Assembly (NCBI RefSeq): GCF_016428875.1
Contig: NZ_JAELTO010000004.1
Coordinates: forward strand, 1 to 64,000
Direction of reading: 5' to 3'
DNA length: 64,000 nt
DNA from: Xylophilus sp. ASV27
GTDB taxonomy: Bacteria > Pseudomonadota > Gammaproteobacteria > Burkholderiales > Burkholderiaceae_C
Shown here: positions 1-64,000 of the stretch, one piece after another
Layout: the number at the start of each line of letters is the position of its first letter
Position numbering within the stretch: position 1 is the first letter of the stretch
Notes under the pieces: model-generated
What the model was told of the DNA's origin: nothing
What the model saw: only the letters and a program-made list of their open reading frames with translations
The model's database searches: none
Made by a program: the position numbers and the translations under genes

Positions 1-94
1 AAAAGTAGACCGTCGCCTCCTGCTGGTTATTCAGGGCGAAGGCGAACAGCGTAAAAAAAATGGCTGCCTTGAGCAGCCACGAGAGATATTTCAT
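1..94 (-). CDS. lapA: LapA-like membrane protein (DUF1049), N-terminal fragment
   Basis: Only the first 31 codons lie in the window; the gene runs off the left edge. The start ATG is at 94-92. The visible protein begins MKYLSWLLKAAIFFTLFAFA and continues LNNQQEATVYF, a single hydrophobic segment followed by the N-N-Q motif usual in LapA proteins, which sit in the inner membrane and help control LPS assembly with LapB. Its place directly downstream of rpsA and ihfB is the usual one for lapA in beta- and gammaproteobacteria. Identification rests on this short stretch and on context. Confidence 0.75.
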   Translation of the reverse strand, partial: MKYLSWLLKAAIFFTLFAFALNNQQEATVYF

Positions 95-131
95 CGTCTC
101 CTCGTGCGTGACGAGGAGATTTTAGGGTGTG

Positions 132-458
132 TCACTTGCGTCGGGCTGCGGCCGGCGGCTCCAGCAGCATCTCGGCGGTGCGTTTGTCCACCGCTTCGCG
201 CAGGCCCTTGCCTGGCTTGAAGTGGGGGACGCGCTTCTCGGGTATGGCCACGCTTTCGCCGCTGCGGGGATTGCGCCCCATGCGCGGCGGCCGGTGGCTG
301 ACCGAGAAGCTGCCGAAACCGCGGATCTCGATGCGATGTCCCTTTACCAAGGCGTCGCTGATGGCGTCCAGAATGGTCTTGACGGCCGTTTCCGCGTCGC
401 GATGGGCCAATTGGCCAAAGCGCGCGGCGAGTTCCTCGACGAGATCGGAGCGGGTCAT
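132..458 (-). CDS. ihfB: Integration host factor beta subunit
   Basis: This is a 108-residue DNA-bending protein of the HU/IHF family that acts as a heterodimer with IhfA on the nucleoid. It begins [14 protein letters not shown], the typical IhfB start; an upstream in-frame ATG at 497 would add 13 residues unlike the family. The beta-arm region [20 protein letters not shown] carries the conserved RGFGSF and the Pro intercalation tip (R-N-P near residue 64). The gene follows rpsA with 78 bp between and precedes lapA, the standard order. Confidence 0.95.
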
Positions 459-536
459 GGACAGAACGATGGCGGAAAAAGCAGATGCTTGGAACACCGG
501 GCGCGGCGGCAGGCGCCACGCCCGGGCTTTTCAGTC

Positions 537-2222
537 TCAGCTGTTGTTGCCGTCGAGCTTGGCGCGCAGCAGGGCGCCCAGGCTGGTGGTGCCGGCGCTT
601 TCACGTGAGGATTGCTGGCTCAGGCTGGCCATCGCGCCCTGCTCGTCGGCCATGTCCTTGGCCTTGATCGAGAGCTGGATGTTGCGGGTCTTGCGATCCA
701 CGTTCACGACCACGGCCGTGACTTCGTCGCCTTCCTTGAGCACGTTGCGGGCATCTTCCACGCGGTCGCGGGAGATTTCCGAAGCACGCAGGTAGCCGAT
801 GATGCCGTCGGCCAGTTCGATCTCCGCGCCGCGGGCGTCCACGGTCTTGACCTTGCCGGTCACCGTCTGGCCCTTGTCGTTCACCGTGGTGAAGGTGGTG
901 AATTCGTCGCTGTCGAGCTGCTTGATGCCCAGCGAGATGCGCTCGCGGTCCACGTCGACGGCCAGCACGATGGCTTCGACTTCCTGGCCCTTCTTGTAGT
1001 TGCGAACCGCGGCTTCGCCGGTTTCGTTCCACGAGAGGTCGGACAGGTGCACCAGGCCGTCGATGCCGGCTGCCAGGCCCACGAACACGCCGAAGTCGGT
1101 GATCGACTTGATCGGGCCCTTGACGCGGTCGCCGCGCTTGGTGTTCTGCGCGAACTCCTGCCACGGGTTGGCCTTGCACTGCTTCATGCCCAGGCTGATG
1201 CGGCGCTTGTCTTCGTCGATCTCGAGCACCATGACTTCGACTTCGTCGCCCAGCGAGACCAGCTTGTTGGGGGCGATGTTCTTGTTGGTCCAGTCCATCT
1301 CGGAGACGTGCACCAGGCCTTCGATGCCGGGCTCGAGTTCCACGAACGCGCCGTAGTCGGCGATGTTGGTGACGCGGCCGAACAGGCGCGTGCCCTGCGG
1401 GTAGCGGCGCGAAACGCCCATCCACGGGTCGTCGCCCATTTGCTTGAGGCCCAGCGAGACGCGGTTCTTTTCGGTGTCGAACTTGAGGATCTTGGCGGTG
1501 ATTTCCTGGCCGGCCTGCACCACTTCGCTCGGGTGGCGGACACGGCGCCAAGCCATGTCGGTGATGTGCAGCAGGCCGTCGATGCCGCCCAGGTCCACGA
1601 ACGCACCGTATTCGGTGATGTTCTTGACCACGCCGTTGACGATGGCGCCTTCGCGCAGCGTTTCCATCAGCTTGGCGCGCTCCTCGCCCATGGAGGCTTC
1701 CACCACGGCGCGGCGCGACAGCACCACGTTGTTGCGCTTGCGGTCGAGCTTGATGACCTTGAATTCGAGGGTCTTGTTCTCGTACGGGGTCAGGTCCTTG
1801 ACCGGACGGGTGTCGATCAGCGAGCCCGGCAGGAAGGCGCGGATGCCGTTGACCAGCACAGTGAGGCCGCCCTTGACCTTGCCGCTGGTGGTGCCGACGA
1901 CGAATTCGCCGGATTCCAGGGCCTTTTCCAGCGCCAGCCAGGAGGCCAGGCGCTTGGCCTTGTCGCGCGACAGGATGGTGTCGCCGTAGCCGTTTTCGAT
2001 GGCGTCGATGGCCACCGAGACGAAGTCGCCGACCTGGACTTCGAGCTCGCCCTTGTCGTTCTTGAACTCGTCGAGCGGCACGTAGGCTTCGGACTTGAGG
2101 CCGGCGTTCACGACGACGAAGTTGTGCTCGATGCGCACGACCTCGGCGGTGATGACCTCGCCGGCGCGCATTTCCGAGCGCTGCAACGATTCTTCAAAAA
2201 GGGCGGCAAAAGATTCAGACAT
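537..2222 (-). CDS. rpsA: 30S ribosomal protein S1
   Basis: The 561-residue protein binds mRNA on the small ribosomal subunit and promotes initiation on structured messages. It begins [21 protein letters not shown], the usual proteobacterial S1 start, so I use 2222 and not the upstream ATG at 2240. Six S1/OB repeats follow one another, recognisable by recurring patterns such as [19 protein letters not shown] and [20 protein letters not shown]; length and repeat number match the family. It lies between aroA/cmk and ihfB, and the 155 bp upstream gap leaves room for its own promoter. Confidence 0.98.
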
Positions 2223-2377
2223 GGAGTTTCCTATCCGCACGACAGGTTTCCGACAGCGGGATTGCTATCGTTCTTATGGCTGCATGCGGTGATGGTGTGC
2301 GGGGTTGCCGCGGTTAGGTTGGAAAACCCCTGCAGTCTGTGCGCATGCTGCGCGGCGGGAACTGCAAGGGAGCCGTA

Positions 2378-4390
2378 TCAGCCGGCCGACAAGGCGTCGA
2401 AAGGCTGCTGGCCCTGCCACCAGGCAAGTACCTGCTCGACCGATTGCTCGATGGTCAAGCCGGAGTTGTCCAGCAAGAGGGCGTCTTGCGCCGGCTTCAG
2501 GGGCGCCACGCTGCGGGAGGCGTCCCGCAGGTCGCGCGCTTCCAGATCAGCGCGAAGGTCGGCAATGCTAGCCGAATTCCCCTTGGAAATCAATTGCTTA
2601 TGCCGCCGCGCGGCGCGCTCGGCGGCGCTGGCGGTGAGAAACACCTTGAGCGACGCTTGGGGGAAGATCACGGTGCCCATGTCGCGGCCGTCGGCCACCA
2701 GGCCAGGCAGCTGGCGAAAACCGTGCTGCAAGGCGACCAGCGCCTCGCGCACGGCCGGCAGCACCGAGACGCGCGAGGCGTTCATGCCGGCCTCCTCGGT
2801 GCGGATGGCCTCGGTGACGTCGTCCGTGCCGAGCCAGACGCGGCCGCCGGCAAAGCGCACCGGCAGGCTGCGCGCCAGTTGCGCGATGGCGGGCTCGTGC
2901 GCGGCGTCGATCGCCAGGCCCGCGCGCAGCGCGGCCAGGGCGGTGATGCGGTACATCGCGCCGGAGTCGAGGAAGTGGTAGCCCAGCCGCTCGGCGACGG
3001 CCGCGGCCACCGTGCCCTTGCCGGAGGCGCTCGGCCCGTCGATGCAGAGCACGGGAATGCGCTCCACCGGTGTGTCGGCGACGCCGAACAGCGCCTCGAA
3101 ATAGTCCGGGAAGGTCTTGGCCACGCACTTCGGGTCGAGGATGCGCACCGGCACGCCGTCCGGGTTGAAGGCCGCCAGCGAGAAGCACATCGCCACCCGG
3201 TGGTCGTCATAGGTGTGGATGGCCGCCGGCCGCCAGGCGCCCGCGGGCAGGGGGTGGATGCGCAGCCAGTCCGGGCCTTCTTCCACCGTGGCGCCGAGCT
3301 TGCGCGCCTCGGCCGCCATGGCGGCGATGCGGTCGGTCTCCTTCACGCGCCAACTGGCGATGTTGCGCAGCGTGCTGGGGCCGTCGGCGTAGAGCGCCAT
3401 CACCGCCAGCGTCATGGCCGCATCGGGAATGTGGTTGCAATCCAGGTCGATCGCCTTGAGCGGCCAGGCGCCTCGGGTGATCTCCAGGTGGTTCGGGCCG
3501 CTGTCGATGCGCGCCCCCATCAGGCGCGCGGCCTCGATGAAGCGGATATCGCCTTGGATCGATTGTTCGCCCAATCCCTGGATTTTTATGCCTTTTTGGC
3601 CTGCAGCCCTAGTGGCTATTGCCCCTAATGCTATGAAATAGCTAGCAGACGAGGCGTCCGCCTCGACGTGGATGCGGCCCGGCGAGCGGTAGCGGCTGCC
3701 GGCGGGAATGGTGAAGCGCTGCCAACCCTCGCGCTGCACGGCAATGCCGAAGCGCGCCAGCAGGTTGAGCGTGATGTCGACATAGGGCTTGGAGATCAGC
3801 TCGCCCTGCACCGTCACCACCACGTCCTGCCGGGCCACCAGCGGCAGGGCCATGAGCAGCGCGGTCAGGAACTGGCTGGAGACGTCGCCGCGCACGGGGA
3901 TGGGGGCTTGCAGCCGCAGCGCGGGACGGCCGATGGCCAGGGGCGGAAAGCCCGGGGTGCCCAGGTAGTCGATCTGGCAGCCGAGCGCGCGCAGCGCGTC
4001 GACCAGGTCGCCGATCGGCCGCTCGTGCATGCGCGCCACGCCCTCGAGCGTGAAGTCGCCGCCCAGGATGGCGAGCGCGGCCGCCAGCGGGCGCATGGCG
4101 GTGCCGGCGTTGCCCAGGAACAGCCGGGCCGGCGCTGCCGGGGCGCGGCCGCCCAGGCCGGTGATGCGGACGCTGCCATCGCGGCGCGCCACGCCGCAGC
4201 CGAGCTGCGCCAGGGCCGCCAGCATCACGCGGGTGTCGTCCGAGTCGAGCAGGTCGTGGACCTCGGTCGTGCCTTCGCTGAGCGCGGCCAGCAGCAGCAC
4301 GCGGTTGGAGATGCTCTTGGAGCCGGGCAGTTCGACCGTTCCGCCGGCGGCGGCGAGGGCGGGCAGATCGAGGAAGTCGGTGGTGTACAT
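2378..4390 (-). CDS. aroA-cmk: Fused EPSP synthase / cytidylate kinase
   Basis: One 670-residue reading frame joins two enzymes. Residues 1 to about 435 are 3-phosphoshikimate 1-carboxyvinyltransferase (shikimate pathway, adds PEP), with [17 protein letters not shown] near the N-terminus, [12 protein letters not shown], and DASSASYF. From about residue 444 cytidylate kinase follows, with P-loop [11 protein letters not shown] and the motif FLDSGAMYR; it phosphorylates CMP/dCMP. The two are usually separate neighbours, and the fused form is known in Burkholderiales. It is 3 bp from tyrA and part of the serC-pheA-tyrA-aroA/cmk-rpsA block. Residues about 249-271 are encoded by an AT-richer patch resembling a dispersed repeat (see the separate entry). 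Confidence 0.96.
3578..3646 (+). repeat. Copy of the short AT-rich dispersed repeat inside aroA
   Basis: In plus orientation this reads like the intergenic copies at 7494, 30777, 41788, 57353 and 62781: a G-C-C-T-G-C-A-G-C-C-C block, a variable middle, and an end TGCTATGAAATAGCTAGC comparable to TGCTATTTAATTTGTAGC at 30.8 kb. Here it lies wholly within the aroA reading frame on the opposite strand and is translated as [19 protein letters not shown] and a few residues beyond. It is visibly AT-richer than the flanking codons. The match is by eye and imperfect in the middle. Confidence 0.55.
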
Positions 4391-4393
4391 GCG

Positions 4394-5269
4394 TTACTCG
4401 GATGCGGCCGTGGGCATGCGCCAGGCGCTGCGGGTGGCGTGGGCACGCGCTATCAGCGCCTCGAGTGCGGCGCCGTCGCCGCGCTCCATGGCCTCCTCCA
4501 GGGCGGCCAGCGCCGACTGGAACGCCTGGGACTGCCGGCGCAGCTCGTCACGGTTTGCCAGCAGGATGTCGCGCCACATGACCGGGTTGCCCGCTGCGAT
4601 GCGGCTGAAGTCGCGAAAGCCCGGGCCGCCCAGGCTCAGGAACTCGCCTGCCTGCGCCTGGCCGGCGATCGCATTGACCGCCGCGAAGGCGATGAGGTGC
4701 GGCAGGTGGCTGACCGCGGCGAAGGCGGCATCGTGGGTTTCCGGCGCCATCTGGCGGACCCGGCAGCCGATGCCTTCCCAGATCGCCGTGGCGCGCTGCA
4801 ACTGGGCGGTGAGCGTGCGCTCGACCGGGGTCAGGATCACCTGGCGGTCGCGGTAGAGGTCGGCGCGCGCCTGGGCAACGCCCGCGGCCTCGGCGCCGGC
4901 GATCGGGTGGGTCGGCACGAAGGAGCCGATGCGGTCGCGCAGCGCATGGCGCGCCGCCTCGACCACGTCGGCCTTGGTCGAGCCCACGTCCATCACCAGC
5001 ATCTGCGGCGTCACCAGGTGGCGGATCGCCTTGAGCGTGGGCTCGGTCGCCGCCACCGGCACCGCCAGCACCACCACGTCGGCGCCGGCCGCGGCCAGCA
5101 GGGCCGACGGCGCCTCGACGTCGATGATGCCGAGCTGGCGGGCGTGCTCGGTCGTGGTGGGCGATTTGCTGTAGCCGACCACGCGCTTGACCAGCCCGGC
5201 GCGCTTGAGCGCCAGCGCCAGCGAGCCGCCCATCAGCCCGCAGCCGATCAGTCCCAACTGCTCGACCAT
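4394..5269 (-). CDS. tyrA: Prephenate dehydrogenase
   Basis: The 291-residue NAD(P)-dependent enzyme converts prephenate to 4-hydroxyphenylpyruvate for tyrosine synthesis. The N-terminus LGLIGCGLMGGSLALALKRA is the dinucleotide-binding fold with the G-x-G-x-x-G motif, and the TyrA active-site histidine motif THPIAGAE is present around residue 120. There is no chorismate mutase or ACT domain in this protein. The ATG at 5269 follows the pheA stop by two bases, and its own stop is 3 bp from aroA/cmk, so translation is probably coupled along the operon. Confidence 0.95.
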   Translation of the reverse strand: MVEQLGLIGCGLMGGSLALALKRAGLVKRVVGYSKSPTTTEHARQLGIIDVEAPSALLAAAGADVVVLAVPVAATEPTLKAIRHLVTPQMLVMDVGSTKADVVEAARHALRDRIGSFVPTHPIAGAEAAGVAQARADLYRDRQVILTPVERTLTAQLQRATAIWEGIGCRVRQMAPETHDAAFAAVSHLPHLIAFAAVNAIAGQAQAGEFLSLGGPGFRDFSRIAAGNPVMWRDILLANRDELRRQSQAFQSALAALEEAMERGDGAALEALIARAHATRSAWRMPTAASE

Positions 5270-5271
5270 GC

Positions 5272-6372
5272 TCAGGCTCCCACCGGATAGGTGCCCAGCA
5301 CCTTGTAGAACGCGCAGATCTTGCGCAGTTCTTCCAGCGCCTGGGCCACGTTGGGCTGCGCGGGGTGGCCGTCAAGGTCGATGTAGAAGTAGTAGTCCCA
5401 CTGGCCGGTGCGCGCCGGGCGCGACTCGAAGCGGGTCATGGACACGCCGTGCTGCTTCAGCGGCACCAGCAGGTCGTGCACCGCGCCGGGCTGGTTGGGC
5501 ACCGAGACCACGAGGCTGGTGCAGTCCTTGCCCGAGGCCGGCGGCGTGGCCAGGGTCTGCGGCAGGCAGATTACGGCGAAGCGGGTGCGGTTGTAGGCAT
5601 CGTCCTGGATCGCATGGGCCACGATGTGCAGGCCGAACTGCGTGGCCGCGCGCTCGCTCGCCAGGCCGGCCCAGGCCGGGTTGGTGGAGGCCAGGCGCGC
5701 GCCCTCGGCATTGCTCGACACCGGGCGGCGCTCGGCATGCGGCAGGTGCTTGGACAGCCAGGCCTGGCACTGCGCCAGCGCCTGCGGATGGGCCAGCACG
5801 GCCTTGATGCCGTCGAGCGAATCGTTCAGGCGCAGCAGGTTGTGGCGCACCAGCAGGCTGACCTCGCCGACGATGTGGGTGGGCGTGTGCAGGAACAGGT
5901 CGAGCGAGCGGGTGACCACGCCCTCGACCGAGTTCTCGACGCCGACCACGCCGTACTGGGCGCTGCCGGCCGCCGTGGCGTGGAACACCTCGTCGAAGTT
6001 GGCGCAGTAGACCAGGTCCGCGGCGCCGCCGAAGAACTCGACCGCCGCCTGCTCGCAGAAGGTGCCGGCCGGGCCGAGCACCGCCACGCGCTGCGGCGAT
6101 TCGAGCGCCAGGCAGGCCGACATGATCTCGCGCCAGACGGCGGCCACATGCTGGCTCTTGAGCGGCCCGGGGTTGGTGTTCTGGATCTTCTCGATCACCT
6201 GGGCCACGCGGTCCGGGCGGAAGAAGGGCGTGCCCTCGCGCTTCTTGAGTTCTCCCACCTGCTCGGCCACGCGCGCGCGCTCGTTGAGCAGGTGCAGCAA
6301 CTGCTGGTCGAGCGAGTCGATCTGCACGCGCAGATCGGCGAGGGTGGGGCCGCTGGGGAGTTCTGTGCTCAT
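5272..6372 (-). CDS. pheA: Bifunctional chorismate mutase / prephenate dehydratase
   Basis: The 366-residue P-protein makes phenylpyruvate from chorismate. Residues 1-90 are an AroQ-type chorismate mutase helix bundle ([20 protein letters not shown]). The dehydratase domain follows ([16 protein letters not shown] motif in [10 protein letters not shown]), then an ACT domain with the phenylalanine-binding ESRP motif in [11 protein letters not shown]. The start at 6372 is fixed by the family N-terminus and by its 4-base ATGA overlap with the serC stop. A much longer in-frame extension to 6711 only shadows serC. Confidence 0.96.
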
Positions 6373-7475
6373 GCCTGTGTCTTCTCGAAATCGTGCAGAT
6401 AGTCGACCAGGGCCTGCACGCCGGCCATGGGCATGGCGTTGTAGAGGCTCGCGCGCATGCCGCCGACCGACTTGTGGCCCTTGAGCTGGAGCAGGCCGCG
6501 CGCCTTGGCGCCGGCCAGGAAGGCCTCGTTGCGGCTCTCGTCGCGCAGCAGGAAGGGCACGTTCATGCGCGAGCGGCAGGCTGGGTCCACCAGGTTCACG
6601 TACAACTGCGAGCGGTCGATGGCGTCGTACAGCAGCCGCGCCTTGGCCACGTTGCGCGCCTGCAGCGCCGCGACGCCCTGCAGGCCGCCTTCGGTCTGGC
6701 GCTTGATCCACTGGAAGGTCAGGCCCGCGATGTAGATACCCCAGGTCGGCGGCGTGTTGAACATGGACGCGTGCTCGGCCACGACCTGGTAGTCGAAGGC
6801 GCTCGGGCAGGCGGGCAGGGCGCGGCCCAGCAGGTCTTCGCGCACCACCACCAGCGTCAGGCCGGCCGGGCCCAGGTTCTTCTGCGCGCCGCCAAAGGCC
6901 AGGCCCACGCGCGACCAGTCCACCGGGCGCGAGGCGACGTGGGACGAGAAGTCGATCACCAGCGGGGCATCGCTGCCCAGCGCCTTCAGGTCAGGCAGCT
7001 CCTGGAATTCCACGCCGTGGATCGTCTCGTTGCTGCACAGGTGCAGGTAGCTGGCGCCGGCGCTCAATTGCCAGGTGGCCGGATCGGGGATGCGGTGGAA
7101 GCCGTCGGCTTGCGCGCTGGCGGCGACGTGGGCGCTGCAGTAGCGGCGCGCCTCCTTGACCGACTTCTGGCTCCAGCCGCCGGTGACGACGAAATCGGCC
7201 GTGCCGCCGCGCGACAGGTTCAGCGGCACGATGGCGTTCTCGGCCAGGCCGCCGCCCTGCATGAACAGGATGCGGTAGTTCGCGGGCACGGCCAGCAGCT
7301 CGCGCAGGTCGGCCTCGGCCTGCTCGTAGATGGAGATGAATTCCTTGCCGCGATGGCTCATCTCCATCACGCTCATGCCGCTGCCGTGCCAGTCGAGCAT
7401 TTCGGCCGCGGCCTGCTGCAGCACCTCTTCGGGGATGGCCGCCGGGCCGGCGGAGAAGTTGTAGGGACGGTTCAT
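6369..7475 (-). CDS. serC: Phosphoserine aminotransferase
   Basis: The 368-residue PLP enzyme converts 3-phosphohydroxypyruvate to phosphoserine and also serves pyridoxal phosphate synthesis. The start [15 protein letters not shown] matches the family; an ATG seven codons upstream is less likely. The PLP-lysine motif is in [14 protein letters not shown], and HRGKEF and the C-terminal [11 protein letters not shown] block are present. It overlaps pheA by ATGA and lies downstream of gyrA with 112 bp between, the core order of many betaproteobacteria. Confidence 0.97.
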
Positions 7476-7493
7476 CGGGCTCGCAGTCGATTT

Positions 7494-7553
7494 CAATTAA
7501 AAAGTGCCTGAAGCCCAGGTGCGCTGCCGGCTTCTAGCTATCAAATACGTAGC
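7494..7553 (+). repeat. Short AT-rich dispersed repeat (serC-gyrA gap)
   Basis: The pattern aaaaagtgcctgaagcccag, a variable middle, then ctagctatcaaatacgtagc matches the copies at 62781 and 41788. It fills about half of the 112 bp gap between gyrA and serC. Confidence 0.65.
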
Positions 7554-7587
7554 GGCGCGGGAGGCTCGCCGCGCGCCGCGCGGGGCA

Positions 7588-10248
7588 TCAGCTCGCGTCG
7601 GATGGCGGCTCGCTGCCGTCCTGCGCGTCGGCGGCCTGCTCGCCGTCCTCGGCCACGCCGGGGTTGGCATCGTTCTCGACGATGCGCTGCAGCCCGGACA
7701 GGCGCGAGCCCTCGTCCAGCCCGATCAGCGTCACGCCCTGCGTGGCGCGGCCCAGCTCGCGGATCTCGGAGACGCGGGTGCGCACCAGCACGCCGCGGTC
7801 GGTGATCAGCATGATCTCGTCGTCGGCGTGCACCAGCGTGGCGGCGACGACCTTGCCGTTGCGCTCGCTCTGCTGGATGGCGATCATGCCCTTGGTGCCG
7901 CGGCCGTGGCGGGTGTACTCGGTGATCGGGGTGCGCTTGCCGTAGCCGTTGACGGTGGCGGTCAGCACCGACTGCTGCTCGTCCTCGGCCACCAGCATGG
8001 CGATCACGCCCTGGCCCTCTTCCAGCAGCATGCCGCGCACGCCGCGGGCGTTGCGGCCCAGCGGGCGCACGTCGTTCTCGTCGAAGCGCACCGCCTTGCC
8101 GCCGTCGCTGAACAGCATCACGTCGTGCTGGCCATCGGTCAGCGCGGCGCCGATCAGGTAGTCGCCCTCGTCGAGGTTGACGGCGATGATGCCGGCCTTG
8201 CGCGGGTTGCTGAATTCATCCAGCGCGGTCTTCTTGACGGTGCCCATGGAGGTCGCCATGAACACGTACTGGTCGGACGGGAAGCTGCGCTTGTCGCCGG
8301 TCAGCGGCAGCACCACGTTGATCTTCTCGCCTTCCTGCAGCGGGAACATGTTCACGATCGGCCGGCCGCGCGAGCCGCGCGAGCCCGCCGGCACTTCCCA
8401 GACCTTGAGCCAGTAGAGCCGGCCGCGGTTGGAGAAGCACAGGATGTAGTCGTGCGTGTTGGCGATGAAGAGCTGATCGACCCAGTCGTCTTCCTTGGTC
8501 TGCGTCGCCTGCTTGCCGCGGCCGCCGCGCTTCTGCGCGCGGTACTCGTTGAGGGGCTGGCTCTTGATGTAGCCGGTGTGGCTGAGCGTCACGACCATGT
8601 CGGTCGGCGTGATCAGGTCTTCGGTGGAGAGGTCGAAGGAGCTGTGCTCCACCAGGCTGCGGCGCGCGCCGAGCTTGCTCTGGCCGAACTCGGTCTTGAT
8701 CGCGCTCAGCTCGTCGCCGATGATGGTCGAGACGCGCTCTGGCCTGGCCAGGATGTCGAGCAGATCCTCGATGACCGACATCACCTCCTTGTACTCGGCC
8801 ACGATCTTGTCCTGCTCCAGCCCGGTCAGGCGCTGCAGGCGCATCTGCAGGATTTCCTGCGCCTGGGTTTCGGACAGCCGGTAGAGGCCGTCCGCGCCCA
8901 TGCCGAAATTGGCCTCCAGGCCTTCGGGGCGGTAGTCGTCGGAATTGATCACGCCGCCGTCGGCGCGCGTGCGGGTGAGCATCTCGCGCACCAGCTTGCT
9001 GTCCCACGGGCGGGCCATCAGCTCGGCCTTGGCCACCGGCGGCGTCGGCGCGTTGCGGATGATGGCGATGAAGTCGTCGATGTTCGCCAGCGCCACCGCC
9101 AGGCCTTCGAGCACGTGGCCGCGGTCGCGCGCCTTGCGCAGCTCGAACACCGTGCGGCGCGTCACCACTTCGCGGCGGTGCTGCAGGAACACCGAGATCA
9201 GGTCCTTCAGGTTGCACAGGCGCGGCTGGCCGTCCACCAGCGCCACCATGTTGATGCCGAAGGTGTCCTGCAACTGGGTCTGCTTGTAGAGGTTGTTGAG
9301 CACCACCTCGGGCACTTCGCCGCGCTTGAGTTCGATCACCAGGCGCATGCCGGACTTGTCCGACTCGTCCTGGATGTGGCTGATGCCCTCTATCTTCTTC
9401 TCGTGCACCAGCTCGGCCATGCGCTCCTGCAAGGTCTTCTTGTTGACCTGGTAGGGCAGCTCGTCCACGATGATCGCCTGGCGCTGGCCGCGGTCGATGT
9501 CCTCGAAGTGGCACTTGGCGCGCATCACCACCTTGCCGCGTCCGGTGCGGTAGCCATCCTTCACGCCGTTGATGCCATAGATGATGCCGGCGGTGGGGAA
9601 GTCCGGCGCCGGGATGATCTCCATCAGCTCGTCGATGCTCGCCTCGGGGTGGCGCAGCAGGTGCAGGCAGGCATCCACCACCTCGTTCAGGTTGTGCGGC
9701 GGAATGTTGGTGGCCATGCCCACCGCGATGCCGGCCGAACCGTTGACCAGCAGGTTGGGCAGCTTGCTGGGCAGCACCAGCGGCTCCTTCTCGCTGCCGT
9801 CGTAGTTGGGGCCGAAATCGACCGTTTCCTTGTCGATGTCGCCCAGCATCTCGTGGGCGATCTTGGCCAGGCGGATTTCGGTGTACCGCATGGCCGCGGC
9901 GTTGTCGCCGTCGACCGAGCCGAAATTGCCCTGGCCGTCCACCAGCATGTGGCGCAGCGAGAAATCCTGCGCCATGCGCACGATGGTGTCGTACACCGCG
10001 CTGTCGCCGTGCGGGTGGTACTTGCCGATCACATCGCCGACGATACGCGCCGACTTCTTGTACGGCCGGTTCCAGTCGTTGTTGAGCTCGTGCATGGCAT
10101 ACAGCACGCGCCGGTGCACCGGCTTGAGGCCATCGCGCGCATCGGGCAGCGCGCGGCCCACGATCACGCTCATGGCGTAATCGAGGTAGCTGCGCCGCAT
10201 TTCCTCTTCAAGACTGATGGGCAGCGTTTCTTTGGCGAACTGGGTCAT
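7588..10248 (-). CDS. gyrA: DNA gyrase subunit A
   Basis: The 886-residue protein is the DNA-cleaving subunit of gyrase. The catalytic tyrosine is in AAAMRYTE. The quinolone-resistance region reads [19 protein letters not shown], with Ser and Asp at the positions equivalent to E. coli 83 and 87, the unmutated state. The GyrA box needed for negative supercoiling is QKRGGRG, and six C-terminal beta-pinwheel blades follow. The ATG at 10248 begins [20 protein letters not shown]. An acidic tail ends the protein. A TAAAAT -10-like hexamer on the minus strand (10286-10281) lies close upstream, but I see no good -35. Confidence 0.98.
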
Positions 10249-10359
10249 GAAGAGCAGGCTTTACGGCGGAAGGAGGACCGATTTTACGGGCAACTCCTTG
10301 TCGCTCTGCAGCAACACATCGCCGTGAATGCGTGGCTGTCCTACGGGGGGCGTGCCGTT

Positions 10360-10388
10360 TTGGCAACGATTCCCCAGAGCGCTATGGC
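10360..10388 (+). promoter_or_regulatory. Candidate sigma-70 promoter for ompA
   Basis: TTGGCA (10360-10365) and TATGGC (10383-10388) are separated by 17 bp. This is upstream of ompA with a leader of about 80 nt, and the AGGAGA Shine-Dalgarno sequence sits just before the ATG at 10476. Motif match only. Confidence 0.45.
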
Positions 10389-10475
10389 ACAATGAATTCA
10401 ACGTTTTTGGTGATGGTCACTGACGACGTACTGAAATCGCAGCGCGGCTGCGGCTTTTTCCCCAAGAGGAGAACC

Positions 10476-11144
10476 ATGAAGAAACTGAACAAAGTAGCGA
10501 TGTTGTTTGCCGCTGCAGCGCTCGCCTCCGCCGCTGGCGCCCAGACCCGCGTCACTGCAGCCAACGACGGCAGCGTGGTCGACAACTGGCAGAACGGCAC
10601 GGGTGAACTGGTCTGGAAGAACGGCACCAATGAGTACTGCTGGCGCGATTCCAACTGGACCCCCGCTACTGCAGCCAAGGGTTGCGACGGTGCTCTGGTC
10701 CCCGTGGCCACCACGGTCGCTCCTCCTGCCGTCGTGCCGCCGGCACCGCCCGCCGTGCAACCGCCGCCACCGCCTGCACCGCCGGCTGCCAGCAAGGTGA
10801 CCTATGCTGCCGACGCGTTCTTCGACTTCGACAAGTCCGTGCTCAAGCCCGAAGGCCGCGCCAAGCTCGACGACCTGGTCAGCAAGATCAAGGGTGTGAA
10901 CCTCGAAGTGATCATCGCCGTGGGCCATACCGACTCCATCGGTACCGTTGCCTACAACCAGAAGCTGTCGGTCCGCCGTGCCGAAGCCGTCAAGGCCTAC
11001 CTCGTGTCCAAGGGCATCGAGAAGAACCGCGTGTACACCGAAGGCAAGGGCAAGAGCCAGCCGATCGCGGACAACAAGACCGCCGAAGGCCGCGCAAAGA
11101 ACCGCCGCGTGGAAATCGAAGTGGTCGGCACCCGCGCCAACTAA
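10476..11144 (+). CDS. ompA: OmpA-family outer membrane protein
   Basis: The 222-residue precursor has a signal peptide (MKKLNKVAMLFAAAALASA, cleavage probably after AGA). A short domain of about 65 residues follows, then a Pro-rich linker (VVPPAPPAVQPPPPPAPPA), then a C-terminal OmpA/MotB peptidoglycan-binding domain with FFDFDKSVLKPEGRAKLDDL and the motif HTDSIG...NQKLSVRRAEAVKAYL. No eight-stranded barrel precedes the linker, so it is the short OmpA type common in this family, not the E. coli form. The start follows AAGAGGAGAACC. It is divergent from gyrA and has a strong terminator downstream. Confidence 0.93.
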   Translation: MKKLNKVAMLFAAAALASAAGAQTRVTAANDGSVVDNWQNGTGELVWKNGTNEYCWRDSNWTPATAAKGCDGALVPVATTVAPPAVVPPAPPAVQPPPPPAPPAASKVTYAADAFFDFDKSVLKPEGRAKLDDLVSKIKGVNLEVIIAVGHTDSIGTVAYNQKLSVRRAEAVKAYLVSKGIEKNRVYTEGKGKSQPIADNKTAEGRAKNRRVEIEVVGTRAN

Positions 11145-11160
11145 TCCTTCCGGGATTACC

Positions 11161-11196
11161 AAAAAAGCCCGCAGGCTTCGGCTTGCGGGCTTTTTT
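11161..11196 (+). terminator. Intrinsic terminator after ompA
   Basis: A 10-bp stem GCCCGCAGGC/GCTTGCGGGC with one G-U pair and a UUCG loop is flanked by six A on the left and six T on the right, so it could work in both directions. It ends the ompA transcript before ubiG. Confidence 0.92.
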
Positions 11197-11232
11197 ACGT
11201 CTGTACCTTATTCGTCGTGGAAAATGCGGGCC

Positions 11233-11952
11233 ATGAGTGCAAACCTGAATGTCGATCCGGCCGAACTGGCCAAATTCTCCGAACTGGCCCACCGCTGGTG
11301 GGACCCCGAAAGCGAATTCCGGCCCTTGCACCAGATCAATCCGCTGCGGCTGGACTGGATCGAGTCCAATGCCCCCCTGGCGGGCCGCAAGGTGCTGGAC
11401 GTAGGCTGTGGCGGCGGCATCCTGGCGGACGCCATGGCGCGACGGGGCGCGGACGTGCTGGGCATAGATCTGGCCGCCAGGTCGCTCAAGGTGGCGCGGC
11501 TGCATGCACTGGAGGCGCAGACGACTGGCGTCGAGTACCGCGAGGTCAGCGCCGAGGCGCTGGCGATGGAGCAGCCGGGGCGGTTCGACGTGGTGACCTG
11601 CATGGAAATGCTGGAGCACGTGCCGCAGCCGGCATCCATCGTGCGGGCCTGCACGGAACTCGTGAAGCCTGGCGGCTGGGTGTTCTTCTCCACCATCAAC
11701 CGCAATGCCAAGGCCTTCCTGCTGGCCATCGTGGGCGCGGAGTATCTGCTCAACCTGCTGCCGCGGGGCACGCATGAGTACGCCAGGCTGATCCGTCCCA
11801 GCGAACTGGCGGCCTTCTGCCGCGAGGCGGGCCTGGAGCCGCAGCATGCGCGGGGATTGCAGCACAACCCGCTGACCGGGCGCTACTGGTTGAGCGAGGA
11901 CACCAGCGTCAACTACCTGATGGCCACCCGGCGTCCTGCCGATGCGGAGTGA
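11233..11952 (+). CDS. ubiG: Ubiquinone biosynthesis O-methyltransferase
   Basis: The 239-residue SAM-dependent enzyme performs both O-methylations in ubiquinone synthesis. It begins MSANLNVDPAELAKFSELAH, followed by RWWDPESEFRPLHQINPLRL, a UbiG signature. Motif I is VLDVGCGGGILADAMARRGA, and the acidic ribose-binding residue follows in VLGIDLA. A second in-frame ATG nine bases upstream is possible. Its stop lies 5 bp before the gph ATG, so the two are cotranscribed. Confidence 0.95.
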   Translation: MSANLNVDPAELAKFSELAHRWWDPESEFRPLHQINPLRLDWIESNAPLAGRKVLDVGCGGGILADAMARRGADVLGIDLAARSLKVARLHALEAQTTGVEYREVSAEALAMEQPGRFDVVTCMEMLEHVPQPASIVRACTELVKPGGWVFFSTINRNAKAFLLAIVGAEYLLNLLPRGTHEYARLIRPSELAAFCREAGLEPQHARGLQHNPLTGRYWLSEDTSVNYLMATRRPADAE

Positions 11953-11957
11953 GGGAT

Positions 11958-12623
11958 ATGTTCGCTGACGTCCACGCCGTGCTGTTCGACCTCGACGGCA
12001 CCCTGCTTGACAGTGCGCCGGACCTGGGCGCTGCCGCCGACCAGATGCGCGTCGCGCGCGGTCTGTCCTCTCTGCCGCTGGAGCGTTACCGCCCGATGGC
12101 CGGCGCCGGTGCACGCGGTATGCTGGCCGAAGCCTTCGGCATGGCGCCCGAGCATCCTGATTTCCCCGCCATGCGCGAGGAATTCTTCGGCAACTACGAG
12201 CGCCGCATGACCGCATCCACCCATGCCTTCGATGGCGTGGCCGGCTTGCTGCAGGAATTGGATCGTCGCGACATGCCTTGGGGCATCGTGACCAACAAGG
12301 CGTCGCGCTTCTCCGATCCGCTGGTGCGGGCCATGCCCTTGCTGGCATCGGCGCGCACCGTCGTCAGCGGCGACACCACGCCGCATGCCAAGCCGCATCC
12401 CGCCCCCTTGTTGGAGGCCGCGCGCCGGCTGGGGGTGGAGCCCTCCCGCTGCGTTTACGTGGGCGATGACGAGCGCGACATCATCGCCGGCCGCGCTGCC
12501 GGCATGGCGACCGTGGCCGCCGGCTGGGGCTACCTCGGGCAGCAGGGCGGTCCGGCCACCTGGGGCGCGCATGCCGTCATCAATTTGCCGCATGAACTCT
12601 TGCAATGGCTGCCAATGGCCTAA
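11958..12623 (+). CDS. gph: HAD phosphatase, Gph/MupP-like
   Basis: The 221-residue HAD-superfamily phosphatase has motif I DLDGTLLDSAPD, motif II VTNK, motif III AKPHPAP and motif IV YVGDDERDI. It is usually named phosphoglycolate phosphatase. In pseudomonads the homologue next to ubiG is MupP, the MurNAc-6-phosphate phosphatase of peptidoglycan recycling, and sequence alone does not separate the two here. An in-frame GTG at 11949 overlapping the ubiG stop is an alternative start. It ends 12 bp before the ssrA RNA start, so the ssrA promoter lies inside its 3' end. Confidence 0.88.
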   Translation: MFADVHAVLFDLDGTLLDSAPDLGAAADQMRVARGLSSLPLERYRPMAGAGARGMLAEAFGMAPEHPDFPAMREEFFGNYERRMTASTHAFDGVAGLLQELDRRDMPWGIVTNKASRFSDPLVRAMPLLASARTVVSGDTTPHAKPHPAPLLEAARRLGVEPSRCVYVGDDERDIIAGRAAGMATVAAGWGYLGQQGGPATWGAHAVINLPHELLQWLPMA

Positions 12624-12626
12624 AAT
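12600..12626 (+). promoter_or_regulatory. Promoter of ssrA
   Basis: A good -10 TAAAAT at 12621-12626 lies 10 bp before the mature 5' end of tmRNA. A TTGCAA at 12600-12605 could be the -35 but gives a spacer of only 15 bp. The promoter overlaps the last codons and stop of gph. Confidence 0.6.
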
Positions 12627-12635
12627 AGAGGCCCT

Positions 12636-13022
12636 GGGGCTGCATTGGTTTCGACGTGGGTTCGGAATCGCAGCGGTGCATGTCGAGCTCAGTGCGCTCG
12701 TAAATCAGACTGAAACAAACTAACTGCAAACGACGAACGTTTCGCACTCGCCGCTTAATTGCCGGTGAGCTTTGCAACAGCAGGCCAATGGGCTGGGCAA
12801 GGGGGTTCTAGAGCAATCTGGCGCCTCCCGGCTGCAAAGATAATGACATTGGCTGGCTTCTATCCGGGTACCTTGGGTCGGGGCGAGAAAATAGGGTGCT
12901 GGCGGCCGGTGTAGCGTGCGACTGCGCGACAACGGTGGCGAGACTCAAATCAGACCGCTAAACATGTAGATCTGCGCGAAGAAGGCTTGCGGACGGGGGT
13001 TCGAATCCCCCCAGCTCCACCA
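12636..13022 (+). ncRNA. ssrA: tmRNA (transfer-messenger RNA)
   Basis: The RNA rescues stalled ribosomes. The 5' end GGGGCTG pairs with CAGCTCC just before the encoded CCA end (the last bases CACCA end at 13022), and a T-arm ggttcgaatcc is present in the 3' tRNA-like part. The tag frame at 12726-12758 reads GCA AAC GAC GAA CGT TTC GCA CTC GCC GCT TAA, peptide ANDERFALAA, the usual betaproteobacterial tag. It appears to be the one-piece form. Transposon debris begins soon after it. Confidence 0.97.
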
Positions 13023-13061
13023 CTAAAACATGCAAAGACACCCTCTTTGCATTTCGATGAA

Positions 13062-13093
13062 CCCCGTCGGGCCTCGAGCCTGGCGGGGCTTTT
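13062..13093 (+). terminator. Terminator after ssrA
   Basis: CCCCGTCGGGC and GCCTGGCGGGG form an 11-bp stem (two G-U pairs) with loop CTCGA, followed by CTTTT. Confidence 0.8.
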
Positions 13094-13129
13094 CACTTGG
13101 ACTTGCGGACTCGGGCGCCCGCCGCAAGG

Positions 13130-13649
13130 CCTGATCGGGCATTTCCTGCGCCCGCTCGGCCACGCGCTCGTAGCCGTCGATCCAGCGCAGGCTTTCCTTG
13201 ACGCCGCCGCGCTGGCCATCGGCGGCCTTGGGCTCGCGCGCCCACCTCCATGCGTCGAGCACGCCCAGGGGCTCTCGAGCCGGGGTGATCACGTAGGTGG
13301 GGTGCAGGTACATGCCGCGCTGGGCTTCGTAGCTCAGCGGCCCCAGGCCGTGGCTGGCGCGGCCGTTGAAGTCCAGCTCGGTGCTGTCCTGGATGTTGAG
13401 CACCACCGCGTGGCTGCGCATGCGCTCCAGGCTGCGATCCCAATGCGGCTGCAGCACCGCCTGCCAGTCGGTGCGCGGGTTGCTCAGGAAGCGGTAGGCC
13501 GCCTGGGTCTCGGCCCAGCCGCCGCACGCGTTGGGGATGCTCTCGCTGGGCTTGCTGCCCAGGCGCTCGGCCAGCAGCACGGCGCGCGCTCTCAGGCGCT
13601 CATCACCCAGACCCAGTGTCCTGAATTCTTCCTGCGCCCAGCTCATCAC
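13130..13649 (-). pseudogene. IS4-family (Tn5-like) transposase, N-terminal remnant
   Basis: The frame starts MMSWAQEEFRTLGLGDERLR and contains the Tn5-type N-terminal DNA-binding region (CGGWAETQAAYRFLSNPRTDW) and the first catalytic Asp region (LNIQDSTELDFNGR). Similarity stops near 13130 (after ERAQEMPD); the frame then runs on through unrelated sequence to 13023. About two thirds of the transposase, including the other DDE residues, is missing, so it cannot be active. No terminal inverted repeats were found. Confidence 0.8.
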
Positions 13650-13686
13650 TACCTGCTTCGTACGTCCTCGGGGACGCTATTGGACA

Positions 13687-13782
13687 TCAGGGGAGATGTG
13701 TGTAATGGGATGCCTTCAGCCCGAGCTTGATGCGCTCGTGGTTGTAGTAGTGGGCGTAATCATGCTCGCTCGCTTCGAGCGT
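13687..13782 (-). pseudogene. IS3-family transposase C-terminal scrap (IS150-like)
   Basis: Thirty-one codons and a stop read TLEASEHDYAHYYNHERIKL and then GLKASHYTHLP. The YYNHERI-x-LGLK pattern is the C-terminal end of an IS3-family OrfB integrase. Nothing upstream continues it. Confidence 0.65.
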
Positions 13783-13792
13783 AGCCCGATGA

Positions 13793-13927
13793 TCAAGCGG
13801 CAGATTTGCGCTGCGCCGCCAACCAGCGTTGTTCGAACTGCATCGAGCCTAGATAGTCCAGCGCCGAATGTAGTCGAGAGTGGTTGTAGAAGGCGATCTA
13901 GTCCATCACGGCTTGGCGGGCCTGGGT
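13793..13927 (-). pseudogene. Second IS3-family transposase C-terminal scrap
   Basis: The reading is TQARQAVMD, an in-frame TAG where a Tyr codon is expected, then IAFYNHSRLHSALDYLGSMQ, FEQRWLAAQRKSAA and a stop. The FYNHxRLHSALxY block is the end of an IS3-family integrase of a different subgroup from the neighbouring scrap. Only about 43 residues remain. Confidence 0.72.
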
Positions 13928-13978
13928 GTGTCAGGCCATGCAGTGACACCGCTGCCGTTGATTTGGCATGCCCCTGGT

Positions 13979-14599
13979 TCAGGCTGGGGGTGGGCGAGTC
14001 CGGTCGAAGGCCGGCTCATGGCGTTCAAAGGCGGCGAGCCACTGGACCAGCCCAGGGTATGGCGTGTGCCACACCACGGGCTGGCGCCGATCGAGAAAGC
14101 CGAGTGCGCAACTCAGGCCGATGGTCACCGCGTCCGTACGGTGCGGATCAGGTGGCTGGGCTTCGAATGCCGCCAGAGCGCGCATGATCTTGTCGCGCTG
14201 GTATTCCAGCCAGCGCGCTGATCGCTGGGCCGAGCCGTGATAGCGCTCCTCATAGATGACCGCGGCGCCCGCGTCGATGATCCCGTCGGCCAGGCGCGTG
14301 CGCGTGAGCATGGCGATCCGCTCCGGTCCGCTTCGAGGCAGCAGACGCTCCGTGCCGGCGACATCTTGCAAGAATTCGATGATGACGCTGCTGTCGTAGA
14401 CGGCAGTGCCGTCTTCCTGTACTAGACACGGGTACTTGCCCAGCGGGTTCTGGCGGCGCAGGTCGTCGTTCGGATCCGCCGCATCGGTCGGTACCAACTC
14501 GATGCGCTCCATAAGGGAGAGTACCTCCGCCGCCATTCGGACCTTGCGAACGAAAGGAGATGTGAGCGAGGAGCGTAGAATAAATTTCGCTTGATTCAT
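13979..14599 (-). CDS. Glutathione S-transferase family protein
   Basis: The 206-residue protein has an N-terminal thioredoxin-like domain (ILRSSLTSPFVRKVRMAAEV; NPLGKYPCLVQEDG with the cis-Pro; YDSSVIIEFL with the glutathione-binding Asp-Ser) and an all-helical C-terminal domain. Length is normal and the frame is open. It is the last gene of the accessory catabolic operon, 14 bp after the SDR remnant. Such GSTs may isomerise or detoxify pathway intermediates, but the substrate cannot be told from sequence. Confidence 0.85.
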   Translation of the reverse strand: MNQAKFILRSSLTSPFVRKVRMAAEVLSLMERIELVPTDAADPNDDLRRQNPLGKYPCLVQEDGTAVYDSSVIIEFLQDVAGTERLLPRSGPERIAMLTRTRLADGIIDAGAAVIYEERYHGSAQRSARWLEYQRDKIMRALAAFEAQPPDPHRTDAVTIGLSCALGFLDRRQPVVWHTPYPGLVQWLAAFERHEPAFDRTRPPPA

Positions 14600-14613
14600 A
14601 GTAAGTCGGTTGT

Positions 14614-15503
14614 TTAATGAAACGACTTGTCGCCATCGACGGCGAGCGCGGCGCCGGTGACGTAAGACGACTCATCGCTGGTCAGGTAGAGGATGGAACG
14701 CGCGATCTCCTCGGGCTGGGCAGTCCGCGCAGCGCATAGTTGCCGACGTTGCCCTGGACACCTTCGGCCATTGGCGTGTTCACTAGGCCCGGATATACGG
14801 TGTTGGCGCGGATCGAAGGGGCCAGTTCCGCGGCCAGCGCTCGGTTCAAATTCAAGACACCGCCTTTCGACGCCGAGTACGCGGTCCGGTTCGGCGTATT
14901 GGGCAGCAGCGACTGACCCGAGCCGAGGTTAAGGCAACGCTGAATAAGTCCGCGCGGTGGCGCGCGCCCTGGTGTGGGATGGGATGCAAGGCGCAAACCG
15001 CAGCCATAGCCGCAGCTATGGCGAGGATTTGCAACGCCGCAGACCGCCCACGGCAGGGATGCGCGACACGCGAGGGACTTGTTCAGCGTTGCCTTAACGA
15101 TGGAGGCATGCGGCACCTGCTTGAGCCAGGGCAGGCAGCAGCGGACGACGATGTACGTCCCCGTGAGGTTGATCTCCAGGACGCGGCGCCACTGCGCCAG
15201 GTCGATTTCCAGCACCGATCCCCGCAACATGACGCCCGCTGCTTTGACCACGCCGTCGATGCCGCCCATGGCCGCCGCACCCTGCGTCACAGCGCGCTCG
15301 ACAGAGCCCTCGTCACAGATGTCGGCTTCAAAAGCCTGTGCCTGGATGTCGCGTGTGAGCGCCCGCAGAGCGGGGCCATTGCGGTCCAGCAAAGTCAGGG
15401 CAGCGCCCTCCGGGGCGAACAGCCGGGCAGTTGCCAGGCCGATGCCGGAAGCGGCACCCGTGATGACGATGCGACGGTTGCTAAGACGTTGAATTTCAGC
15501 CAT
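14614..15503 (-). pseudogene. Short-chain dehydrogenase, interrupted by MITE and frameshift
   Basis: The start MAEIQRLSNRRIVITGAASG begins a classical SDR with the TGxxxGxG NAD(P) motif, and the YSASKGG catalytic Tyr-Lys pair is present. Between SIV and NLGSGQ the frame carries 55 foreign codons, a 161-bp inverted-repeat element plus a duplicated TTAA. The insertion is a multiple of three with no stop, so the frame stays open. Near 14722-14728 one base appears lost: the frame then reads nonsense to a stop at 14682, while the true C-terminus (EEIARSILYLTSDESSYVTG, then AALAVDGDKSFH) continues in another frame to 14614. The insert falls just before the catalytic Ser region, so activity is doubtful. 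Confidence 0.85.
14933..15093. mobile_element. 161-bp MITE-like element with TTAA target duplication
   Basis: The ends are near-perfect inverted repeats: left AAGGCAACGCTGAATAAGTC, right GACTTGTTCAGCGTTGCCTT (each given with its two flanking bases). TTAA is present on both sides (14929-14932 and 15094-15097). Removing the element and one TTAA restores GTTAAC and the expected SDR residues S-I-V-N-L-G. There is no transposase gene inside, so it must have been moved in trans. A further internal inverted repeat (AGCCATAGC CGC AGCTATGGC type) lies near 15002-15022. Confidence 0.85.
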
Positions 15504-15513
15504 GGATGTGGAC

Positions 15514-15650
15514 CTATTTCTTCGGGATCTTGGCCAGCTCCACGAGCCGGCCTCAGCGCTCGATCTCCGCGTGCACGAAGGTACGCAGCTGTTCCGGTGT
15601 TCCTCCGCCACGGCAACGAAGGTCCGCAGCTGTACCAGGTCGATGATCAT
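15514..15650 (-). pseudogene. Scar joining a LysR N-terminus to a Bug receptor C-terminus
   Basis: From 15650 the frame reads MIIDLVQLRTFVAVAEEH, the start of a LysR-type regulator. At about 15597 it passes, in another frame, into PEQLRTFVHAEIER, a TGA where Trp is expected, then GRLVELAKIPKK and TAG, the usual end of a Bug/TctC periplasmic receptor. Both pieces carry the near-identical DNA word CAGCTGCGxACCTTCGT, so the join may have arisen by recombination at that microhomology. Neither piece can be functional. Confidence 0.65.
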
Positions 15651-15684
15651 GTTTGTCTCTTGCTGTTTTTGATGTCTTCGATGG

Positions 15685-16251
15685 CTACCCCGTGTCGGAT
15701 GGCTTCGGTCGATAGAACTGCGGCCAGTGGACGCGAACCAGTTCGCGCTCCTGTCCGTAGGCATAGCAGCTGTCGATCTTGAGCGGCCGGCCCGTCGCAT
15801 CCACGCGCTCGGCCTGGCCACGGTTGACCTGGCTCAGCGACTGGAAGGCGGTCGTCGCCATCGGGATCAGCAGCTCCATGAGGTGGGTGCAACCGCGCGC
15901 ACCACCAAGCCGGCTGCGCACTTCCTTGCTCCAGCCGCTGGTCATCCGCAGTCCGATCAGGGACTGCAGCGCGCGGCCTCCCTCGGGGCACTCGCCATAG
16001 GGCGCCGCCTCGGTGAAGGTCTCGACGCCGTGGATGCACAGGTCCTGGTCGAACACCAGCCGCACGCCCATGTCATGGATGGGCTCGCCCGCGGGAACAT
16101 CCTTGCCGCCGCGCCAGTGCTCGAAGTCGTGCGGCTTGCGGTCGGTCACGCGTCCTTCCAGCTCAAACAGGCCGTCGCTGCGCCGCCAGCCGCGCATATC
16201 GATGCGGCGGAAGTGCAATTCTTCCTCACAGGTGGCGTTCGGATCGAGCAT
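15685..16251 (-). CDS. DUF2889-family protein
   Basis: The 188-residue protein has no signal peptide or membrane segment. It contains ELHFRRIDMRGWRRSDGLFE, GRVTDRKPHDF, PIHDMGVRLVFD and GARGCTHLMELLIPMATTAF, which I recognise as the DUF2889 pattern. Conserved His, Asp and Cys residues suggest a small enzyme or binding protein, but its function is unknown to me. It begins 12 bp after the crotonase stop and is clearly in the same operon; DUF2889 genes recur beside acyl-CoA and aromatic degradation genes. Confidence 0.75.
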   Translation of the reverse strand: MLDPNATCEEELHFRRIDMRGWRRSDGLFELEGRVTDRKPHDFEHWRGGKDVPAGEPIHDMGVRLVFDQDLCIHGVETFTEAAPYGECPEGGRALQSLIGLRMTSGWSKEVRSRLGGARGCTHLMELLIPMATTAFQSLSQVNRGQAERVDATGRPLKIDSCYAYGQERELVRVHWPQFYRPKPSDTG

Positions 16252-16263
16252 GGCCTTGCTCCC

Positions 16264-17055
16264 TCAACTGAATTGCGGGGCGCGCTTCTCCAGGAACGCG
16301 TTGACGGCCTCGCTGTGGTCGGGCGTCTTGTGGCAGATCGCCTGGAACACCGCGGACAGTTCGAGTACTTCACTCAGGCGCCCGTGGATGGCCTCGCGCA
16401 TCAGCCGCTTGGTCAGGCGGATGCTGTGGGCGGCATTCACGGCGATGCGGCCTGCCATCTCGCGCGCGGCGGGCATCAACTGGTCGTGGGGAACCACGCG
16501 CGACACCAGGTTCCAATCCAGCGCCTGTTGCGCATCGATGGTGTCCCCGGTGAAGGCCAGTTCCGCCGCCCGCGACATGCCCACGATGCGTTGCAGCAGC
16601 CAGGCCCCGCCGTCGCCAGGGATGATCCCGAGCTTGATGAAGCTCTCGGCAAACTTGGCCTTCTCGGAGGCAATGCGGATGTCGCACATGCAGGCCAGGT
16701 CCAGGCCCGCGCCGATCGCATGCCCGTTTACGGCAGCGATGACGGGTACTTCGAGGTTGAACAGGTTCAAGGTCAGGCGCTGGATGCCGCGCCGGTAGTC
16801 CTGGCGGATGTCCACCTCGGTGACTTCGGGCAGGGCTTGACGCTTCATCTTGTGGAGGTTGCCGCCGGCGCAGAACGAGGGGCCATTGGCCGCCAGGATC
16901 ACGCAGCGCACGCTGCGGTCGTCGTGGATGCGCTCGATGGCCGCGAGGAATTCGGGGATGGCGGTGTTGCCGGTCAGCGGGTTGCGCTGCTCGGGCTGGT
17001 TCATGGTCAGCGTGACGACAGGGCCGTCTTGCTCATAGAGAAGGAAATCAGACAT
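16264..17055 (-). CDS. Crotonase / enoyl-CoA hydratase-isomerase family protein
   Basis: The 263-residue protein has the crotonase fold with the oxyanion-hole motifs FCAGGNL and GHAIGAGLDLA. Compared with true enoyl-CoA hydratase, the first catalytic Glu position is Asp (GAGLD) and the second is Phe (AESFIKLG where the family has PEILLG), while an Asp sits in IPGDGG. This is not the classical two-Glu hydratase site, so another crotonase reaction such as isomerisation, C-C cleavage or hydrolysis is possible. The start overlaps no neighbour; the ADH stop is 9 bp upstream. Confidence 0.88.
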   Translation of the reverse strand: MSDFLLYEQDGPVVTLTMNQPEQRNPLTGNTAIPEFLAAIERIHDDRSVRCVILAANGPSFCAGGNLHKMKRQALPEVTEVDIRQDYRRGIQRLTLNLFNLEVPVIAAVNGHAIGAGLDLACMCDIRIASEKAKFAESFIKLGIIPGDGGAWLLQRIVGMSRAAELAFTGDTIDAQQALDWNLVSRVVPHDQLMPAAREMAGRIAVNAAHSIRLTKRLMREAIHGRLSEVLELSAVFQAICHKTPDHSEAVNAFLEKRAPQFS

Positions 17056-17064
17056 GGTGGGGGC

Positions 17065-18108
17065 TCACAGAGTGGTGTTGTCGATCACGAAGCGAAAGCG
17101 CACGTTGCCCGTGAGCAGTCGCCGGTAGGCGTCGTCGATGCCGTCGGCACGGATGACCTCCACCTCGGCGCCGATGCCGTGCTCGGCGCAGAAGTCGAGC
17201 ATTTCCTGCGTCTCGGCCATGCTGCCGCTGCGCGTGCCGGCGATCGATCGCCGGTTGGTGAGCAACGCTGTGGCAGAGACGCTCAGGGGCTGGGCGGCCA
17301 CGGCCAGGTTGACGTACACGCCATCGCGCGCGAGCAGGCCCAGGTAGCGATCCAGGTCGGCATGGATGGGTACGGTCGAGAAGATGAGATTGAACGCGCT
17401 GGCGAGAGCCGTGAACGTGTCCGGGTCCGTGCTGAGCCGATAGTCGTGCGCACCGAGGCGAAGTGCGTCGTCGCGCTTGTCCGGCGAGAGATCCAGGACC
17501 GTGGTGCGCGCGCCCAGCGCACGCGCCATCTGCACGCCGACGTGGCCCAGGCCACCGAAGCCGATGATCGCCACCTTGCTGCCGGAACCGGCCCGCCAGT
17601 GGCGCAGCGGCGAGTACATCGTGATGCCGGCGCACAGCAGCGGCGCGGCGCTGTCCAGCGGGATGCCAGCCGGAATCCGCACGACGAAGCCCTCATCAAC
17701 CACGATGTTCTGGCTGTAGCCGCCGTAGGTGGGATTGCCATCGCGGCCGATGGCGTTGTAGGTCAGCGTGCGGCCGCCGCTGCAGTACTGCTCAAGCCCA
17801 GCCTGGCAGTTCTCGCAGACCCCGCACGCCTCGACCATGTTGCCCACGCCGACGCGATCCCCGACCCTGAACCGGCTGACCTCGACGCCCACTGCCGAGA
17901 CGATGCCCGCGATCTCGTGGCCCGGCACGATCGGGTAGATGGTCTTTCCTCCGCGCAGGCAGCGCGCATGCTCGACGTCCGAATGGCAGATGCCAGCGTA
18001 GGCGATCTCGATCAGGACGTCTCGCGGCCCGGGATTGCGGCGCTCGATCGTCGTTGGAACGAAAGGCTGGTCGGGGCCGTTGATGCAGCGCGCCCTCGAA
18101 GTGATCAT
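17065..18108 (-). CDS. Zinc-dependent alcohol dehydrogenase (MDR, CAD/YahK-like)
   Basis: The 347-residue medium-chain dehydrogenase begins MITSRARCINGPDQPFVPTT after a GGGGAG Shine-Dalgarno. The catalytic zinc ligands are in GICHSDVEHA, PGHEIAG and LLCAGIT. The structural zinc Cys cluster is CGVCENCQAGLEQYC, and the coenzyme motif is GFGGLGHVGV. An upstream ATG at 18144 would add 12 unlikely residues. It oxidises an alcohol or reduces an aldehyde in the accessory operon; the aldehyde dehydrogenase two genes upstream is the natural partner. Confidence 0.92.
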   Translation of the reverse strand: MITSRARCINGPDQPFVPTTIERRNPGPRDVLIEIAYAGICHSDVEHARCLRGGKTIYPIVPGHEIAGIVSAVGVEVSRFRVGDRVGVGNMVEACGVCENCQAGLEQYCSGGRTLTYNAIGRDGNPTYGGYSQNIVVDEGFVVRIPAGIPLDSAAPLLCAGITMYSPLRHWRAGSGSKVAIIGFGGLGHVGVQMARALGARTTVLDLSPDKRDDALRLGAHDYRLSTDPDTFTALASAFNLIFSTVPIHADLDRYLGLLARDGVYVNLAVAAQPLSVSATALLTNRRSIAGTRSGSMAETQEMLDFCAEHGIGAEVEVIRADGIDDAYRRLLTGNVRFRFVIDNTTL

Positions 18109-18151
18109 GAAAAACTCCCCGCCGACCGACGCGCGGTGTGGCAACTACGCA

Positions 18152-19114
18152 TCACTCGGGCTGGATGTTGGCCGCGCGTGCCAGTTGCACCCACCGGTTG
18201 GTTTCGGAATCGATGAAGGCCTTGAGTTCGTCCGGGCCCATCGACAGCGGCGTGGCGCCCTGCGTGGCGTACTTGTCGATAAGGTCCCGCGACTTCTGCA
18301 CCTTGATCACCGCATCGCTGACGCGGGTGACCAGGTCCCGCGGCAGGCCCGCGGGGCCCATCAACGCGTTCCAGGACGGGAAGTCGAACCCGGGCAGGGT
18401 CTCCGAGATCGCGGGCCAGCCGGGCATCACCGGATTGCGCTTCAGGGAGGAAACGGCCAGCGGCCGCAGTTGACCCGCCTTGGCCTGGGCCTGGGCATTG
18501 CCTTGATCGGTCAGCGTGGCGTCCAGGTTGCCGCCGATCACGTCGGTGATCGTGGCCGGACTTCCCTTGTAGGGAATGGGCAGCAGATCGATGCCTGCAA
18601 GCCGGTTCATCGTCGCGATCTGGGTCTGCACCGAGGTGGTCGAGAAGCCGACGCTGACCTTGCCGGGGCGTGTCTTGGCATAAGCGATGAAGTCGGCGAA
18701 GGTGCGAATCGGGGAGTCGCCCTTGACCATCAGCACATGGTTCGTCAGGCTCACCGCAGCAATGGGCGTCAGGTCCTTGCGGGGGTCATAGCCCAGATTC
18801 TTGAAGAACGCCACGTTGGCCGCCAACGGCGAGTTCGACGCGCACAGCAGCGTGGCGCCATCCGGGGCGGCGTGCACCACATCCAGCGTGCCGATGGTGC
18901 CATTGCCACCGGACTTGTTGTCGATGAAGTAGCTCTGGCCGTTGGCCGCGCCGACCAGGGGCAGCAGCACGCGTGTCACGTAGTCGTTCGAACTGCCGGC
19001 CGGCAACGGCACGACCACACGTGTCGCACGTCCCCGGACGGCCTGGGACCAGGCCAAGCCGCTGGGCAGCGCGAGCACCGGGCCGAGCGTCTTGATGAAG
19101 CTGCGCTTGTTCAC
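18152..19114 (-). CDS. Bug (TctC-type) periplasmic solute receptor, GTG start
   Basis: The 320-residue protein begins at GTG 19114 (VNKRSFIKTLGPVLALPSGL, initiator Met in vivo), preceded by AGGAGA at good spacing; there is no suitable ATG. A signal peptide ends near AWSQA. The Bug fold motifs include VVVPLPAGSSNDYVTR, NKSGGNGTIGT, PDGATLL and LLPIPYKGSPA. Bug receptors bind carboxylates, aromatic acids or related compounds for tripartite transporters. No TctA/TctB membrane genes are here, so the partner must be elsewhere or the protein acts as an orphan. It lies within the catabolic operon and probably binds the pathway substrate. Confidence 0.92.
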   Translation of the reverse strand: MNKRSFIKTLGPVLALPSGLAWSQAVRGRATRVVVPLPAGSSNDYVTRVLLPLVGAANGQSYFIDNKSGGNGTIGTLDVVHAAPDGATLLCASNSPLAANVAFFKNLGYDPRKDLTPIAAVSLTNHVLMVKGDSPIRTFADFIAYAKTRPGKVSVGFSTTSVQTQIATMNRLAGIDLLPIPYKGSPATITDVIGGNLDATLTDQGNAQAQAKAGQLRPLAVSSLKRNPVMPGWPAISETLPGFDFPSWNALMGPAGLPRDLVTRVSDAVIKVQKSRDLIDKYATQGATPLSMGPDELKAFIDSETNRWVQLARAANIQPE

Positions 19115-19157
19115 TATTCTGTCTCCTATGCTCTTGTTGCTGAGGGGCTGCGCTAGC

Positions 19158-20573
19158 TCATCCCAGGACGGACTGGTACTCCATGAATTCCTCGATGCCG
19201 AAGCGGCCCCACTCACGGCCGACGCCGGAGAGCTTGAAGCCGCCGTGGGTGCCGCGCTTGTCCAGCGGCGCGCCGTTGATGCGCACGCGCCCGACACGCA
19301 GGCGCGATGCGATGCGGCGCGCACGCTCGACGTCGTTGCACCACACGCCGCCCGCCAGGCCATACTGCGAGTCGTTGGCGATGCGGATGGCGTCCTCTTC
19401 GTCATCGAAGGGAATGATCACGACCACCGGCCCGAAGATTTCCTCGCGCGCGATGCGGCTGTTGTTGTCGCCGGAGAAGATGGTGGGACGCACGTACCAG
19501 CCTCGCGGCAGTCCTTCCGGTGGCTCGGCGCCGCCGGTCAGCATGCGCACGCCGTCCTCTTGCGCCGAGCGGATGTAGCCGCGCACCCGGTCGCGCGCCG
19601 CAGACGTGGAAACCGGGCCCAGCGTGGTCGATTCGTCCAGCGGATCGCCCAGCACATAGCTGTTGGCTTTGCGCACCGCGAGTTCCTCGGCCTCCTGCAG
19701 GCGTTCACGCGGGACCAGCATGCGGGTCAGGCCGCCGCAGACCTGGCCGGTGTTGCGCAAGGCGTCCGCGATGCCGTCGCTCACCGCGCGCTCGAAGTCG
19801 GAATCGGCCAGGATGATGTTCGGGGACTTCCCGCCCAGCTCCAGATGCACGCGTTTGACCCACTCGGACGCCACCTCCATGACGCGACGCCCGGCGCGCA
19901 CCGATCCGGTGATGGACACCATATCGACCTGCGGATGTGCCGCAATGGCTTCGCCGACTTCGGGCCCGGTGCCGCATACGAGGTTGAACACCCCCGGCGG
20001 CATGCCAGCCTGCTCGCACAGCTCGGCGAACAGGAAGGCGGTCAGCGGTGCCACCTCGGAGGGCTTGAGGACCACGGTGCATCCGGCGGCGATGGCCGCG
20101 CCCGCCTTGGAGATGACGGAGCGCAGGGGGGCGTTCCACGCCGTGATGCCGCCCATCACGCCGGAGGGCACGCGGCGCACCTGCGTGTTGCCCACGTGCT
20201 CGACCCATTGGATCTGGGCCAGCGACTCGGCAATGATGTCCAATTCCTCCACCGCGCCCAGGGTCTGCGACTTGCGCAACGCGGTGATGGGGTAGCCGAG
20301 TTCGGTCACGAGCGTTTGCGAAATCTCGTCCGCGCGTGCTTCCGTCAATCGGGCCAGCCTGGTGAACAGCGCGACGCGCTCGTCCACCGTGCTTTGGGAC
20401 CAGGCCGGGAACGCGCGGACGGCAGCCTGCACGGCGTGATCGACGTCTTCGGCAGTGCCGCGCGGCACGGTGGCAATGGTCTCTTCCGTTGCCGGATTCA
20501 CGACGGTCAGGACCTCTTTGCACGACGACGGCACCCACTGGCCGTCGATGTAGATCTTGTTGCGTTCGATCAT
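19158..20573 (-). CDS. Aldehyde dehydrogenase
   Basis: The 471-residue NAD(P)-dependent enzyme oxidises an aldehyde to the acid. The catalytic Cys is in NTGQVCGGLTR, the general-base Glu in HLELGGKSPN, and the Asn-Ala pair in GITAWNAPL. I use the ATG at 20573 (MIERNKIYIDGQWV), five bases after the Fe-ADH-like stop, with GGTGA upstream. An ATG at 20585 overlapping that stop is also possible. It is central in the catabolic operon. Confidence 0.94.
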   Translation of the reverse strand: MIERNKIYIDGQWVPSSCKEVLTVVNPATEETIATVPRGTAEDVDHAVQAAVRAFPAWSQSTVDERVALFTRLARLTEARADEISQTLVTELGYPITALRKSQTLGAVEELDIIAESLAQIQWVEHVGNTQVRRVPSGVMGGITAWNAPLRSVISKAGAAIAAGCTVVLKPSEVAPLTAFLFAELCEQAGMPPGVFNLVCGTGPEVGEAIAAHPQVDMVSITGSVRAGRRVMEVASEWVKRVHLELGGKSPNIILADSDFERAVSDGIADALRNTGQVCGGLTRMLVPRERLQEAEELAVRKANSYVLGDPLDESTTLGPVSTSAARDRVRGYIRSAQEDGVRMLTGGAEPPEGLPRGWYVRPTIFSGDNNSRIAREEIFGPVVVIIPFDDEEDAIRIANDSQYGLAGGVWCNDVERARRIASRLRVGRVRINGAPLDKRGTHGGFKLSGVGREWGRFGIEEFMEYQSVLG

Positions 20574-20578
20574 GATGG

Positions 20579-21751
20579 TCACCATGCCTCTTCGAGAATT
20601 TGCTGCAGTTCGGCGGCGCTGCGCACCGGCCGCGGATTGCCACGCAGGAACCAGTCGCCCATCCCGTGCGCGGCGATGTCGGCCAGGCCCTCGCGCGGCA
20701 CGTTGACGTCGCGCAGGCGCCGCGGCACGCCGAGATCGTCGAAGAACGACGTCACCTTCTGGGTGATCTGCTCCAGGGTTTCCTGCGCGGTGGAGCGCGG
20801 CAGGTCGAGCGCGGCCGCCACGTCGGCCACGCCCGCAGCCGCGGCTTCGGCGTTGAAGCGCAGCACATGCGGCAGCACGATGGCGTTGACGGTCCCGTTC
20901 TCGATCTCGTGGCGGGCGCCGATCGCATGGCCGAGCACCGTGGTGATGCCGGCCGCCGTGTGATCGGTCCCCTGACCGCACAGGATGGCGGCCAGCACCA
21001 GTTGGCCGCGCACGGCCGGGTCGTCCTCACGCGCCGCCCGCGGAAGGTTCTGGCCGATCAGCCGCAGCACCTGCATCAGCGCGCCCTGAGCCAGTGCGTC
21101 CTGCGAGCGCGAGGTGAGCCCTTCGATCGCCATCGACAGGGTGTTGATGCTGGCGGTGGCCACCAGACCGCGCGGGGCCGAGAGGATCATCTCGGGGTCG
21201 ATGAACACCGATTGCACGCGCGTCTTGGGATCGAACATCGCCAGCCGCTGCCCGCTGACAGGATCGAACACGGCGCTGCCGGCCTTGACGGTGGCCGTGG
21301 TCGGCGTCGTCGGCACGATGAACTGCGGCAGCTTGGGCGCCGACAGCTTGGGACTGCGCAGGCTGCCGTCGGCCTCGGTCACGGTGCACAGTTCGGAGAC
21401 CGGCTTGCCCTCGGCCGCCAGAATGCTGGCGGCACGGGCGGTCACGATGGCTGAGCCGCCGCCCACCGCGATCACGGCATCGGCGTCCAGGCTGCGCAGC
21501 AGCGTGGCCGCGTCCTCGACCGAAGCGACCGGGCTGTGGCCCAGCACCTCGCCGTAGACGCCGGCGCAGCGCGCACCCAGCGCGGCGCTCACGCGCTCGA
21601 ACAACGGGCCCTTGGCTAGCCAGTCGCCGCAGATGACCACGGCCCGCTGGCTCTTGATGCGGTCGAGTTCGCGGCCCAGGTGAGCGAGGCTGTCGGGGCC
21701 GTGGAACAGGCGCAGCGGCGGCGTGACGTGTTGGAAGTTCTGCATGGCCAT
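20579..21751 (-). CDS. Iron-containing alcohol dehydrogenase fold protein without metal ligands
   Basis: The 390-residue protein has the Fe-ADH two-domain fold: GGGSAIVTARAAS (dinucleotide loop), PTTPTTATVKAGSAVFD, and a helical domain with ASINTLSMAIEGLTS and LGHAIGARHEIENGTVNAIV followed by LPHVLRFN. At the four iron/zinc-ligand positions of the family (Asp, His, His, His) I read Asn203, Met207, Thr271 and Asn285; only the non-ligand His275 remains. It probably cannot bind metal in the usual way. One base separates it from the ligase stop. It could be a metal-independent reductase, a binding protein, or a different enzyme. A maleylacetate reductase reading is not supported. Confidence 0.85.
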   Translation of the reverse strand: MAMQNFQHVTPPLRLFHGPDSLAHLGRELDRIKSQRAVVICGDWLAKGPLFERVSAALGARCAGVYGEVLGHSPVASVEDAATLLRSLDADAVIAVGGGSAIVTARAASILAAEGKPVSELCTVTEADGSLRSPKLSAPKLPQFIVPTTPTTATVKAGSAVFDPVSGQRLAMFDPKTRVQSVFIDPEMILSAPRGLVATASINTLSMAIEGLTSRSQDALAQGALMQVLRLIGQNLPRAAREDDPAVRGQLVLAAILCGQGTDHTAAGITTVLGHAIGARHEIENGTVNAIVLPHVLRFNAEAAAAGVADVAAALDLPRSTAQETLEQITQKVTSFFDDLGVPRRLRDVNVPREGLADIAAHGMGDWFLRGNPRPVRSAAELQQILEEAW

Positions 21752-21752
21752 T

Positions 21753-23336
21753 TCAGCCCCCGTTCTGAAGTTCGGCCCGGACCTGGGCACTGGTCGCCTT
21801 CTTGTCCACCTTGCCGGTGTCGTTGGTCGGCAGCGCCTCGCGCTGGATGCGCCAGCGGCTGGGCACCGCGAACGACGCGATCTGGCCGCGTAGCTGATCC
21901 TGCAACTGCTGCGGCGTGAGGTCGGCATCGGTGACGACCACCGCCATCACTTCCTCGCCCAGGTCAGGGTGCGGCACACCGAAGACCACGGTTTCGGCCA
22001 CGCCGGGGATGTTCAGCAGCGCGCGCTCGATGGCGGCCGGCGCGATGTTCTCGCCGCCGCGGATGATCATGTCCTTGCAGCGGCCGGTGATCCACAGGTT
22101 GCCCTTGTCGTCCAGCCGGCCCAGGTCGCCTGTATGCAGCCAGCCTTCGGCATCGATGGGCGACTCTTCGAGCCCGAAAAAGCGGGACATCTGCGTGGGG
22201 GAGCGCAGCAGGATCTCGCCATCAGGCAGGCCCGGATGGACAAGGAAGCGGATCTCGACACAGGGCAGCGGCTTGCCGGTAGAGCCCAGCTCCGAGATGT
22301 CCTCCGAGCCCGCCGCGGCCGTGGCTTGTCCGCCGTTCTCCGTCAGGCCGTAGCCCGTGGGAATCCTCGGACTGACGCTGGGCAACTGGGTTCGGATGCG
22401 CTGCATCAGCTCGGCATGCACTGGGGCGCCGCCGATGCTGATGGACTTCAGGCTGCTCAAGTCCCGGCGCGAGACGTCCGGGTGGTCCAGCAGCCGCGTC
22501 ACCATGGTCGGCACGGCGTTCCAGCGCTTGACCTTGTTGCGCTCGATGGATGCGAGCACCTCGGCGGGGTCGTACCGGCCTTCCGACAGAACCAGCGTGT
22601 CGCCGACGATGACTGCGCGCATGAGGGTCTGCATGCCGCCCACGTGGAACAGCGGGCCGGTGATCAGCGTCACGTCGCGCGGCGCCGTCTCGTCGATCTG
22701 ATGCGGCAGCTTACGCGTGATGTGCAGCGTCATCTGCAGGCGCGCCAACAGTGCGCGATGCGTCAGCACCACCGCCTTGGGCTGGCCCGAAGTTCCCGAC
22801 GTGAAGATGATGAGCGCGGTTTCTTCCTCGCCGCGTGCTCCGTCGTCGGCGAAGGCGTCGCCTTCCTGCCACCAAGCCATGTCGATGCCCCAGGGGCCGC
22901 CCTGCGCGTTAGCAGGCACCCGCGCCGCGCAACGGTCGTCGGCCAGGGTCATGGCCGGCTGCAGGGCCGCCAGGCCGTTGCCCACTTCCACCTCGCTCCA
23001 CCAGGCGTTCGCCAGGACCGGCACGGCACCCACCAGCAGGCAGGCCCAGAAATTGAGAACCCACTCGGGGCTGTTCCAGCCGAGGATGAAGATGCGGTCG
23101 CCGCGGCGAATCCCCATGTCGGCGAGCTGGCGGGCCTTGGCCAACGCACCCCGGCGCAGTTCCTCGAACGTGACGACCCGCTCGCCCTGGATGACGTGGG
23201 GCAGAGCGCCCCAGCGGCTGGCGAAGTCGAGCACGCGCTCGACCCGGCGCGGGCGGTCGATGTACATGCGGTACGAAATGCCGCCGACGGTTTCCGTCGC
23301 GATCTCCTTGCCCCATGTCGTTTCTGCTGAGGACAT
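21753..23336 (-). CDS. Acyl-CoA synthetase (AMP-forming ligase)
   Basis: The 527-residue adenylate-forming enzyme activates a carboxylic acid to its CoA thioester. The P-loop is IIFTSGTSGQPKAV; A5 is PTGYGLTENG; A7 is GWLHTGDLGRLDDKG; A8 is KDMIIRGGENIAP; and the A10 lysine is in PTNDTGKVDKKA. Substrate pocket residues are not diagnostic, so medium-chain, aryl or branched acids are all possible. The start MSSAETTWGKEIATETVGG is 93 bp after the CaiB-family gene. With that CoA-transferase it gives the operon two separate ways to form a CoA ester. Confidence 0.93.
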   Translation of the reverse strand: MSSAETTWGKEIATETVGGISYRMYIDRPRRVERVLDFASRWGALPHVIQGERVVTFEELRRGALAKARQLADMGIRRGDRIFILGWNSPEWVLNFWACLLVGAVPVLANAWWSEVEVGNGLAALQPAMTLADDRCAARVPANAQGGPWGIDMAWWQEGDAFADDGARGEEETALIIFTSGTSGQPKAVVLTHRALLARLQMTLHITRKLPHQIDETAPRDVTLITGPLFHVGGMQTLMRAVIVGDTLVLSEGRYDPAEVLASIERNKVKRWNAVPTMVTRLLDHPDVSRRDLSSLKSISIGGAPVHAELMQRIRTQLPSVSPRIPTGYGLTENGGQATAAAGSEDISELGSTGKPLPCVEIRFLVHPGLPDGEILLRSPTQMSRFFGLEESPIDAEGWLHTGDLGRLDDKGNLWITGRCKDMIIRGGENIAPAAIERALLNIPGVAETVVFGVPHPDLGEEVMAVVVTDADLTPQQLQDQLRGQIASFAVPSRWRIQREALPTNDTGKVDKKATSAQVRAELQNGG

Positions 23337-23429
23337 TGATGTCTCCGTGTTGGTGCGGCTGGTGTGCGCGTTTTTTGTGTTCGCCGCCGAGAGCCAGCCG
23401 CGGGAGGCGTGTGCCGCCTCACTGAGCGT

Positions 23430-24590
23430 TCAGGATTTCTTGTAGCGATCGAGGATCGCGTTGTCCTGGCCGAGCGCCGGAGCAGGCTTGGCGGGACACC
23501 ACTGACCATCGAACTTGATGGGTATCCGCACGCTGCGGATGGAACCCACGTTGCCGGGGTATTCGACATCGGTGATGGAGCCGGAGCCGCTGGCGGCCTC
23601 CATTTCCAGCGCCTCGCCGAGATTGCGGACCACGCCGCAGGGGATACCCGCCTCGTGCAGGCGCTTGACGACCTCCTCGGAGGTGAAGCCCGAGAACACC
23701 TCGCCGAGCAAGGCGTCGCAGGCGTCCCGGTGCAAGACGCGGGATGCGGCGGTCAGGAACCGGGGGTCTTCCGCGAGTTCCGGCCGGTCCATGGCATCGA
23801 CGATCCGCTTCCACGAGCCGTCGCTGAAGGTGGACAGCAGGACGTTGCCGTCCGAAGTAGCGTACTGGCCGTACGGCACCACTCCCGGGTGACGCGAGCC
23901 CATACGCTTGGGCGTTTCGCCCGTCACGAAATACCGGGTGGCGTTGTAGACGGACAGCGACAGCAGCGAACTCATCATGCTGACCTCCACCAGGCTGCCC
24001 TTGCCGGTGCGAGAGCGCTTGAGGAGTGCCGCGAGGATGCCGTGGACCGAAAACATGCCGGAGGCCAGGTCGGCCACCGGCAGGCCCAGCTTGCTGGGCG
24101 GGGCGTCGCCTTCGCCGTTGAGGCTCATCACGCCGGATTCGGCCTGCACGATCAGGTCGAAGGCGGCGCGCCGGCTTTCCGGGCCGGTTCCCCCGAAGCC
24201 CGAGATCGAGCAGTAGACCAACCCCGAGTTGATCTTGGAGAGCACGTCGTAGCCGAAGCCCAGGCGTTCGGCGACTCCGGTGCGGAAGTTCTGGATGAAC
24301 ACGTCGCAGTCGGCGACCATCGCGTGGACGAGCTTTTGGCCTTCCTCGGACTTCAGGTCGAGTTCCACCGACGCCTTGCTGCGGTTGATGGTGGAGTGGT
24401 AGAAGCTCACGTCGCCCTGCAGCGGCGCGATGTGGCGCGTGTCGTCGCCGGCCTCGGGCACTTCGACCTTGATGACCTCCGCGCCCATCTCAGCGAGCAG
24501 CAGCGTCGCATAGGGTCCGGAAAGATAGCGTGTCAGGTCGAGGACGCGCACACCGCTGAGCGGCAGCTCGGCGTCGCTGGAAGTGGTCAT
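23430..24590 (-). CDS. Class III CoA-transferase (CaiB/BaiF family)
   Basis: The 386-residue protein begins MTTSSDAELPLSGVRVLDLT. It has the family motifs LSGPYATLLLAEMGAEVIKV, RSKASVELDLKSEEG and the catalytic Asp in PVADLASGMFS. These enzymes move CoA between an acyl-CoA and a free acid by a glutamyl or aspartyl anhydride intermediate. The upstream in-frame extension to 24746 has no family similarity. It lies between the MaoC-like gene and the ligase, so it probably forms or recycles the pathway CoA ester. Confidence 0.93.
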   Translation of the reverse strand: MTTSSDAELPLSGVRVLDLTRYLSGPYATLLLAEMGAEVIKVEVPEAGDDTRHIAPLQGDVSFYHSTINRSKASVELDLKSEEGQKLVHAMVADCDVFIQNFRTGVAERLGFGYDVLSKINSGLVYCSISGFGGTGPESRRAAFDLIVQAESGVMSLNGEGDAPPSKLGLPVADLASGMFSVHGILAALLKRSRTGKGSLVEVSMMSSLLSLSVYNATRYFVTGETPKRMGSRHPGVVPYGQYATSDGNVLLSTFSDGSWKRIVDAMDRPELAEDPRFLTAASRVLHRDACDALLGEVFSGFTSEEVVKRLHEAGIPCGVVRNLGEALEMEAASGSGSITDVEYPGNVGSIRSVRIPIKFDGQWCPAKPAPALGQDNAILDRYKKS

Positions 24591-24633
24591 GGTTGTCTCG
24601 CTTCTTTGTTCTGTTCGCCAGATGCCCGCCCGC

Positions 24634-25803
24634 TCAGACGGCGGGGCGCGTGGGCAGGGCAACCACCGCGGTTCCTGGCATGCACTGCTGGCCGCGCTGG
24701 TTGGTGGCCCAGGTGACCAGGCGCACGATGTGGCGGCCTTCGGCATCGACCTCCTTGGCTTCCACGCGGCCTCCCAGGCGCAGCACGTCGCCCAGGTACA
24801 CGTGCGAGCGGTACTGGCCGGTCAGCGCCACCAGCCGGCCGGCGTCGCCCATCCAGTTCGTCAGCGAATGGATCTGCCAGCAGGTACGCTGGATGCCCAC
24901 GTCGTAGGCGATCTGGGCGCCCTGCAGCTGCGCGGCGTAGTCGTTGTAGTGCACGGAGTAGACGGGCTCCAGCGCGTGCGTGCGGGGGTCGCGGAAGGCC
25001 CACTTGGGGTGCTTGTGGTAGCGCTTGAGCGAGACCGCATGCGCGGCCACGCGCGGGATCGGCGCCGCGCCGGCGGCGATGAAGGCGATAAAGTCGGTCA
25101 AGCCCAGCGGGCCCTTGGTGATCACGTCGATCTCGTCGCCGACCTGCACGTCTTCCCAGTAGCGCGGCTCGGCGCCGCGCGGCTTCTCGGCCAGGATCTG
25201 CGCCTCGATCTCGGCGATCTCCTCGTCCTTCCAGGGGTGGGGCACCTCGATGGCGCGGCTCTCGCGGCGCTTCTGCATCTCGCCGCGCTCGAAGCGCATG
25301 CGCGAGCAGATGAAGGTGGCCTTGAGTTCGCCTTCCTCGTTGCGGTACTCCTGGCGCAGGTAGTCCTTGATGCGCCGGCCGCCGAAGTTGCTGTCGGCGA
25401 TCGGGCCGTCGAAACCGTCGAACGTCACCTTGGCCGTGATCTTCTCGCCCACACGGATCGTATCGCCGAAGGTGATCTTGGTTTCTGCGTGGAAGCCGCC
25501 AAGGCCCGGCCAGCCGACCTGCACCGAACCCAGGCACGCGAAGATGAAGCTGGGAGGAGCGACCAGCGTGCCGAAGGGGCCGTTCTTGGCGTATTCCGCG
25601 TCGGTCCACAGCGGGTTGTCGTCGCCGATGCCCTCGCAGAAGCGCATCACGGCCAGGCGTGTAGCGTACTCGTTGTTCAGGCAGGACTCGGTGCGCAACT
25701 CGGTGCCAATCAGCGCGCGCATGTCGCCGAGCATCTTGTCCGTGAACTTGCCGAGGGCAAGCTCCTTGGTGATGCTTGCCTTGGATGCCTCTTTTTGGTT
25801 CAT
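24634..25803 (-). CDS. Double hot-dog MaoC-like dehydratase
   Basis: The 389-residue protein has two hot-dog halves. The N-terminal half has RFCEGIGDDNPLWTDAEYAK and a FAS1-like dehydratase pattern; the C-terminal half has YWEDVQVGDEIDVITKGPL, LTDFIAFIAAG and WMGDAGRLVALTGQYRSHVY, as in proteins that hydrate or dehydrate CoA esters. It is the first gene of the operon, 16 bp from an ATCG-N6-CGAT inverted repeat and just downstream of the strong promoter. A hydratase for a branched or dicarboxylic enoyl-CoA fits, but the substrate is unknown. Confidence 0.88.
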   Translation of the reverse strand: MNQKEASKASITKELALGKFTDKMLGDMRALIGTELRTESCLNNEYATRLAVMRFCEGIGDDNPLWTDAEYAKNGPFGTLVAPPSFIFACLGSVQVGWPGLGGFHAETKITFGDTIRVGEKITAKVTFDGFDGPIADSNFGGRRIKDYLRQEYRNEEGELKATFICSRMRFERGEMQKRRESRAIEVPHPWKDEEIAEIEAQILAEKPRGAEPRYWEDVQVGDEIDVITKGPLGLTDFIAFIAAGAAPIPRVAAHAVSLKRYHKHPKWAFRDPRTHALEPVYSVHYNDYAAQLQGAQIAYDVGIQRTCWQIHSLTNWMGDAGRLVALTGQYRSHVYLGDVLRLGGRVEAKEVDAEGRHIVRLVTWATNQRGQQCMPGTAVVALPTRPAV

Positions 25804-25818
25804 ATATGCGTACTATTG

Positions 25819-25832
25819 ATCGTATTTGCGAT
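25819..25832. promoter_or_regulatory. Operator-like inverted repeat over the transcription start
   Basis: ATCG-TATTTG-CGAT lies over the predicted start site of the catabolic operon, a position typical for a repressor. The cognate regulator is not evident; a LysR fragment left in the operon suggests that one was lost. Confidence 0.45.
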
Positions 25833-25837
25833 TTATG

Positions 25838-25866
25838 ACTATAGGGCTAAAACACTTGCGGGTCAA
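25838..25866 (-). promoter_or_regulatory. Strong sigma-70-like promoter of the catabolic operon
   Basis: On the minus strand TTGACC (25866-25861) and TATAGT (25843-25838) are separated by exactly 17 bp, close to consensus. Transcription should start near 25831, giving a leader of about 28 nt to the MaoC-like ATG at 25803. Confidence 0.75.
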
Positions 25867-25871
25867 TGCGG

Positions 25872-25898
25872 CTTTTGCGCACGTCGCGTGCGCAAAAG
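25872..25898. repeat. Perfect 12-bp inverted repeat just upstream of the -35
   Basis: CTTTTGCGCACG and CGTGCGCAAAAG flank a 3-base centre, five bases upstream of the -35 hexamer. It could be an activator site or a transcription terminator-like hairpin; there is no following T-run beyond the stem itself. Confidence 0.7.
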
Positions 25899-26146
25899 GG
25901 TGTGGCGTCTTCTCCGCCACGCTGCGTGCGGTCGGGTCGACCGCGCAGCCGGGCCGGACCGGGCGGTAGAACATTGGCAGGGCCTGTGCCGGCTGGCTGG
26001 CGCACGCGGCCAGTGCCGCCGGCAAGGCCGCTGCTGAAGTCTCCTTCGCGGCCCCCGCACAACCGGATGTTTGCACTGGGAGATGCAGAAATGCAGCGAT
26101 CCGGCATGGCGAGCGGGCGTGCCGGGGAAATTCCATAATTCGCCCC

Positions 26147-27118
26147 ATGGAAACCAAGTGGCTCGAGGACTTCGTCAGCCTCGCCGAAACGCGCAGCTTC
26201 AGCCGTTCGGCGCAACTGCGCCATGTGACACAGCCGGCTTTCTCGCGCCGCATCCAGGCGCTGGAGGGCTGGGCGGGGGCCGACCTGGTCGATCGCACCT
26301 CCTATCCCACGCGCCTGACCCCGGCTGGCGAGACGCTCTATGCGCAGTCGCTGGAGATGCTGCAGGCGCTGCAGACCACGCGCGCCATGCTGCGCGGCCA
26401 CATCGCAGCGGGCAAGGACGTGATCCAGTTCGCCGTGCCGCACACGCTGGCCTTCACCTTTTTCCCGAGCTGGGTGTCGGGCCTGCGCGAGCGCTTCGGG
26501 CCGATGCGCAGCCGCCTGATCGCCCTGAACGTGCACGACGCGGTGCTGCGGCTGATGGAGGGCAACTGCGACCTGCTGATCGCCTACCACCACAGCACCC
26601 AGCCGATTCAGCTCGACACCGAGCGCTATGAGATGGTGGTGCTGGGCGAGGAGACGGTGGCGCCGTTCTCGCGCCCCGATGCCGACGGCCGCCCGATGTT
26701 CGAGCTGCCCGGCCGCGCGAGCCAGCCGCTGCCCTACCTGGCCTATGCGCCCGGGGCCTACCTGGGCCGCGTGGTGGAGACGCTGCTTAAGGAAGCCGGC
26801 GTCCCGATCCATCTGGACCGCGTCTACGAGACCGACATGGCCGAAGGCCTGAAGGCCATGGCGCTGGAGGGCCATGGCGTGGCGTTCCTGCCGCACAGCG
26901 CGGTACGGCGCGAACTGCGCGGCCGCCGGCTGGTGAGCGCACTGCCGCCGGATCAGCCCGGCCTGCAGATGACGATGGACATCCGCGCCTACCGCGAGAA
27001 GCCGGCCGCGCCGCGCGAGGGCGGCGTCATCCGTGGCCGCGCGGCGGCGCGCCGGCCGGCCGACGCGCTCTGGGCATTCCTGCAGAATGCGCCCGCCCTG
27101 CGTCTCACCGGCCAGTAG
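26147..27118 (+). CDS. LysR-family regulator, HypT/YjiE-like
   Basis: The 323-residue protein begins METKWLEDFVSLAETRSFSR; the N-terminal winged helix (HVTQPAFSRRIQALEGWAGA) is very like that of HypT/YjiE. The C-terminal effector domain has LNVHDAVLRLMEGNCDLLIA and an ALEGHGVAFLPHSAV block. It lies 322 bp upstream of gltI in the same direction and is divergent from the catabolic operon. I think control of the transporter more likely, but both are possible. A role in hypochlorite response, as for E. coli HypT, is not supported by anything else here. Confidence 0.9.
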   Translation: METKWLEDFVSLAETRSFSRSAQLRHVTQPAFSRRIQALEGWAGADLVDRTSYPTRLTPAGETLYAQSLEMLQALQTTRAMLRGHIAAGKDVIQFAVPHTLAFTFFPSWVSGLRERFGPMRSRLIALNVHDAVLRLMEGNCDLLIAYHHSTQPIQLDTERYEMVVLGEETVAPFSRPDADGRPMFELPGRASQPLPYLAYAPGAYLGRVVETLLKEAGVPIHLDRVYETDMAEGLKAMALEGHGVAFLPHSAVRRELRGRRLVSALPPDQPGLQMTMDIRAYREKPAAPREGGVIRGRAAARRPADALWAFLQNAPALRLTGQ

Positions 27119-27440
27119 CCGCCTTGCGGCTCCTGGCCGGCATCAGGGTTTTTCATTAGTCCATGTTTTTTTTGCATGAAGCGGGGAGCAACTGGCATTG
27201 GTCAGCTGTGGCCGGCCGCCGTACAGTCGGCGACCTGCTGATGCGCCAATCTGGGCACGGACCTTGCGATTGCTCGTCTCCAACGGAGGGGCTACGGGTC
27301 TGCCAGTGCACCGGAAAGACACCGTTATGCCAGCTCATTGCACCAATTTGGCGTGCTTGGGGTGTAACCCGCGCGTTGCAGGCCTCGATTCCGTTCTAGA
27401 CTCCGCCTTACTTTCATCCTCGTTCACCAAGGAGATTTGC
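27119..27440 (+). other. 322-bp leader region upstream of gltI
   Basis: No gene is recognisable. A weak promoter-like pair TTGCAG (27376-27381) and TAGACT (27397-27402) has only a 15-bp spacer. The Shine-Dalgarno AAGGAGAT sits 5 bases before the gltI ATG. Confidence 0.4.
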
Positions 27441-28340
27441 ATGAATAAACAACTGTTGGCCCTCGCGGTCGCGGCACTGACTGCTGGCGGGGCGTTTGCC
27501 CAGGCCAGCGACACCCTGGCCAAGATCAAGGCATCGGGCGTTATCACCGAAGGCGTGCGCGAGTCTTCCGGCCTCTCCTACACCCTCGGCGACGGCAAGT
27601 ACACCGGCTTCCACTACGACGTCTGCGCCAACATCATCAAGGACCTGGAAAAGGTCGTGGGCCGAAAGCTCGAAACCAAGTACCAGCCCGTGACCTCGCA
27701 GAACCGCATCCCGCTGGTGCAGAACGGCACCGTCGACCTGGAGTGCGGCTCCACCACCAACAACCAGGCGCGCGCCAAGGACGTGGCCTTCGCCTACACC
27801 ACCTACGTGGAAGAAATCCGCATCCTGGTCAAGGCCAACTCCGGCATCAACGGCATCAAGGATCTGAACGGCAAGACCATCGCCACCACCACGGGTACCA
27901 CCTCGGTGCAGACCCTGCGTAAGAACAAGCGCGCCGAAGGCCTGACCTTCAAGGAGGTCTACGGCAAGGACCACTCCGACAGCTTCCTGCTGCTGGAGTC
28001 CGGCCGCGCCGACGCCTTCGTGATGGACGGCTCGATCCTGGCATCCAACGCCGCCAAGTCCAAGGCCCCGAACGACTACAAGATGGTCGGCGAGGTGCTT
28101 TCCGTCGAGCCGATCGCGATCATGATCCGCAAGGACGATCCGGCCTTCAAGAAGGCGGTGGACGACAGCATCGTGGCCCAGATCAAGTCGGGCGAGATGG
28201 CCAAGCTCTATGACAAGTGGTTCATGCAGCCGATCCCGCCGAACAACGTCAAGATCGGCCTTCCGCTATCCGCCGCGACCAAGGACGCGTGGGAGCATCC
28301 GAACGACAAGCCCATGGAAGAATATTCCATCAAGGAGTAA
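27441..28340 (+). CDS. gltI: Glutamate/aspartate ABC transporter, periplasmic binding protein
   Basis: The 299-residue precursor begins MNKQLLALAVAALTAGGAFA, a clear signal peptide with cleavage after AFA. The mature protein is an SBP of amino-acid type (GVITEGVRESSGLSYTLGDG, FHYDVCANIIKDLE, DLECGSTTNNQARAKDVAFA, TTGTTSVQTLRKNK), very like GltI. It captures acidic amino acids for GltJKL. A terminator hairpin follows directly, so the receptor should be made in excess over the membrane parts. Confidence 0.94.
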   Translation: MNKQLLALAVAALTAGGAFAQASDTLAKIKASGVITEGVRESSGLSYTLGDGKYTGFHYDVCANIIKDLEKVVGRKLETKYQPVTSQNRIPLVQNGTVDLECGSTTNNQARAKDVAFAYTTYVEEIRILVKANSGINGIKDLNGKTIATTTGTTSVQTLRKNKRAEGLTFKEVYGKDHSDSFLLLESGRADAFVMDGSILASNAAKSKAPNDYKMVGEVLSVEPIAIMIRKDDPAFKKAVDDSIVAQIKSGEMAKLYDKWFMQPIPPNNVKIGLPLSAATKDAWEHPNDKPMEEYSIKE

Positions 28341-28361
28341 GCGCTGAGCATGCGCTGACCG

Positions 28362-28389
28362 ACGCCCACCTGTCCGGTGGGCGTTTTTT
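28362..28389 (+). terminator. Terminator/attenuator between gltI and gltJ
   Basis: ACGCCCACC and GGTGGGCGT form a perfect 9-bp stem with loop TGTCC, followed by six T. Genes gltJKL start 80 bp downstream, so read-through or a second promoter is needed. Confidence 0.88.
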
Positions 28390-28468
28390 GTTGTCCTCTG
28401 CCGCGCGGCATCAGGACAGGCCGGAGAAACGGCCCGCGAATCAGGCAAACGTTTGAGAAGGAATCCCC

Positions 28469-29200
28469 ATGGGATCGAATTGGGATTGGCAGATGTTTCT
28501 GCAGGACCCGGGAGGCGAGTACCCGACCTACTGGCAATGGATGCTCTCCGCCTGGGGCTGGACAGTATCGGTGTCGCTGCTGGCGCTGGTGGTGGCCCTG
28601 GTGCTGGGCTTCATCATCGGAACGCTGCGCACGCTGCCCAACAGCCCGGTCCTGGTCCGACTGGGCAATGCGTGGGTGGAACTCTTCCGCAACATTCCGC
28701 TGCTGGTGCAGATCTTCCTCTGGTACCACGTGGTGCCGGCGCTGATTCCGGCCATGCGCGGGCTTTCGAGCTTCGTGCTGGTGGTGCTCGCGCTGGGCTT
28801 CTTCACCTCGGCGCGGATCGCCGAGCAGGTGCGCTCGGGCATCCAGGCGCTGCCGCGCGGCCAGCGCTATGCCGGCATGGCCGTGGGCTTCACCACCTTC
28901 CAGTACTACCGCTACGTGCTGCTGCCGATGGCGCTGCGCATCATCATTCCGCCGCTGACCAGCGAGACGATGAACATCTTCAAGAACTCGTCGGTGGCCT
29001 TCGCAGTGTCCGTGTCCGAGCTGACCATGTTCGCCATGCAGGTGCAGGAAGAAACCTCGCGCGGCATCGAGGTCTATCTGGCCGTGACCGCGCTCTACAT
29101 CATCTCGGCGTTCGCGATCAACCGCATCATGGCGGTCATCGAGAAGCGCCTGCGCATCCCCGGCTTCGCCGTCGCCGGGCGTGCCGGAGGGGGGCACTGA
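28469..29200 (+). CDS. gltJ: Glutamate/aspartate ABC transporter permease
   Basis: The 243-residue inner-membrane protein begins MGSNWDWQMFLQDPG. It has five or so membrane helices and the HisM-type permease signature (RSGIQALPRGQRYAGMAVGF), with the EAA loop contacting the ATPase. The start is preceded by GAAGGAAT. It overlaps gltK by one base (TGATG). Confidence 0.94.
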   Translation: MGSNWDWQMFLQDPGGEYPTYWQWMLSAWGWTVSVSLLALVVALVLGFIIGTLRTLPNSPVLVRLGNAWVELFRNIPLLVQIFLWYHVVPALIPAMRGLSSFVLVVLALGFFTSARIAEQVRSGIQALPRGQRYAGMAVGFTTFQYYRYVLLPMALRIIIPPLTSETMNIFKNSSVAFAVSVSELTMFAMQVQEETSRGIEVYLAVTALYIISAFAINRIMAVIEKRLRIPGFAVAGRAGGGH

Positions 29201-29865
29201 TGAATCTCGATTTCTCGTTCTTCAACTGGGAGCTGATCCGGGCCTTCGTGCTCAAGGGCTTCTGGTTCAGCATCACCCTGACCATCGTCGCCACCCTCGG
29301 CGGCATCCTGCTCGGCACCGTGCTGGCGCTCATGCGCCTGTCCGGCAAGAAGTTCCTGGAAGTGCCGGCGGTGATCTACGTCAACGGCATGCGCAGCATT
29401 CCGCTGGTGATGGTGATCCTGTGGTTCTTCCTGCTGGTGCCCTTCCTGATCGGGCGGCCGATCGGGGCGGAGATCTCGGCCTACGTCACCTTCATCGCGT
29501 TCGAGGCGGCCTACTTCAGCGAGATCATGCGCGCGGGCATCCAGTCGATCCCGCGTGGACAGGTCTACGCCGGGCAGGCCGTGGGCATGACCTACGGCCA
29601 GAACATGCGCCTGGTGGTGCTGCCGCAGGCCTTCCGCAACATGCTGCCGGTGCTGCTGACGCAGACCATCATCCTGTTCCAGGACACCTCGCTCGTGTAT
29701 GCCATCGGCGCTTACGACATGCTCAAGGGCTTCGAGACAGCGGGCAAGAACTACGGCCGCCCGATCGAGGCCTACCTCGTCGCGGCGATCGCCTATTTCG
29801 TGATCTGCTATGCGCTGTCCTGGCTGGTCAAGCGCCTGCACAAGAAAATCGCCATCATCCGGTAG
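29200..29865 (+). CDS. gltK: Glutamate/aspartate ABC transporter permease, second subunit
   Basis: The 221-residue partner of GltJ begins [20 protein letters not shown]. It has the permease signature [20 protein letters not shown] and hydrophobic helices throughout. The start is fixed by the TGATG overlap with gltJ. gltL follows after 31 bp with AGGAGAAAGAA before its ATG. Confidence 0.94.
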
Positions 29866-29896
29866 TGCCCGGCGCGGCAACCGACAGGAGAAAGAA

Positions 29897-30646
29897 ATGT
29901 CCGAAAAAATGATCGAAATCAAGAACGTCTCCAAGTGGTACGGTCCGGTGCAGGTGCTCAACGACTGCTCGGTCAGCATCAACAAGGGCGACGTGGTGGT
30001 GGTGTGCGGCCCGTCCGGCTCGGGCAAGTCGACGCTGATCAAGACCGTCAACGCGCTCGAGCCGTTCCAGAAGGGCGAGATCACCGTCAACGGCATCCCG
30101 CTGCACGATCCCAAGACCAACCTGCCCAAGCTGCGCTCGCGCGTCGGCATGGTGTTCCAGCACTTCGAGCTGTTCCCGCACCTGTCGGTGACCGAGAACC
30201 TCACCATCGCCCAGATCAAGGTGCTCGGCCGCTCGCCCGACGAGGCCAAGACGCGCGGCCTGAAGATGCTCGACCGCGTCGGCCTGATGGCGCACAAGGA
30301 CAAGTTTCCGGGCCAGCTCTCCGGCGGCCAGCAGCAGCGCGTGGCGATCGCCCGCGCGCTGTCGATGGACCCGATCGTGATGCTGTTCGACGAACCCACC
30401 TCGGCACTCGACCCCGAGATGGTCGGCGAAGTGCTCGACGTGATGGTGGCCCTGGCCAAGGAAGGCATGACCATGATGGTGGTCACGCACGAAATGGGCT
30501 TTGCGCGCAAGGTTGCCAACCGCGTGATCTTCATCGACGTCGGCGGCCGCATCCTGGAAGACTGCTCGAAGGAAGACTTCTTCGGCAACCCCGACGCCCG
30601 CCAGCCGCGCACCAAGGACTTTCTCAACAAGATCCTGGCGCATTGA
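29897..30646 (+). CDS. gltL: Glutamate/aspartate ABC transporter ATPase
   Basis: The 249-residue ATPase has Walker [11 protein letters not shown]-loop [10 protein letters not shown], signature LSGGQQQR, Walker B VMLFDEP and H-loop VVTHEMG. The start [16 protein letters not shown] is chosen over an upstream extension that overlaps gltK. It energises uptake by GltIJK at the inner membrane. It is followed by a GC-rich repeat and a bidirectional terminator. Confidence 0.96.
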
Positions 30647-30651
30647 GGCTC

Positions 30652-30752
30652 ACCCCCTACGCGCTTCGCGTCTTCGCCTTCCCCCTTCCGGGGGCACATC
30701 CAGCGGCCCGGCAAAGCCGGTTCCGCGGATGTCTGCGCATAGGCTGCGCGGG
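30652..30752 (+). repeat. GC-rich dispersed repeat, partial copy
   Basis: The copy contains the core words cgcttcgcgtcttcgccttc, cccccttccgggggcacatc and cggcaaagccggttccgcgg shared with the copies at 39087, 40587 and 40744. It follows gltL and ends early. Confidence 0.8.
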
Positions 30753-30776
30753 TTTTCGGGGTGTGGCGGATTTTGG

Positions 30777-30838
30777 TGAAATATGCCTCTAGCCCTTATA
30801 TCACCTGGGATTTTTGCTATTTAATTTGTAGCATCGGT
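30777..30838 (+). repeat. Short AT-rich dispersed repeat
   Basis: atgcctctagcccttatatc, acctgggatttt and tgctatttaatttgtagc match the consensus of the family A copies elsewhere in the window. Confidence 0.65.
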
Positions 30839-30848
30839 CGATCATATG

Positions 30849-30881
30849 AAAAGCCCCGCGGCTTGCGCTGCGGGGCTTTTT
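30849..30881. terminator. Bidirectional terminator between gltL and the dienelactone hydrolase gene
   Basis: AAAAGCCCCGC and GCGGGGCTTTTT form an 11-bp stem with A and T runs on either side, placed between converging genes. Confidence 0.88.
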
Positions 30882-30888
30882 GCATGCT

Positions 30889-31710
30889 TCAGCTGCTGAG
30901 CCGCCGCGCGAAGAAGGCCAGGATCTCGTCGCGCGTGGCCAGGGTGGGCTGGCCGGCTTCGTCGATCAGGTGCGCGGTCACCACGCTGTGCGGGCTTGCC
31001 ACCACCTGCGCGAAGAAGGGCGCGGTGCCGGGGTTGGCCGCGCTGTCGGGCAGCACGCGGGCCACGAAGCGATTGCCCAGCGCCTCGGCAAAGGCCGCGA
31101 AGCGCTGCGCCCTGCAATGCCTGTCGCCCTCGAAACGGTAGGCCATGACCGTCAGGTCCTCGCGCTCCAGCCGCTCGCGGACGGCGGCCAACTCCTCGGG
31201 CGCCATGTGCGTGGCGGCCGGGTCGTCCATCGGCAGCGAAGGCTGGCACACCACCGGCGCGAGCATCGCGGGCTCCAGCATCATCGACAGCGCGAAGTTG
31301 CCGGTGAAGCACATGCCGATCGCGCCCACGCCCGGCCCGCCGCACTCGGCATGCGCGAGCCGCGCGAGCGCGCGCAGCCACTGCGTGACCGGGCTCGATT
31401 CGTTGGCGGCGAAGGCGCGGAACTCCGCGCTCACGCAGGCGCGCCGGAGCACCGCCACGCCTTCCTCCGCGCCCGGCACGGCGCCGTCGCGGCCGAACAG
31501 CGAGGGCATGTAGACGGTGAAGCCCGCGTCGCGCACCCAGCGCGCGAAGCGGGCCACGTGCGGGCTGATCCCCGGCATTTCGGTCATCACGATCACGGCC
31601 GGGCCCCGGCCGGCCAGGTAGACCTTCTTCTCGACGCCGTCGAGGGTGATCGGGCGCGCGGCGAAATCGTCGAGCGGGTCGTCTTCGGTGAGGGGCCGGG
31701 TGCTGGTCAT
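30889..31710 (-). CDS. Dienelactone hydrolase family protein
   Basis: The 273-residue alpha/beta hydrolase has the DLH nucleophile motif IGMCFTGNFA (Cys), an Asp in FEGDRHCRAQRF and a His in ASPHSVV, the Cys-Asp-His triad of the family. These enzymes hydrolyse dienelactone in chloro-aromatic breakdown, but many members act on other lactones or esters. It diverges from a GlxA-type regulator across 96 bp, which is likely its controller. Confidence 0.88.
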   Translation of the reverse strand: MTSTRPLTEDDPLDDFAARPITLDGVEKKVYLAGRGPAVIVMTEMPGISPHVARFARWVRDAGFTVYMPSLFGRDGAVPGAEEGVAVLRRACVSAEFRAFAANESSPVTQWLRALARLAHAECGGPGVGAIGMCFTGNFALSMMLEPAMLAPVVCQPSLPMDDPAATHMAPEELAAVRERLEREDLTVMAYRFEGDRHCRAQRFAAFAEALGNRFVARVLPDSAANPGTAPFFAQVVASPHSVVTAHLIDEAGQPTLATRDEILAFFARRLSS

Positions 31711-31806
31711 GGGTGTTGTCTCGCAGTCCGTCCATTGGACCCTTCGCGCCGGCAGAATGGCAGTGTCTCATTCGACTGTTTAAGGGCTGAATCAGACAAG
31801 GCCGAA

Positions 31807-32772
31807 ATGCACGACTTCACGATCCTGGTGCTGTCCGGCGCCTTCAATTCCAGTGTCGCGGCCACGCTCGACATCCTCGGCGCCGCGCAGGCCCTGGCGC
31901 CGCGGGCCGGCGTGGCGCCGCCGCGCTGGCGGCTGTGTTCGGTGCAGGGCGGAGCGGTGCCGCTGCAGGCCGGCATGGGCATCGACACGGCGCGCCTGCC
32001 CGCGCGGCCGCGCGCCGACCGCTCGACCTGGGTTGTGCCGGGGCTCGGGCTGAACACCCCGGGCGACATCCGCCGCTGCCTCGGGAGCGACGAGGCGGTC
32101 AGCGCGATCACCGGCCTCGTGCGGCATGCGAAGGCCGGCGGGCAGGTCGCGGCTTCGTGCTCGGCCGTGTTCCTGCTGCACGCGGCCGGCCTGCTGCAGG
32201 GCCGGCGCGCGACCACTTCGTGGTGGTACGCGCCGCTGCTCGCGCGCATGGCGCCCGGCTGCATCGTCGACGCCGGCCGCATGGTCTGCGCCGACGGCCC
32301 GGTGGTCACGGCCGGCGCCGCGTTCGCGCAGACCGACCTGATGCTGCACCTGCTGCGCGAGCGCTGCGGCAGCGCGCTCACCGACCTGGTCGCGCGCATG
32401 CTGCTGGTCGACGGGCGCCAGGCCCAGGCGCCGTTCGTGGTGCCGGAACTGCTGGCCAACGGCAATGAACTGGTGGCGCGGCTGGCCGCAAGAGTCGAGT
32501 CGGCGCTGCCCGAGGCACCGGCGGTCAGTGCGCTGGCGCGCGAGTTCTGCATGTCCGAGCGCACGCTGTCGCGCCACATCCGCAAGGCCACCGGCCGGAG
32601 CACGCAGGCGCTGGTGCAGAGCGTGCGGCTGCAGCGCGCCCGCGCGCTGCTGGAGGGCAGCCGCATGACGGTCGAGCAGGTGGCCGGCGCCGTGGGCTAC
32701 CAGGATGCCACGGCGCTGCGGCGGATGATGAAGAAGCTGGCAGGCGCCAACCCCAGCCGGTACAGGGCGTAG
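31807..32772 (+). CDS. GlxA-family AraC-type regulator
   Basis: The 321-residue protein has an N-terminal DJ-1/PfpI domain (HDFTILVLSGAFNSSVAATL; AASCSAVFLLHAAG with the nucleophile-elbow Cys) and a C-terminal AraC double helix-turn-helix (SERTLSRHIRKATGRSTQAL; VEQVAGAVGYQDATALRRMM). The start MHDFTIL follows the usual family pattern. It probably regulates the divergent hydrolase gene. Confidence 0.9.
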   Translation: MHDFTILVLSGAFNSSVAATLDILGAAQALAPRAGVAPPRWRLCSVQGGAVPLQAGMGIDTARLPARPRADRSTWVVPGLGLNTPGDIRRCLGSDEAVSAITGLVRHAKAGGQVAASCSAVFLLHAAGLLQGRRATTSWWYAPLLARMAPGCIVDAGRMVCADGPVVTAGAAFAQTDLMLHLLRERCGSALTDLVARMLLVDGRQAQAPFVVPELLANGNELVARLAARVESALPEAPAVSALAREFCMSERTLSRHIRKATGRSTQALVQSVRLQRARALLEGSRMTVEQVAGAVGYQDATALRRMMKKLAGANPSRYRA

Positions 32773-32854
32773 ACGCGGGTCGGACACGGGTCCGCAGGGT
32801 CGGCTGCCCGCCTGGGGAATCCGGCGAGCCATGCTTCGCCCACGGGCTAAGGGT

Positions 32855-34234
32855 TCAAGCCTGGCGTCTGAGGCTCTCCAGCCGGCGCACCAGGGCCAGC
32901 GGCGTGCGGTCTTCGAACTGCGGGCCGATGACCTGCAGGCCGATGGGCAGGCCGTCGCGGTCACGCCCCACCGGAGCGCTGGTGGCCGGAAGACCGGCCA
33001 CGGTGGCCAGGCCTGGCCAGAACACCTGGGGGCCCAGAAGCTGGGACTGACCGTCGATCTGCACCGTGGCGCTGGCCCAGTCCATCGGTTCGATGTGCGG
33101 ATAGGCGGTGCAGCCCAGGGTGGGGGCAAGCACCACATCGATCTGTTCGAACAATTGCTGCCATTGGCGTTGCAGCTCGGCGCGGCGGTCCAGCAGCACC
33201 AGCCATTCATAGGTCGGCATGCTGGTTGCGCCGGGCTTGCCCCGGGTCATGTAGGTGTTGAGCAGGCCCGCATAGACCTTGTGGCCGGCCTCCAGGTCCG
33301 GCAGGCATTCGCTTTGGCGCTGGACCGTGCAGCCGCCGGTCTGCAGGTCGCGCTCGACCTGAGCCAGCGCGGCGCGGATGTCTTCTGAAACGGCCAGAAC
33401 CGGGTGGCTGTCGATCAGCAGACAGCGGGCCTGGCGCATGTCCCGTGCGGGCGGCAGTTGCAGGTGGTAGGCCAGGGATTGCGGCAGGTCGGGACCGGCC
33501 AGCACTTCCAGCGCGAGTTCCAGATCGTCCACGCTGCGGGCCAGGGGCCCGATGACCGCCAGTTCATTGGGCGCACCCGAGCCCAGGCCTGGAAAACCAT
33601 GGCCTCGCGTCGGCAGCAGGCCCAGGCTGGGCTTGTGTCCGTAGACGCCGCAGAAATGCGCCGGCACACGTATCGAGCCGCCAATGTCCGAGCCCAGCTC
33701 CAGGGCCACATAGTGCGCCGCCAGGGCAGCCGCACCGCCGCCTGACGAGCCCCCCGGCGTCCGTGTGGGATCGAGCGGGTTGTAGGTGCGGCCATGGAGG
33801 GGGTTGGACGACTGCCAGTCGCCCAGGCCGACTGGCACATTGGTCTTGCCCAGGATCACCGCGCCTGCGGCCTTGAGGCGGGATACCGCCAGGGCGTCGG
33901 CCGTGGCGCGCAACGCGCGGGCGAACTCGAAGCCCCAGGTGGTAGGCAGGCCGGCCAGGTTGAAGGACTCCTTCACCGTCATCGGCAGCCCCAGCAAGGG
34001 CCGGCGCTCGCCGCTGGCCAGGGCTGCGTCGGCGCTATTCGCCTGTTCGCGGGCGTGGTCGAAATCCCGCACCACCACCGCATTGATGGGGCCGTCCAGT
34101 GCCTCGATACGGGCAATGGCGGCATCGCACAGGGCCAGGGCGGTGCAATCGCCGCGGGCCAGGGCAGCGATCTGCGCGCGGGCATTGAGGTCCAGCAGCG
34201 CGGTGGGGCTGAGGGCGGGCAGGGCGGTGTTCAT
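32855..34234 (-). CDS. Amidase signature family hydrolase
   Basis: The 459-residue enzyme has the Ser-cisSer-Lys triad: Lys in LPMTVKESFNLAG, the cis-Ser in TPGGSSGGGAAALAA, and the nucleophile Ser in GSDIGGSIRVPAHFCG. The substrate amide is unknown. GatA is unlikely because no gatB/gatC lies nearby and the sequence is of the general amidase type. It begins 8 bp after an AraC-GyrI regulator stop, so the two form an operon. Confidence 0.92.
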   Translation of the reverse strand: MNTALPALSPTALLDLNARAQIAALARGDCTALALCDAAIARIEALDGPINAVVVRDFDHAREQANSADAALASGERRPLLGLPMTVKESFNLAGLPTTWGFEFARALRATADALAVSRLKAAGAVILGKTNVPVGLGDWQSSNPLHGRTYNPLDPTRTPGGSSGGGAAALAAHYVALELGSDIGGSIRVPAHFCGVYGHKPSLGLLPTRGHGFPGLGSGAPNELAVIGPLARSVDDLELALEVLAGPDLPQSLAYHLQLPPARDMRQARCLLIDSHPVLAVSEDIRAALAQVERDLQTGGCTVQRQSECLPDLEAGHKVYAGLLNTYMTRGKPGATSMPTYEWLVLLDRRAELQRQWQQLFEQIDVVLAPTLGCTAYPHIEPMDWASATVQIDGQSQLLGPQVFWPGLATVAGLPATSAPVGRDRDGLPIGLQVIGPQFEDRTPLALVRRLESLRRQA

Positions 34235-34242
34235 GGTAGGGC

Positions 34243-35184
34243 TCAGTCCAGCGGGATATAGATTTCGGTGCGAAGCGCAGTTGCTGGGGTGTAGCGCGGG
34301 TCATTCAGAAAGTACTCAAAGGGCGGCGCGTCACGCAGCGTGTACCCGGTGTGGGGCAGCCACTCACGGTAGATGGCGTCCCAGCTTTTGTGCAGCAGCC
34401 TGTGCAGGCCTTTGTGGGTGAAGACGGCGTAGATGCCAGCGGGCAGTGTCTGCCAGCTCAGGCTGCCGCTGAGTCGAAGAGGTGGTCGTGTGATCTGGCC
34501 CTCTCGGCGATTCAGATGGAAGTCGAAGATCGCGCCGACCTGCATCCGGGCCTGCTGGTCGTCCGGACCTTGGGGCTCGTCAGCCATCAGGGCCAGGCAG
34601 CTCTTCATGCGGGGCATCAGGCCGGCCTGGGTGAGTTTGGGGATCAGCTCGCCCAGGGCCTGGCGGGCTGCCCGGCCCATGTTGCCCTGGTCCATGCCGC
34701 GCCCGACGGCGGTCAGCACATGCAGCTCGGGGGTATGGGTCAGCCGGGGCTGCAGGGTGCGCTTCGCCTTCGCCGGAGAGACGCAGGCGCGCCGCTCAAA
34801 AAGTTGTTGCCACTGTGGGCGAACGCCCGCTCTCACGGCCGTGGGGGTAGTGTCGATTTCGCGCCGCATCGCCTTGGCCAGGGCTTGAGCGCTGGTGTAG
34901 CCCACTTCAAGCGCCACGGCCAGAACCGCGGTATCCGCCTGGGCCAGCAGACCGCAGGCTTTTTGCAGGCGCCGCCAGGTGATGTAGCCCGTCACCGTGG
35001 TGCCGAAATAGGCGTGGAAGAGGCGATGGAAATGGAAGGGCGAGAGCGCGGCCCGGGCTGCCAGTTGTCCGGTGTCGATGGCCTCTGACAGGTGGCTCTC
35101 CAGGTAGGCCACGGCCTTGCCCAGGCGCTCAAGGTCACGAGGGTGATTGGTGGCAGCGAGTGAGGGTGGGGCAAGCTCTGACAT
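34243..35184 (-). CDS. AraC-type regulator with GyrI-like effector domain
   Basis: The 313-residue protein has an N-terminal AraC DNA-binding domain (SEAIDTGQLAARAALSPFHF and a second helix-turn-helix with VALEVGYTSAQALAKAMRRE) and a C-terminal GyrI/SOUL-like ligand-binding domain (PAGIYAVFTHKGLHRLL), as in Rob. It is upstream of and cotranscribed with the amidase. Confidence 0.9.
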   Translation of the reverse strand: MSELAPPSLAATNHPRDLERLGKAVAYLESHLSEAIDTGQLAARAALSPFHFHRLFHAYFGTTVTGYITWRRLQKACGLLAQADTAVLAVALEVGYTSAQALAKAMRREIDTTPTAVRAGVRPQWQQLFERRACVSPAKAKRTLQPRLTHTPELHVLTAVGRGMDQGNMGRAARQALGELIPKLTQAGLMPRMKSCLALMADEPQGPDDQQARMQVGAIFDFHLNRREGQITRPPLRLSGSLSWQTLPAGIYAVFTHKGLHRLLHKSWDAIYREWLPHTGYTLRDAPPFEYFLNDPRYTPATALRTEIYIPLD

Positions 35185-35248
35185 GCTGCCCTATTCTTCC
35201 GCATGCGTGTCCGCTCGGCGTGTCCGACCTTGCTCAGTTGAGGACTTC

Positions 35249-35305
35249 GGCATGGCCTGCTGCGCGGCCTCTGGTGCCATGGTGTTTCATGGGCTGCGGG
35301 TTGCC
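35249..35305 (+). repeat. GC-rich dispersed repeat, right-end remnant
   Basis: gcatggcctgctgcgcggcc and tttcatgggctgcggg match the right half of the copies at 40587 and 40744; the left half is absent. Confidence 0.6.
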
Positions 35306-35335
35306 CGCAGCGCCATGGCAAACACCTTGTGGCAC

Positions 35336-36376
35336 CTACTTCTTGCGTGCCGCGATCGCCTTCTCCGCGCGGTTGACCAGGTCGGTGCCGACCATGGGCT
35401 TCCACTTGTCGTAGACCGGCCGCGTGGCCTTGGCGAAGGCGTCGTGCTGCTCCGGCGTCAGTTGCGTCACGGTCACGCCCAGCGCGCTCAGTTCCTGTAC
35501 GAAGGGCTTGTCGGCCTCGATCAGACCCTTGCGGGCGAGGGCGATTTCCTGCTGGCCGGCCTCTATGGCCGCCTGCCGGACGATCTCGCGGTCGGCCGGC
35601 GTCCAGCTGTTCCAGACTTCCTTGTTGGCCACGAAGATCAGCGGATCGGCCACGTAGCCCCAGAGCGTGAGGTGCTTCTGGCCCACGGTTTGCAGCTTGG
35701 CCGCGGTGTAGACCGCCAGCGGGTTCTCCTGGCCGTCGACCGCGCCGCTGGCCAGCGCGGGCTGCGCGTCGGCCCAGCTCATCTGCGTGGGGTTGGCGCC
35801 GAGCGTGCTCATGGTGTCGAGCACCAGCGGCGAGCCGACCACGCGGATCTTCAGCCCCTTCATGTCCTTGGGCGACTGGATCGCGAGCTTGGAGTTGCTG
35901 ATCTCGCGAAAGCCGTTCTCGCCCCAGGCCAGCGGCACGGCGCCGGCCTTCTCGATGTCGGCGAAGATCTCCTTGCCGACCTCGCCCTGCGTGAGCGCGT
36001 CGATGGCGGCGAAGTCCGGCATCAGGAAGGGCAGCGAGAACAGGTTGAGCTGCTTGACCTGCGGCGACCAGTTGAGCGTGGAGCCCACGGCCAGGTCGAT
36101 CACGCCCTGGCGCAGCGCGGTGAACTCGCGCGTCTGGTCGCCCTGCACCAGCGAGGTTCCGGGGTAGAGCTTGATGTTGATGCGCCCCTGGGTGCGCTCC
36201 TTGACCAGGTTGGCCCAGATCTCGCCGCCCTTGCCCCAGGGGTAGGCCGGGCCGAGCACCAGCGACATCTTGTATTCGGCCTTGTAGTTGGCCGGCGTCT
36301 GCGCCACGGCGCCGAGCGAGAGGGCCAGGCCGGTGGCGGCCAGCGCCAGGCCGAGGATGGAACGGCGGAACTTCAT
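35336..36376 (-). CDS. dctP: TRAP transporter solute-binding protein (DctP family)
   Basis: The 346-residue precursor has a signal peptide (MKFRRSILGLALAATGLALS, cleaved after AVAQ). DctP motifs are present, including KIRVVGSPLVLDTMSTLGAN with the substrate-carboxylate Arg, and AVDGQENPLAVY. It binds a small organic acid in the periplasm. The order on the minus strand is dctQ, dctM, dctP, and the ATG is 24 bp after the dctM stop. Confidence 0.93.
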   Translation of the reverse strand: MKFRRSILGLALAATGLALSLGAVAQTPANYKAEYKMSLVLGPAYPWGKGGEIWANLVKERTQGRINIKLYPGTSLVQGDQTREFTALRQGVIDLAVGSTLNWSPQVKQLNLFSLPFLMPDFAAIDALTQGEVGKEIFADIEKAGAVPLAWGENGFREISNSKLAIQSPKDMKGLKIRVVGSPLVLDTMSTLGANPTQMSWADAQPALASGAVDGQENPLAVYTAAKLQTVGQKHLTLWGYVADPLIFVANKEVWNSWTPADREIVRQAAIEAGQQEIALARKGLIEADKPFVQELSALGVTVTQLTPEQHDAFAKATRPVYDKWKPMVGTDLVNRAEKAIAARKK

Positions 36377-36400
36377 GGGCGATCTCCTTGTTGAAAAAAC

Positions 36401-37702
36401 CTACAGATAGCCGAGCCTGCGCGGCAGCCACAGCGCGAGTTCGGGCCAGGCAATGACCGCGACCATCACCAGGAACATGGCAAACAGCATCCAGCCGACC
36501 CAGCGCACGGTCTCCTCCATGCGCACCCGGGCGATGCGGCAGGACACCATCAGGTTCACCGCCAGCGGCGGCGTGAACTGGCCCAGCGCCACCTTGAGCG
36601 TGAGGATCACGCCGAACCACACCGGGTCCCATTTGTAGTGCTGCACGATCGGCCAGAGCAGCGGCACGAAGATCAGGAAGATCGAGACGCCGTCGAGGAA
36701 CATGCCCACCGTGATCAGCAGCAGGATCAGGAGCGCCAGCACGCCGTACTCGCCCAGGCCGGAGTGGACGATGGCGCGCGTGATCGGGTCGATCACCCCC
36801 AGCGTGGAGAGCGAATAGGCGAAGATGCCCGCCAGCGACACCACCAGCAGGATCACCGCCGACAGTTCGCCCGACTCGCGCAGGATCACGAACAGGTGGC
36901 GCACCTGGATAGTGCGGTGGATCACCATGCCCACGAACAGGCCGTAGAACACCGCCACCACGGCGGCCTCGGTCGGCGTGAACCAGCCCGCGCGCATGCC
37001 GCCCAGGATCAGCACCGGCGCGGCCAGGCCCCAGACCGCCTCGCGCAGGCTCCTCCAGAAGGCCGGGCGCGGCAGCGTCGATTCGAGCGCACCCATGCCG
37101 TGGCGGCGCGCCAGCCACACGGCCGGCACGATCAGCGCGATGCCGGCCAGCACGCCCGGGACCATGCCGGCGGCGAACAGCGCCGGCACCGAGGCGCCCG
37201 GCACCAGCACCGAATAGACGATGAAGGCCACCGAAGGCGGGATCAGTATGTCAGTGGCCGCGGCCGCGCCCACCACGCTGGCCGAGAAGCTGGCCGGGTA
37301 GCCGGCGCGCGACATGGCCGCGATCATCACCCCGCCCACCGCCGCCGCGTTGGCCGGCCCCGAGCCCGAGATGCCGCCCAGGAACATCGCCACCACGATC
37401 GCCACCAGCGGCAGCATGCCTGGGCCGCGGCCGACGATGGCGATGGCGAAATTCACCAGCCGCAGCGCCACGCCGGAGCGGTCGAAGATGGAGCCCACCA
37501 GCACGAACATCGGGATCGCCAGCAGCGGGTACTTGCCCAGGCCCGCATAGAAGTTCTGCGGCACCGCCAGCAGGCCATACCACTGGGTGTCCAGATTGGC
37601 CAGCGCGATGGCCGCCGCGCCGGCCAGGCCGAGCGCCGCGCCGATCGGCACGCCGACCAGCATCATCACGACGAACAGTGCGAACAGCAGCGTCGCGATC
37701 AT
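36401..37702 (-). CDS. dctM: TRAP transporter large permease
   Basis: The 433-residue inner-membrane protein begins MIATLLFALFVVMMLVGVPI and has about 12 hydrophobic segments. DctM motifs include VLVGSIFDRSGVALRLVNFA, GGISGSGPANAAAVGGVMI and PPSVAFIVYSVLV. The start is fixed by its ATGA overlap with dctQ; the longer frame to 37798 only shadows dctQ. Confidence 0.94.
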   Translation of the reverse strand: MIATLLFALFVVMMLVGVPIGAALGLAGAAAIALANLDTQWYGLLAVPQNFYAGLGKYPLLAIPMFVLVGSIFDRSGVALRLVNFAIAIVGRGPGMLPLVAIVVAMFLGGISGSGPANAAAVGGVMIAAMSRAGYPASFSASVVGAAAATDILIPPSVAFIVYSVLVPGASVPALFAAGMVPGVLAGIALIVPAVWLARRHGMGALESTLPRPAFWRSLREAVWGLAAPVLILGGMRAGWFTPTEAAVVAVFYGLFVGMVIHRTIQVRHLFVILRESGELSAVILLVVSLAGIFAYSLSTLGVIDPITRAIVHSGLGEYGVLALLILLLITVGMFLDGVSIFLIFVPLLWPIVQHYKWDPVWFGVILTLKVALGQFTPPLAVNLMVSCRIARVRMEETVRWVGWMLFAMFLVMVAVIAWPELALWLPRRLGYL

Positions 37703-38247
37703 GCGCCGCGGCCCTGCCGGCGGCGCCGCATGAACAGCCCCAGCGCCCGCAGCGCGATGCCCAGCGAGATCACCGGCAGCCAGATCGAATACCACCACTG
37801 CGGCACGCCGATGCCGGGCGAGGTCTCGCCGTAGCGGTAGTCGTCCCAGACCACGCGCACGCTGAGCACCGCGATCAGCAGGAACAGCAGCGCCACCATC
37901 AGCGCCCCGAACTGCGCCAGCCGCGTGCGCCGCCGCGGCGAGCCGCCCTCGGCGAAGTACTCGATGCGGATGTGCCGGTCGCGCGCCACCGCCGCACAGC
38001 CGCCGATCAGCGCCAGCACGATCATCAGGAACACGGAGAACTCCTCCGTCCAGGCGAAGGAACTGTTGGTGAAATAGCGCACCAGCACATTGGCGAAGGT
38101 GATCAGCGCCAGCACCGCCATGACGATCACGGTGAGCCAGTCCTCTATCGCCAGCGGTACCCGCGTCGGTTCGTCTGCATCAGGGGTGGGATCGGGGGCC
38201 GGGCTGGCGGCGTCCAGCAAGGGGCCGGACTCGGGTGGCTGTGGCAT
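37699..38247 (-). CDS. dctQ: TRAP transporter small permease
   Basis: The 182-residue protein begins MPQPPESGPLLDAASPAPDP, an unusually long Pro/Asp-rich cytoplasmic lead before the first helix. Four membrane segments follow, with SSFAWTEEFSVFLMIVLALI and DRHIRIEYF as DctQ marks. It is first in the TRAP operon. An ATG nearer the first helix is not available, so the acidic extension is probably real. Confidence 0.85.
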   Translation of the reverse strand: MPQPPESGPLLDAASPAPDPTPDADEPTRVPLAIEDWLTVIVMAVLALITFANVLVRYFTNSSFAWTEEFSVFLMIVLALIGGCAAVARDRHIRIEYFAEGGSPRRRTRLAQFGALMVALLFLLIAVLSVRVVWDDYRYGETSPGIGVPQWWYSIWLPVISLGIALRALGLFMRRRRQGRGA

Positions 38248-38630
38248 GTAGAGCGCGGGAAGAACGGCGGAAATGCCGCAAATGGGGGGAGATGCTAGGG
38301 GAACGACCCTCGCCCGGCCATTGGTGATTTCCCACTGGTCGGGGTTGCGGACTATGATGGGCGGCCACGTCCCGTCCTCCCCGCATCCAGCCCCCGCATG
38401 CCCGGCTCCTTGCCGCGGCGTGCCGCTGTGCGCGTGTTGCGGAGTCCTGGCATCGCGCGTCCGCCCGCCGCACGGCCGCGGCGGCGCGTCCCGAGCGCCT
38501 GTCCGCCGCACTTTCCTGAGCCCGGCGGCTCCCTTCCTCCTCCTCGCTTTCTGGATCGCCGGGCCCTTTGCAGAGCGGCCGTGCCCGGCCGGCTTCGGTG
38601 CCGGGCGCCTTTCATGTCCAGGAGCCATCC
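38248..38630 (+). other. 383-bp gap before the rnk-like gene with a GC-rich hairpin
   Basis: No gene is recognisable. Close to the downstream start, GCCCGGC (38583-38589) and GCCGGGC (38600-38606) form a perfect stem, with AGGAGCC (Shine-Dalgarno) at about 38620. The region could be a structured leader of the Rnk-like gene. Confidence 0.4.
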
Positions 38631-39080
38631 ATGCCCATCTCTTCTTCCGTTGTCGCGTCGTCCGCATCGTCGTCCGTCGTCCCGCGCACCATCACCGAAC
38701 TCGACCTGGTGCGCATTCGCAAGCGCCTGAGCCAGCCCGGCGCCCTGCCGGAGTCCGAGCGCGCCGAGTTCGAGGACCTGCTCGACAACGCCGAGGTCGT
38801 GTCCTCCTATGCCGTTCCCCCGGAGGTCGTCACCATGCGCTCCGAGGTGCGCATCGTCGGCCCCGTGGGCTGCGAGGAGCGCACCGTGACCCTGTGCTAC
38901 CCCGAGGCGGCCGACCCCGCCGCGGGCCGGGTGTCGGTGCTGTCGGCCATGGGCATGCACCTGCTGGGACTGTCGCCGGGGCAGACCGCGCACTGGACTG
39001 CGCCCGACGGCCGCGAACTGACGGCCGAGGTGCGCGCCATCGTGTTCCAGCCCGAGGACAGCGGGGACTTTCTGGGGTGA
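38631..39080 (+). CDS. rnk: Rnk-like GreA/GreB C-terminal domain protein
   Basis: The 149-residue protein begins with a Ser-rich stretch (MPISSSVVASSASSSVVPR). A coiled N-terminal part follows (ITELDLVRIRKRLSQPG) and then the FKBP-like domain of GreA/GreB (VVTMRSEVRIVGPVGCEERT, SVLSAMGMHLLGLSPGQ). Without the long GreA coiled coil it resembles Rnk, the nucleoside diphosphate kinase regulator that binds RNA polymerase. The symbol is by similarity. Confidence 0.82.
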   Translation: MPISSSVVASSASSSVVPRTITELDLVRIRKRLSQPGALPESERAEFEDLLDNAEVVSSYAVPPEVVTMRSEVRIVGPVGCEERTVTLCYPEAADPAAGRVSVLSAMGMHLLGLSPGQTAHWTAPDGRELTAEVRAIVFQPEDSGDFLG

Positions 39081-39086
39081 CTGGGG

Positions 39087-39230
39087 AGCACCCCCAGGCT
39101 GCGCGCTGCGCGTCTTCGCCTTCCCCCTGCGAGGGGGCACATCCTGCGGACCGGCGGAGCCGGAGCCGCGGATGTCTGCGCTTGGCCTGCTCCGCGGCCT
39201 CTCGTCCATTTGTGTTTCGCGCGCTGCGGA
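39087..39230 (+). repeat. GC-rich dispersed repeat
   Basis: This is a nearly full copy: cacccccaggctgcgcgctg, cgcgtcttcgccttccccct, gggggcacatcctgcgg, gccgcggatgtctgcg and a closing gcgcgctgcgg. It is the first of two tandem copies before pyrC. Confidence 0.85.
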
Positions 39231-39258
39231 TGGTGCATCAGCGCCGTGGGTCGTTGAA

Positions 39259-39440
39259 ATCTCCCCCAGGCTGCGCGCTGCGCGTCTTCGCCTTCCCCCT
39301 CAAAGGGGGCTGAGCCCGTACACGAAAGGTCCAGCGGACCTTTCGTGACTGGCGAAGGGCCGGGCCGCTGGCCCGGCGCGGTCTGCAAGACCTCTCCTGC
39401 GGACCGGCGCAGCCGGAGCCGCGGATGTCTGCGCAGGGGG
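39259..39440 (+). repeat. GC-rich dispersed repeat with internal hairpin insertion
   Basis: The same core is split after cccctcaaagggggc by about 80 bp. That insert contains two perfect hairpins: CACGAAAGGTCC/GGACCTTTCGTG (39321-39347) and GCCGGGCC/GGCCCGGC (39359-39377). The repeat then resumes with ctcctgcggaccggcgcagc. Confidence 0.8.
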
Positions 39441-39509
39441 CGTGAGATTTCATGGGCCCGGGTGCGGGTGCGCCTTGTTTGAGCCGGCCGGGTGCGAAAA
39501 TCGCCCGCC

Positions 39510-40583
39510 ATGACCGAGCCTTCCCACTCCCATTCCCCGCGCCCGGGCGCGCCCGATACGCTGACCCTGATCCGCCCCGACGACTGGCATCTGCACCTGC
39601 GCGACGGCGCCGCGCTGCAGGCGGTCGTGCCCGCCAGCGCGCGCCAGATGGCCCGGGCGCTGGTCATGCCCAACCTGCGCCCGCCGGTGGCCACGGCGCA
39701 GCAGGCGGCCGAGTACCGTGAGCGCATCCTGGCGGCCGTGCCGGCCGGCGTCGCCTTCGAGCCGCTGATGTCGCTCTACCTCACCGACCGCCTGCCGCCC
39801 GAGGAAGTCGCCCGGGCCAAGGCCGCCGGCGTGGTCGCGCTCAAGCTCTATCCGGCCGGCGCCACCACCAACAGCGATGCCGGGGTGACCGACATCCGCC
39901 GCACCTATCCGACGCTGGAGGCCATGCAGCGGCACGGCCTGCTGCTGCTGATCCACGGCGAGGTGGCCGACCCGGCGGTGGACGTGTTCGACCGCGAGGC
40001 GGTGTTCATCGACCGTGTGCTGATTCCGCTGCGCCGCGACTTCCCCGAGCTGAAGATCGTCTTCGAGCACCTGACCACCAAGGAAGGCGCAGACTACGTG
40101 CGCGCGGCGGACCGCTTCGTCGCGGCCACCATCACGCCCCAGCACCTGCTCTACAACCGCAACGCCCTCTTCACAGGCGGCATCCGGCCGCACTACTACT
40201 GCCTGCCCATCCTCAAGCGCGAACTGCACCGCCAGGCCCTGGTGGCCGCCGCCACCAGCGGCAGCCCCAAGTTCTTCCTGGGCACCGACAGCGCGCCGCA
40301 CGCCGCGCACCTGAAGGAGCACGCCAGCGGCTGCGCCGGCTGCTACAGCGCGCTGGTCGCCCTGGAGCTGTACGCCGAGGCTTTCGACCAGGCCGGCGCG
40401 CTCGACAAGCTCGAAGGCTTTGCCAGCCTGCATGGCCCGGACTTCTACGGACTGCCGCGCAACACCGCCACGGTCACGCTCAGGCGCGAGACCTGGACCG
40501 TGCCCGAGACCGTGCCCTTTGGCGACGCCACGCTCAAGCCCCTGCGCGGCGGCGAGACGCTGGCCTGGCGGCTGGCAGAATGA
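39510..40583 (+). CDS. pyrC: Dihydroorotase
   Basis: The 357-residue enzyme cyclises carbamoyl-aspartate to dihydroorotate in pyrimidine synthesis. The metal ligands are visible: HLHLRD near residue 27, the carboxylated Lys in [13 protein letters not shown], His in LIHGE and FEHLTT, and Asp in LGTDSAPHA. It is the class II (E. coli-like) form. The start [20 protein letters not shown] includes a short extension before the family core. It stands alone between repeats. Confidence 0.96.
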
Positions 40584-40586
40584 GAC

Positions 40587-40730
40587 CACCCCCAGGCTGC
40601 GCGCTGCGCGTCTTCGCCTTCCCCCTGCGAGGGGGCACATCCTGCGGCCCGGCGCAGCCGGCTCCGCGGATGTTTGCGCATGGCCTGCTCCGCGGCCTTT
40701 CGTTCCTTTGGGTTTCATTCGCTGCGGGTG
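40587..40730 (+). repeat. GC-rich dispersed repeat
   Basis: This is a full copy with caggctgcgcgctgcgcgtc, ccttccccctgcgagggggc, cggctccgcggatgtttgcg, catggcctgctccgcggcc and tttgggtttcattcgctgcg. It starts 4 bp after the pyrC stop. Confidence 0.88.
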
Positions 40731-40743
40731 TTGCTGGAATGGG

Positions 40744-40890
40744 ACCACCCCCAGGCTGCGCGCTTCGCGTCTTCGCCTTCCCCCTGCGAGGGGGCACATC
40801 CGGCGGACCGGCAAAGCCGGTTCTGCGGATGTCCTGGCATGGCCTGCTGCGCGGCCGTTTGTGCCTTTGGGTTTCATGCGCTGCGGGCGG
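40744..40890 (+). repeat. GC-rich dispersed repeat, tandem copy
   Basis: It repeats the preceding copy with few changes: ccaggctgcgcgcttcgcgt, cggcaaagccggttctgcgg, catggcctgctgcgcggccg and tttgggtttcatgcgctgcg. Confidence 0.88.
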
Positions 40891-40962
40891 GGCATGGCGC
40901 CGTGGATGGCTGAGGTCTTCTTTGCTTTTTTCTCTTCTTCTTCCCCCAACCGAGGCTGCCCC

Positions 40963-41754
40963 ATGCCCCACGCGAAAACCGATACCACGGCCTTCCTGAT
41001 CGACGCCGACAACCTGTCTCCGGCGGCCGTGGAGGAGGCGTTCGCCAAGCTCGGCGACCTTCCGGGCGTCATCACCGTGCGCCGGGCCTATGGCGGCGCG
41101 GACAAGCTCGCGGGCCTGCGCGAGGTGATGCAGCGCCATGCGGTGCGCGGCTTTCTCAACCATGGCAAGGGTTCCACCGACGTGGCGCTGGCGGTGGATG
41201 CGGTCGACGTGCTGTACCAGTTCGCGCCCGGCACGGTGGCCATCGGCTCGGGCGACGCGGACTTCGTGCCGCTGGTGGTGCGGCTGCGCGAGGCCGGCGT
41301 GCGCGTGATCTGCTTTGCCCAGGCCGACAAGGCCGCGGCCGACATCGCCCAGGCCTACGACGCGGTGATCCACGTCGGCGGCCGGGTCACGGCGGCTTTC
41401 GAACCGCGGCCGCGGCCCTCGCTGGTGGCCAGGGCGGCCCCTCCTGCGCCGGCGCCGGTGGCTGCCGCGCCGGTGCGGGCGCCGCGCGCCGCACGCAGCG
41501 TGGCCGGCGCCGCGCGCCCGGAGCCGGCCGAGCGCGAGGTGTCCGAGCAGATGCGCCAGGTGCTGGCCGCCATCCCCGACTGGCAGATCGGCGGCATCAA
41601 GCAGCTCAATGCGCTGGGCAAGCCGCTGTACGACGCGGGCATCAAGCGGGGCAGCAAGCCCTTGCACGAGCTGTTCCGCAAGTACCCGGCCTATTTCGAG
41701 ATCCATCCCCAGGACGGCCCCGCGCGCCAGGTCAAGCTGCTGCGCCGGCCTTGA
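40963..41754 (+). CDS. NYN-domain protein with C-terminal OST-HTH/LOTUS-like domain
   Basis: The 263-residue protein has an N-terminal NYN (PIN-like nuclease) domain with conserved acidic residues in FLIDADNLS, GSTDVALAVDAVD and IGSGDADFVPLV. An Ala/Pro-rich linker (about residues 150-185) follows, then a LOTUS-like helix-turn-helix (MRQVLAAIPDWQIGGIKQLN, RKYPAYFEIHPQ). Such LabA/DUF88 proteins are probable RNases or RNA-binding factors. It sits after two tandem repeats with no obvious partner. Confidence 0.87.
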   Translation: MPHAKTDTTAFLIDADNLSPAAVEEAFAKLGDLPGVITVRRAYGGADKLAGLREVMQRHAVRGFLNHGKGSTDVALAVDAVDVLYQFAPGTVAIGSGDADFVPLVVRLREAGVRVICFAQADKAAADIAQAYDAVIHVGGRVTAAFEPRPRPSLVARAAPPAPAPVAAAPVRAPRAARSVAGAARPEPAEREVSEQMRQVLAAIPDWQIGGIKQLNALGKPLYDAGIKRGSKPLHELFRKYPAYFEIHPQDGPARQVKLLRRP

Positions 41755-41787
41755 CGCCGCCGCGGGGCTCCGTGGCGCCATGTTTTT

Positions 41788-41850
41788 CATGAAAGGACGT
41801 TGTAGCCCAGGTGATGTCTTGGCTTTCTGCTATTGATTTTGTAGCTAATG
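41788..41850 (+). repeat. Short AT-rich dispersed repeat
   Basis: gttgtagcccaggtgatgtc, ttggctttctgctattg and attttgtagctaatg match the other copies. It abuts the end of the pdxA-like remnant. Confidence 0.65.
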
Positions 41851-41852
41851 CC

Positions 41853-42207
41853 GTCGCCGGACACCAGGGCGATGGTGTGCAGCAGCGCGCGCGGATCGGC
41901 CTTGCCGCGGCCGGCGATGTCCATGGCCGCGCCGTGCCCCACGCTGGCCAGCAGCGAGGGGTAGCCGCTGAACGCGATGCCGGCGCGCTGGATCGCAGCC
42001 TCGTGCAGCGGGCAGGCCACCACCGCATCGACCGCGCCGGCGTGGCAGGCGGCCGGCTTCCACGTGCCGCAGCGCGGACGGCAGCGGCAGCAGGCCGAGC
42101 GCCGCGGCGTCGTGGCCCGGTGCGTGCGTGGGCTGCGGGGCGATGGGCGCGCCGGGCCCGATCGGGCGGGCGCAGGCGGCGGCGCGTTGCGCCATGGGGT
42201 AGTTCAT
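41853..42207 (-). pseudogene. PdxA-like dehydrogenase remnant
   Basis: Pieces of a 4-hydroxythreonine-4-phosphate dehydrogenase-family protein survive in two frames: [15 protein letters not shown], then [20 protein letters not shown] and [14 protein letters not shown], directly joined to [20 protein letters not shown] and LLHTIAL. About 180 residues between SGYPSLLA and SVGHGAA are missing, an internal frameshift lies near 42060, and the N-terminus is gone. It is divergent from a decayed iclR gene, as PdxA2-type genes in catabolic clusters often are. Confidence 0.82.
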
Positions 42208-42426
42208 GAAGCGGACTCTCGTCACAGCAGAGGGGATGCGCTCATGCGCAGTCGAAGCGATGGGGGCGGGGAATGGAGAGTGCTGCCTGTTCAGTTGTGG
42301 AGACCCGGGGCGGGTCTCCAGTGCATCTCGCGCATGGACAAGCCAGATTTGCGCGATGCGCAAGCCTTGGCGATCTCCGCACACGAATGGCGTCCCCGAC
42401 GGTCTCCTGGGCGTGGGACGGCTGTG

Positions 42427-43039
42427 ATGGGCCGTGCGGCGGTGCGAGACCATGTCGCGTCGCTGCAGAAAGGGCTGCAGGTGCTGACCTGCTTCAACCG
42501 CAGGCACGGCCGGCTGACCCAGTCCGAGGTGGCGCGCCTGATTGGAAACGCCTTCGGACCGCACGCGTGCGTCCGCCGCGCCGGGCATGCTGCTGGACGA
42601 CGAGGTGGCCATCGTCGCCCGCGCCACGGCGCGGCGCAGCTTCGGCCTGGCCGTGGCCGTCGGATCGCGCCTGCCTCTGTACTGCTCGGCGCAGGGCCGC
42701 GCGCTGCTGGCCTGCATGCCGCCGGAGGAGGCGGAGTTGCGCGTGCGCCGCATGGCACGGCCGGCCCTCCCGTCGCGCACCGTGTGCGCGGCCGACGCCG
42801 TGCTGGCGCTGGTGGCGCGCGGCCGCGAGGACGGCTTTTCCAGCTGCGACGGCGGAATGGAGCTGGGCGTACGCTCCATGGCGGTGCCGGTGACCGACCG
42901 TGCCGGCACGCCGGTGGCGGCCATCGGCATCGCGGTGCGCGCCGAGCACATGGAGATGCGCGAATTGCGCCCCGTCATGCTGCCGCCGCTGCGGCAGGCG
43001 GGCATGACGCTGCCGGCGCAGATCTATCCCGAGGAATGA
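42427..43039 (+). pseudogene. IclR-family regulator, deleted and frameshifted
   Basis: The first part reads MGRAAVRDHVASLQKGLQVL then TCFNRRHGRLTQSEVARLIG, the start of an IclR winged helix. Near 42545 the frame is lost and the sequence resumes one frame over inside the effector domain: LLDDEVAIVARATARRSFGL, AVGSRLPLYCSAQGRALLAC and GGMELGVRSMAVPVTDRAG to the normal C-terminus. About 85 residues, including the recognition helix, are missing. Confidence 0.82.
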
Positions 43040-43225
43040 CGACCGGATTCAAAAGGAATCCCAGGCAAGCCCAGGTACCGTCGGGGCCTTCTGCTACAAA
43101 AAAAGAAGCATTGCCGAAGCGCGGTATCACGGAGGGCGCGAACTTTCCGCCTATGATCGACTCTATCCTCACGCCTTCGCAGGGCTGCACAGATAGACGA
43201 CAACAGAGCGGGAACTGCGGCGCGG

Positions 43226-43253
43226 CTTGAAGGGGCGGGGTCCGCCTCCATAT
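43226..43253 (+). promoter_or_regulatory. Candidate sigma-32 (heat-shock) promoter of htpX
   Basis: CTTGAA (43226-43231), 14 bp, then CTCCATAT (43246-43253) match the RpoH consensus CTTGAA-N13-17-CCCCATNT in all but one position. It lies about 50 bp before the htpX ATG, and htpX is a known heat-shock gene. Confidence 0.65.
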
Positions 43254-43301
43254 TTCCGCGCAAAGGATCCTACGGGCCTGGTCCCATCCCACGGAGAACT
43301 C

Positions 43302-44177
43302 ATGAAACGTATCGCTCTGTTCGTTCTAACCAACCTGGCCGTCGTCGTCGTGCTGGGCATCGTCGCCAGCCTGCTCGGCGTCAACCGTTTCCTCACCGCC
43401 AACGGGCTCAACCTGGGCGCGCTGCTGGGCTTCGCGCTGGTCATGGGCTTCGGCGGCGCCATCATCTCGCTGCTGATCAGCAAGCCGGTCGCCAAGTGGA
43501 GCGCCGGCGTGCGGCTGATCAACCAGCCCGCCACCGCCGACGAGGCCTGGATCGTCGAGACCGTGCGCAAGTTCGCCGACAAGGCCGGCATCGGCATGCC
43601 CGAGGTCGGCATCTTCGAGGGCGACCCGAACGCCTTCGCCACCGGCGCCTTCAAGAACAGCGCCCTGGTGGCGGTCTCCACCGGCCTGCTGCAGGGCATG
43701 ACGCGCGAAGAGGTCGAGGCCGTGATCGGCCACGAGGTGGCCCACATCGCCAACGGCGACATGGTCACCATGACCCTGATCCAGGGCGTGATGAACACCT
43801 TCGTGGTGTTCCTCTCGCGCGTCGTCGGCTACGCGGTCGACAGCTTCCTCAACAAGAACAACGAGAACCGCTCCGGCCCCGGCATCGGCTACTGGGTCAC
43901 CACCATCGTGCTCGACATCGTGCTCGGCTTCGCCGCGGCCATCGTCGTCGCCTGGTTCTCGCGCCAGCGTGAGTTCCGCGCCGACGCCGGCGCGGCGCAG
44001 CTGATGGGCCGCAAGCAGCCCATGGTCAACGCGCTGGCCCGCCTGGGCGGCATGGTGCCGGGCGAACTGCCCAAGAGCATCCAGGCCATGGGCATCACCG
44101 GCGGCATCGGCAAGCTGTTCTCCTCGCATCCGCCGATCGAGGAGCGCATCGCCGCGCTGCAGGCCCGGCAGGTCTGA
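43302..44177 (+). CDS. htpX: Membrane zinc metalloprotease HtpX
   Basis: The 291-residue protease performs quality control of inner-membrane proteins. Two N-terminal membrane helices ([20 protein letters not shown] and a second) are followed by the zinc motif [12 protein letters not shown], a third glutamate ligand in [15 protein letters not shown], and two further helices. The ATG follows CACGGAGAACTC. The start, length and order of segments match the family. Confidence 0.96.
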
Positions 44178-44266
44178 TCGTTCGATCTCCGTCCGTCGCC
44201 GCGTCCGCCCCCCGGGACGCGGCGATGTCGTTTCTGACGTCTCCTGCTTCCCTGCTGCGCGCTTCG

Positions 44267-44848
44267 ATGACCATCTCCATCCGCCCCATGCGGTCTGCCG
44301 ACCTGCCCGAAGTGCTGGCGCTGCAGGCCGAGGCCTATGCCAGTGCCACGTTCGAACTGGAAGGCCATGATTTCTTCGCCAACCGGCTGCAACTGGCGCC
44401 GGCCTGCTGCCTGGCCGCGCAGGCACCCGACGGCACGCTGGCGGGCTACCTCGTCTCCTACCCCTGGCGCGGCGACGCCGTGCCTGCGCTGGGCGTGCCA
44501 CTGCCCGCATTGCCGGCGCCGCCGGACCGCTGGTACCTGCACGACTGCGCGGTGGCGCGCCGCGCGCGCGGGCAGGGCGTTGCGCCGGCCCTGCATGCGG
44601 CGGGCGCGCGTGCGGCGCGGGAACAGGGGCTGCGCCAGGCCGCGCTGGTCGCGCTGGCCGATGCGGTGGCCTACTGGCAGCGCCTGGGCTACCAGGCACG
44701 GCAACTGCCGGGTGGGGAACTTGCCGGCTACGGCCCGGGCGCGGCCTATATGCAGCGCCCGCTGGCCGTGCCGCCGCAGGAAGGCGCGGCCCGGGCTTTA
44801 CCGGGCCTTCATGCAGCGGCGTCAACAGCTTGCGGGTCGCGGCGTTGA
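44267..44848 (+). CDS. GNAT-family acetyltransferase
   Basis: The 193-residue protein begins MTISIRPMRSADLPEVLALQ. The acetyl-CoA-binding loop is VARRARGQGVAPALHAAG, the usual R/Q-x-x-G-x-G/A motif, and YWQRLGYQ marks the C-terminal strand. The substrate is unknown. A start at 44225 would add 14 residues without family support. Confidence 0.85.
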   Translation: MTISIRPMRSADLPEVLALQAEAYASATFELEGHDFFANRLQLAPACCLAAQAPDGTLAGYLVSYPWRGDAVPALGVPLPALPAPPDRWYLHDCAVARRARGQGVAPALHAAGARAAREQGLRQAALVALADAVAYWQRLGYQARQLPGGELAGYGPGAAYMQRPLAVPPQEGAARALPGLHAAASTACGSRR

Positions 44849-44873
44849 GCAGATTCCTGTTCTGGAGAGCACC

Positions 44874-45242
44874 ATGTCCTCATCCTCTTCCACGGGCCGC
44901 TGGCGCGGCTCCGTACTGCCGGCCGCGTTGTTGGGAGCGGCCGCCTTCCTGTCCGGCTGCGTCGTCGCACCGCCTCCGCCGCCGGCCCGCGTGGTGGTGC
45001 GCGAGCCGGCCGCGTACGTGCCGGTCGAGCCGCCGCCGCCCCAGGTCGAGGTCATCGGCGTGGCGCCTGTCGTGGGCCATGTCTGGGTCGGCGGAGCCTG
45101 GTTCTGGGAGGGCGGACGCTATGTCTGGCGTCCCGGCCACTGGGCCGCGCCGCCGCGGCCGGGCTATGTCTGGGTGCCGCACCGCTGGGATCGCGGCCCG
45201 GGTGGCTGGCGCTTCCATGAGGGGCACTGGGCTGCGCGTTGA
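44874..45242 (+). CDS. YXWGQ/WxxGxW-repeat lipoprotein
   Basis: The 122-residue protein has a signal peptide ending in a lipobox (AAAFLSGC, Cys about residue 29) and a Pro-rich stretch. It then carries repeats of the type HVWVGGAWFWEGGRYVWRPG and HWAAPPRPGYVWVPHRW ending in FHEGHWAAR. These small outer-membrane lipoproteins are common in Burkholderiales; function is unknown. Confidence 0.82.
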   Translation: MSSSSSTGRWRGSVLPAALLGAAAFLSGCVVAPPPPPARVVVREPAAYVPVEPPPPQVEVIGVAPVVGHVWVGGAWFWEGGRYVWRPGHWAAPPRPGYVWVPHRWDRGPGGWRFHEGHWAAR

Positions 45243-45252
45243 GCGGCTGCCG

Positions 45253-46920
45253 TCATGCTGCGGCCACTGCGCGCGCCACGGCCTCGGCCACCTTGATGCC
45301 GTCCACACCCGCCGACAGGATGCCGCCGGCGTAGCTCGCGCCTTCGCCGGCCGGGTACAGGCCGCGCACGTTCAGGCTCTGGAAGTCCTCGCCGCGCGTG
45401 ATGCGGATCGGCGACGAGGTGCGTGTCTCGACCCCGGTCAGCATCGCATCGGGCAGGTCGAAGCCCTTGATCTTGCGGGCGAAGGCCGGGAAGGCCTCGC
45501 GCATGGCCTCGATGGCGTAGGCGGGCAGGGCGGCGTGCAGGTCGCCCAGGCGCACGCCGGGTTTGTAGCTGGGCTGCACCGCGCCGAAGGCGGTGGAGGG
45601 CCGGCCGGCGATGAAGTCGCCCACCAGCTGGCCCGGCGCCTCGTAGGTGCCGCCGCCGAGCGCGAAGGCGTTGGATTCGAGCCGGCGCTGCAGTTCGATG
45701 CCGGCCAGCGCATGGGGCCGGCCCTGGGCCTCGGGCGGCAGGTCGACGTGCCGGTAGTCGGTGGGGTAGTCGCGCGGGTCGATGCCCACCACGATGCCGG
45801 CGTTGGCGTTGCGCTCGTTGCGCGAATACTGGCTCATGCCATTGGTGACCACGCGGCCGGGTTCGCTGGTGGCGGCGACCACGGTGCCGCCCGGGCACAT
45901 GCAGAAGCTGTAGACCGAGCGGCCGTTGCTCGCGTGGTGCACCAGCTTGTAGTCGGCCGCGCCCAGCAGCGGGTGGCCGGCATGCCGGCCCCAGCGCGCG
46001 CGGTCGATCAGGCCCTGCGGGTGTTCCACCCGGAAGCCGACGGAAAAGGGCTTGGCCTCGATGTGCACGCCGCGGCGGTACAGCATCTCGAAGCTGTCGC
46101 GCGCGCTGTGGCCGAGCGCCATCACCACGTGGTCGGCGCGCAGCTCCTGCACGGCACCCGTGGCTTGGTCGAGCACGGCGAGCCCGCGCATGCGGCCGTC
46201 CTCGATCAGCACGTCGGTCACCTTCTGCTCGAAGCGGATCTCGCCGCCCAGCGCCACGATCTGCGCGCGGATGTTCTCCACCACCTTCACCAGCTTGAAG
46301 GTGCCGATGTGCGGGCGCGCCACGTACAGGATCTCCGGCGGCGCGCCGGCCCGGACGAACTCCTGCATCACCTTGCGGCCCAGGTGGCGCGGGTCCTTGA
46401 TCTGGCTGTAGAGCTTGCCGTCGGAGAAGGTGCCCGCGCCGCCCTCGCCGAACTGCACGTTGGACTCGGGGTTGAGCGTGTTCTTGCGCCACAGGCCCCA
46501 GGTGTCGCGGGTGCGCTGGCGCACCGTCTTGCCGCGCTCCAGCACCAGCGGCCGGAAGCCCAGTTGCGCCAGCACCAGCGCGGCGAAGATGCCGCAGGGC
46601 CCGAAGCCGACCACGACCGGCCGCAGCGGCAGGCCCGCCGGCGCGGCCGGCGGCGGGTACCAGGCCATGTCGGGCGTGGCGGCGATGTGCGGGTGCTGCG
46701 CGTGCCGGGCCAGCAGCGCGGGCTCGGCGCACGGGTCGGCCAGCGTGACGTCGACGATGTAGACCTGCCGCAGCTCCTGCTTGCGCGCGTCGAAGCTGCG
46801 CTTGTGCACGTGGACCCGGGCGATGGCCTCGGGCGCGATGCCCAGCGCGGCGGCAACGGCCTGGGCCAGGGCCTGCTCTGCATGGTCGAGCGGCAGCTTG
46901 ATTTCGGAGAGGCGGATCAT
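45253..46920 (-). CDS. FAD-dependent oxidoreductase (COG2509-like)
   Basis: The 555-residue protein has an N-terminal domain of about 90 residues followed by the dinucleotide motif VVVGFGPCGIFAALVLAQLG. Further marks are NVQFGEGGAGTFSDGKL, FCMCPGGTVVAATSEPG and a C-terminal GLYPAGEGASYAGGILSAGV binding the flavin. This matches a widespread family of uncharacterised flavoproteins. It diverges from a PEBP gene. Confidence 0.88.
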   Translation of the reverse strand: MIRLSEIKLPLDHAEQALAQAVAAALGIAPEAIARVHVHKRSFDARKQELRQVYIVDVTLADPCAEPALLARHAQHPHIAATPDMAWYPPPAAPAGLPLRPVVVGFGPCGIFAALVLAQLGFRPLVLERGKTVRQRTRDTWGLWRKNTLNPESNVQFGEGGAGTFSDGKLYSQIKDPRHLGRKVMQEFVRAGAPPEILYVARPHIGTFKLVKVVENIRAQIVALGGEIRFEQKVTDVLIEDGRMRGLAVLDQATGAVQELRADHVVMALGHSARDSFEMLYRRGVHIEAKPFSVGFRVEHPQGLIDRARWGRHAGHPLLGAADYKLVHHASNGRSVYSFCMCPGGTVVAATSEPGRVVTNGMSQYSRNERNANAGIVVGIDPRDYPTDYRHVDLPPEAQGRPHALAGIELQRRLESNAFALGGGTYEAPGQLVGDFIAGRPSTAFGAVQPSYKPGVRLGDLHAALPAYAIEAMREAFPAFARKIKGFDLPDAMLTGVETRTSSPIRITRGEDFQSLNVRGLYPAGEGASYAGGILSAGVDGIKVAEAVARAVAAA

Positions 46921-47015
46921 GGTGCGTCAGGCCCGTGGTGATCGGGCAGAAACGGTGTCGGTGGGGCGCGAAATGATACGGTAGCGGCTCCGTCGATTTC
47001 ATCCAGGAGTCCGCA

Positions 47016-47516
47016 ATGGCCGACAGTACCAGCCGCTTCATCCTCACCAGCCCCGCCTTCCAGGACGGCGGCGCCCTGCCCAAGGCCCATGTGCACAGCG
47101 CCATGGGCGCGGCGGGCGACAACCGCTCGCCCGCGCTGCAATGGAGCGGCGCGCCCGCCGGCACGCAGAGCTTCGCCGTGACCTGCTACGACCCGGACGC
47201 GCCCACCGGTTCCGGCTGGTGGCACTGGGTGGTGCACGGCCTGCCGGCCGACTGCACCGGCCTGCCCGAAGGCGCCGGCAGCGGCGGCGCACTGCCCGCG
47301 GGCGCGGTGCAGGGGCGCACCGATTTCGGCAGCGAGGGCTACGGCGGCGCCGCCCCGCCGCCGGGCGACGAGCCGCACCGCTACATCTTCACCGTCTACG
47401 CGCTGAAGGTGCCGCGGCTCGACGTACCGGCCGACGCCACGGCGGCCATGGTGGGCTTCAACATCCACTTCGCCAAGCTGGGGCAGGCGTCGATCACGGC
47501 CCTGTACGGCCGCTGA
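47016..47516 (+). CDS. YbhB/YbcL-family phosphatidylethanolamine-binding-like protein
   Basis: The 166-residue protein has the PEBP anion-binding motifs CYDPDAPTGSGWWHWVVHGL and EPHRYIFTVYALKV. It is cytoplasmic (no signal peptide). It converges on the cysteine synthase gene with 3 bp between their stop codons. The biochemical role is unclear. Confidence 0.9.
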   Translation: MADSTSRFILTSPAFQDGGALPKAHVHSAMGAAGDNRSPALQWSGAPAGTQSFAVTCYDPDAPTGSGWWHWVVHGLPADCTGLPEGAGSGGALPAGAVQGRTDFGSEGYGGAAPPPGDEPHRYIFTVYALKVPRLDVPADATAAMVGFNIHFAKLGQASITALYGR

Positions 47517-47519
47517 GCC

Positions 47520-48440
<921 letters not shown>

Positions 48441-48495
48441 GGGTCTCCTTGCGGCGGTGGCTGAACGAAGCCGCCATTGTGGCGGCGTTCGAGGC

Positions 48496-49392
48496 TCAGG
48501 CGCGCGCCGGCAGCCGGGCGCCCAGGGGCGTTCGCCAGCGCTCGGCCAGAAGCACGCCGCCAATGGTCAGCGCGCCGCCCACCGCGTGGTAGGCGGCCAG
48601 CGCCTCGCCCAGCGTCAGAGCCGCGATCAGGGCGGTGAACAGCGGCAGCAGGTTGAAGAACAGGCTGGCGCGGCTCGGGCCGATGCGCGCGATGGCATGC
48701 ATCCACAGCAGCGTGGCGGCCATCGAGGCCAGCACGCTGGCGTAGAGCACCAGCGGCAGGTTGGCCGCGGACAGCCCGGTGCGCGGCGACAGCAGGTACA
48801 GCGGCAGCAGCGCGACGATGGCCACCACGATCTGCGCATACAGTAGTTGCAGCGCCGGGATGGCGCGCAGGTCCCATTTCTTGAGCAGGATGGCGTAGGC
48901 GGCATAGGCCAGCACGGCCAGAAGCATGAGCGCGTCGCCGGCGCCGGTGCCGCTGGCCACCAGGCTGCGCAGTTGGCCGCCCGAGACCACGATCAGCACC
49001 CCCGTGATCGACAGCAGCGCCCCCGCCACGGCGCCTGCGGTCAGGCGCTGGCCCAGCAGCGGGATCGCCAGCGCCAGCACCGCGATCGGGATCAGCGCAT
49101 TGAGGATGCCCATGTGCGTGGCCGTGGTCAGGTAGGCCGCGTAGTAGGCCAGGCTCTGGCAGGCCACCATGCCGAGCAGCGCCAGCACCACGATCCTGCC
49201 GGCGTGCGGGCGTATCGCTGGCCAGTTGCGCAGCACCGGCCGCAGCATGAAGGGGGTGAACAGCAGGCCGGCCACCAGCCAGCGGTAGAAGCTGATTTCA
49301 GCGGGGCCGATGCTGCCGGCCGCCATCTTGCTGACGACGGTGTTGCCGGACCAGATGAGAACGGCCAGCAGAGGGAATGCGTATTGCCACAT
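48496..49392 (-). CDS. EamA/DMT-family exporter
   Basis: The 298-residue protein has ten predicted membrane helices in two EamA halves ([40 protein letters not shown]). The substrate is unknown; many relatives export amino acids or metabolites. It is 55 bp upstream of cysK on the same strand, so export of cysteine-related compounds is conceivable but unproven. Confidence 0.9.
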
Positions 49393-49501
49393 AGCGAACG
49401 GGTTGAAAGCCGGCCGCTATCATCCCTCTGTCCGTCCTGATGTTTATAGCTGGATTCGGACATATCGTCCGGCGCGTCGGACGATGAACAGAGGAGCATG
49501 C

Positions 49502-50284
49502 ATGGATCCCCTGAGCGTCAAGATCCAGGACCTGGAAGGCGTACCCGGGTCGGTCTATTTCCGCTACGACGAATTCGGCACCGGCAGCCACGCGGCGCCG
49601 CACAGCCACGCCTGGGGCCACCTGAACTATGCCGCGCACGGCATGCTGCAGATCGACGCCGAGGGCCAGCGCCTGCTGTCGCCGCCGCAGTACGCGATCT
49701 GGATACCGCCGCAGGTGGTGCACAGCTGCTACGTGCCGCACGCCGTCGTCTACCGCTCGGTCTACCTGGCGCCCGAGCTGTGCGCCGATCTGCCGGCAGA
49801 ACTGTGCACCCTGAAGATCCGGCCCATCATCAAGAGCATCCTGGCCGATTTCACCGAACGCCAGGTGCACGTGCCCGAGGACGCCGCCGACCTGCGCCTG
49901 GCCCAGGTGCTGGTCGACCAGCTGGCGCGCTCGCCGGTCGAGCGCTGCTACCTGCCCTTTGCGCACACCCCGGCGCTGGCCGGCGTGCTCACCGCCCTCA
50001 TGGAGGACCCGGGCGACCGCCGCTCGCTGGCCGACTGGGCGGCCCAGGTCCACACCACCGAGCGCACGCTGGCGCGCCACTGCCAGCGCGAACTGGGCAT
50101 GTCGCTCGGCGACTGGCGCCAGCGGCTGCGCTTCCTGCGCGCCATCGACGCGCTCGAGGCCGGCCGCCCGGTGCAGGAAATCGCCTTCGACCTCGGCTAC
50201 GGCACCGCCTCGGCCTTCATCGCCATGTTCCAGCGCCAGGCCGGCAGCACCCCCGAGCAGTACCGGCGCGAGGCCGCCGGCTGA
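49502..50284 (+). CDS. AraC-family regulator
   Basis: The 260-residue protein has an N-terminal cupin sensing domain (GSHAAPHSHAWGHLNYAAHG) and a C-terminal AraC domain (TTERTLARHCQRELGMSLGD; VQEIAFDLGYGTASAFIAMF). The start MDPLSVKIQDLEG follows AGAGGAGCATGC. It diverges from the EamA gene across 109 bp and may regulate it. Confidence 0.9.
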   Translation: MDPLSVKIQDLEGVPGSVYFRYDEFGTGSHAAPHSHAWGHLNYAAHGMLQIDAEGQRLLSPPQYAIWIPPQVVHSCYVPHAVVYRSVYLAPELCADLPAELCTLKIRPIIKSILADFTERQVHVPEDAADLRLAQVLVDQLARSPVERCYLPFAHTPALAGVLTALMEDPGDRRSLADWAAQVHTTERTLARHCQRELGMSLGDWRQRLRFLRAIDALEAGRPVQEIAFDLGYGTASAFIAMFQRQAGSTPEQYRREAAG

Positions 50285-50309
50285 CTGGCGTGCCGCCTCG
50301 CGTCGCGGC

Positions 50310-50315
50310 GATAAT
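50310..50315 (+). promoter_or_regulatory. -10 element of rnpB
   Basis: GATAAT lies 7 bp before the RNase P RNA 5' end. No convincing -35 is seen. Confidence 0.45.
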
Positions 50316-50322
50316 CCACCCC

Positions 50323-50755
50323 GTGAAGCCCGCTGGACCGCCGCTGGTGCAAGTGCCGAAAGGCCGCACTGGAGGAACGTCCGGACTGCACAGGGCAGCG
50401 TAGCAGCTAACGGCTGTCCACCGTGAGGTGAGGATCAGAGCAACAGAGACGAGTCGGGGACATGTGCCGCCAACTTGGTGTTCTATGGGGTGCCAGCGCA
50501 AGCTGGCGACGGCTGGCGCAAGCCAGACGCCCAGGCGAAAGCCTGGGCCCCATAGCCACCCGGGGACGCGGAACGCGTCCCCGGGTGAAACGGGCAATCT
50601 CTACGCGCAGCAATACCAAGTAGGCACACGTTGACGGGGCCCCCGGAGTGTGCGGGTAGGTAGCACCGAGCCGGGCGGCGACGCCCGGCCCAGATTAATG
50701 GCGGTCACATGCGGGCAACCGCGTGCACAGAATCCGGCTTATCGGCGCGCTTCAC
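50323..50755 (+). ncRNA. rnpB: RNase P RNA, class A
   Basis: The 433-nt ribozyme trims tRNA 5' leaders. The ends GTGAAGC and GCTTCAC pair (P1). The conserved core is visible: ggaggaacgtccggactgca, cagggcag, gctaacggctg and, near the 3' side, acagaatccggcttat. A set of GNRA-type stems (ccagcgcaagctgg, ctggcgcaagccag, cccaggcgaaagcctggg) fills the specificity-domain region. It is followed by a strong terminator. Confidence 0.95.
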
Positions 50756-50765
50756 ACTTTCTTCC

Positions 50766-50791
50766 ATGCCCCGCCACCGGCGGGGCATTTT
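50766..50791. terminator. Terminator of rnpB, also serving the converging TonB gene
   Basis: ATGCCCCGCC and GGCGGGGCAT form a perfect 10-bp stem with a 3-base loop, followed by TTTT. Confidence 0.9.
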
Positions 50792-50801
50792 CATGGGCGG
50801 T

Positions 50802-53288
50802 TCAGAACTGGTATTTGGCCGTCAGCAGCAGCCTGCGCGGCACGCCGAAATAGTTGCCGCCGTTGTTCGTGCCCAGGGTCTCGAAATAGCGGCGGTCGAA
50901 CAGGTTGCTGATGTTCATCTGCAGGTCCAGCTGCCGGTTCACCCGATAGCCGATGACCAGGTCGGCCACGGCATAGGCGGACTGTCGGATTGCATAGCCT
51001 TCGGCGCTGGTCAGCGACTCGGACGTGGTGCGGCTCTGGTAGCGCAGGCCGCCGCCCACGCGCCATGCGCCCAGCTCGCCGCCCAGGTGGTACATGGCCG
51101 ACAGCTTGAGCTGGTGTCGCGGCGTGTAGCTGGCATAGGGCGCGCCCTTGGCGCCTTCGGTGCTGTCGCTGGCGATCTCGGCCTGGGTGAAGGTATAGCC
51201 AAGGCCGGCGTTTAGGCGCGGCAGGATCTCGCCGCTGATGTCCATGTCCAGCCCCTTGCTCTTGACCTTGCCGACGGAGCGGTAGCAATTGGTCTTCACC
51301 GTGCAGGAGTTGATGTCCGCGATGGCCTGGGGCAGGTTGTCCTGCGTGGTGTTGAACACGGCAACGGCCAGGTTCACGCGCTCGTCCAGGTAGCTGCCCT
51401 TGAGGCCCAGCTCGAAGTTGCGGCCCTCCACCGGCGCCAGCATGCTGCCCGAGACATCCAGAAAATCCTGCGGCCGGAAGATGCTGGTGTAGCTGGCATA
51501 GGCCGAGTAGGTCTTGCTGATGTCATAGGTCAGCGCGGCATAGGGCGTGGCATGGGCTTTCTCGCTGAATTCGCGCTCCCGGCTCCAGCTGCCCTGGCGC
51601 TGGACGTTGGTGAAGTCGTACCAGTCCAGCCGCGCGCCGGCGATCAGGTTCAGTGGCTCGGCCAGCAGGAAGCGGCCCGTGGCGTAGGCCGAGGTCAGCG
51701 TGGTCTTCTGGCGGCGCGTCCACAGGTCTTCGGCCAGCAGGCCGGAGCGGTCCAGCGAGTCGGGGTTCCAGGTATAGGGATCGACGCCATTGGCGATCAG
51801 CCATTCCCCCGTGGGCGACAGGTAGCTGTAGCCCTGGTCGCTCCAGCGGATGGTGCGGCGGCTGACGCCGAAGGCCAGGTCATGCTCGCGGCCGAACAGG
51901 CGCACGGGGCCCTGGGCCGAGGCATCGAGGCTGAGCTGGCGCTTGTCGTAGTCGTACAGGCCGCCGGCCACGTCGTAGCGCGTGCGGCCCTGGTCGTCCA
52001 GGCCGCCCGAGACCAGGTAGGCGCCGTCCAGCGCGGACTTGGCCTGCAGGGCGCGCGCGGCCAGCCTGGCCTTCCAGCCGTTGTCGAAGCGGTGCTCCAG
52101 GTCGGCGAACAGGCTGACCTCCTTCTTGTCCCATTTGCTCCAGGAGGGCGAGAAACGCCTGGATCGCGCAATGTCGAGGAAGGAGCCATCGAAGCCCATG
52201 GGCACGCCCATCCATTGCGAGCCGGGGTTGTCTTCGTTCACATAGGAGCCGCCCACGCTCAGCGTGGTGTCGCGGCCCAGGTCGAACTCGGCGGTGCCGT
52301 ACAGCAGCTGGCGGCGGCTGCTGTAGCCATCGATGAAGTGGTCACGCGACTGGGCCGAGGCCACCACACGCCCGCGCGCCGAGCCGTCCTCGTTGAGGGC
52401 GCCGCCCACATCGAGCTCGCCCACGGCCTGGTTCCAGCTGCCGCCGCGCAGGGTGACCGAGCGCTGGGTGGTGCGCGGCGCGCGCTTGCGCACGAAGTTG
52501 ATCGTGCCCGAAGGGTCGCCCACGCCCGTCATCAGGCCCGTGGGGCCGCGCACCACTTCCACGTGGTCGTACATGGCCATGGTGTCGTAGGTGGAGGTGT
52601 CGGTTTCATACGAGACGGGCACGCCGTCCTGCAGGAAGGAGCCGATCACGAACCCGCGCGAGAAATAGCGCGCCCGGTCGTCGCTCCAGCGGTTGATGGT
52701 GATGCCGGTGGCGCTGTTGGCCACGTCGTCGATGGACAGCATGCCCTGGTCGTCCATCTTCTGGCGGGTGACCACGGTGAGGGACTGGGGCGTCTCGCGG
52801 ATGGACAGCGGCAGCTTGGTCGAGGTGCTCATCAGCCCCGTGGTGTAGGAGCCCGAGCCCTCGGTGGTCGTGGTCTCGCCCACGGCGGAGACCGTGACTT
52901 CGGGCAGGGCCACGGTGCCGGCGGGCTTTTCCACCACCAGCGTGCCCTCGTTCACATGGCCTTCCAGCCCGCTGCCGCGCAGCAGCCGGGCCACGGCGGC
53001 GGCGGTGCTCAGGCGCCCTTCCACGGCGGGCGCACGGCGGCCCTGTACCAGTTCGGGCGCGGCCAGCAGCTGCAGGCCAGCCTGGCGGGCCAGTTGGGCC
53101 AGTGCCTGGTCCAGCGGCTGGGCGGGAATGTGGAAGTCGGTGCTGGCGGCCGTGGCTGTGGCCGGTGCCGCCTGGGCCAGAGCGGCTGGAGACAGCTGCA
53201 GGGCCAGCAGCGCGATGCCCGCGGCAACGGCATGGTGGCGGGCAAGGCTGCAGACAAGGCGGGAAGGCTTGGAGGGGAAGGAAGACAT
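50802..53288 (-). CDS. TonB-dependent ferrisiderophore receptor with signalling domain
   Basis: The 828-residue precursor begins MSSFPSKPSRLVCSLARHHA, with a signal peptide ending near PAALAQA. A secretin/TonB short (STN) domain follows (FHIPAQPLDQALAQLARQAG), then the plug (PLSIRETPQSLTVVTRQKMD, VEVVRGPTGLMTGVGDPSGT) and a 22-strand barrel ending in Phe (LLLTAKYQF). It is of the FpvA/FoxA/FecA type that both imports an iron-siderophore and signals to an anti-sigma factor. The regulator gene lies 154 bp upstream. The frame extends upstream to 53405, but those residues lack signal features. Confidence 0.93.
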   Translation of the reverse strand: MSSFPSKPSRLVCSLARHHAVAAGIALLALQLSPAALAQAAPATATAASTDFHIPAQPLDQALAQLARQAGLQLLAAPELVQGRRAPAVEGRLSTAAAVARLLRGSGLEGHVNEGTLVVEKPAGTVALPEVTVSAVGETTTTEGSGSYTTGLMSTSTKLPLSIRETPQSLTVVTRQKMDDQGMLSIDDVANSATGITINRWSDDRARYFSRGFVIGSFLQDGVPVSYETDTSTYDTMAMYDHVEVVRGPTGLMTGVGDPSGTINFVRKRAPRTTQRSVTLRGGSWNQAVGELDVGGALNEDGSARGRVVASAQSRDHFIDGYSSRRQLLYGTAEFDLGRDTTLSVGGSYVNEDNPGSQWMGVPMGFDGSFLDIARSRRFSPSWSKWDKKEVSLFADLEHRFDNGWKARLAARALQAKSALDGAYLVSGGLDDQGRTRYDVAGGLYDYDKRQLSLDASAQGPVRLFGREHDLAFGVSRRTIRWSDQGYSYLSPTGEWLIANGVDPYTWNPDSLDRSGLLAEDLWTRRQKTTLTSAYATGRFLLAEPLNLIAGARLDWYDFTNVQRQGSWSREREFSEKAHATPYAALTYDISKTYSAYASYTSIFRPQDFLDVSGSMLAPVEGRNFELGLKGSYLDERVNLAVAVFNTTQDNLPQAIADINSCTVKTNCYRSVGKVKSKGLDMDISGEILPRLNAGLGYTFTQAEIASDSTEGAKGAPYASYTPRHQLKLSAMYHLGGELGAWRVGGGLRYQSRTTSESLTSAEGYAIRQSAYAVADLVIGYRVNRQLDLQMNISNLFDRRYFETLGTNNGGNYFGVPRRLLLTAKYQF

Positions 53289-53442
53289 GGAAGGTCCCGT
53301 GGCGGATCTGGGCAATGGCGATTCCCGGGCTGCGAATGCGTCGCGTTCCCGGGTCCTCATGCCTATACGAACGGGCGCAGACATTCCCTCACGCCTGGTG
53401 CGCATGCGCCGTGCATTCCGGGGCTATGGGCGCATCAGCGCA

Positions 53443-54765
53443 TCAGCTGCGGCGGCGGATGACCAGGGTGCGCCCGGTTCCCGGGCCCTGCTCCTTTTCC
53501 TGCACCTCTTCCTGCACGCTGACCGGCAGGGTGCGCGGCAGCATGCGCAGCCAGCCCTGGGCCGCCGCAATGCGCACGCGCCCCAGCACGGGCAGGGCGG
53601 CGGCGTCGGGCTCCACGCGCAGGGGCTGCAGGCTGTAGCGCTCCAGGCGGCGGGCGACCTCGGCCAGCGGCGTGTTCTGGAAGTCCAGCCAGCCCTCGCG
53701 CCAGGCGGCCACTGCCGCAACGGTTTGCACGGCGGCCGTCTGGCCTGGCGCCAGGCGCAACATCTGTCCTGCACCCAGTTCATGCCGGGCGCCGCTGCCG
53801 TCGCGCACCTGCACGCGGCCCGCATCGACGGCGACCAGCACCGCATCGTCCTCCAGCGCCACCTCGAAGCGCGTGCCCAGCACGGTGACCTGTACGTTCG
53901 CCGCCTGGACCACGAAAGGCCGTTCCGTGTCGCGCGCCACGGCGAAGAAGGCGCTGCCGGCCAGCAGCCGCACCTGGCGGCGCGTGGCGTAGAAATCCAC
54001 CTCGGCACGGCTGGCGGCGTCCAGCGTCAGGGTGCTGCCGTCGGGCAGGGGCTGGTTCAGCAGGCGGCCGGTGGCGGTGGCCAGCCGCACCTGATATTGC
54101 GGCATCCATTGACGCCAGGCCAGCCAGATCGCCGGGCTGCCGACACCCAGGCCCGCCATCCCCAGCAGGGTGGACAGGGCGCGGCGGCGGCCCGTGCGTG
54201 GTGCGGGTGCTGCGGTGTCTCCGCGCCAGCGGCGCAGCGAGGCTTCCACGCTGTCCATGGCACGCATGACCTCGCGTTCCACGGTTTTGACCGAGACGCC
54301 GTGGCGCTCGGCCAGCTCGGCATGCGAGGCGCCCTCGATGCGGTCGGCCAGGAAGATGTCGCGGCAGCGCGCCGGCAGCTGCGCCAGGGCTCCTTCGACC
54401 CCGGCCAGGGCCTGGCGGTAGGAGTGGGTGTCGGCCACATCGGGGCTGAGGGGGGAGGGCGGCTCGCCTTCCCTCGCGCTGGTGTCGAAGCGCTCGGCCG
54501 TGCGCTGGCCATGGCGCAGGTGGTCGATGGCGATGTTCTCCACCACCGCGTAGAGATAGGCGCGGCTGGCGCCTGGCGGACTGTCCGGCGCGGCGGGCGC
54601 ATCGCTTTCGCCGCGCTGGCGTTCGGCCAGGCGTATCCAGGCGTCATGCACCAGGTCACGCGCGGCCTGCGGGCCGGCGCGGCGCGCCACGAAGCGCACC
54701 AGCTCGTGGTAGCTGTCCTGGAAGGTGCTCAGCAGGGAAGAAGAGAAAGAGGCGGGCGCGGGCAT
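53443..54765 (-). CDS. Fused ECF sigma factor and FecR-like anti-sigma (IutY-like)
   Basis: One 440-residue frame contains a whole FecI-type sigma factor (region 2 about residues 15-90, LVHDAWIRLAE and YLYAVVENIAIDHLRHG; region 4 about 120-180, LPARCRDIFLADRIEGASHA and VKTVEREVMRAMDSVEASLR). A single membrane segment (about 197-217) follows, then a periplasmic FecR domain (GRLLNQPLPDGSTLTLDAAS, AANVQVTVLGTRFEVALEDD) and a short C-terminal STN-like part. FecI and FecR are normally separate genes; the known fused case is IutY of Pseudomonas putida. The Leu-Gly-Thr in VLGTRFEV is where FecR-type proteins self-cleave. It probably drives the downstream receptor gene. Confidence 0.92.
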   Translation of the reverse strand: MPAPASFSSSLLSTFQDSYHELVRFVARRAGPQAARDLVHDAWIRLAERQRGESDAPAAPDSPPGASRAYLYAVVENIAIDHLRHGQRTAERFDTSAREGEPPSPLSPDVADTHSYRQALAGVEGALAQLPARCRDIFLADRIEGASHAELAERHGVSVKTVEREVMRAMDSVEASLRRWRGDTAAPAPRTGRRRALSTLLGMAGLGVGSPAIWLAWRQWMPQYQVRLATATGRLLNQPLPDGSTLTLDAASRAEVDFYATRRQVRLLAGSAFFAVARDTERPFVVQAANVQVTVLGTRFEVALEDDAVLVAVDAGRVQVRDGSGARHELGAGQMLRLAPGQTAAVQTVAAVAAWREGWLDFQNTPLAEVARRLERYSLQPLRVEPDAAALPVLGRVRIAAAQGWLRMLPRTLPVSVQEEVQEKEQGPGTGRTLVIRRRS

Positions 54766-54804
54766 GCGGGAGGCCCGAAGGCAGCACGGGAATCCCGCAT
54801 TCTA

Positions 54805-54823
54805 TGAAATGATTCTCATTTTC
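54805..54823. promoter_or_regulatory. Fur box upstream of the sigma/anti-sigma gene
   Basis: TGAAATGATTCTCATTTTC matches the 19-bp Fur consensus at 13 positions and contains the exact inner palindrome AATGA-N3-TCATT. It lies 40 bp upstream of the regulator ATG, so iron should repress the system. Confidence 0.78.
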
Positions 54824-54860
54824 CAAATGCGCTGCCCGCCGCGCACCCGGCAATGCCGGC

Positions 54861-55604
54861 CTAGAACCGCTCCCAGGGCATCAGGTAGCGCCACTGGCCT
54901 TCGGGCACCTTGGCCAGAGAGAGGCGGCCTATGCGCAGGCGGCGCAGGCTGACCACGCGCAGGCCCACTTCGGTGCACATGGCGTCGATCTCGTCGGGCG
55001 CGATGCCCTTGAGCGCAAAGCGCAGGTGGTTCTCGTTCTGCCAGCTCACGCGGCAGGGCGGCAGCTGGCGCTTGCCGATCGGCAGGCCGGCCTTCATCAG
55101 CTCCAGGCCGTCCTCGTGGATCTGGCCCTCGACGCCGACGATGCATTCCTGCTCCAGCCACATGCCTTCCTCGCCCAGCTTGCGCGCCACGCGCTTGTCC
55201 TGGGTGTAGACGATGAGGCCGCTGGCCGGCAGCGGCAGGGGCAGGAAGGATTCCAGGTTCTTGAAGTGCTGGGCCAGCACCAGCAGCGGCATGGGCGTGT
55301 CCACCTGGGCCATGCTGGCTTCGCCCAGCAGGGAGTGGGCGCTGCGCACCCGGCCATAGGGCCGGCCCTGGGTGTAGCCCGCAGGCTTGTTCATCAACAG
55401 GGTGACGGGCGGCACGGCCTCGGGCTGGGCGCCGCTGCGCAGCGTGACCTGCTGCTCGGGGCGCACGCGCGTCTCGGGCAGTTGCACAACCTTGCCGTCC
55501 ACCTGGACGTTGCCGGCGGTGATATGCAGTTCAGCCTCGCGGCGCGAGCATTGTTCCTGCTCGGCCAGGCGCTTGGCCAGGCGAACGCTTTCAGACTCAG
55601 ACAT
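54861..55604 (-). CDS. RluF/RsuA-like pseudouridine synthase family protein without catalytic Asp
   Basis: The 247-residue protein has an N-terminal S4 RNA-binding domain (VRLAKRLAEQEQCSRREAEL, GNVQVDGKVV) and an RsuA/RluBEF-type domain (TLLMNKPAGYTQGRPYG, LKGIAPDEIDAMCTEVGLRV, LRRLRIGRLSLAKVPEGQWR). The family active site G-R-L-D-x-x-S/T-x-G-L is replaced by LPLPLPASGLIVYTQD: the Asp position is Pro124 and the GR is also lost. Fold and length are otherwise normal, so it may bind rRNA without modifying it. Confidence 0.82.
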   Translation of the reverse strand: MSESESVRLAKRLAEQEQCSRREAELHITAGNVQVDGKVVQLPETRVRPEQQVTLRSGAQPEAVPPVTLLMNKPAGYTQGRPYGRVRSAHSLLGEASMAQVDTPMPLLVLAQHFKNLESFLPLPLPASGLIVYTQDKRVARKLGEEGMWLEQECIVGVEGQIHEDGLELMKAGLPIGKRQLPPCRVSWQNENHLRFALKGIAPDEIDAMCTEVGLRVVSLRRLRIGRLSLAKVPEGQWRYLMPWERF

Positions 55605-55639
55605 GCGCGCAGCTTAACCAGATACCAGGCACCCGCTGG

Positions 55640-57292
55640 TCATTGCCGGCCACACAACGCACGGATGCGCTCCACATGGGCCAGCAGAGAGCGCTCGGCA
55701 ATCGGCCACAACTGCGGCGGGGTGTCGTCATAGGCCAGCCTCACCCAGTCCTGTACGCTGCCGTCGGGCTGTCTTTGCATGGCGGCCAGCACCTTGGCCT
55801 CGCGCGACAGCCGGTGGGCCTTGAGCTTGGCGATCGCCTGGCGCGCAAAGCCCAGCACATAGCCATGGGCCGGCAGGATGAAGCGCGCATCGTGCGCGGC
55901 GCACAGCGCGTCGAGCCTGTCCAGCGAATCGATGTAGTCGCGCATGTTGCCGTCAGGCGGATCGATGATGGTGGTGCTGCCATTGAGGATGTGGTCGCCG
56001 CTGAACAGCAGGGCGTCTTCCTCCAGCACAAAGCACACATGGTTGGCCGCATGGCCGGGCGTGAACACGGCCTGCAGGGTGTGGGTGGTGCCGCCTTGCG
56101 CATCCTGCAGCACGATGCGCTGGCCGTCGGTCAGTGCGTAGTCGGGCGTGAAGCGGCTGGCCGGCCGGGCCGTGGGCGCCGAGGGCAGGCCGCCAATGGC
56201 GGGCCTGGGCTTGCCGGCCTGTACCGCCAGCGCCTGCAGCAGCGCGGCGCCCGGCGAGTGGTCGGCATGGGAATGCGTGCACAGGATGTGGCGTATGTCG
56301 CCGCCCGCCGCATCGAACAGGCGCTGCACATGGGCGGCATCGGCCGGGCCGGGGTCGATGGCGGCGTAGCCCGTGGCGGCATCGCCCACCAGGTAGCTGT
56401 TGGTGCCCGGGCCGGTCATGTGGCCGGGGTTGGGCGCGGTCAGGCGCAGCAGGTGCCTGAGCAGCGGCACGGGGCGCTCGTGCTGCCAGCCCAGCTCGTG
56501 CACGATCTGCCCGTCGGGGCAGACCAGCGCCAGTTCGCCGTAGGGCGGGTCGCTCTCCATGTAGCGCGCTTCCTTGCCGTGCAGCAGGCCGGCGCGCGGG
56601 CAGCTGGTCCACAGCGGCTGCTCGTTGGCGCAGGCGGCCAGCACCGCGTCCACGCTGGCGTAGCCGGCCAGGCGCTGCAGGGTGCGGATGGTCGGGAAGA
56701 TCATGAAGAAGCCGCCCGCCGCGTGCCGCGCCAGCGCATCTGCCGGGCGCACCCAGACCGGCTCGAACTGCTCGGCCTCGTCGGCCACGGGCTGCTGGCC
56801 GTCGGGCATGCGCGCGACCAGGAAGGGCACGTCGAAGCGGCGCGCCAGGTCGCGGTCCGTGACCCAGTGAGCCAGCACGTAGACGGTGTCGGCCGCGAGC
56901 ACTAGGCCGGCGGCCTCGCATTGCGGCGCGAACGGCGCCTGGCGGTCGAGCGCGGCGATGTCGGCGGCGCCGGCCGGCCGGCCGTCGCGGCGGCGCGCGA
57001 GCAGCACGCCCAGCTCCTCGAAGCTCTCGCGGATCGCGGCGATCGCCTGGGTCAGGCGCAGCTCGTCCTGCGTGTCGCGGCGCGCGGCCAGCGCGTGGCA
57101 CTGGGCGTCGGCCGGGTCGATGCCGCCGCCGGGGAACACATAGGCCCCGGGCGCGAAGCTGGCGCTGGCCGAGCGGCGCGTCATCAGCACTTCCACGCCC
57201 TGCGGCGTGTCGCGCAGCAGCAGCACGGTGGCGGCGGGGCGGGTGGGGGCGGGGGCGCGCGGGGGGTGCAGGAGCTGGGTGGAGCGGACCAT
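55640..57292 (-). CDS. NUDIX hydrolase - metallo-beta-lactamase fusion protein
   Basis: The 550-residue protein has an N-terminal NUDIX-like domain (VFPGGGIDPAD and RESFEELGVLLARR, a slightly irregular Nudix box) spanning about residues 1-225. A metallo-beta-lactamase domain follows (ILCTHSHADHSPGAALLQAL with H-x-H-x-D-H, FTPGHAANHVCFV, LLFSGDHILN, FILPAHG) and a C-terminal winged-helix tail (AIAKLKAHRLSREAKVLAAM). Fusions of this kind occur in Burkholderiales; the substrate is unknown. Confidence 0.9.
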   Translation of the reverse strand: MVRSTQLLHPPRAPAPTRPAATVLLLRDTPQGVEVLMTRRSASASFAPGAYVFPGGGIDPADAQCHALAARRDTQDELRLTQAIAAIRESFEELGVLLARRRDGRPAGAADIAALDRQAPFAPQCEAAGLVLAADTVYVLAHWVTDRDLARRFDVPFLVARMPDGQQPVADEAEQFEPVWVRPADALARHAAGGFFMIFPTIRTLQRLAGYASVDAVLAACANEQPLWTSCPRAGLLHGKEARYMESDPPYGELALVCPDGQIVHELGWQHERPVPLLRHLLRLTAPNPGHMTGPGTNSYLVGDAATGYAAIDPGPADAAHVQRLFDAAGGDIRHILCTHSHADHSPGAALLQALAVQAGKPRPAIGGLPSAPTARPASRFTPDYALTDGQRIVLQDAQGGTTHTLQAVFTPGHAANHVCFVLEEDALLFSGDHILNGSTTIIDPPDGNMRDYIDSLDRLDALCAAHDARFILPAHGYVLGFARQAIAKLKAHRLSREAKVLAAMQRQPDGSVQDWVRLAYDDTPPQLWPIAERSLLAHVERIRALCGRQ

Positions 57293-57352
57293 GGGGAGAT
57301 TGTGCAGCGGCTGGCGGGCGAGTCGCGGCCTGCATCGCCGGCACGGCGCGAT

Positions 57353-57410
57353 TACTACAAGAAAGATAGCTGAAAGCCAAGGTGCTATATGGGCTGCAGG
57401 TGCTTTTGAT
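57353..57410 (-). repeat. Short AT-rich dispersed repeat, reverse orientation
   Basis: On the minus strand it reads caaaagcacctgcagccc, atatagcaccttggctt and tcagctatctttcttgtag, matching the plus-oriented copies at 62781 and 41788. It lies between two minus-strand genes. Confidence 0.65.
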
Positions 57411-57418
57411 GGCGAATT

Positions 57419-57982
57419 TCATCGCCGATGGCGAAAACAGTCCTCGGTATGGTCATCGACGATCCCGCACGCCTGCATCCACGCATAGACGATCACCGGC
57501 CCCACGAACTTGAAGCCGCGCCGCTTGAGCGCATGCGAAATGGTGTTGGACAGCAGCGTCTGCGCCGGCACCTCGCTGGCGTCGCGGCGCGGTTCGCGGA
57601 TCGGCGCGCCGCCGGCCAGCGCCCAGACGAAGGGGGCGAAGTCCTCGCCCGCATCCCGCATGGCCAAGTAGGCGCGCGCGTTGCCGATGGTGGCGGCGAT
57701 CTTGGCGCGCGAGCGCACGATGCCGGGGTCGGCCAGCAGGCGCTCCACGTCGTCCGGGCCGAAGCGCGCGACCGCCTCGGGGTCGAAGCCGGCGAAGGCG
57801 GCGCGCAAGGCCTCGCGCTTGTGCAGGATGGTGCGCCACGACAGGCCGGCCTGGAAGCCGTCGAGCATCAGCTTTTCCCACAGGCGGCGGCTGTCGTGCT
57901 CGGGCACGCCCCATTCCTCGTCGTGGTAGGCGGCCAGCAGCGGGTCGTGCCGGGCCCAGGCGCAGCGTGCAGGCGTGCTCAT
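57419..57982 (-). CDS. tag: DNA-3-methyladenine glycosylase I
   Basis: The 187-residue base-excision enzyme removes 3-methyladenine. Its start is MSTPARCAWARHDPLLAAYH followed by DEEWGVPEHDSRRLWEKLML, the family signature with the zinc-binding Cys. SNTISHALKRRGFKFVGPVI and a C-terminal His/Cys pair (DHTEDCFRH) complete the zinc snap. It diverges from dapF. Confidence 0.95.
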   Translation of the reverse strand: MSTPARCAWARHDPLLAAYHDEEWGVPEHDSRRLWEKLMLDGFQAGLSWRTILHKREALRAAFAGFDPEAVARFGPDDVERLLADPGIVRSRAKIAATIGNARAYLAMRDAGEDFAPFVWALAGGAPIREPRRDASEVPAQTLLSNTISHALKRRGFKFVGPVIVYAWMQACGIVDDHTEDCFRHRR

Positions 57983-58052
57983 AGCGATGTCTCCTTTGTG
58001 ATGGCGTGTGACGATAGCGCATGGCCGCGGGCGGGCGCGGATAATCCCGCCC

Positions 58053-58928
58053 ATGCAGATTCGCTTCACCAAGATGCAGGGCGCCGGCAACGATTTCGTG
58101 GTGCTCGACGAGACCGCCGGCCTGCTCGGCCTCACGCCGGCGCAGTACCGTTTCCTGGCGGACCGCCACTTCGGCGTGGGCGCCGACCAGGTCCTGAGCG
58201 TGCGGCGCGCGCCTTCGCCGGAGGTCGATTTCGAGTACGTGATCCACAACGCCGACGGCGGCGAGGTGGAGCAGTGCGGCAACGGCGCGCGCTGCTTCGT
58301 GCGCTTCGTGCGCGAGCAGGGCCTGACCACCAAGGACACGGTGCGCGTGCAGACGCTCGCCGGCGTGATCGCGCCGCGCATGGACGCCGACGGCCGCGTC
58401 ACCGTCGACATGGGGCCGCCGGTGTTCGAGCCCGCGCGCGTGCCCTTCGACCCCGCGGGCTGCACCCCGCACCCCGCGGGCGCGTGGGAAACCTGGCCGC
58501 TGGCCCTGGGCGCCGAGGCCGACGACGCCATCGTGCTGGTGGCCGTGCTGTCCATGGGCAACCCGCACGCGGTGCGGCTGGTGGACGACGTGGACACCGC
58601 GCCGGTCGCCGAGCAGGGCCCGCTGATCGAGCACCATCCGCGCTTTCCGCGGCGCGTGAACGCCGGCTTCCTGCAGATCGTCGGCCGCGGCCGCGTGCGC
58701 CTGCGCGTGCACGAGCGCGGCGCGGGCGAGACGCTGGCCTGCGGCACCGGCGCCTGCGCGGCGGTGGTCGCGGGCATCCGCATGGGCCTGCTGGACGCGC
58801 GCGTGGACGTCGAAACCCGCGGCGGCATGCTCACCATCGCCTGGGCCGGCGGCGATGCTCCCGTCGCCATGACCGGCCCCGCCACAACCGTCTTCCAAGG
58901 CCAGATCGAGATCCCGGACACCCTATGA
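58053..58928 (+). CDS. dapF: Diaminopimelate epimerase
   Basis: The 291-residue PLP-independent epimerase makes meso-diaminopimelate for lysine and peptidoglycan. The two catalytic Cys are in [11 protein letters not shown] and [10 protein letters not shown]. The start is [20 protein letters not shown]. It overlaps the DUF484 gene by ATGA. Confidence 0.97.
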
Positions 58929-59626
58929 CCACCCTGCCCCAGGCCACCGTGCCGCCCATCACCGAAGACGACATCGCCAACTACCTGGCCAACTCCCCCG
59001 ACTTCTTCGAGCGCCATGCCGAGGTGCTGGCCTCGGTGCAGCTCACCAGCCCGCACGGCCAGCGCGCCGTGAGTCTGCAGGAGCGCCAGGCCGAGATGCT
59101 GCGCGAGAAGATCAAGGCGCTGGAGCAGCGCGTCATGGAGATGGTGCGCAACGGCAACGAGAACACCCTTATCGCCGACCGCCTGCAGCGCTGGGCGGTG
59201 CAACTGGCCGGCACGCGCGAGGCGGCGGAGCTGCCCGCGCGCATGGTGGCCGAGGCGCAGGAGCAGTTCCTGGTGCCGCAGGCGGCGATCCGCCTGTGGG
59301 ACCTGGCGCCGCAGTACGCGGGCGCCGACTTCACCCAGGGCGTGGACGCCGACACCCGCAGCTTCGCCGCCTCGCTGGGCGCGCCCTATTGCGGGCCGAA
59401 CCGCGGCTTCGATTCGGTGCGCTGGCTGGCCGAGCCGGCGCGCGCCGCCTCGCTGGCCCTGCTGCCGCTGCGCCAGGGCCCGGCCGCCGCCGGCGGGCCG
59501 GTGTTCGGGCTGCTGGTACTGGCCTCGGCCGACGCCAGCCGCTTCGAGACCCACATGGGCACGGATTTCCTGGAGCGCATGGCCGAACTCGCCGGCGCTG
59601 CCCTGGGGCGCCTGCGCGCCGCCTGA
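58925..59626 (+). CDS. DUF484 family protein
   Basis: The 233-residue protein has the typical N-terminus ([20 protein letters not shown]), a coiled-coil stretch ([20 protein letters not shown]) and a GAF-like C-terminal domain. It is always found between dapF and xerC in proteobacteria; function unknown. It is translationally coupled to dapF (ATGA), and xerC starts 5 bp after it. Confidence 0.92.
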
Positions 59627-59631
59627 GCCCC

Positions 59632-60597
59632 ATGGAGCAGGCGCCGCCGCCGGCCGACCCGCTGCTGCGGCGCTACCTGGACCACGTGCGCTTCGAAAAG
59701 CGCCTGGCCGAGCGCACCGTGGCGCTGTACACGCTGGACCTGGACAAGCTCGCCAGCGCCTGCGCGGGCGCGGGCGTGGCGCTGGCCGAGGCGCGGCACC
59801 ACCACATCCGCCGCTTCGTCGCGCAGATGCACGGCGCCGGCCGCAGCGGCCGCGGCATCGCGCTCATCCTCTCGGGCTGGCGCGGCTTCTATGCCTGGCT
59901 CGGGCAGCAGGGGCTGATCGCGCAGAACCCGGTGCAGAACGTGCGCGCGCCCAAGTCGCCCAAGCCCCTGCCCAAGGCGCTGGGCGTGGACGACGCCATG
60001 CACCTGGCCGAGCACGCGCCCGAGCCCGCCGACCCCGAACACGCCTGGCTCGACGCGCGCGACGGCGCCATGGTCGAGCTGTTCTATGGCTGCGGCCTGC
60101 GCGTGGGCGAACTGGTCGGGCTGGACGCCGCCCCCTGCGCCGCCGCGCAGCAGGCCGGCCACGGCTGGATCGACCTGCAGGACGGCATGGTCCACGTCTG
60201 CGGCAAGGGCCGCAAATGGCGCAGCGTGCCGATCTCCGGCAAGGCGGCCGAAGCCATCGCCGCCTGGCTGCCGCAGCGCCTGCTGGCGCTGCCGGCCGAG
60301 GCGCTCGGCCAGCCGGCCCTGTTCCCCGGCCGGCGCGGCACCCGCCTCACCGCCCAGGCCGTCTGGCAGCGCCTGCGCCAGCGCAGCCAGGCCGCCGGGC
60401 TGGCGGCGCCGGTGCACCCGCACATGCTGCGCCATTCCTATGCCAGCCACCTGCTGCAGTCCAGCGGCGACCTGCGCGCCGTGCAGGAACTGCTGGGCCA
60501 CGCCAGCATCACCACCACCCAGGTCTACACCCGGCTCGACTTCCAGCACCTGGCGCAGGTCTACGACGCGGCCCATCCGCGGGCCAGACGCAAGTAG
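59632..60597 (+). CDS. xerC: Site-specific tyrosine recombinase XerC
   Basis: The 321-residue recombinase resolves chromosome dimers at dif with XerD. The catalytic residues are Arg in YGCGLRVGELVGLD, Lys in CGKGRKWRSVPI, H-x-x-R in HPHMLRHSYASHLL, His in LLGHASITTTQVY and the Tyr of that motif. The dapF-DUF484-xerC order is the canonical one. It is convergent with the flagellin gene, 14 bp apart. Confidence 0.96.
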   Translation: MEQAPPPADPLLRRYLDHVRFEKRLAERTVALYTLDLDKLASACAGAGVALAEARHHHIRRFVAQMHGAGRSGRGIALILSGWRGFYAWLGQQGLIAQNPVQNVRAPKSPKPLPKALGVDDAMHLAEHAPEPADPEHAWLDARDGAMVELFYGCGLRVGELVGLDAAPCAAAQQAGHGWIDLQDGMVHVCGKGRKWRSVPISGKAAEAIAAWLPQRLLALPAEALGQPALFPGRRGTRLTAQAVWQRLRQRSQAAGLAAPVHPHMLRHSYASHLLQSSGDLRAVQELLGHASITTTQVYTRLDFQHLAQVYDAAHPRARRK

Positions 60598-60611
60598 GGC
60601 GCGAGCGGCGA

Positions 60612-62216
60612 TCAGCCCTGCAGCAGCTTCAGCACGTTCTGCGGCATCTGATTGGCCTGCGCCACCATCGCCGTGCCGGCCTGTTGCAGGATCTGCGCGC
60701 GCGCGAGATTGGCGGTTTCCGCGGCAAAGTCGGCGTCGATGATGCGCCCGCGCGCGGTGGAGAGGTTCTCGGTCTGCACGTCGATGCTGTTCACCGCCTT
60801 CTCGAAACGGTTTTGCATCGCGCCGAGCTTGGCGCGGGACGTGCTGACCTGGTCCACGGCGCTGTCGAGCTTCTTGAGCGCGATCCAGGCGCCCTTCTGG
60901 GTGGAGATGTCGATGTTGGCAACCCCCCGCTCGTTCGCCGCGCCGGAGTTGCTGCCGATGCCCATGCCGGTTTCTTCTTTGATGTTGGAGTCCAGCACGG
61001 CGACACGGTAGGTACGGGCCAGGTTGTCCAGGGCCGCATTGGCCTTGCTCAGGTCGAGCCGGTCGTTGGGCTCATCCGGACCATTGGTATTGGGAACGAC
61101 GGCGGCCTTCACCGCTTTCACATAGGCTGTCCGAGCATCGGCCAGCGCGCTGGAGGTCATGTTGGCATTGTGCGGATCCGGGAAGGGGCCGCCCAGGCCA
61201 TTGGGGTACTGCTTTGCTGTGTCGGCAAAATCCAGGTACGACTGAAGGTCTTTGGCGCTGCTGCCCGGGCTCCCGGTGGCGCCTGAGCGCGCCTTCTCGG
61301 CCAGGGGGGCCAGAAAGTCATCCTTCAAGTAGTGGTCGGCAGCATCGGGGTAAGTGGGGCCCACCCCTGTCGTCTGCGGCGTGAAGCCGAAGAACTCGAC
61401 CGCGTTGTAGCCCAGGCGATAGCCGTCCGGTGTGGTGCCATCGGACATGAAGTCGATCTTCACGTTGTCCGAGCCGTCCACCTTGCTCAGATAGGCGGTG
61501 ACGCCATGCTGATCGTTGGTGGCGTTGATGGCCGCCACCACCTGGCCCAGGCGCTCCATCCCGCTGCTGGCCGGGGGGATGGCCCCCAGATCCACCAGTC
61601 CGTTCTTGCCGAGAATCTGCAGTGTGCCCGCGGGAATAGATTCGGTGTACTTGGTTGCAACGGCGGGGTTCTGCGTGCGGGTGAGGGTGCCGTATGTCAC
61701 GCCGGAGAGCTGGTCGGCCCGCGCATCCACGAGTGAGTCCAGGGTGATGCTCTCGCCCGAATTGGCGCCTGCCTGGAACACGGCGCCGGCAAAGCTGCCG
61801 TCCAGCACCTTCTGTCCATTGAACTTGGTCTGCTTGGCCAGGCGGTCGATTTCCGCGGTCAGTTGGGCGACTTCGTCCTGCAGGTTCTTGCGGTCGCTGC
61901 CGCCGTTGGTGGCGTTGGACGCCTGCACCGCCAGTTCGCGTATGCGCTGCAGCATGTCGCCGATGCTGCCGAGCGAGCCTTCCGCCGTCTGTGCCAGGGA
62001 AATGCCGTCGTTGACGTTGCGCGACGCGACCGACAGGCCCCTGACCTGGGTGTTCATGCGATCGGCGATCGCCAGGCCGGCGGCGTCGTCCTTGGCGCTG
62101 TTGACGCGCAGGCCCGAGGAGAGGCGCTGCATGGTGGTGCTCAAGGACTGTCCGGACAGCGCCAGGTTGCGCTGCGCGTTGAGGGACACAACGTTGGTGT
62201 AGATCGTCGACGCCAT
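60612..62216 (-). CDS. fliC: Flagellin, stand-alone gene
   Basis: The 534-residue flagellin has the conserved D0/D1 N-terminus (TNVVSLNAQRNLALSGQSLS, MQRLSSGLRVNSAKDDAAGL, AIADRMNTQVRGL) and C-terminus (NRFEKAVNSIDVQTENLSTA, QILQQAGTAMVAQANQMPQN, VLKLLQG). A variable middle of about 300 residues has no similarity I recognise. No other flagellar gene (fliD, fliS, flgK) is nearby and no sigma-28 promoter is visible upstream. Instead the upstream gap carries four CTACG-N5-CGTAG palindromes shared with a divergent XRE regulator. Confidence 0.95.
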   Translation of the reverse strand: MASTIYTNVVSLNAQRNLALSGQSLSTTMQRLSSGLRVNSAKDDAAGLAIADRMNTQVRGLSVASRNVNDGISLAQTAEGSLGSIGDMLQRIRELAVQASNATNGGSDRKNLQDEVAQLTAEIDRLAKQTKFNGQKVLDGSFAGAVFQAGANSGESITLDSLVDARADQLSGVTYGTLTRTQNPAVATKYTESIPAGTLQILGKNGLVDLGAIPPASSGMERLGQVVAAINATNDQHGVTAYLSKVDGSDNVKIDFMSDGTTPDGYRLGYNAVEFFGFTPQTTGVGPTYPDAADHYLKDDFLAPLAEKARSGATGSPGSSAKDLQSYLDFADTAKQYPNGLGGPFPDPHNANMTSSALADARTAYVKAVKAAVVPNTNGPDEPNDRLDLSKANAALDNLARTYRVAVLDSNIKEETGMGIGSNSGAANERGVANIDISTQKGAWIALKKLDSAVDQVSTSRAKLGAMQNRFEKAVNSIDVQTENLSTARGRIIDADFAAETANLARAQILQQAGTAMVAQANQMPQNVLKLLQG

Positions 62217-62239
62217 GAAGGCTCTCCTGCATGTGTGGA

Positions 62240-62404
62240 CTACGTAATTCGTAGTTGCGCAAGCGTAAATCTATTGATCCACAAGAAAGGGCGAAGTAGC
62301 GCGGGAAAAACTACGTAATTCGTAGTTTCGCCGTCATGTATCTTCTGATTGCATACTACGTACTACGTAGTGTCGAAAACGCCCCGCACCTACGAATCTC
62401 GTAG
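62240..62404. promoter_or_regulatory. Four CTACG-N5-CGTAG palindromic operators
   Basis: Perfect 5-bp arms with a 5-bp centre occur at 62240-62254 (centre TAATT), 62311-62325 (TAATT), 62356-62370 (TACTA) and 62390-62404 (AATCT). The first three also share A and T at the flanks. Centre-to-centre distances are 71, 45 and 34 bp. The set fills the 204 bp between fliC and the XRE gene, as expected for operators of that regulator. Confidence 0.82.
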
Positions 62405-62420
62405 CCTTTTGAGGCAAGAG

Positions 62421-62750
62421 ATGTCCCAAGCGGATGAACAGTGGGGCGCACGGCTGAGGCAGGCGCGTGTGGCGGCTGGCTTGTCGCAAAAGAAGCTGGG
62501 GATCGAGGCGGGGATCGACGAGTTCGTGGCCAGCACCCGGATCAACCGCTACGAACTGGGCGTCCACAAGCCCGATCTGCAGACCGTGAGAAAGCTGGCG
62601 GCCGTGCTGAAAGTGCCGGTGGCCTTCTTCTATTCCGATCAGGACGATGACGTGGCGGCGTTGCTGCTGCGCTACTGGCAGGCCGACGATCAGGCACGGG
62701 CCCAGGCGATGGCGGTGCTGGAGCCGTTCGTGCCGGGCCCGAATGCCTGA
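62421..62750 (+). CDS. XRE-family helix-turn-helix regulator
   Basis: The 109-residue protein has an N-terminal HTH of the Cro/CI type (WGARLRQARVAAGLSQKKLG, IEAGIDEFVASTRINRYELG, KPDLQTVRKLAAVLKVPVAF) and a short acidic C-terminal tail. The start MSQADEQWG at 62421 follows GAGGCAAGAG; a frame upstream to 62349 would run through two of the palindromes. It is divergent from fliC and is the likely binder of the four operators, including its own leader. Confidence 0.9.
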   Translation: MSQADEQWGARLRQARVAAGLSQKKLGIEAGIDEFVASTRINRYELGVHKPDLQTVRKLAAVLKVPVAFFYSDQDDDVAALLLRYWQADDQARAQAMAVLEPFVPGPNA

Positions 62751-62780
62751 TCCGCGCCGCGGCGCGGCCGGTTGCACGCC

Positions 62781-62849
62781 ATTTTTTGATAAAAAGTGCC
62801 TGTAGCCCAGGTAGTACCTGGGCTATCAGCTATCTATTCAATAGCGTAT
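62781..62849 (+). repeat. Short AT-rich dispersed repeat
   Basis: This is the clearest copy: ttttttgataaaaagtgcct, gtagcccaggtagtacctgg, gctatcagctatctattc, aatagc. It contains an internal inverted repeat CCCAGGTAgTACCTGGG. It lies just before rluE. Confidence 0.75.
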
Positions 62850-62858
62850 GCTGCCTGC

Positions 62859-63419
62859 ATGTCCGTTTCCCCTGCGCCGCGCCTGATCCGTTTCCACAAG
62901 CCCTACGGCGTGCTCAGCCAGTTCACCGCCGAAGGGCGCTGGCGCGGGCTGAAGGATTTCATCGACCTGCCGGGCGTGCAGGTGGCGGGCCGGCTGGACG
63001 CCGACAGCGAGGGCCTGCTGCTGCTCACCAGCGATGGCCGGCTGCAGGCGCGCATCGCCGACCCGCGCTTCAAGATGGAGAAGACTTACTGGGTGCAGGT
63101 CGAGGGCGTGCCGCACGAGCGCGCCCTGGCCGCCTGGCGCGGCGGCGTGTTGCTCAAGGACGGCCCCACGCGCCCGGCCCGCGCGCGCCTGCTTGCGCCG
63201 CCGCCCGCCGTGGGGGAGCGCGATCCGCCGATCCGCGTGCGCCGGGCCATTCCCACCACCTGGCTGGAGCTGGCGATCCGCGAGGGCCGCAACCGCCAGG
63301 TGCGGCGCATGACGGCGGCGCTGGGTTTTCCCACGCTGCGCCTGCTGCGCGTGGCCATTGGCCCCTATACGCTCGACGGCCTGGCGCCCGGGGCCTGGGC
63401 GGCGGCGCCGCAGGCCTGA
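62859..63419 (+). CDS. rluE: 23S rRNA pseudouridine synthase RluE-like
   Basis: The 186-residue enzyme lacks an S4 domain, as RluE does. Its motifs are RFHKPYGVLSQF, the active-site VAGRLDADSEGLLLLTSDG with the catalytic Asp, EKTYWVQVEG and EGRNRQVRRM. Unlike the RluF-like protein at 54.9 kb, its active site is complete. It precedes an RlmI-like methyltransferase by 12 bp, so the two may be cotranscribed. Confidence 0.93.
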   Translation: MSVSPAPRLIRFHKPYGVLSQFTAEGRWRGLKDFIDLPGVQVAGRLDADSEGLLLLTSDGRLQARIADPRFKMEKTYWVQVEGVPHERALAAWRGGVLLKDGPTRPARARLLAPPPAVGERDPPIRVRRAIPTTWLELAIREGRNRQVRRMTAALGFPTLRLLRVAIGPYTLDGLAPGAWAAAPQA

Positions 63420-63431
63420 CAATCGCCCCCC

Positions 63432-64000
63432 ATGAAAACCCTGCGCCTGCGCGAAGGCAAGGAGCGCTCGCTCCTGCGCCGCCATCCCTGGATATTTGAA
63501 TCGGCCATCGCCAAGGGCGGCGGCGACAGCGGCGAGACGGTGCGCGTGGAGTCGCATGACGGCCGCTTCCTGGCCTGGGCGGCGTTCAGCCCGGCCTCGC
63601 GCATCCGCGCCCGGGTCTGGAGCTTCGACGAGGGCCAGCGCATCGACGCTGGCTTCTTCCACGCCGCGCTGGCGCGCGCCATTGCCGCGCGTGCCTGGTT
63701 CGACATTCCGAGCGACAGCCTGCGCCTGGTGCACGGCGAGTCCGACGGCCTGCCGGGCCTGGTGGTGGACCGCTACGGCGAGGTGCTGGTGGCGCAGTTC
63801 GGCGCGGCCGGCGTCGAGCGCTGGAAGGCGCAGATCGCCGACGCGCTGCTGCAGATCACCGGCTGCCGCCAGCTCTACGAGCGCTCGGACGCCAGCGCGC
63901 GCGGGCTGGAAGGCCTGCCGGCGGTCACCGGCTGGCTGCGCGGCGACGCTGCGGCGCCGACCGAACTGACCATCCGCGAGCACGGCTGGCGCCTGACGCT
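63432..64000 (+). CDS. rlmI: RlmI-like class I rRNA methyltransferase, N-terminal fragment
   Basis: The first 189 codons are present; the gene runs off the right edge. An N-terminal PUA domain (LREGKERSLLRRHPWIFESA, SPASRIRARVWSFDEGQRID) is followed by the typical RLVHGESDGLPGLVVDRYGE, as in RlmI/RlmK-type 23S rRNA cytosine-C5 methyltransferases. The SAM-binding domain is outside the window. Confidence 0.88.
   Translation, partial: MKTLRLREGKERSLLRRHPWIFESAIAKGGGDSGETVRVESHDGRFLAWAAFSPASRIRARVWSFDEGQRIDAGFFHAALARAIAARAWFDIPSDSLRLVHGESDGLPGLVVDRYGEVLVAQFGAAGVERWKAQIADALLQITGCRQLYERSDASARGLEGLPAVTGWLRGDAAAPTELTIREHGWRLT

Follow-up and report, generated by a model that had tools for sequence, protein, structure and literature searches.

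We propose that an accessory flagellin gene and the small regulator gene divergent from it form a mobile two-gene cassette, in which filament expression would follow the level of the regulator, without FliA, through one operator pair before the flagellin gene and an OL/OR pair before the regulator's own gene; we give this reading a probability of about 0.78. What is new here is the apparent recruitment of a regulator of a known class, with altered specificity, to a flagellin carried by a small mobile cassette. Controller proteins are timers for the safe entry of restriction systems into new hosts. In the present case, a filament gene is joined to a close relative of such a controller, whose operator arms are altered and which apparently moves with the gene, and the bacterium may change its flagellar filament via a switch borrowed from a defence system. 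The pair also offers a small system, of only two genes, in which to test whether surface structures reuse the timing switches of defence systems. Among the matches listed in searches of the open-access literature, we found nothing that treats restriction-modification (R-M) controller proteins jointly with flagellin, and a search with the operator letters found nothing on this regulator among the matches listed.

Two divergent genes and four operators

The flagellin gene (fliC-like, 60612..62216, minus strand) has an intact frame of 534 aa that matches the Pfam models Flagellin_N and Flagellin_C. Divergent from it is the gene for an XRE protein of 109 aa (62421..62750, plus strand), and the gap between the two occupies 62217-62420, which agrees with the 204 bp given by an earlier note on this DNA. 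That note had also described four perfect-armed copies of CTACG-N5-CGTAG in the gap. We find them in the window (the whole stretch of DNA analysed, 64 kb long) with starts at 62240, 62311, 62356 and 62390; shuffled versions of the window held 0.01 copies on average, and at least four sites were reached in none of 100 shuffles. The genome-wide count that the note had proposed likewise bears it out: across 4,734,550 bases in 468 contigs the palindrome occurs four times, all inside the fliC/XRE gap, while the reversed-pattern control has 31 matches in the same genome.

The four sites fall into two pairs. O1 (fliC-proximal, CTACGTAATTCGTAG, 62240..62254) stops 23 bases short of the start codon of fliC, and O2 (fliC-distal, CTACGTAATTCGTAG, 62311..62325) is 71 bp from O1. 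O3 (OL-like, CTACGTACTACGTAG, 62356..62370) stands 34 bp before O4 (OR-like, CTACGAATCTCGTAG, 62390..62404), as in homologues, and this pair, with a spacer of 19 bp, precedes the controller's own gene, whose start codon comes 16 bases after O4. The link that the note drew between the operators and the XRE gene holds up, in that palindromes of this kind belong to this XRE family, face both genes and, within this genome, are unique to the gap. We predict, from the sequence, that they are binding sites of the XRE controller. Within 62200-62440, no promoter passed a strict sigma-70 scan in either direction, and a terminator scan found none. Elsewhere in the window, a 440-aa frame at 53443-54765 (minus strand) resembles, by eye, a fusion between a sigma factor of the FecI type and a regulator of the FecR type, and adjoins a TonB-dependent receptor frame.

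Class and predicted specificity of the regulator

Only general helix-turn-helix models of Pfam match the XRE protein. In a profile search against solved structures the best match was C.Csp231I (E 2.8e-31), followed by PDB 4o8b (E 1.1e-28), which the structure title identifies as BswR; a single-sequence search gave the two in the same order (E 2.1e-21 and 2.6e-18). The best PADLOC model is "control protein" (E 6.1e-22). An AlphaFold model (pLDDT 91.6, from the 24-row alignment A4) has seven helices, at residues 3-19, 23-29, 37-46, 53-63, 67-70, 76-87 and 90-103, and a fold search superposed it on chains of C.Csp231I with an rmsd of 0.8-1.2 and on BswR with an rmsd of 1.1. The traits of the C.Csp231I class are largely present: the seven-helix fold includes the extra helices 6 and 7, and two 15-bp palindromes (5-N5-5) with a long spacer lie 5' of the regulator's own gene. 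The recognition arms are CTACG instead of CTAAG, and the class's operon with a restriction enzyme and a methylase is missing; as none of the nine flanking proteins scanned with Pfam is an R-M protein, we call the regulator an "orphan" relative and no R-M controller proper. Because of the structure, PADLOC and fold-model matches, we assign the XRE protein to the C.Csp231I class as an orphan controller (C) protein, and do not regard it as a CI/Cro repressor.

C.Csp231I targets two CTAAG-N5-CTTAG sites, with 18 bp between them, before its own gene, and contacts bases through Ser32, Gln37 and His43 (PMC4321490). In the structure-search alignment these residues correspond to S38, R43 and H49 of the XRE controller, so that one contact differs (Gln37 to Arg43) and one base per arm differs. 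To compare residues and arms more widely, we drew homologues from a family search (28 of 299 genomes at E 1e-10 or better, the window's genome included) and from a collection of 84,980 species (the best 80 of 142 relatives), and tabulated 119 rows including the window's own, after removal of 8 duplicates and of 1 row that lay close to the end of its locus. Rows with Ser/Arg/His at the three positions had CTACG arms in 90 of 93 cases and no recognised arm in the other 3; those with Ser/Gln/His had CTAAG in 7 of 11 and none in 4. Homologues with Arg at position 38 (L044, L033, L039, L032 and L034) pair with TCACG or TTACG, and these arms accompany Arg/Arg/His in 5 of 8 rows, the remaining 3 having none; this class, defined post hoc after a first look at the data, is a possible third specificity. 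The last 7 rows comprise 3 with CTACG and 4 with none.

When mapped on the tree, residue 43 and the operator have two changes each, which agree with one another, although two independent changes at this residue are too few for significance in a sign test. The agreement between residue and base across homologues, together with the contacts of C.Csp231I, strongly suggests that the controller binds CTACG-N5-CGTAG. The match of Gln or Arg to CTAAG or CTACG would offer a simple rule of recognition that can be checked in a large group of regulators, most of which are unstudied.

The 34-bp arrangement (core TACG-N5-CGTA) recurs 76 times in 62 of the 80 homologue loci, in addition to the window. In several enterobacterial homologues an ATG appears, by eye, 2-3 bases after the second site, which would fit a leaderless message like that of C.Csp231I (PMC4824078). 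Enterobacterial relatives often carry two such pairs about 0.4-0.7 kb apart (L078, L082, L108, L122, L128, L136 and L140), and L078 has another gene of this controller family behind its upstream pair. Luteimonas granuli (L102) has eight perfect CTACG-N5-CGTAG sites, spread between 3.7 kb on the upstream side of its controller and 5.5 kb on the downstream side, in clusters of similar spacing. Paired sites with G or C beside the arm (e.g. CTACGGAATNCGTAG) occur in six family genomes (L144, L145, L149, L150, L153 and L154, that is G047, G164, G099, G395, G285 and G215); in several of these no close controller homologue was found, so another regulator may use similar arms. An oligonucleotide in the oligonucleotide table of a Vibrio CRISPR-transposon study (PMC12150760) contains CTACGTAGCTACG.

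Occurrence and mobility of the cassette

The earlier note had suggested looking for the XRE-fliC pair in related genomes. This succeeded in part: in five loci a flagellin is divergent from the controller and has two extra operators before it, while 75 of the 80 controller-homologue loci have no flagellin match. The five are those of the window, G283, G213, the Comamonas isolate ISORED-1 (L062) and Acidovorax sp. NO-1 (L067). Their flagellin-side pairs are spaced by 71, 70, 70, 73 and 70 bp, respectively, one site of the ISORED-1 pair having one mismatch; their controller-side pairs are all spaced by 34 bp, and in 3 of the 5 the outer site carries a single mismatch. A blind search of 399 family genomes for two perfect sites 67-75 bp apart returned 3 genomes (the window's, G213 and G283), each time at the cassette flagellin, against 1 of 399 for the reversed control. 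Pairs 30-60 bp apart were found in 14 of the 399 (reversed control 3 of 399), and in none of the five other same-genus genomes among them. The flagellin of G213 is truncated, at 190 aa. A short open frame of some 35 codons, seen by eye, follows the proximal operator on its flagellin side in the Acidovorax-type cassettes and seemingly overlaps the start of the flagellin (L045 before 8624, L067 above 9573, L047 above 671).

Two further loci were considered as cassettes and set aside: in C. testosteroni SWCO2 the flagellin is 0.8 kb away behind another gene and has no fliC-side operators, and in JL40 it is about 6 kb from the controller. For the wider controller family, no common partner emerged among 78 loci, whose ORFs were picked mechanically. 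A flagellin was the upstream neighbour in 3 of the 78, and among the families listed (25 of 26 and 25 of 56, the downstream survey covering all loci but L110) the neighbours were otherwise single or double matches, bar helix-turn-helix proteins and transposases.

With respect to one sister species, fliC and XRE are an inserted small cassette. In that sister, G232, xerC directly adjoins a pseudouridine-synthase gene, where the window has 2,166 bases (2.17 kb) more, at 60587..62752; the flanks are 89.6% and 88.8% identical, and the empty site is known from this sister only. Four other sisters have the pseudouridine-synthase gene with no xerC within the 1.5 kb examined, and in one sister the gene was unmatched. 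The recombinase gene xerC stands next to the cassette in the window and is present in the cassette-free G232 as well. A Salmonella-type inversion switch was also considered: the region 59500-63500 holds 34 weak inverted pairs, and among the 25 listed, which are 72-93% complementary, no repeats are placed to flip the fliC promoter.

The cassette also appears to have moved horizontally. In a tree of flagellin N-termini (n=29), the window's flagellin groups with two flagellins of ISORED-1 (support 97/95), apart from its own genus, and the six controller-near flagellins (the five cassettes and SWCO2) imply at least two label changes, which points either to an exchange of flagellins or to more than one origin of the pairing. 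In the controller tree, which has few columns and many unresolved forks, the controllers of the five cassettes and of SWCO2 fall in one 22-row group (support 95) together with 16 controllers that have no flagellin. A megablast search for plasmid copies of the cassette DNA gave no match; the regulator alone had matches in 391 plasmid records, and in 390 the identity was under 60%.

Beside three cassettes, PADLOC matched BrxL and PglZ (G213), Hp1-Hp3 (G283) and PDC-S06 (NO-1). The scanned neighbours were chosen by eye, and the link to defence genes is only a lead. In another genome (L046 of G289, 7304-11276), a close controller relative without a flagellin adjoins CBASS-type matches (a SAVED/HNH effector and E1-E2).

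Proposed control of the flagellin and comparison with known systems

The earlier note had described fliC as a stand-alone flagellin with no sigma-28 motif before it. The gene does stand alone by position, but it is not the only flagellin of the genome, as a second one, of 284 aa, is encoded on contig C12. Scored against the FliA (sigma-28) consensus, the C12 flagellin has a FliA-type motif, TCAAGTTT-N11-CCCGAAAA, 174 bases upstream (13/16), and the gene behind it reads, by eye, as fliD; one FliA in the genome exceeds the family cut-off. Upstream of fliC the best score is 9/16, inside the shuffle range of 8-12, as the note would have it, and the six controller-near flagellins score 9-10. Among 23 other flagellins, 10 score at least 13 and 13 score below, while none of 600 shuffles reaches 13. 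Since 13 of 23 ordinary flagellins also go without a strong score, the missing motif argues only suggestively against FliA control of fliC.

No operator occurs within two mismatches on the C12 contig. Judging by sequence, the controller is therefore unlikely to act on the C12 flagellin, and the accessory and C12 filament proteins could coexist. The other four cassette genomes each have further flagellins elsewhere. Nor were operators found upstream of eight flagellins of the same-genus genomes G361, G399, G232 and G020. These genomes (L220-L223) have head-to-head flagellin pairs, usually with one member that scores strongly for FliA, which the single short flagellin on C12 does not resemble; in one of seven genus genomes (G148) a flagellin match is absent. 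Compared with ISORED-1, fliC has a dN of 0.41 and a dS of 0.97, and XRE a dN of 0.15 and a dS of 0.99, which points to purifying selection on both genes.

In the mechanism that we propose, a dimer of the controller would bind CTACG-N5-CGTAG. At its own promoter, with the OL/OR pair O3/O4 (34 bp), a low dose would activate via OL and a high dose would repress via OR; for C.Csp231I, activation is lost when OL is mutated and repression when OR is mutated (PMC4824078). In general, combined positive and negative feedback can yield mixed populations, such as the on/off subpopulations that the note had raised as a possibility. The flagellin gene would have the second, flagellin-specific pair O1/O2 (71 bp), and filament expression would track the level of the controller, with FliA playing no part. 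As to the sign of this control, we lean modestly towards repression, in which O1 would lie near the transcription start and two dimers would bridge O1 and O2. Repression is favoured by the position of O1, 23 bases from the start codon, with O2 about seven helical turns upstream, an arrangement better suited to bridging by two dimers than is the 34-bp geometry of self-activation.

Alternatively, the same parts could work in the opposite sense, the controller activating a weak fliC promoter; it would have to accumulate first, and the new filament would be delayed. C.Csp231I does switch on its own promoter through OL (PMC4824078), and the lack of a strong sigma-70 promoter, which is what an activator-dependent promoter would be expected to show, leaves room for this. 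The fliC-side spacing of 70-73 bp is however unlike the 34 bp of the own-gene pair, and in the window only a short distance separates O1 from the start codon of fliC, so we regard activation as possible, at clearly less than even odds. It is unlikely that the controller governs only itself, with the flagellin as passive cargo and the flagellin-side operators as leftovers: most relatives of the controller have no adjoining flagellin and one cassette flagellin is truncated, but two flagellin lineages have kept the flagellin-side pair at 70-73 bp, and purifying selection acts on the flagellin. We consider it quite unlikely, too, that FliA drives fliC from a degenerate promoter beneath a minor overlay of operators. 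FliA is present, and 13 of the 23 other flagellins also lack a strong score; against this, the best score for fliC is within that of shuffles and none of the six controller-near flagellins scores above 10.

The earlier note had taken the regulator for a phage-repressor-like, CI/Cro-like switch, a view that did not survive the comparison with solved structures, where its nearest relatives are C.Csp231I and BswR. Phage repressor chains appear in the fold search from about rank 29-34, with E near 0.03, rank 29 being what we take to be a lambda repressor mutant. Capture from a prophage would account for the XRE fold, the paired-operator self-regulation and the divergent genes, and one viral contig has a 34-bp pair beside a regulator that looks, by eye, like a member of this family. 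A phage origin is nevertheless disfavoured by a single, weak match (36.8% identity) in 50,697 phage records. A switch of two opposing repressors also fits poorly with a single 109-aa regulator whose divergent gene is a flagellin; no second Cro-like gene or C-terminal cleavable domain was seen in the 109 residues, and a Pfam scan of nine neighbours on the window side showed housekeeping genes rather than a prophage setting. We therefore hold a captured phage switch to be highly improbable, and prefer control of fliC by the level of an orphan controller.

More speculatively, orphan restriction-type controllers with re-coded operators might carry accessory flagellins from one genome to another as self-timed filament-replacement cassettes, often beside anti-phage genes, so that a change of surface is delayed; this generalisation is doubtful. 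If it is true, the surface met by flagellum-binding phages or hosts changes after a delay set by the controller.

The closest known system is that of the type II restriction-modification controller C.Csp231I (with C.EcoO109I), which shares sequence (E 2.1e-21) and the seven-helix fold with the window's controller, has two 5-N5-5 palindromes before its own gene (spacer 18 bp there and 19 here), and has the Ser and His base-contact residues that are kept here. It differs in pairing CTAAG with Gln37 where the window pairs CTACG with Arg43; in addition, the window's controller has a second operator pair before a flagellin, and no R-M genes are among its scanned neighbours. BswR of Pseudomonas aeruginosa (PDB 4o8b) is of the same structural class, and its deletion raised the expression of flagellar and pilus genes; it lowers flagellar gene expression indirectly, via the small RNA rsmZ (PMC3985676), and acts at the palindrome ACCCGGCGTTCGCCGGGT rather than on a divergent flagellin. 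Its effect on motility means that a motility link in this structural class has precedent, albeit of a different kind.

In Salmonella flagellar phase variation, FljA is the small regulator. S. Typhi reportedly carries on a linear plasmid a second flagellin, H:z66, that was gained horizontally with a small regulator, and in this respect the Salmonella systems resemble the cassette; the regulator type and gene layout are different, and the classical case uses DNA inversion. VpxR, of a Vibrio parahaemolyticus CRISPR-transposon, is a small XRE regulator that regulates itself and represses a divergent gene (PMC12150760). Compared by description, it is like our controller, as proposed, in combining self-regulation with control of a divergent gene on a mobile element, and unlike it in its cargo, a guide array and a hypothetical gene. 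SinR and SlrR of Bacillus subtilis act directly on the flagellin gene. The N-terminal domain of SinR is a distant fold match to the window's controller (ranks 11 and 15). These XRE-type proteins are tied to the choice between motile and sessile states and to mixed populations (PMC6123443), and they represent global regulation, as opposed to the two-gene cassette described here.
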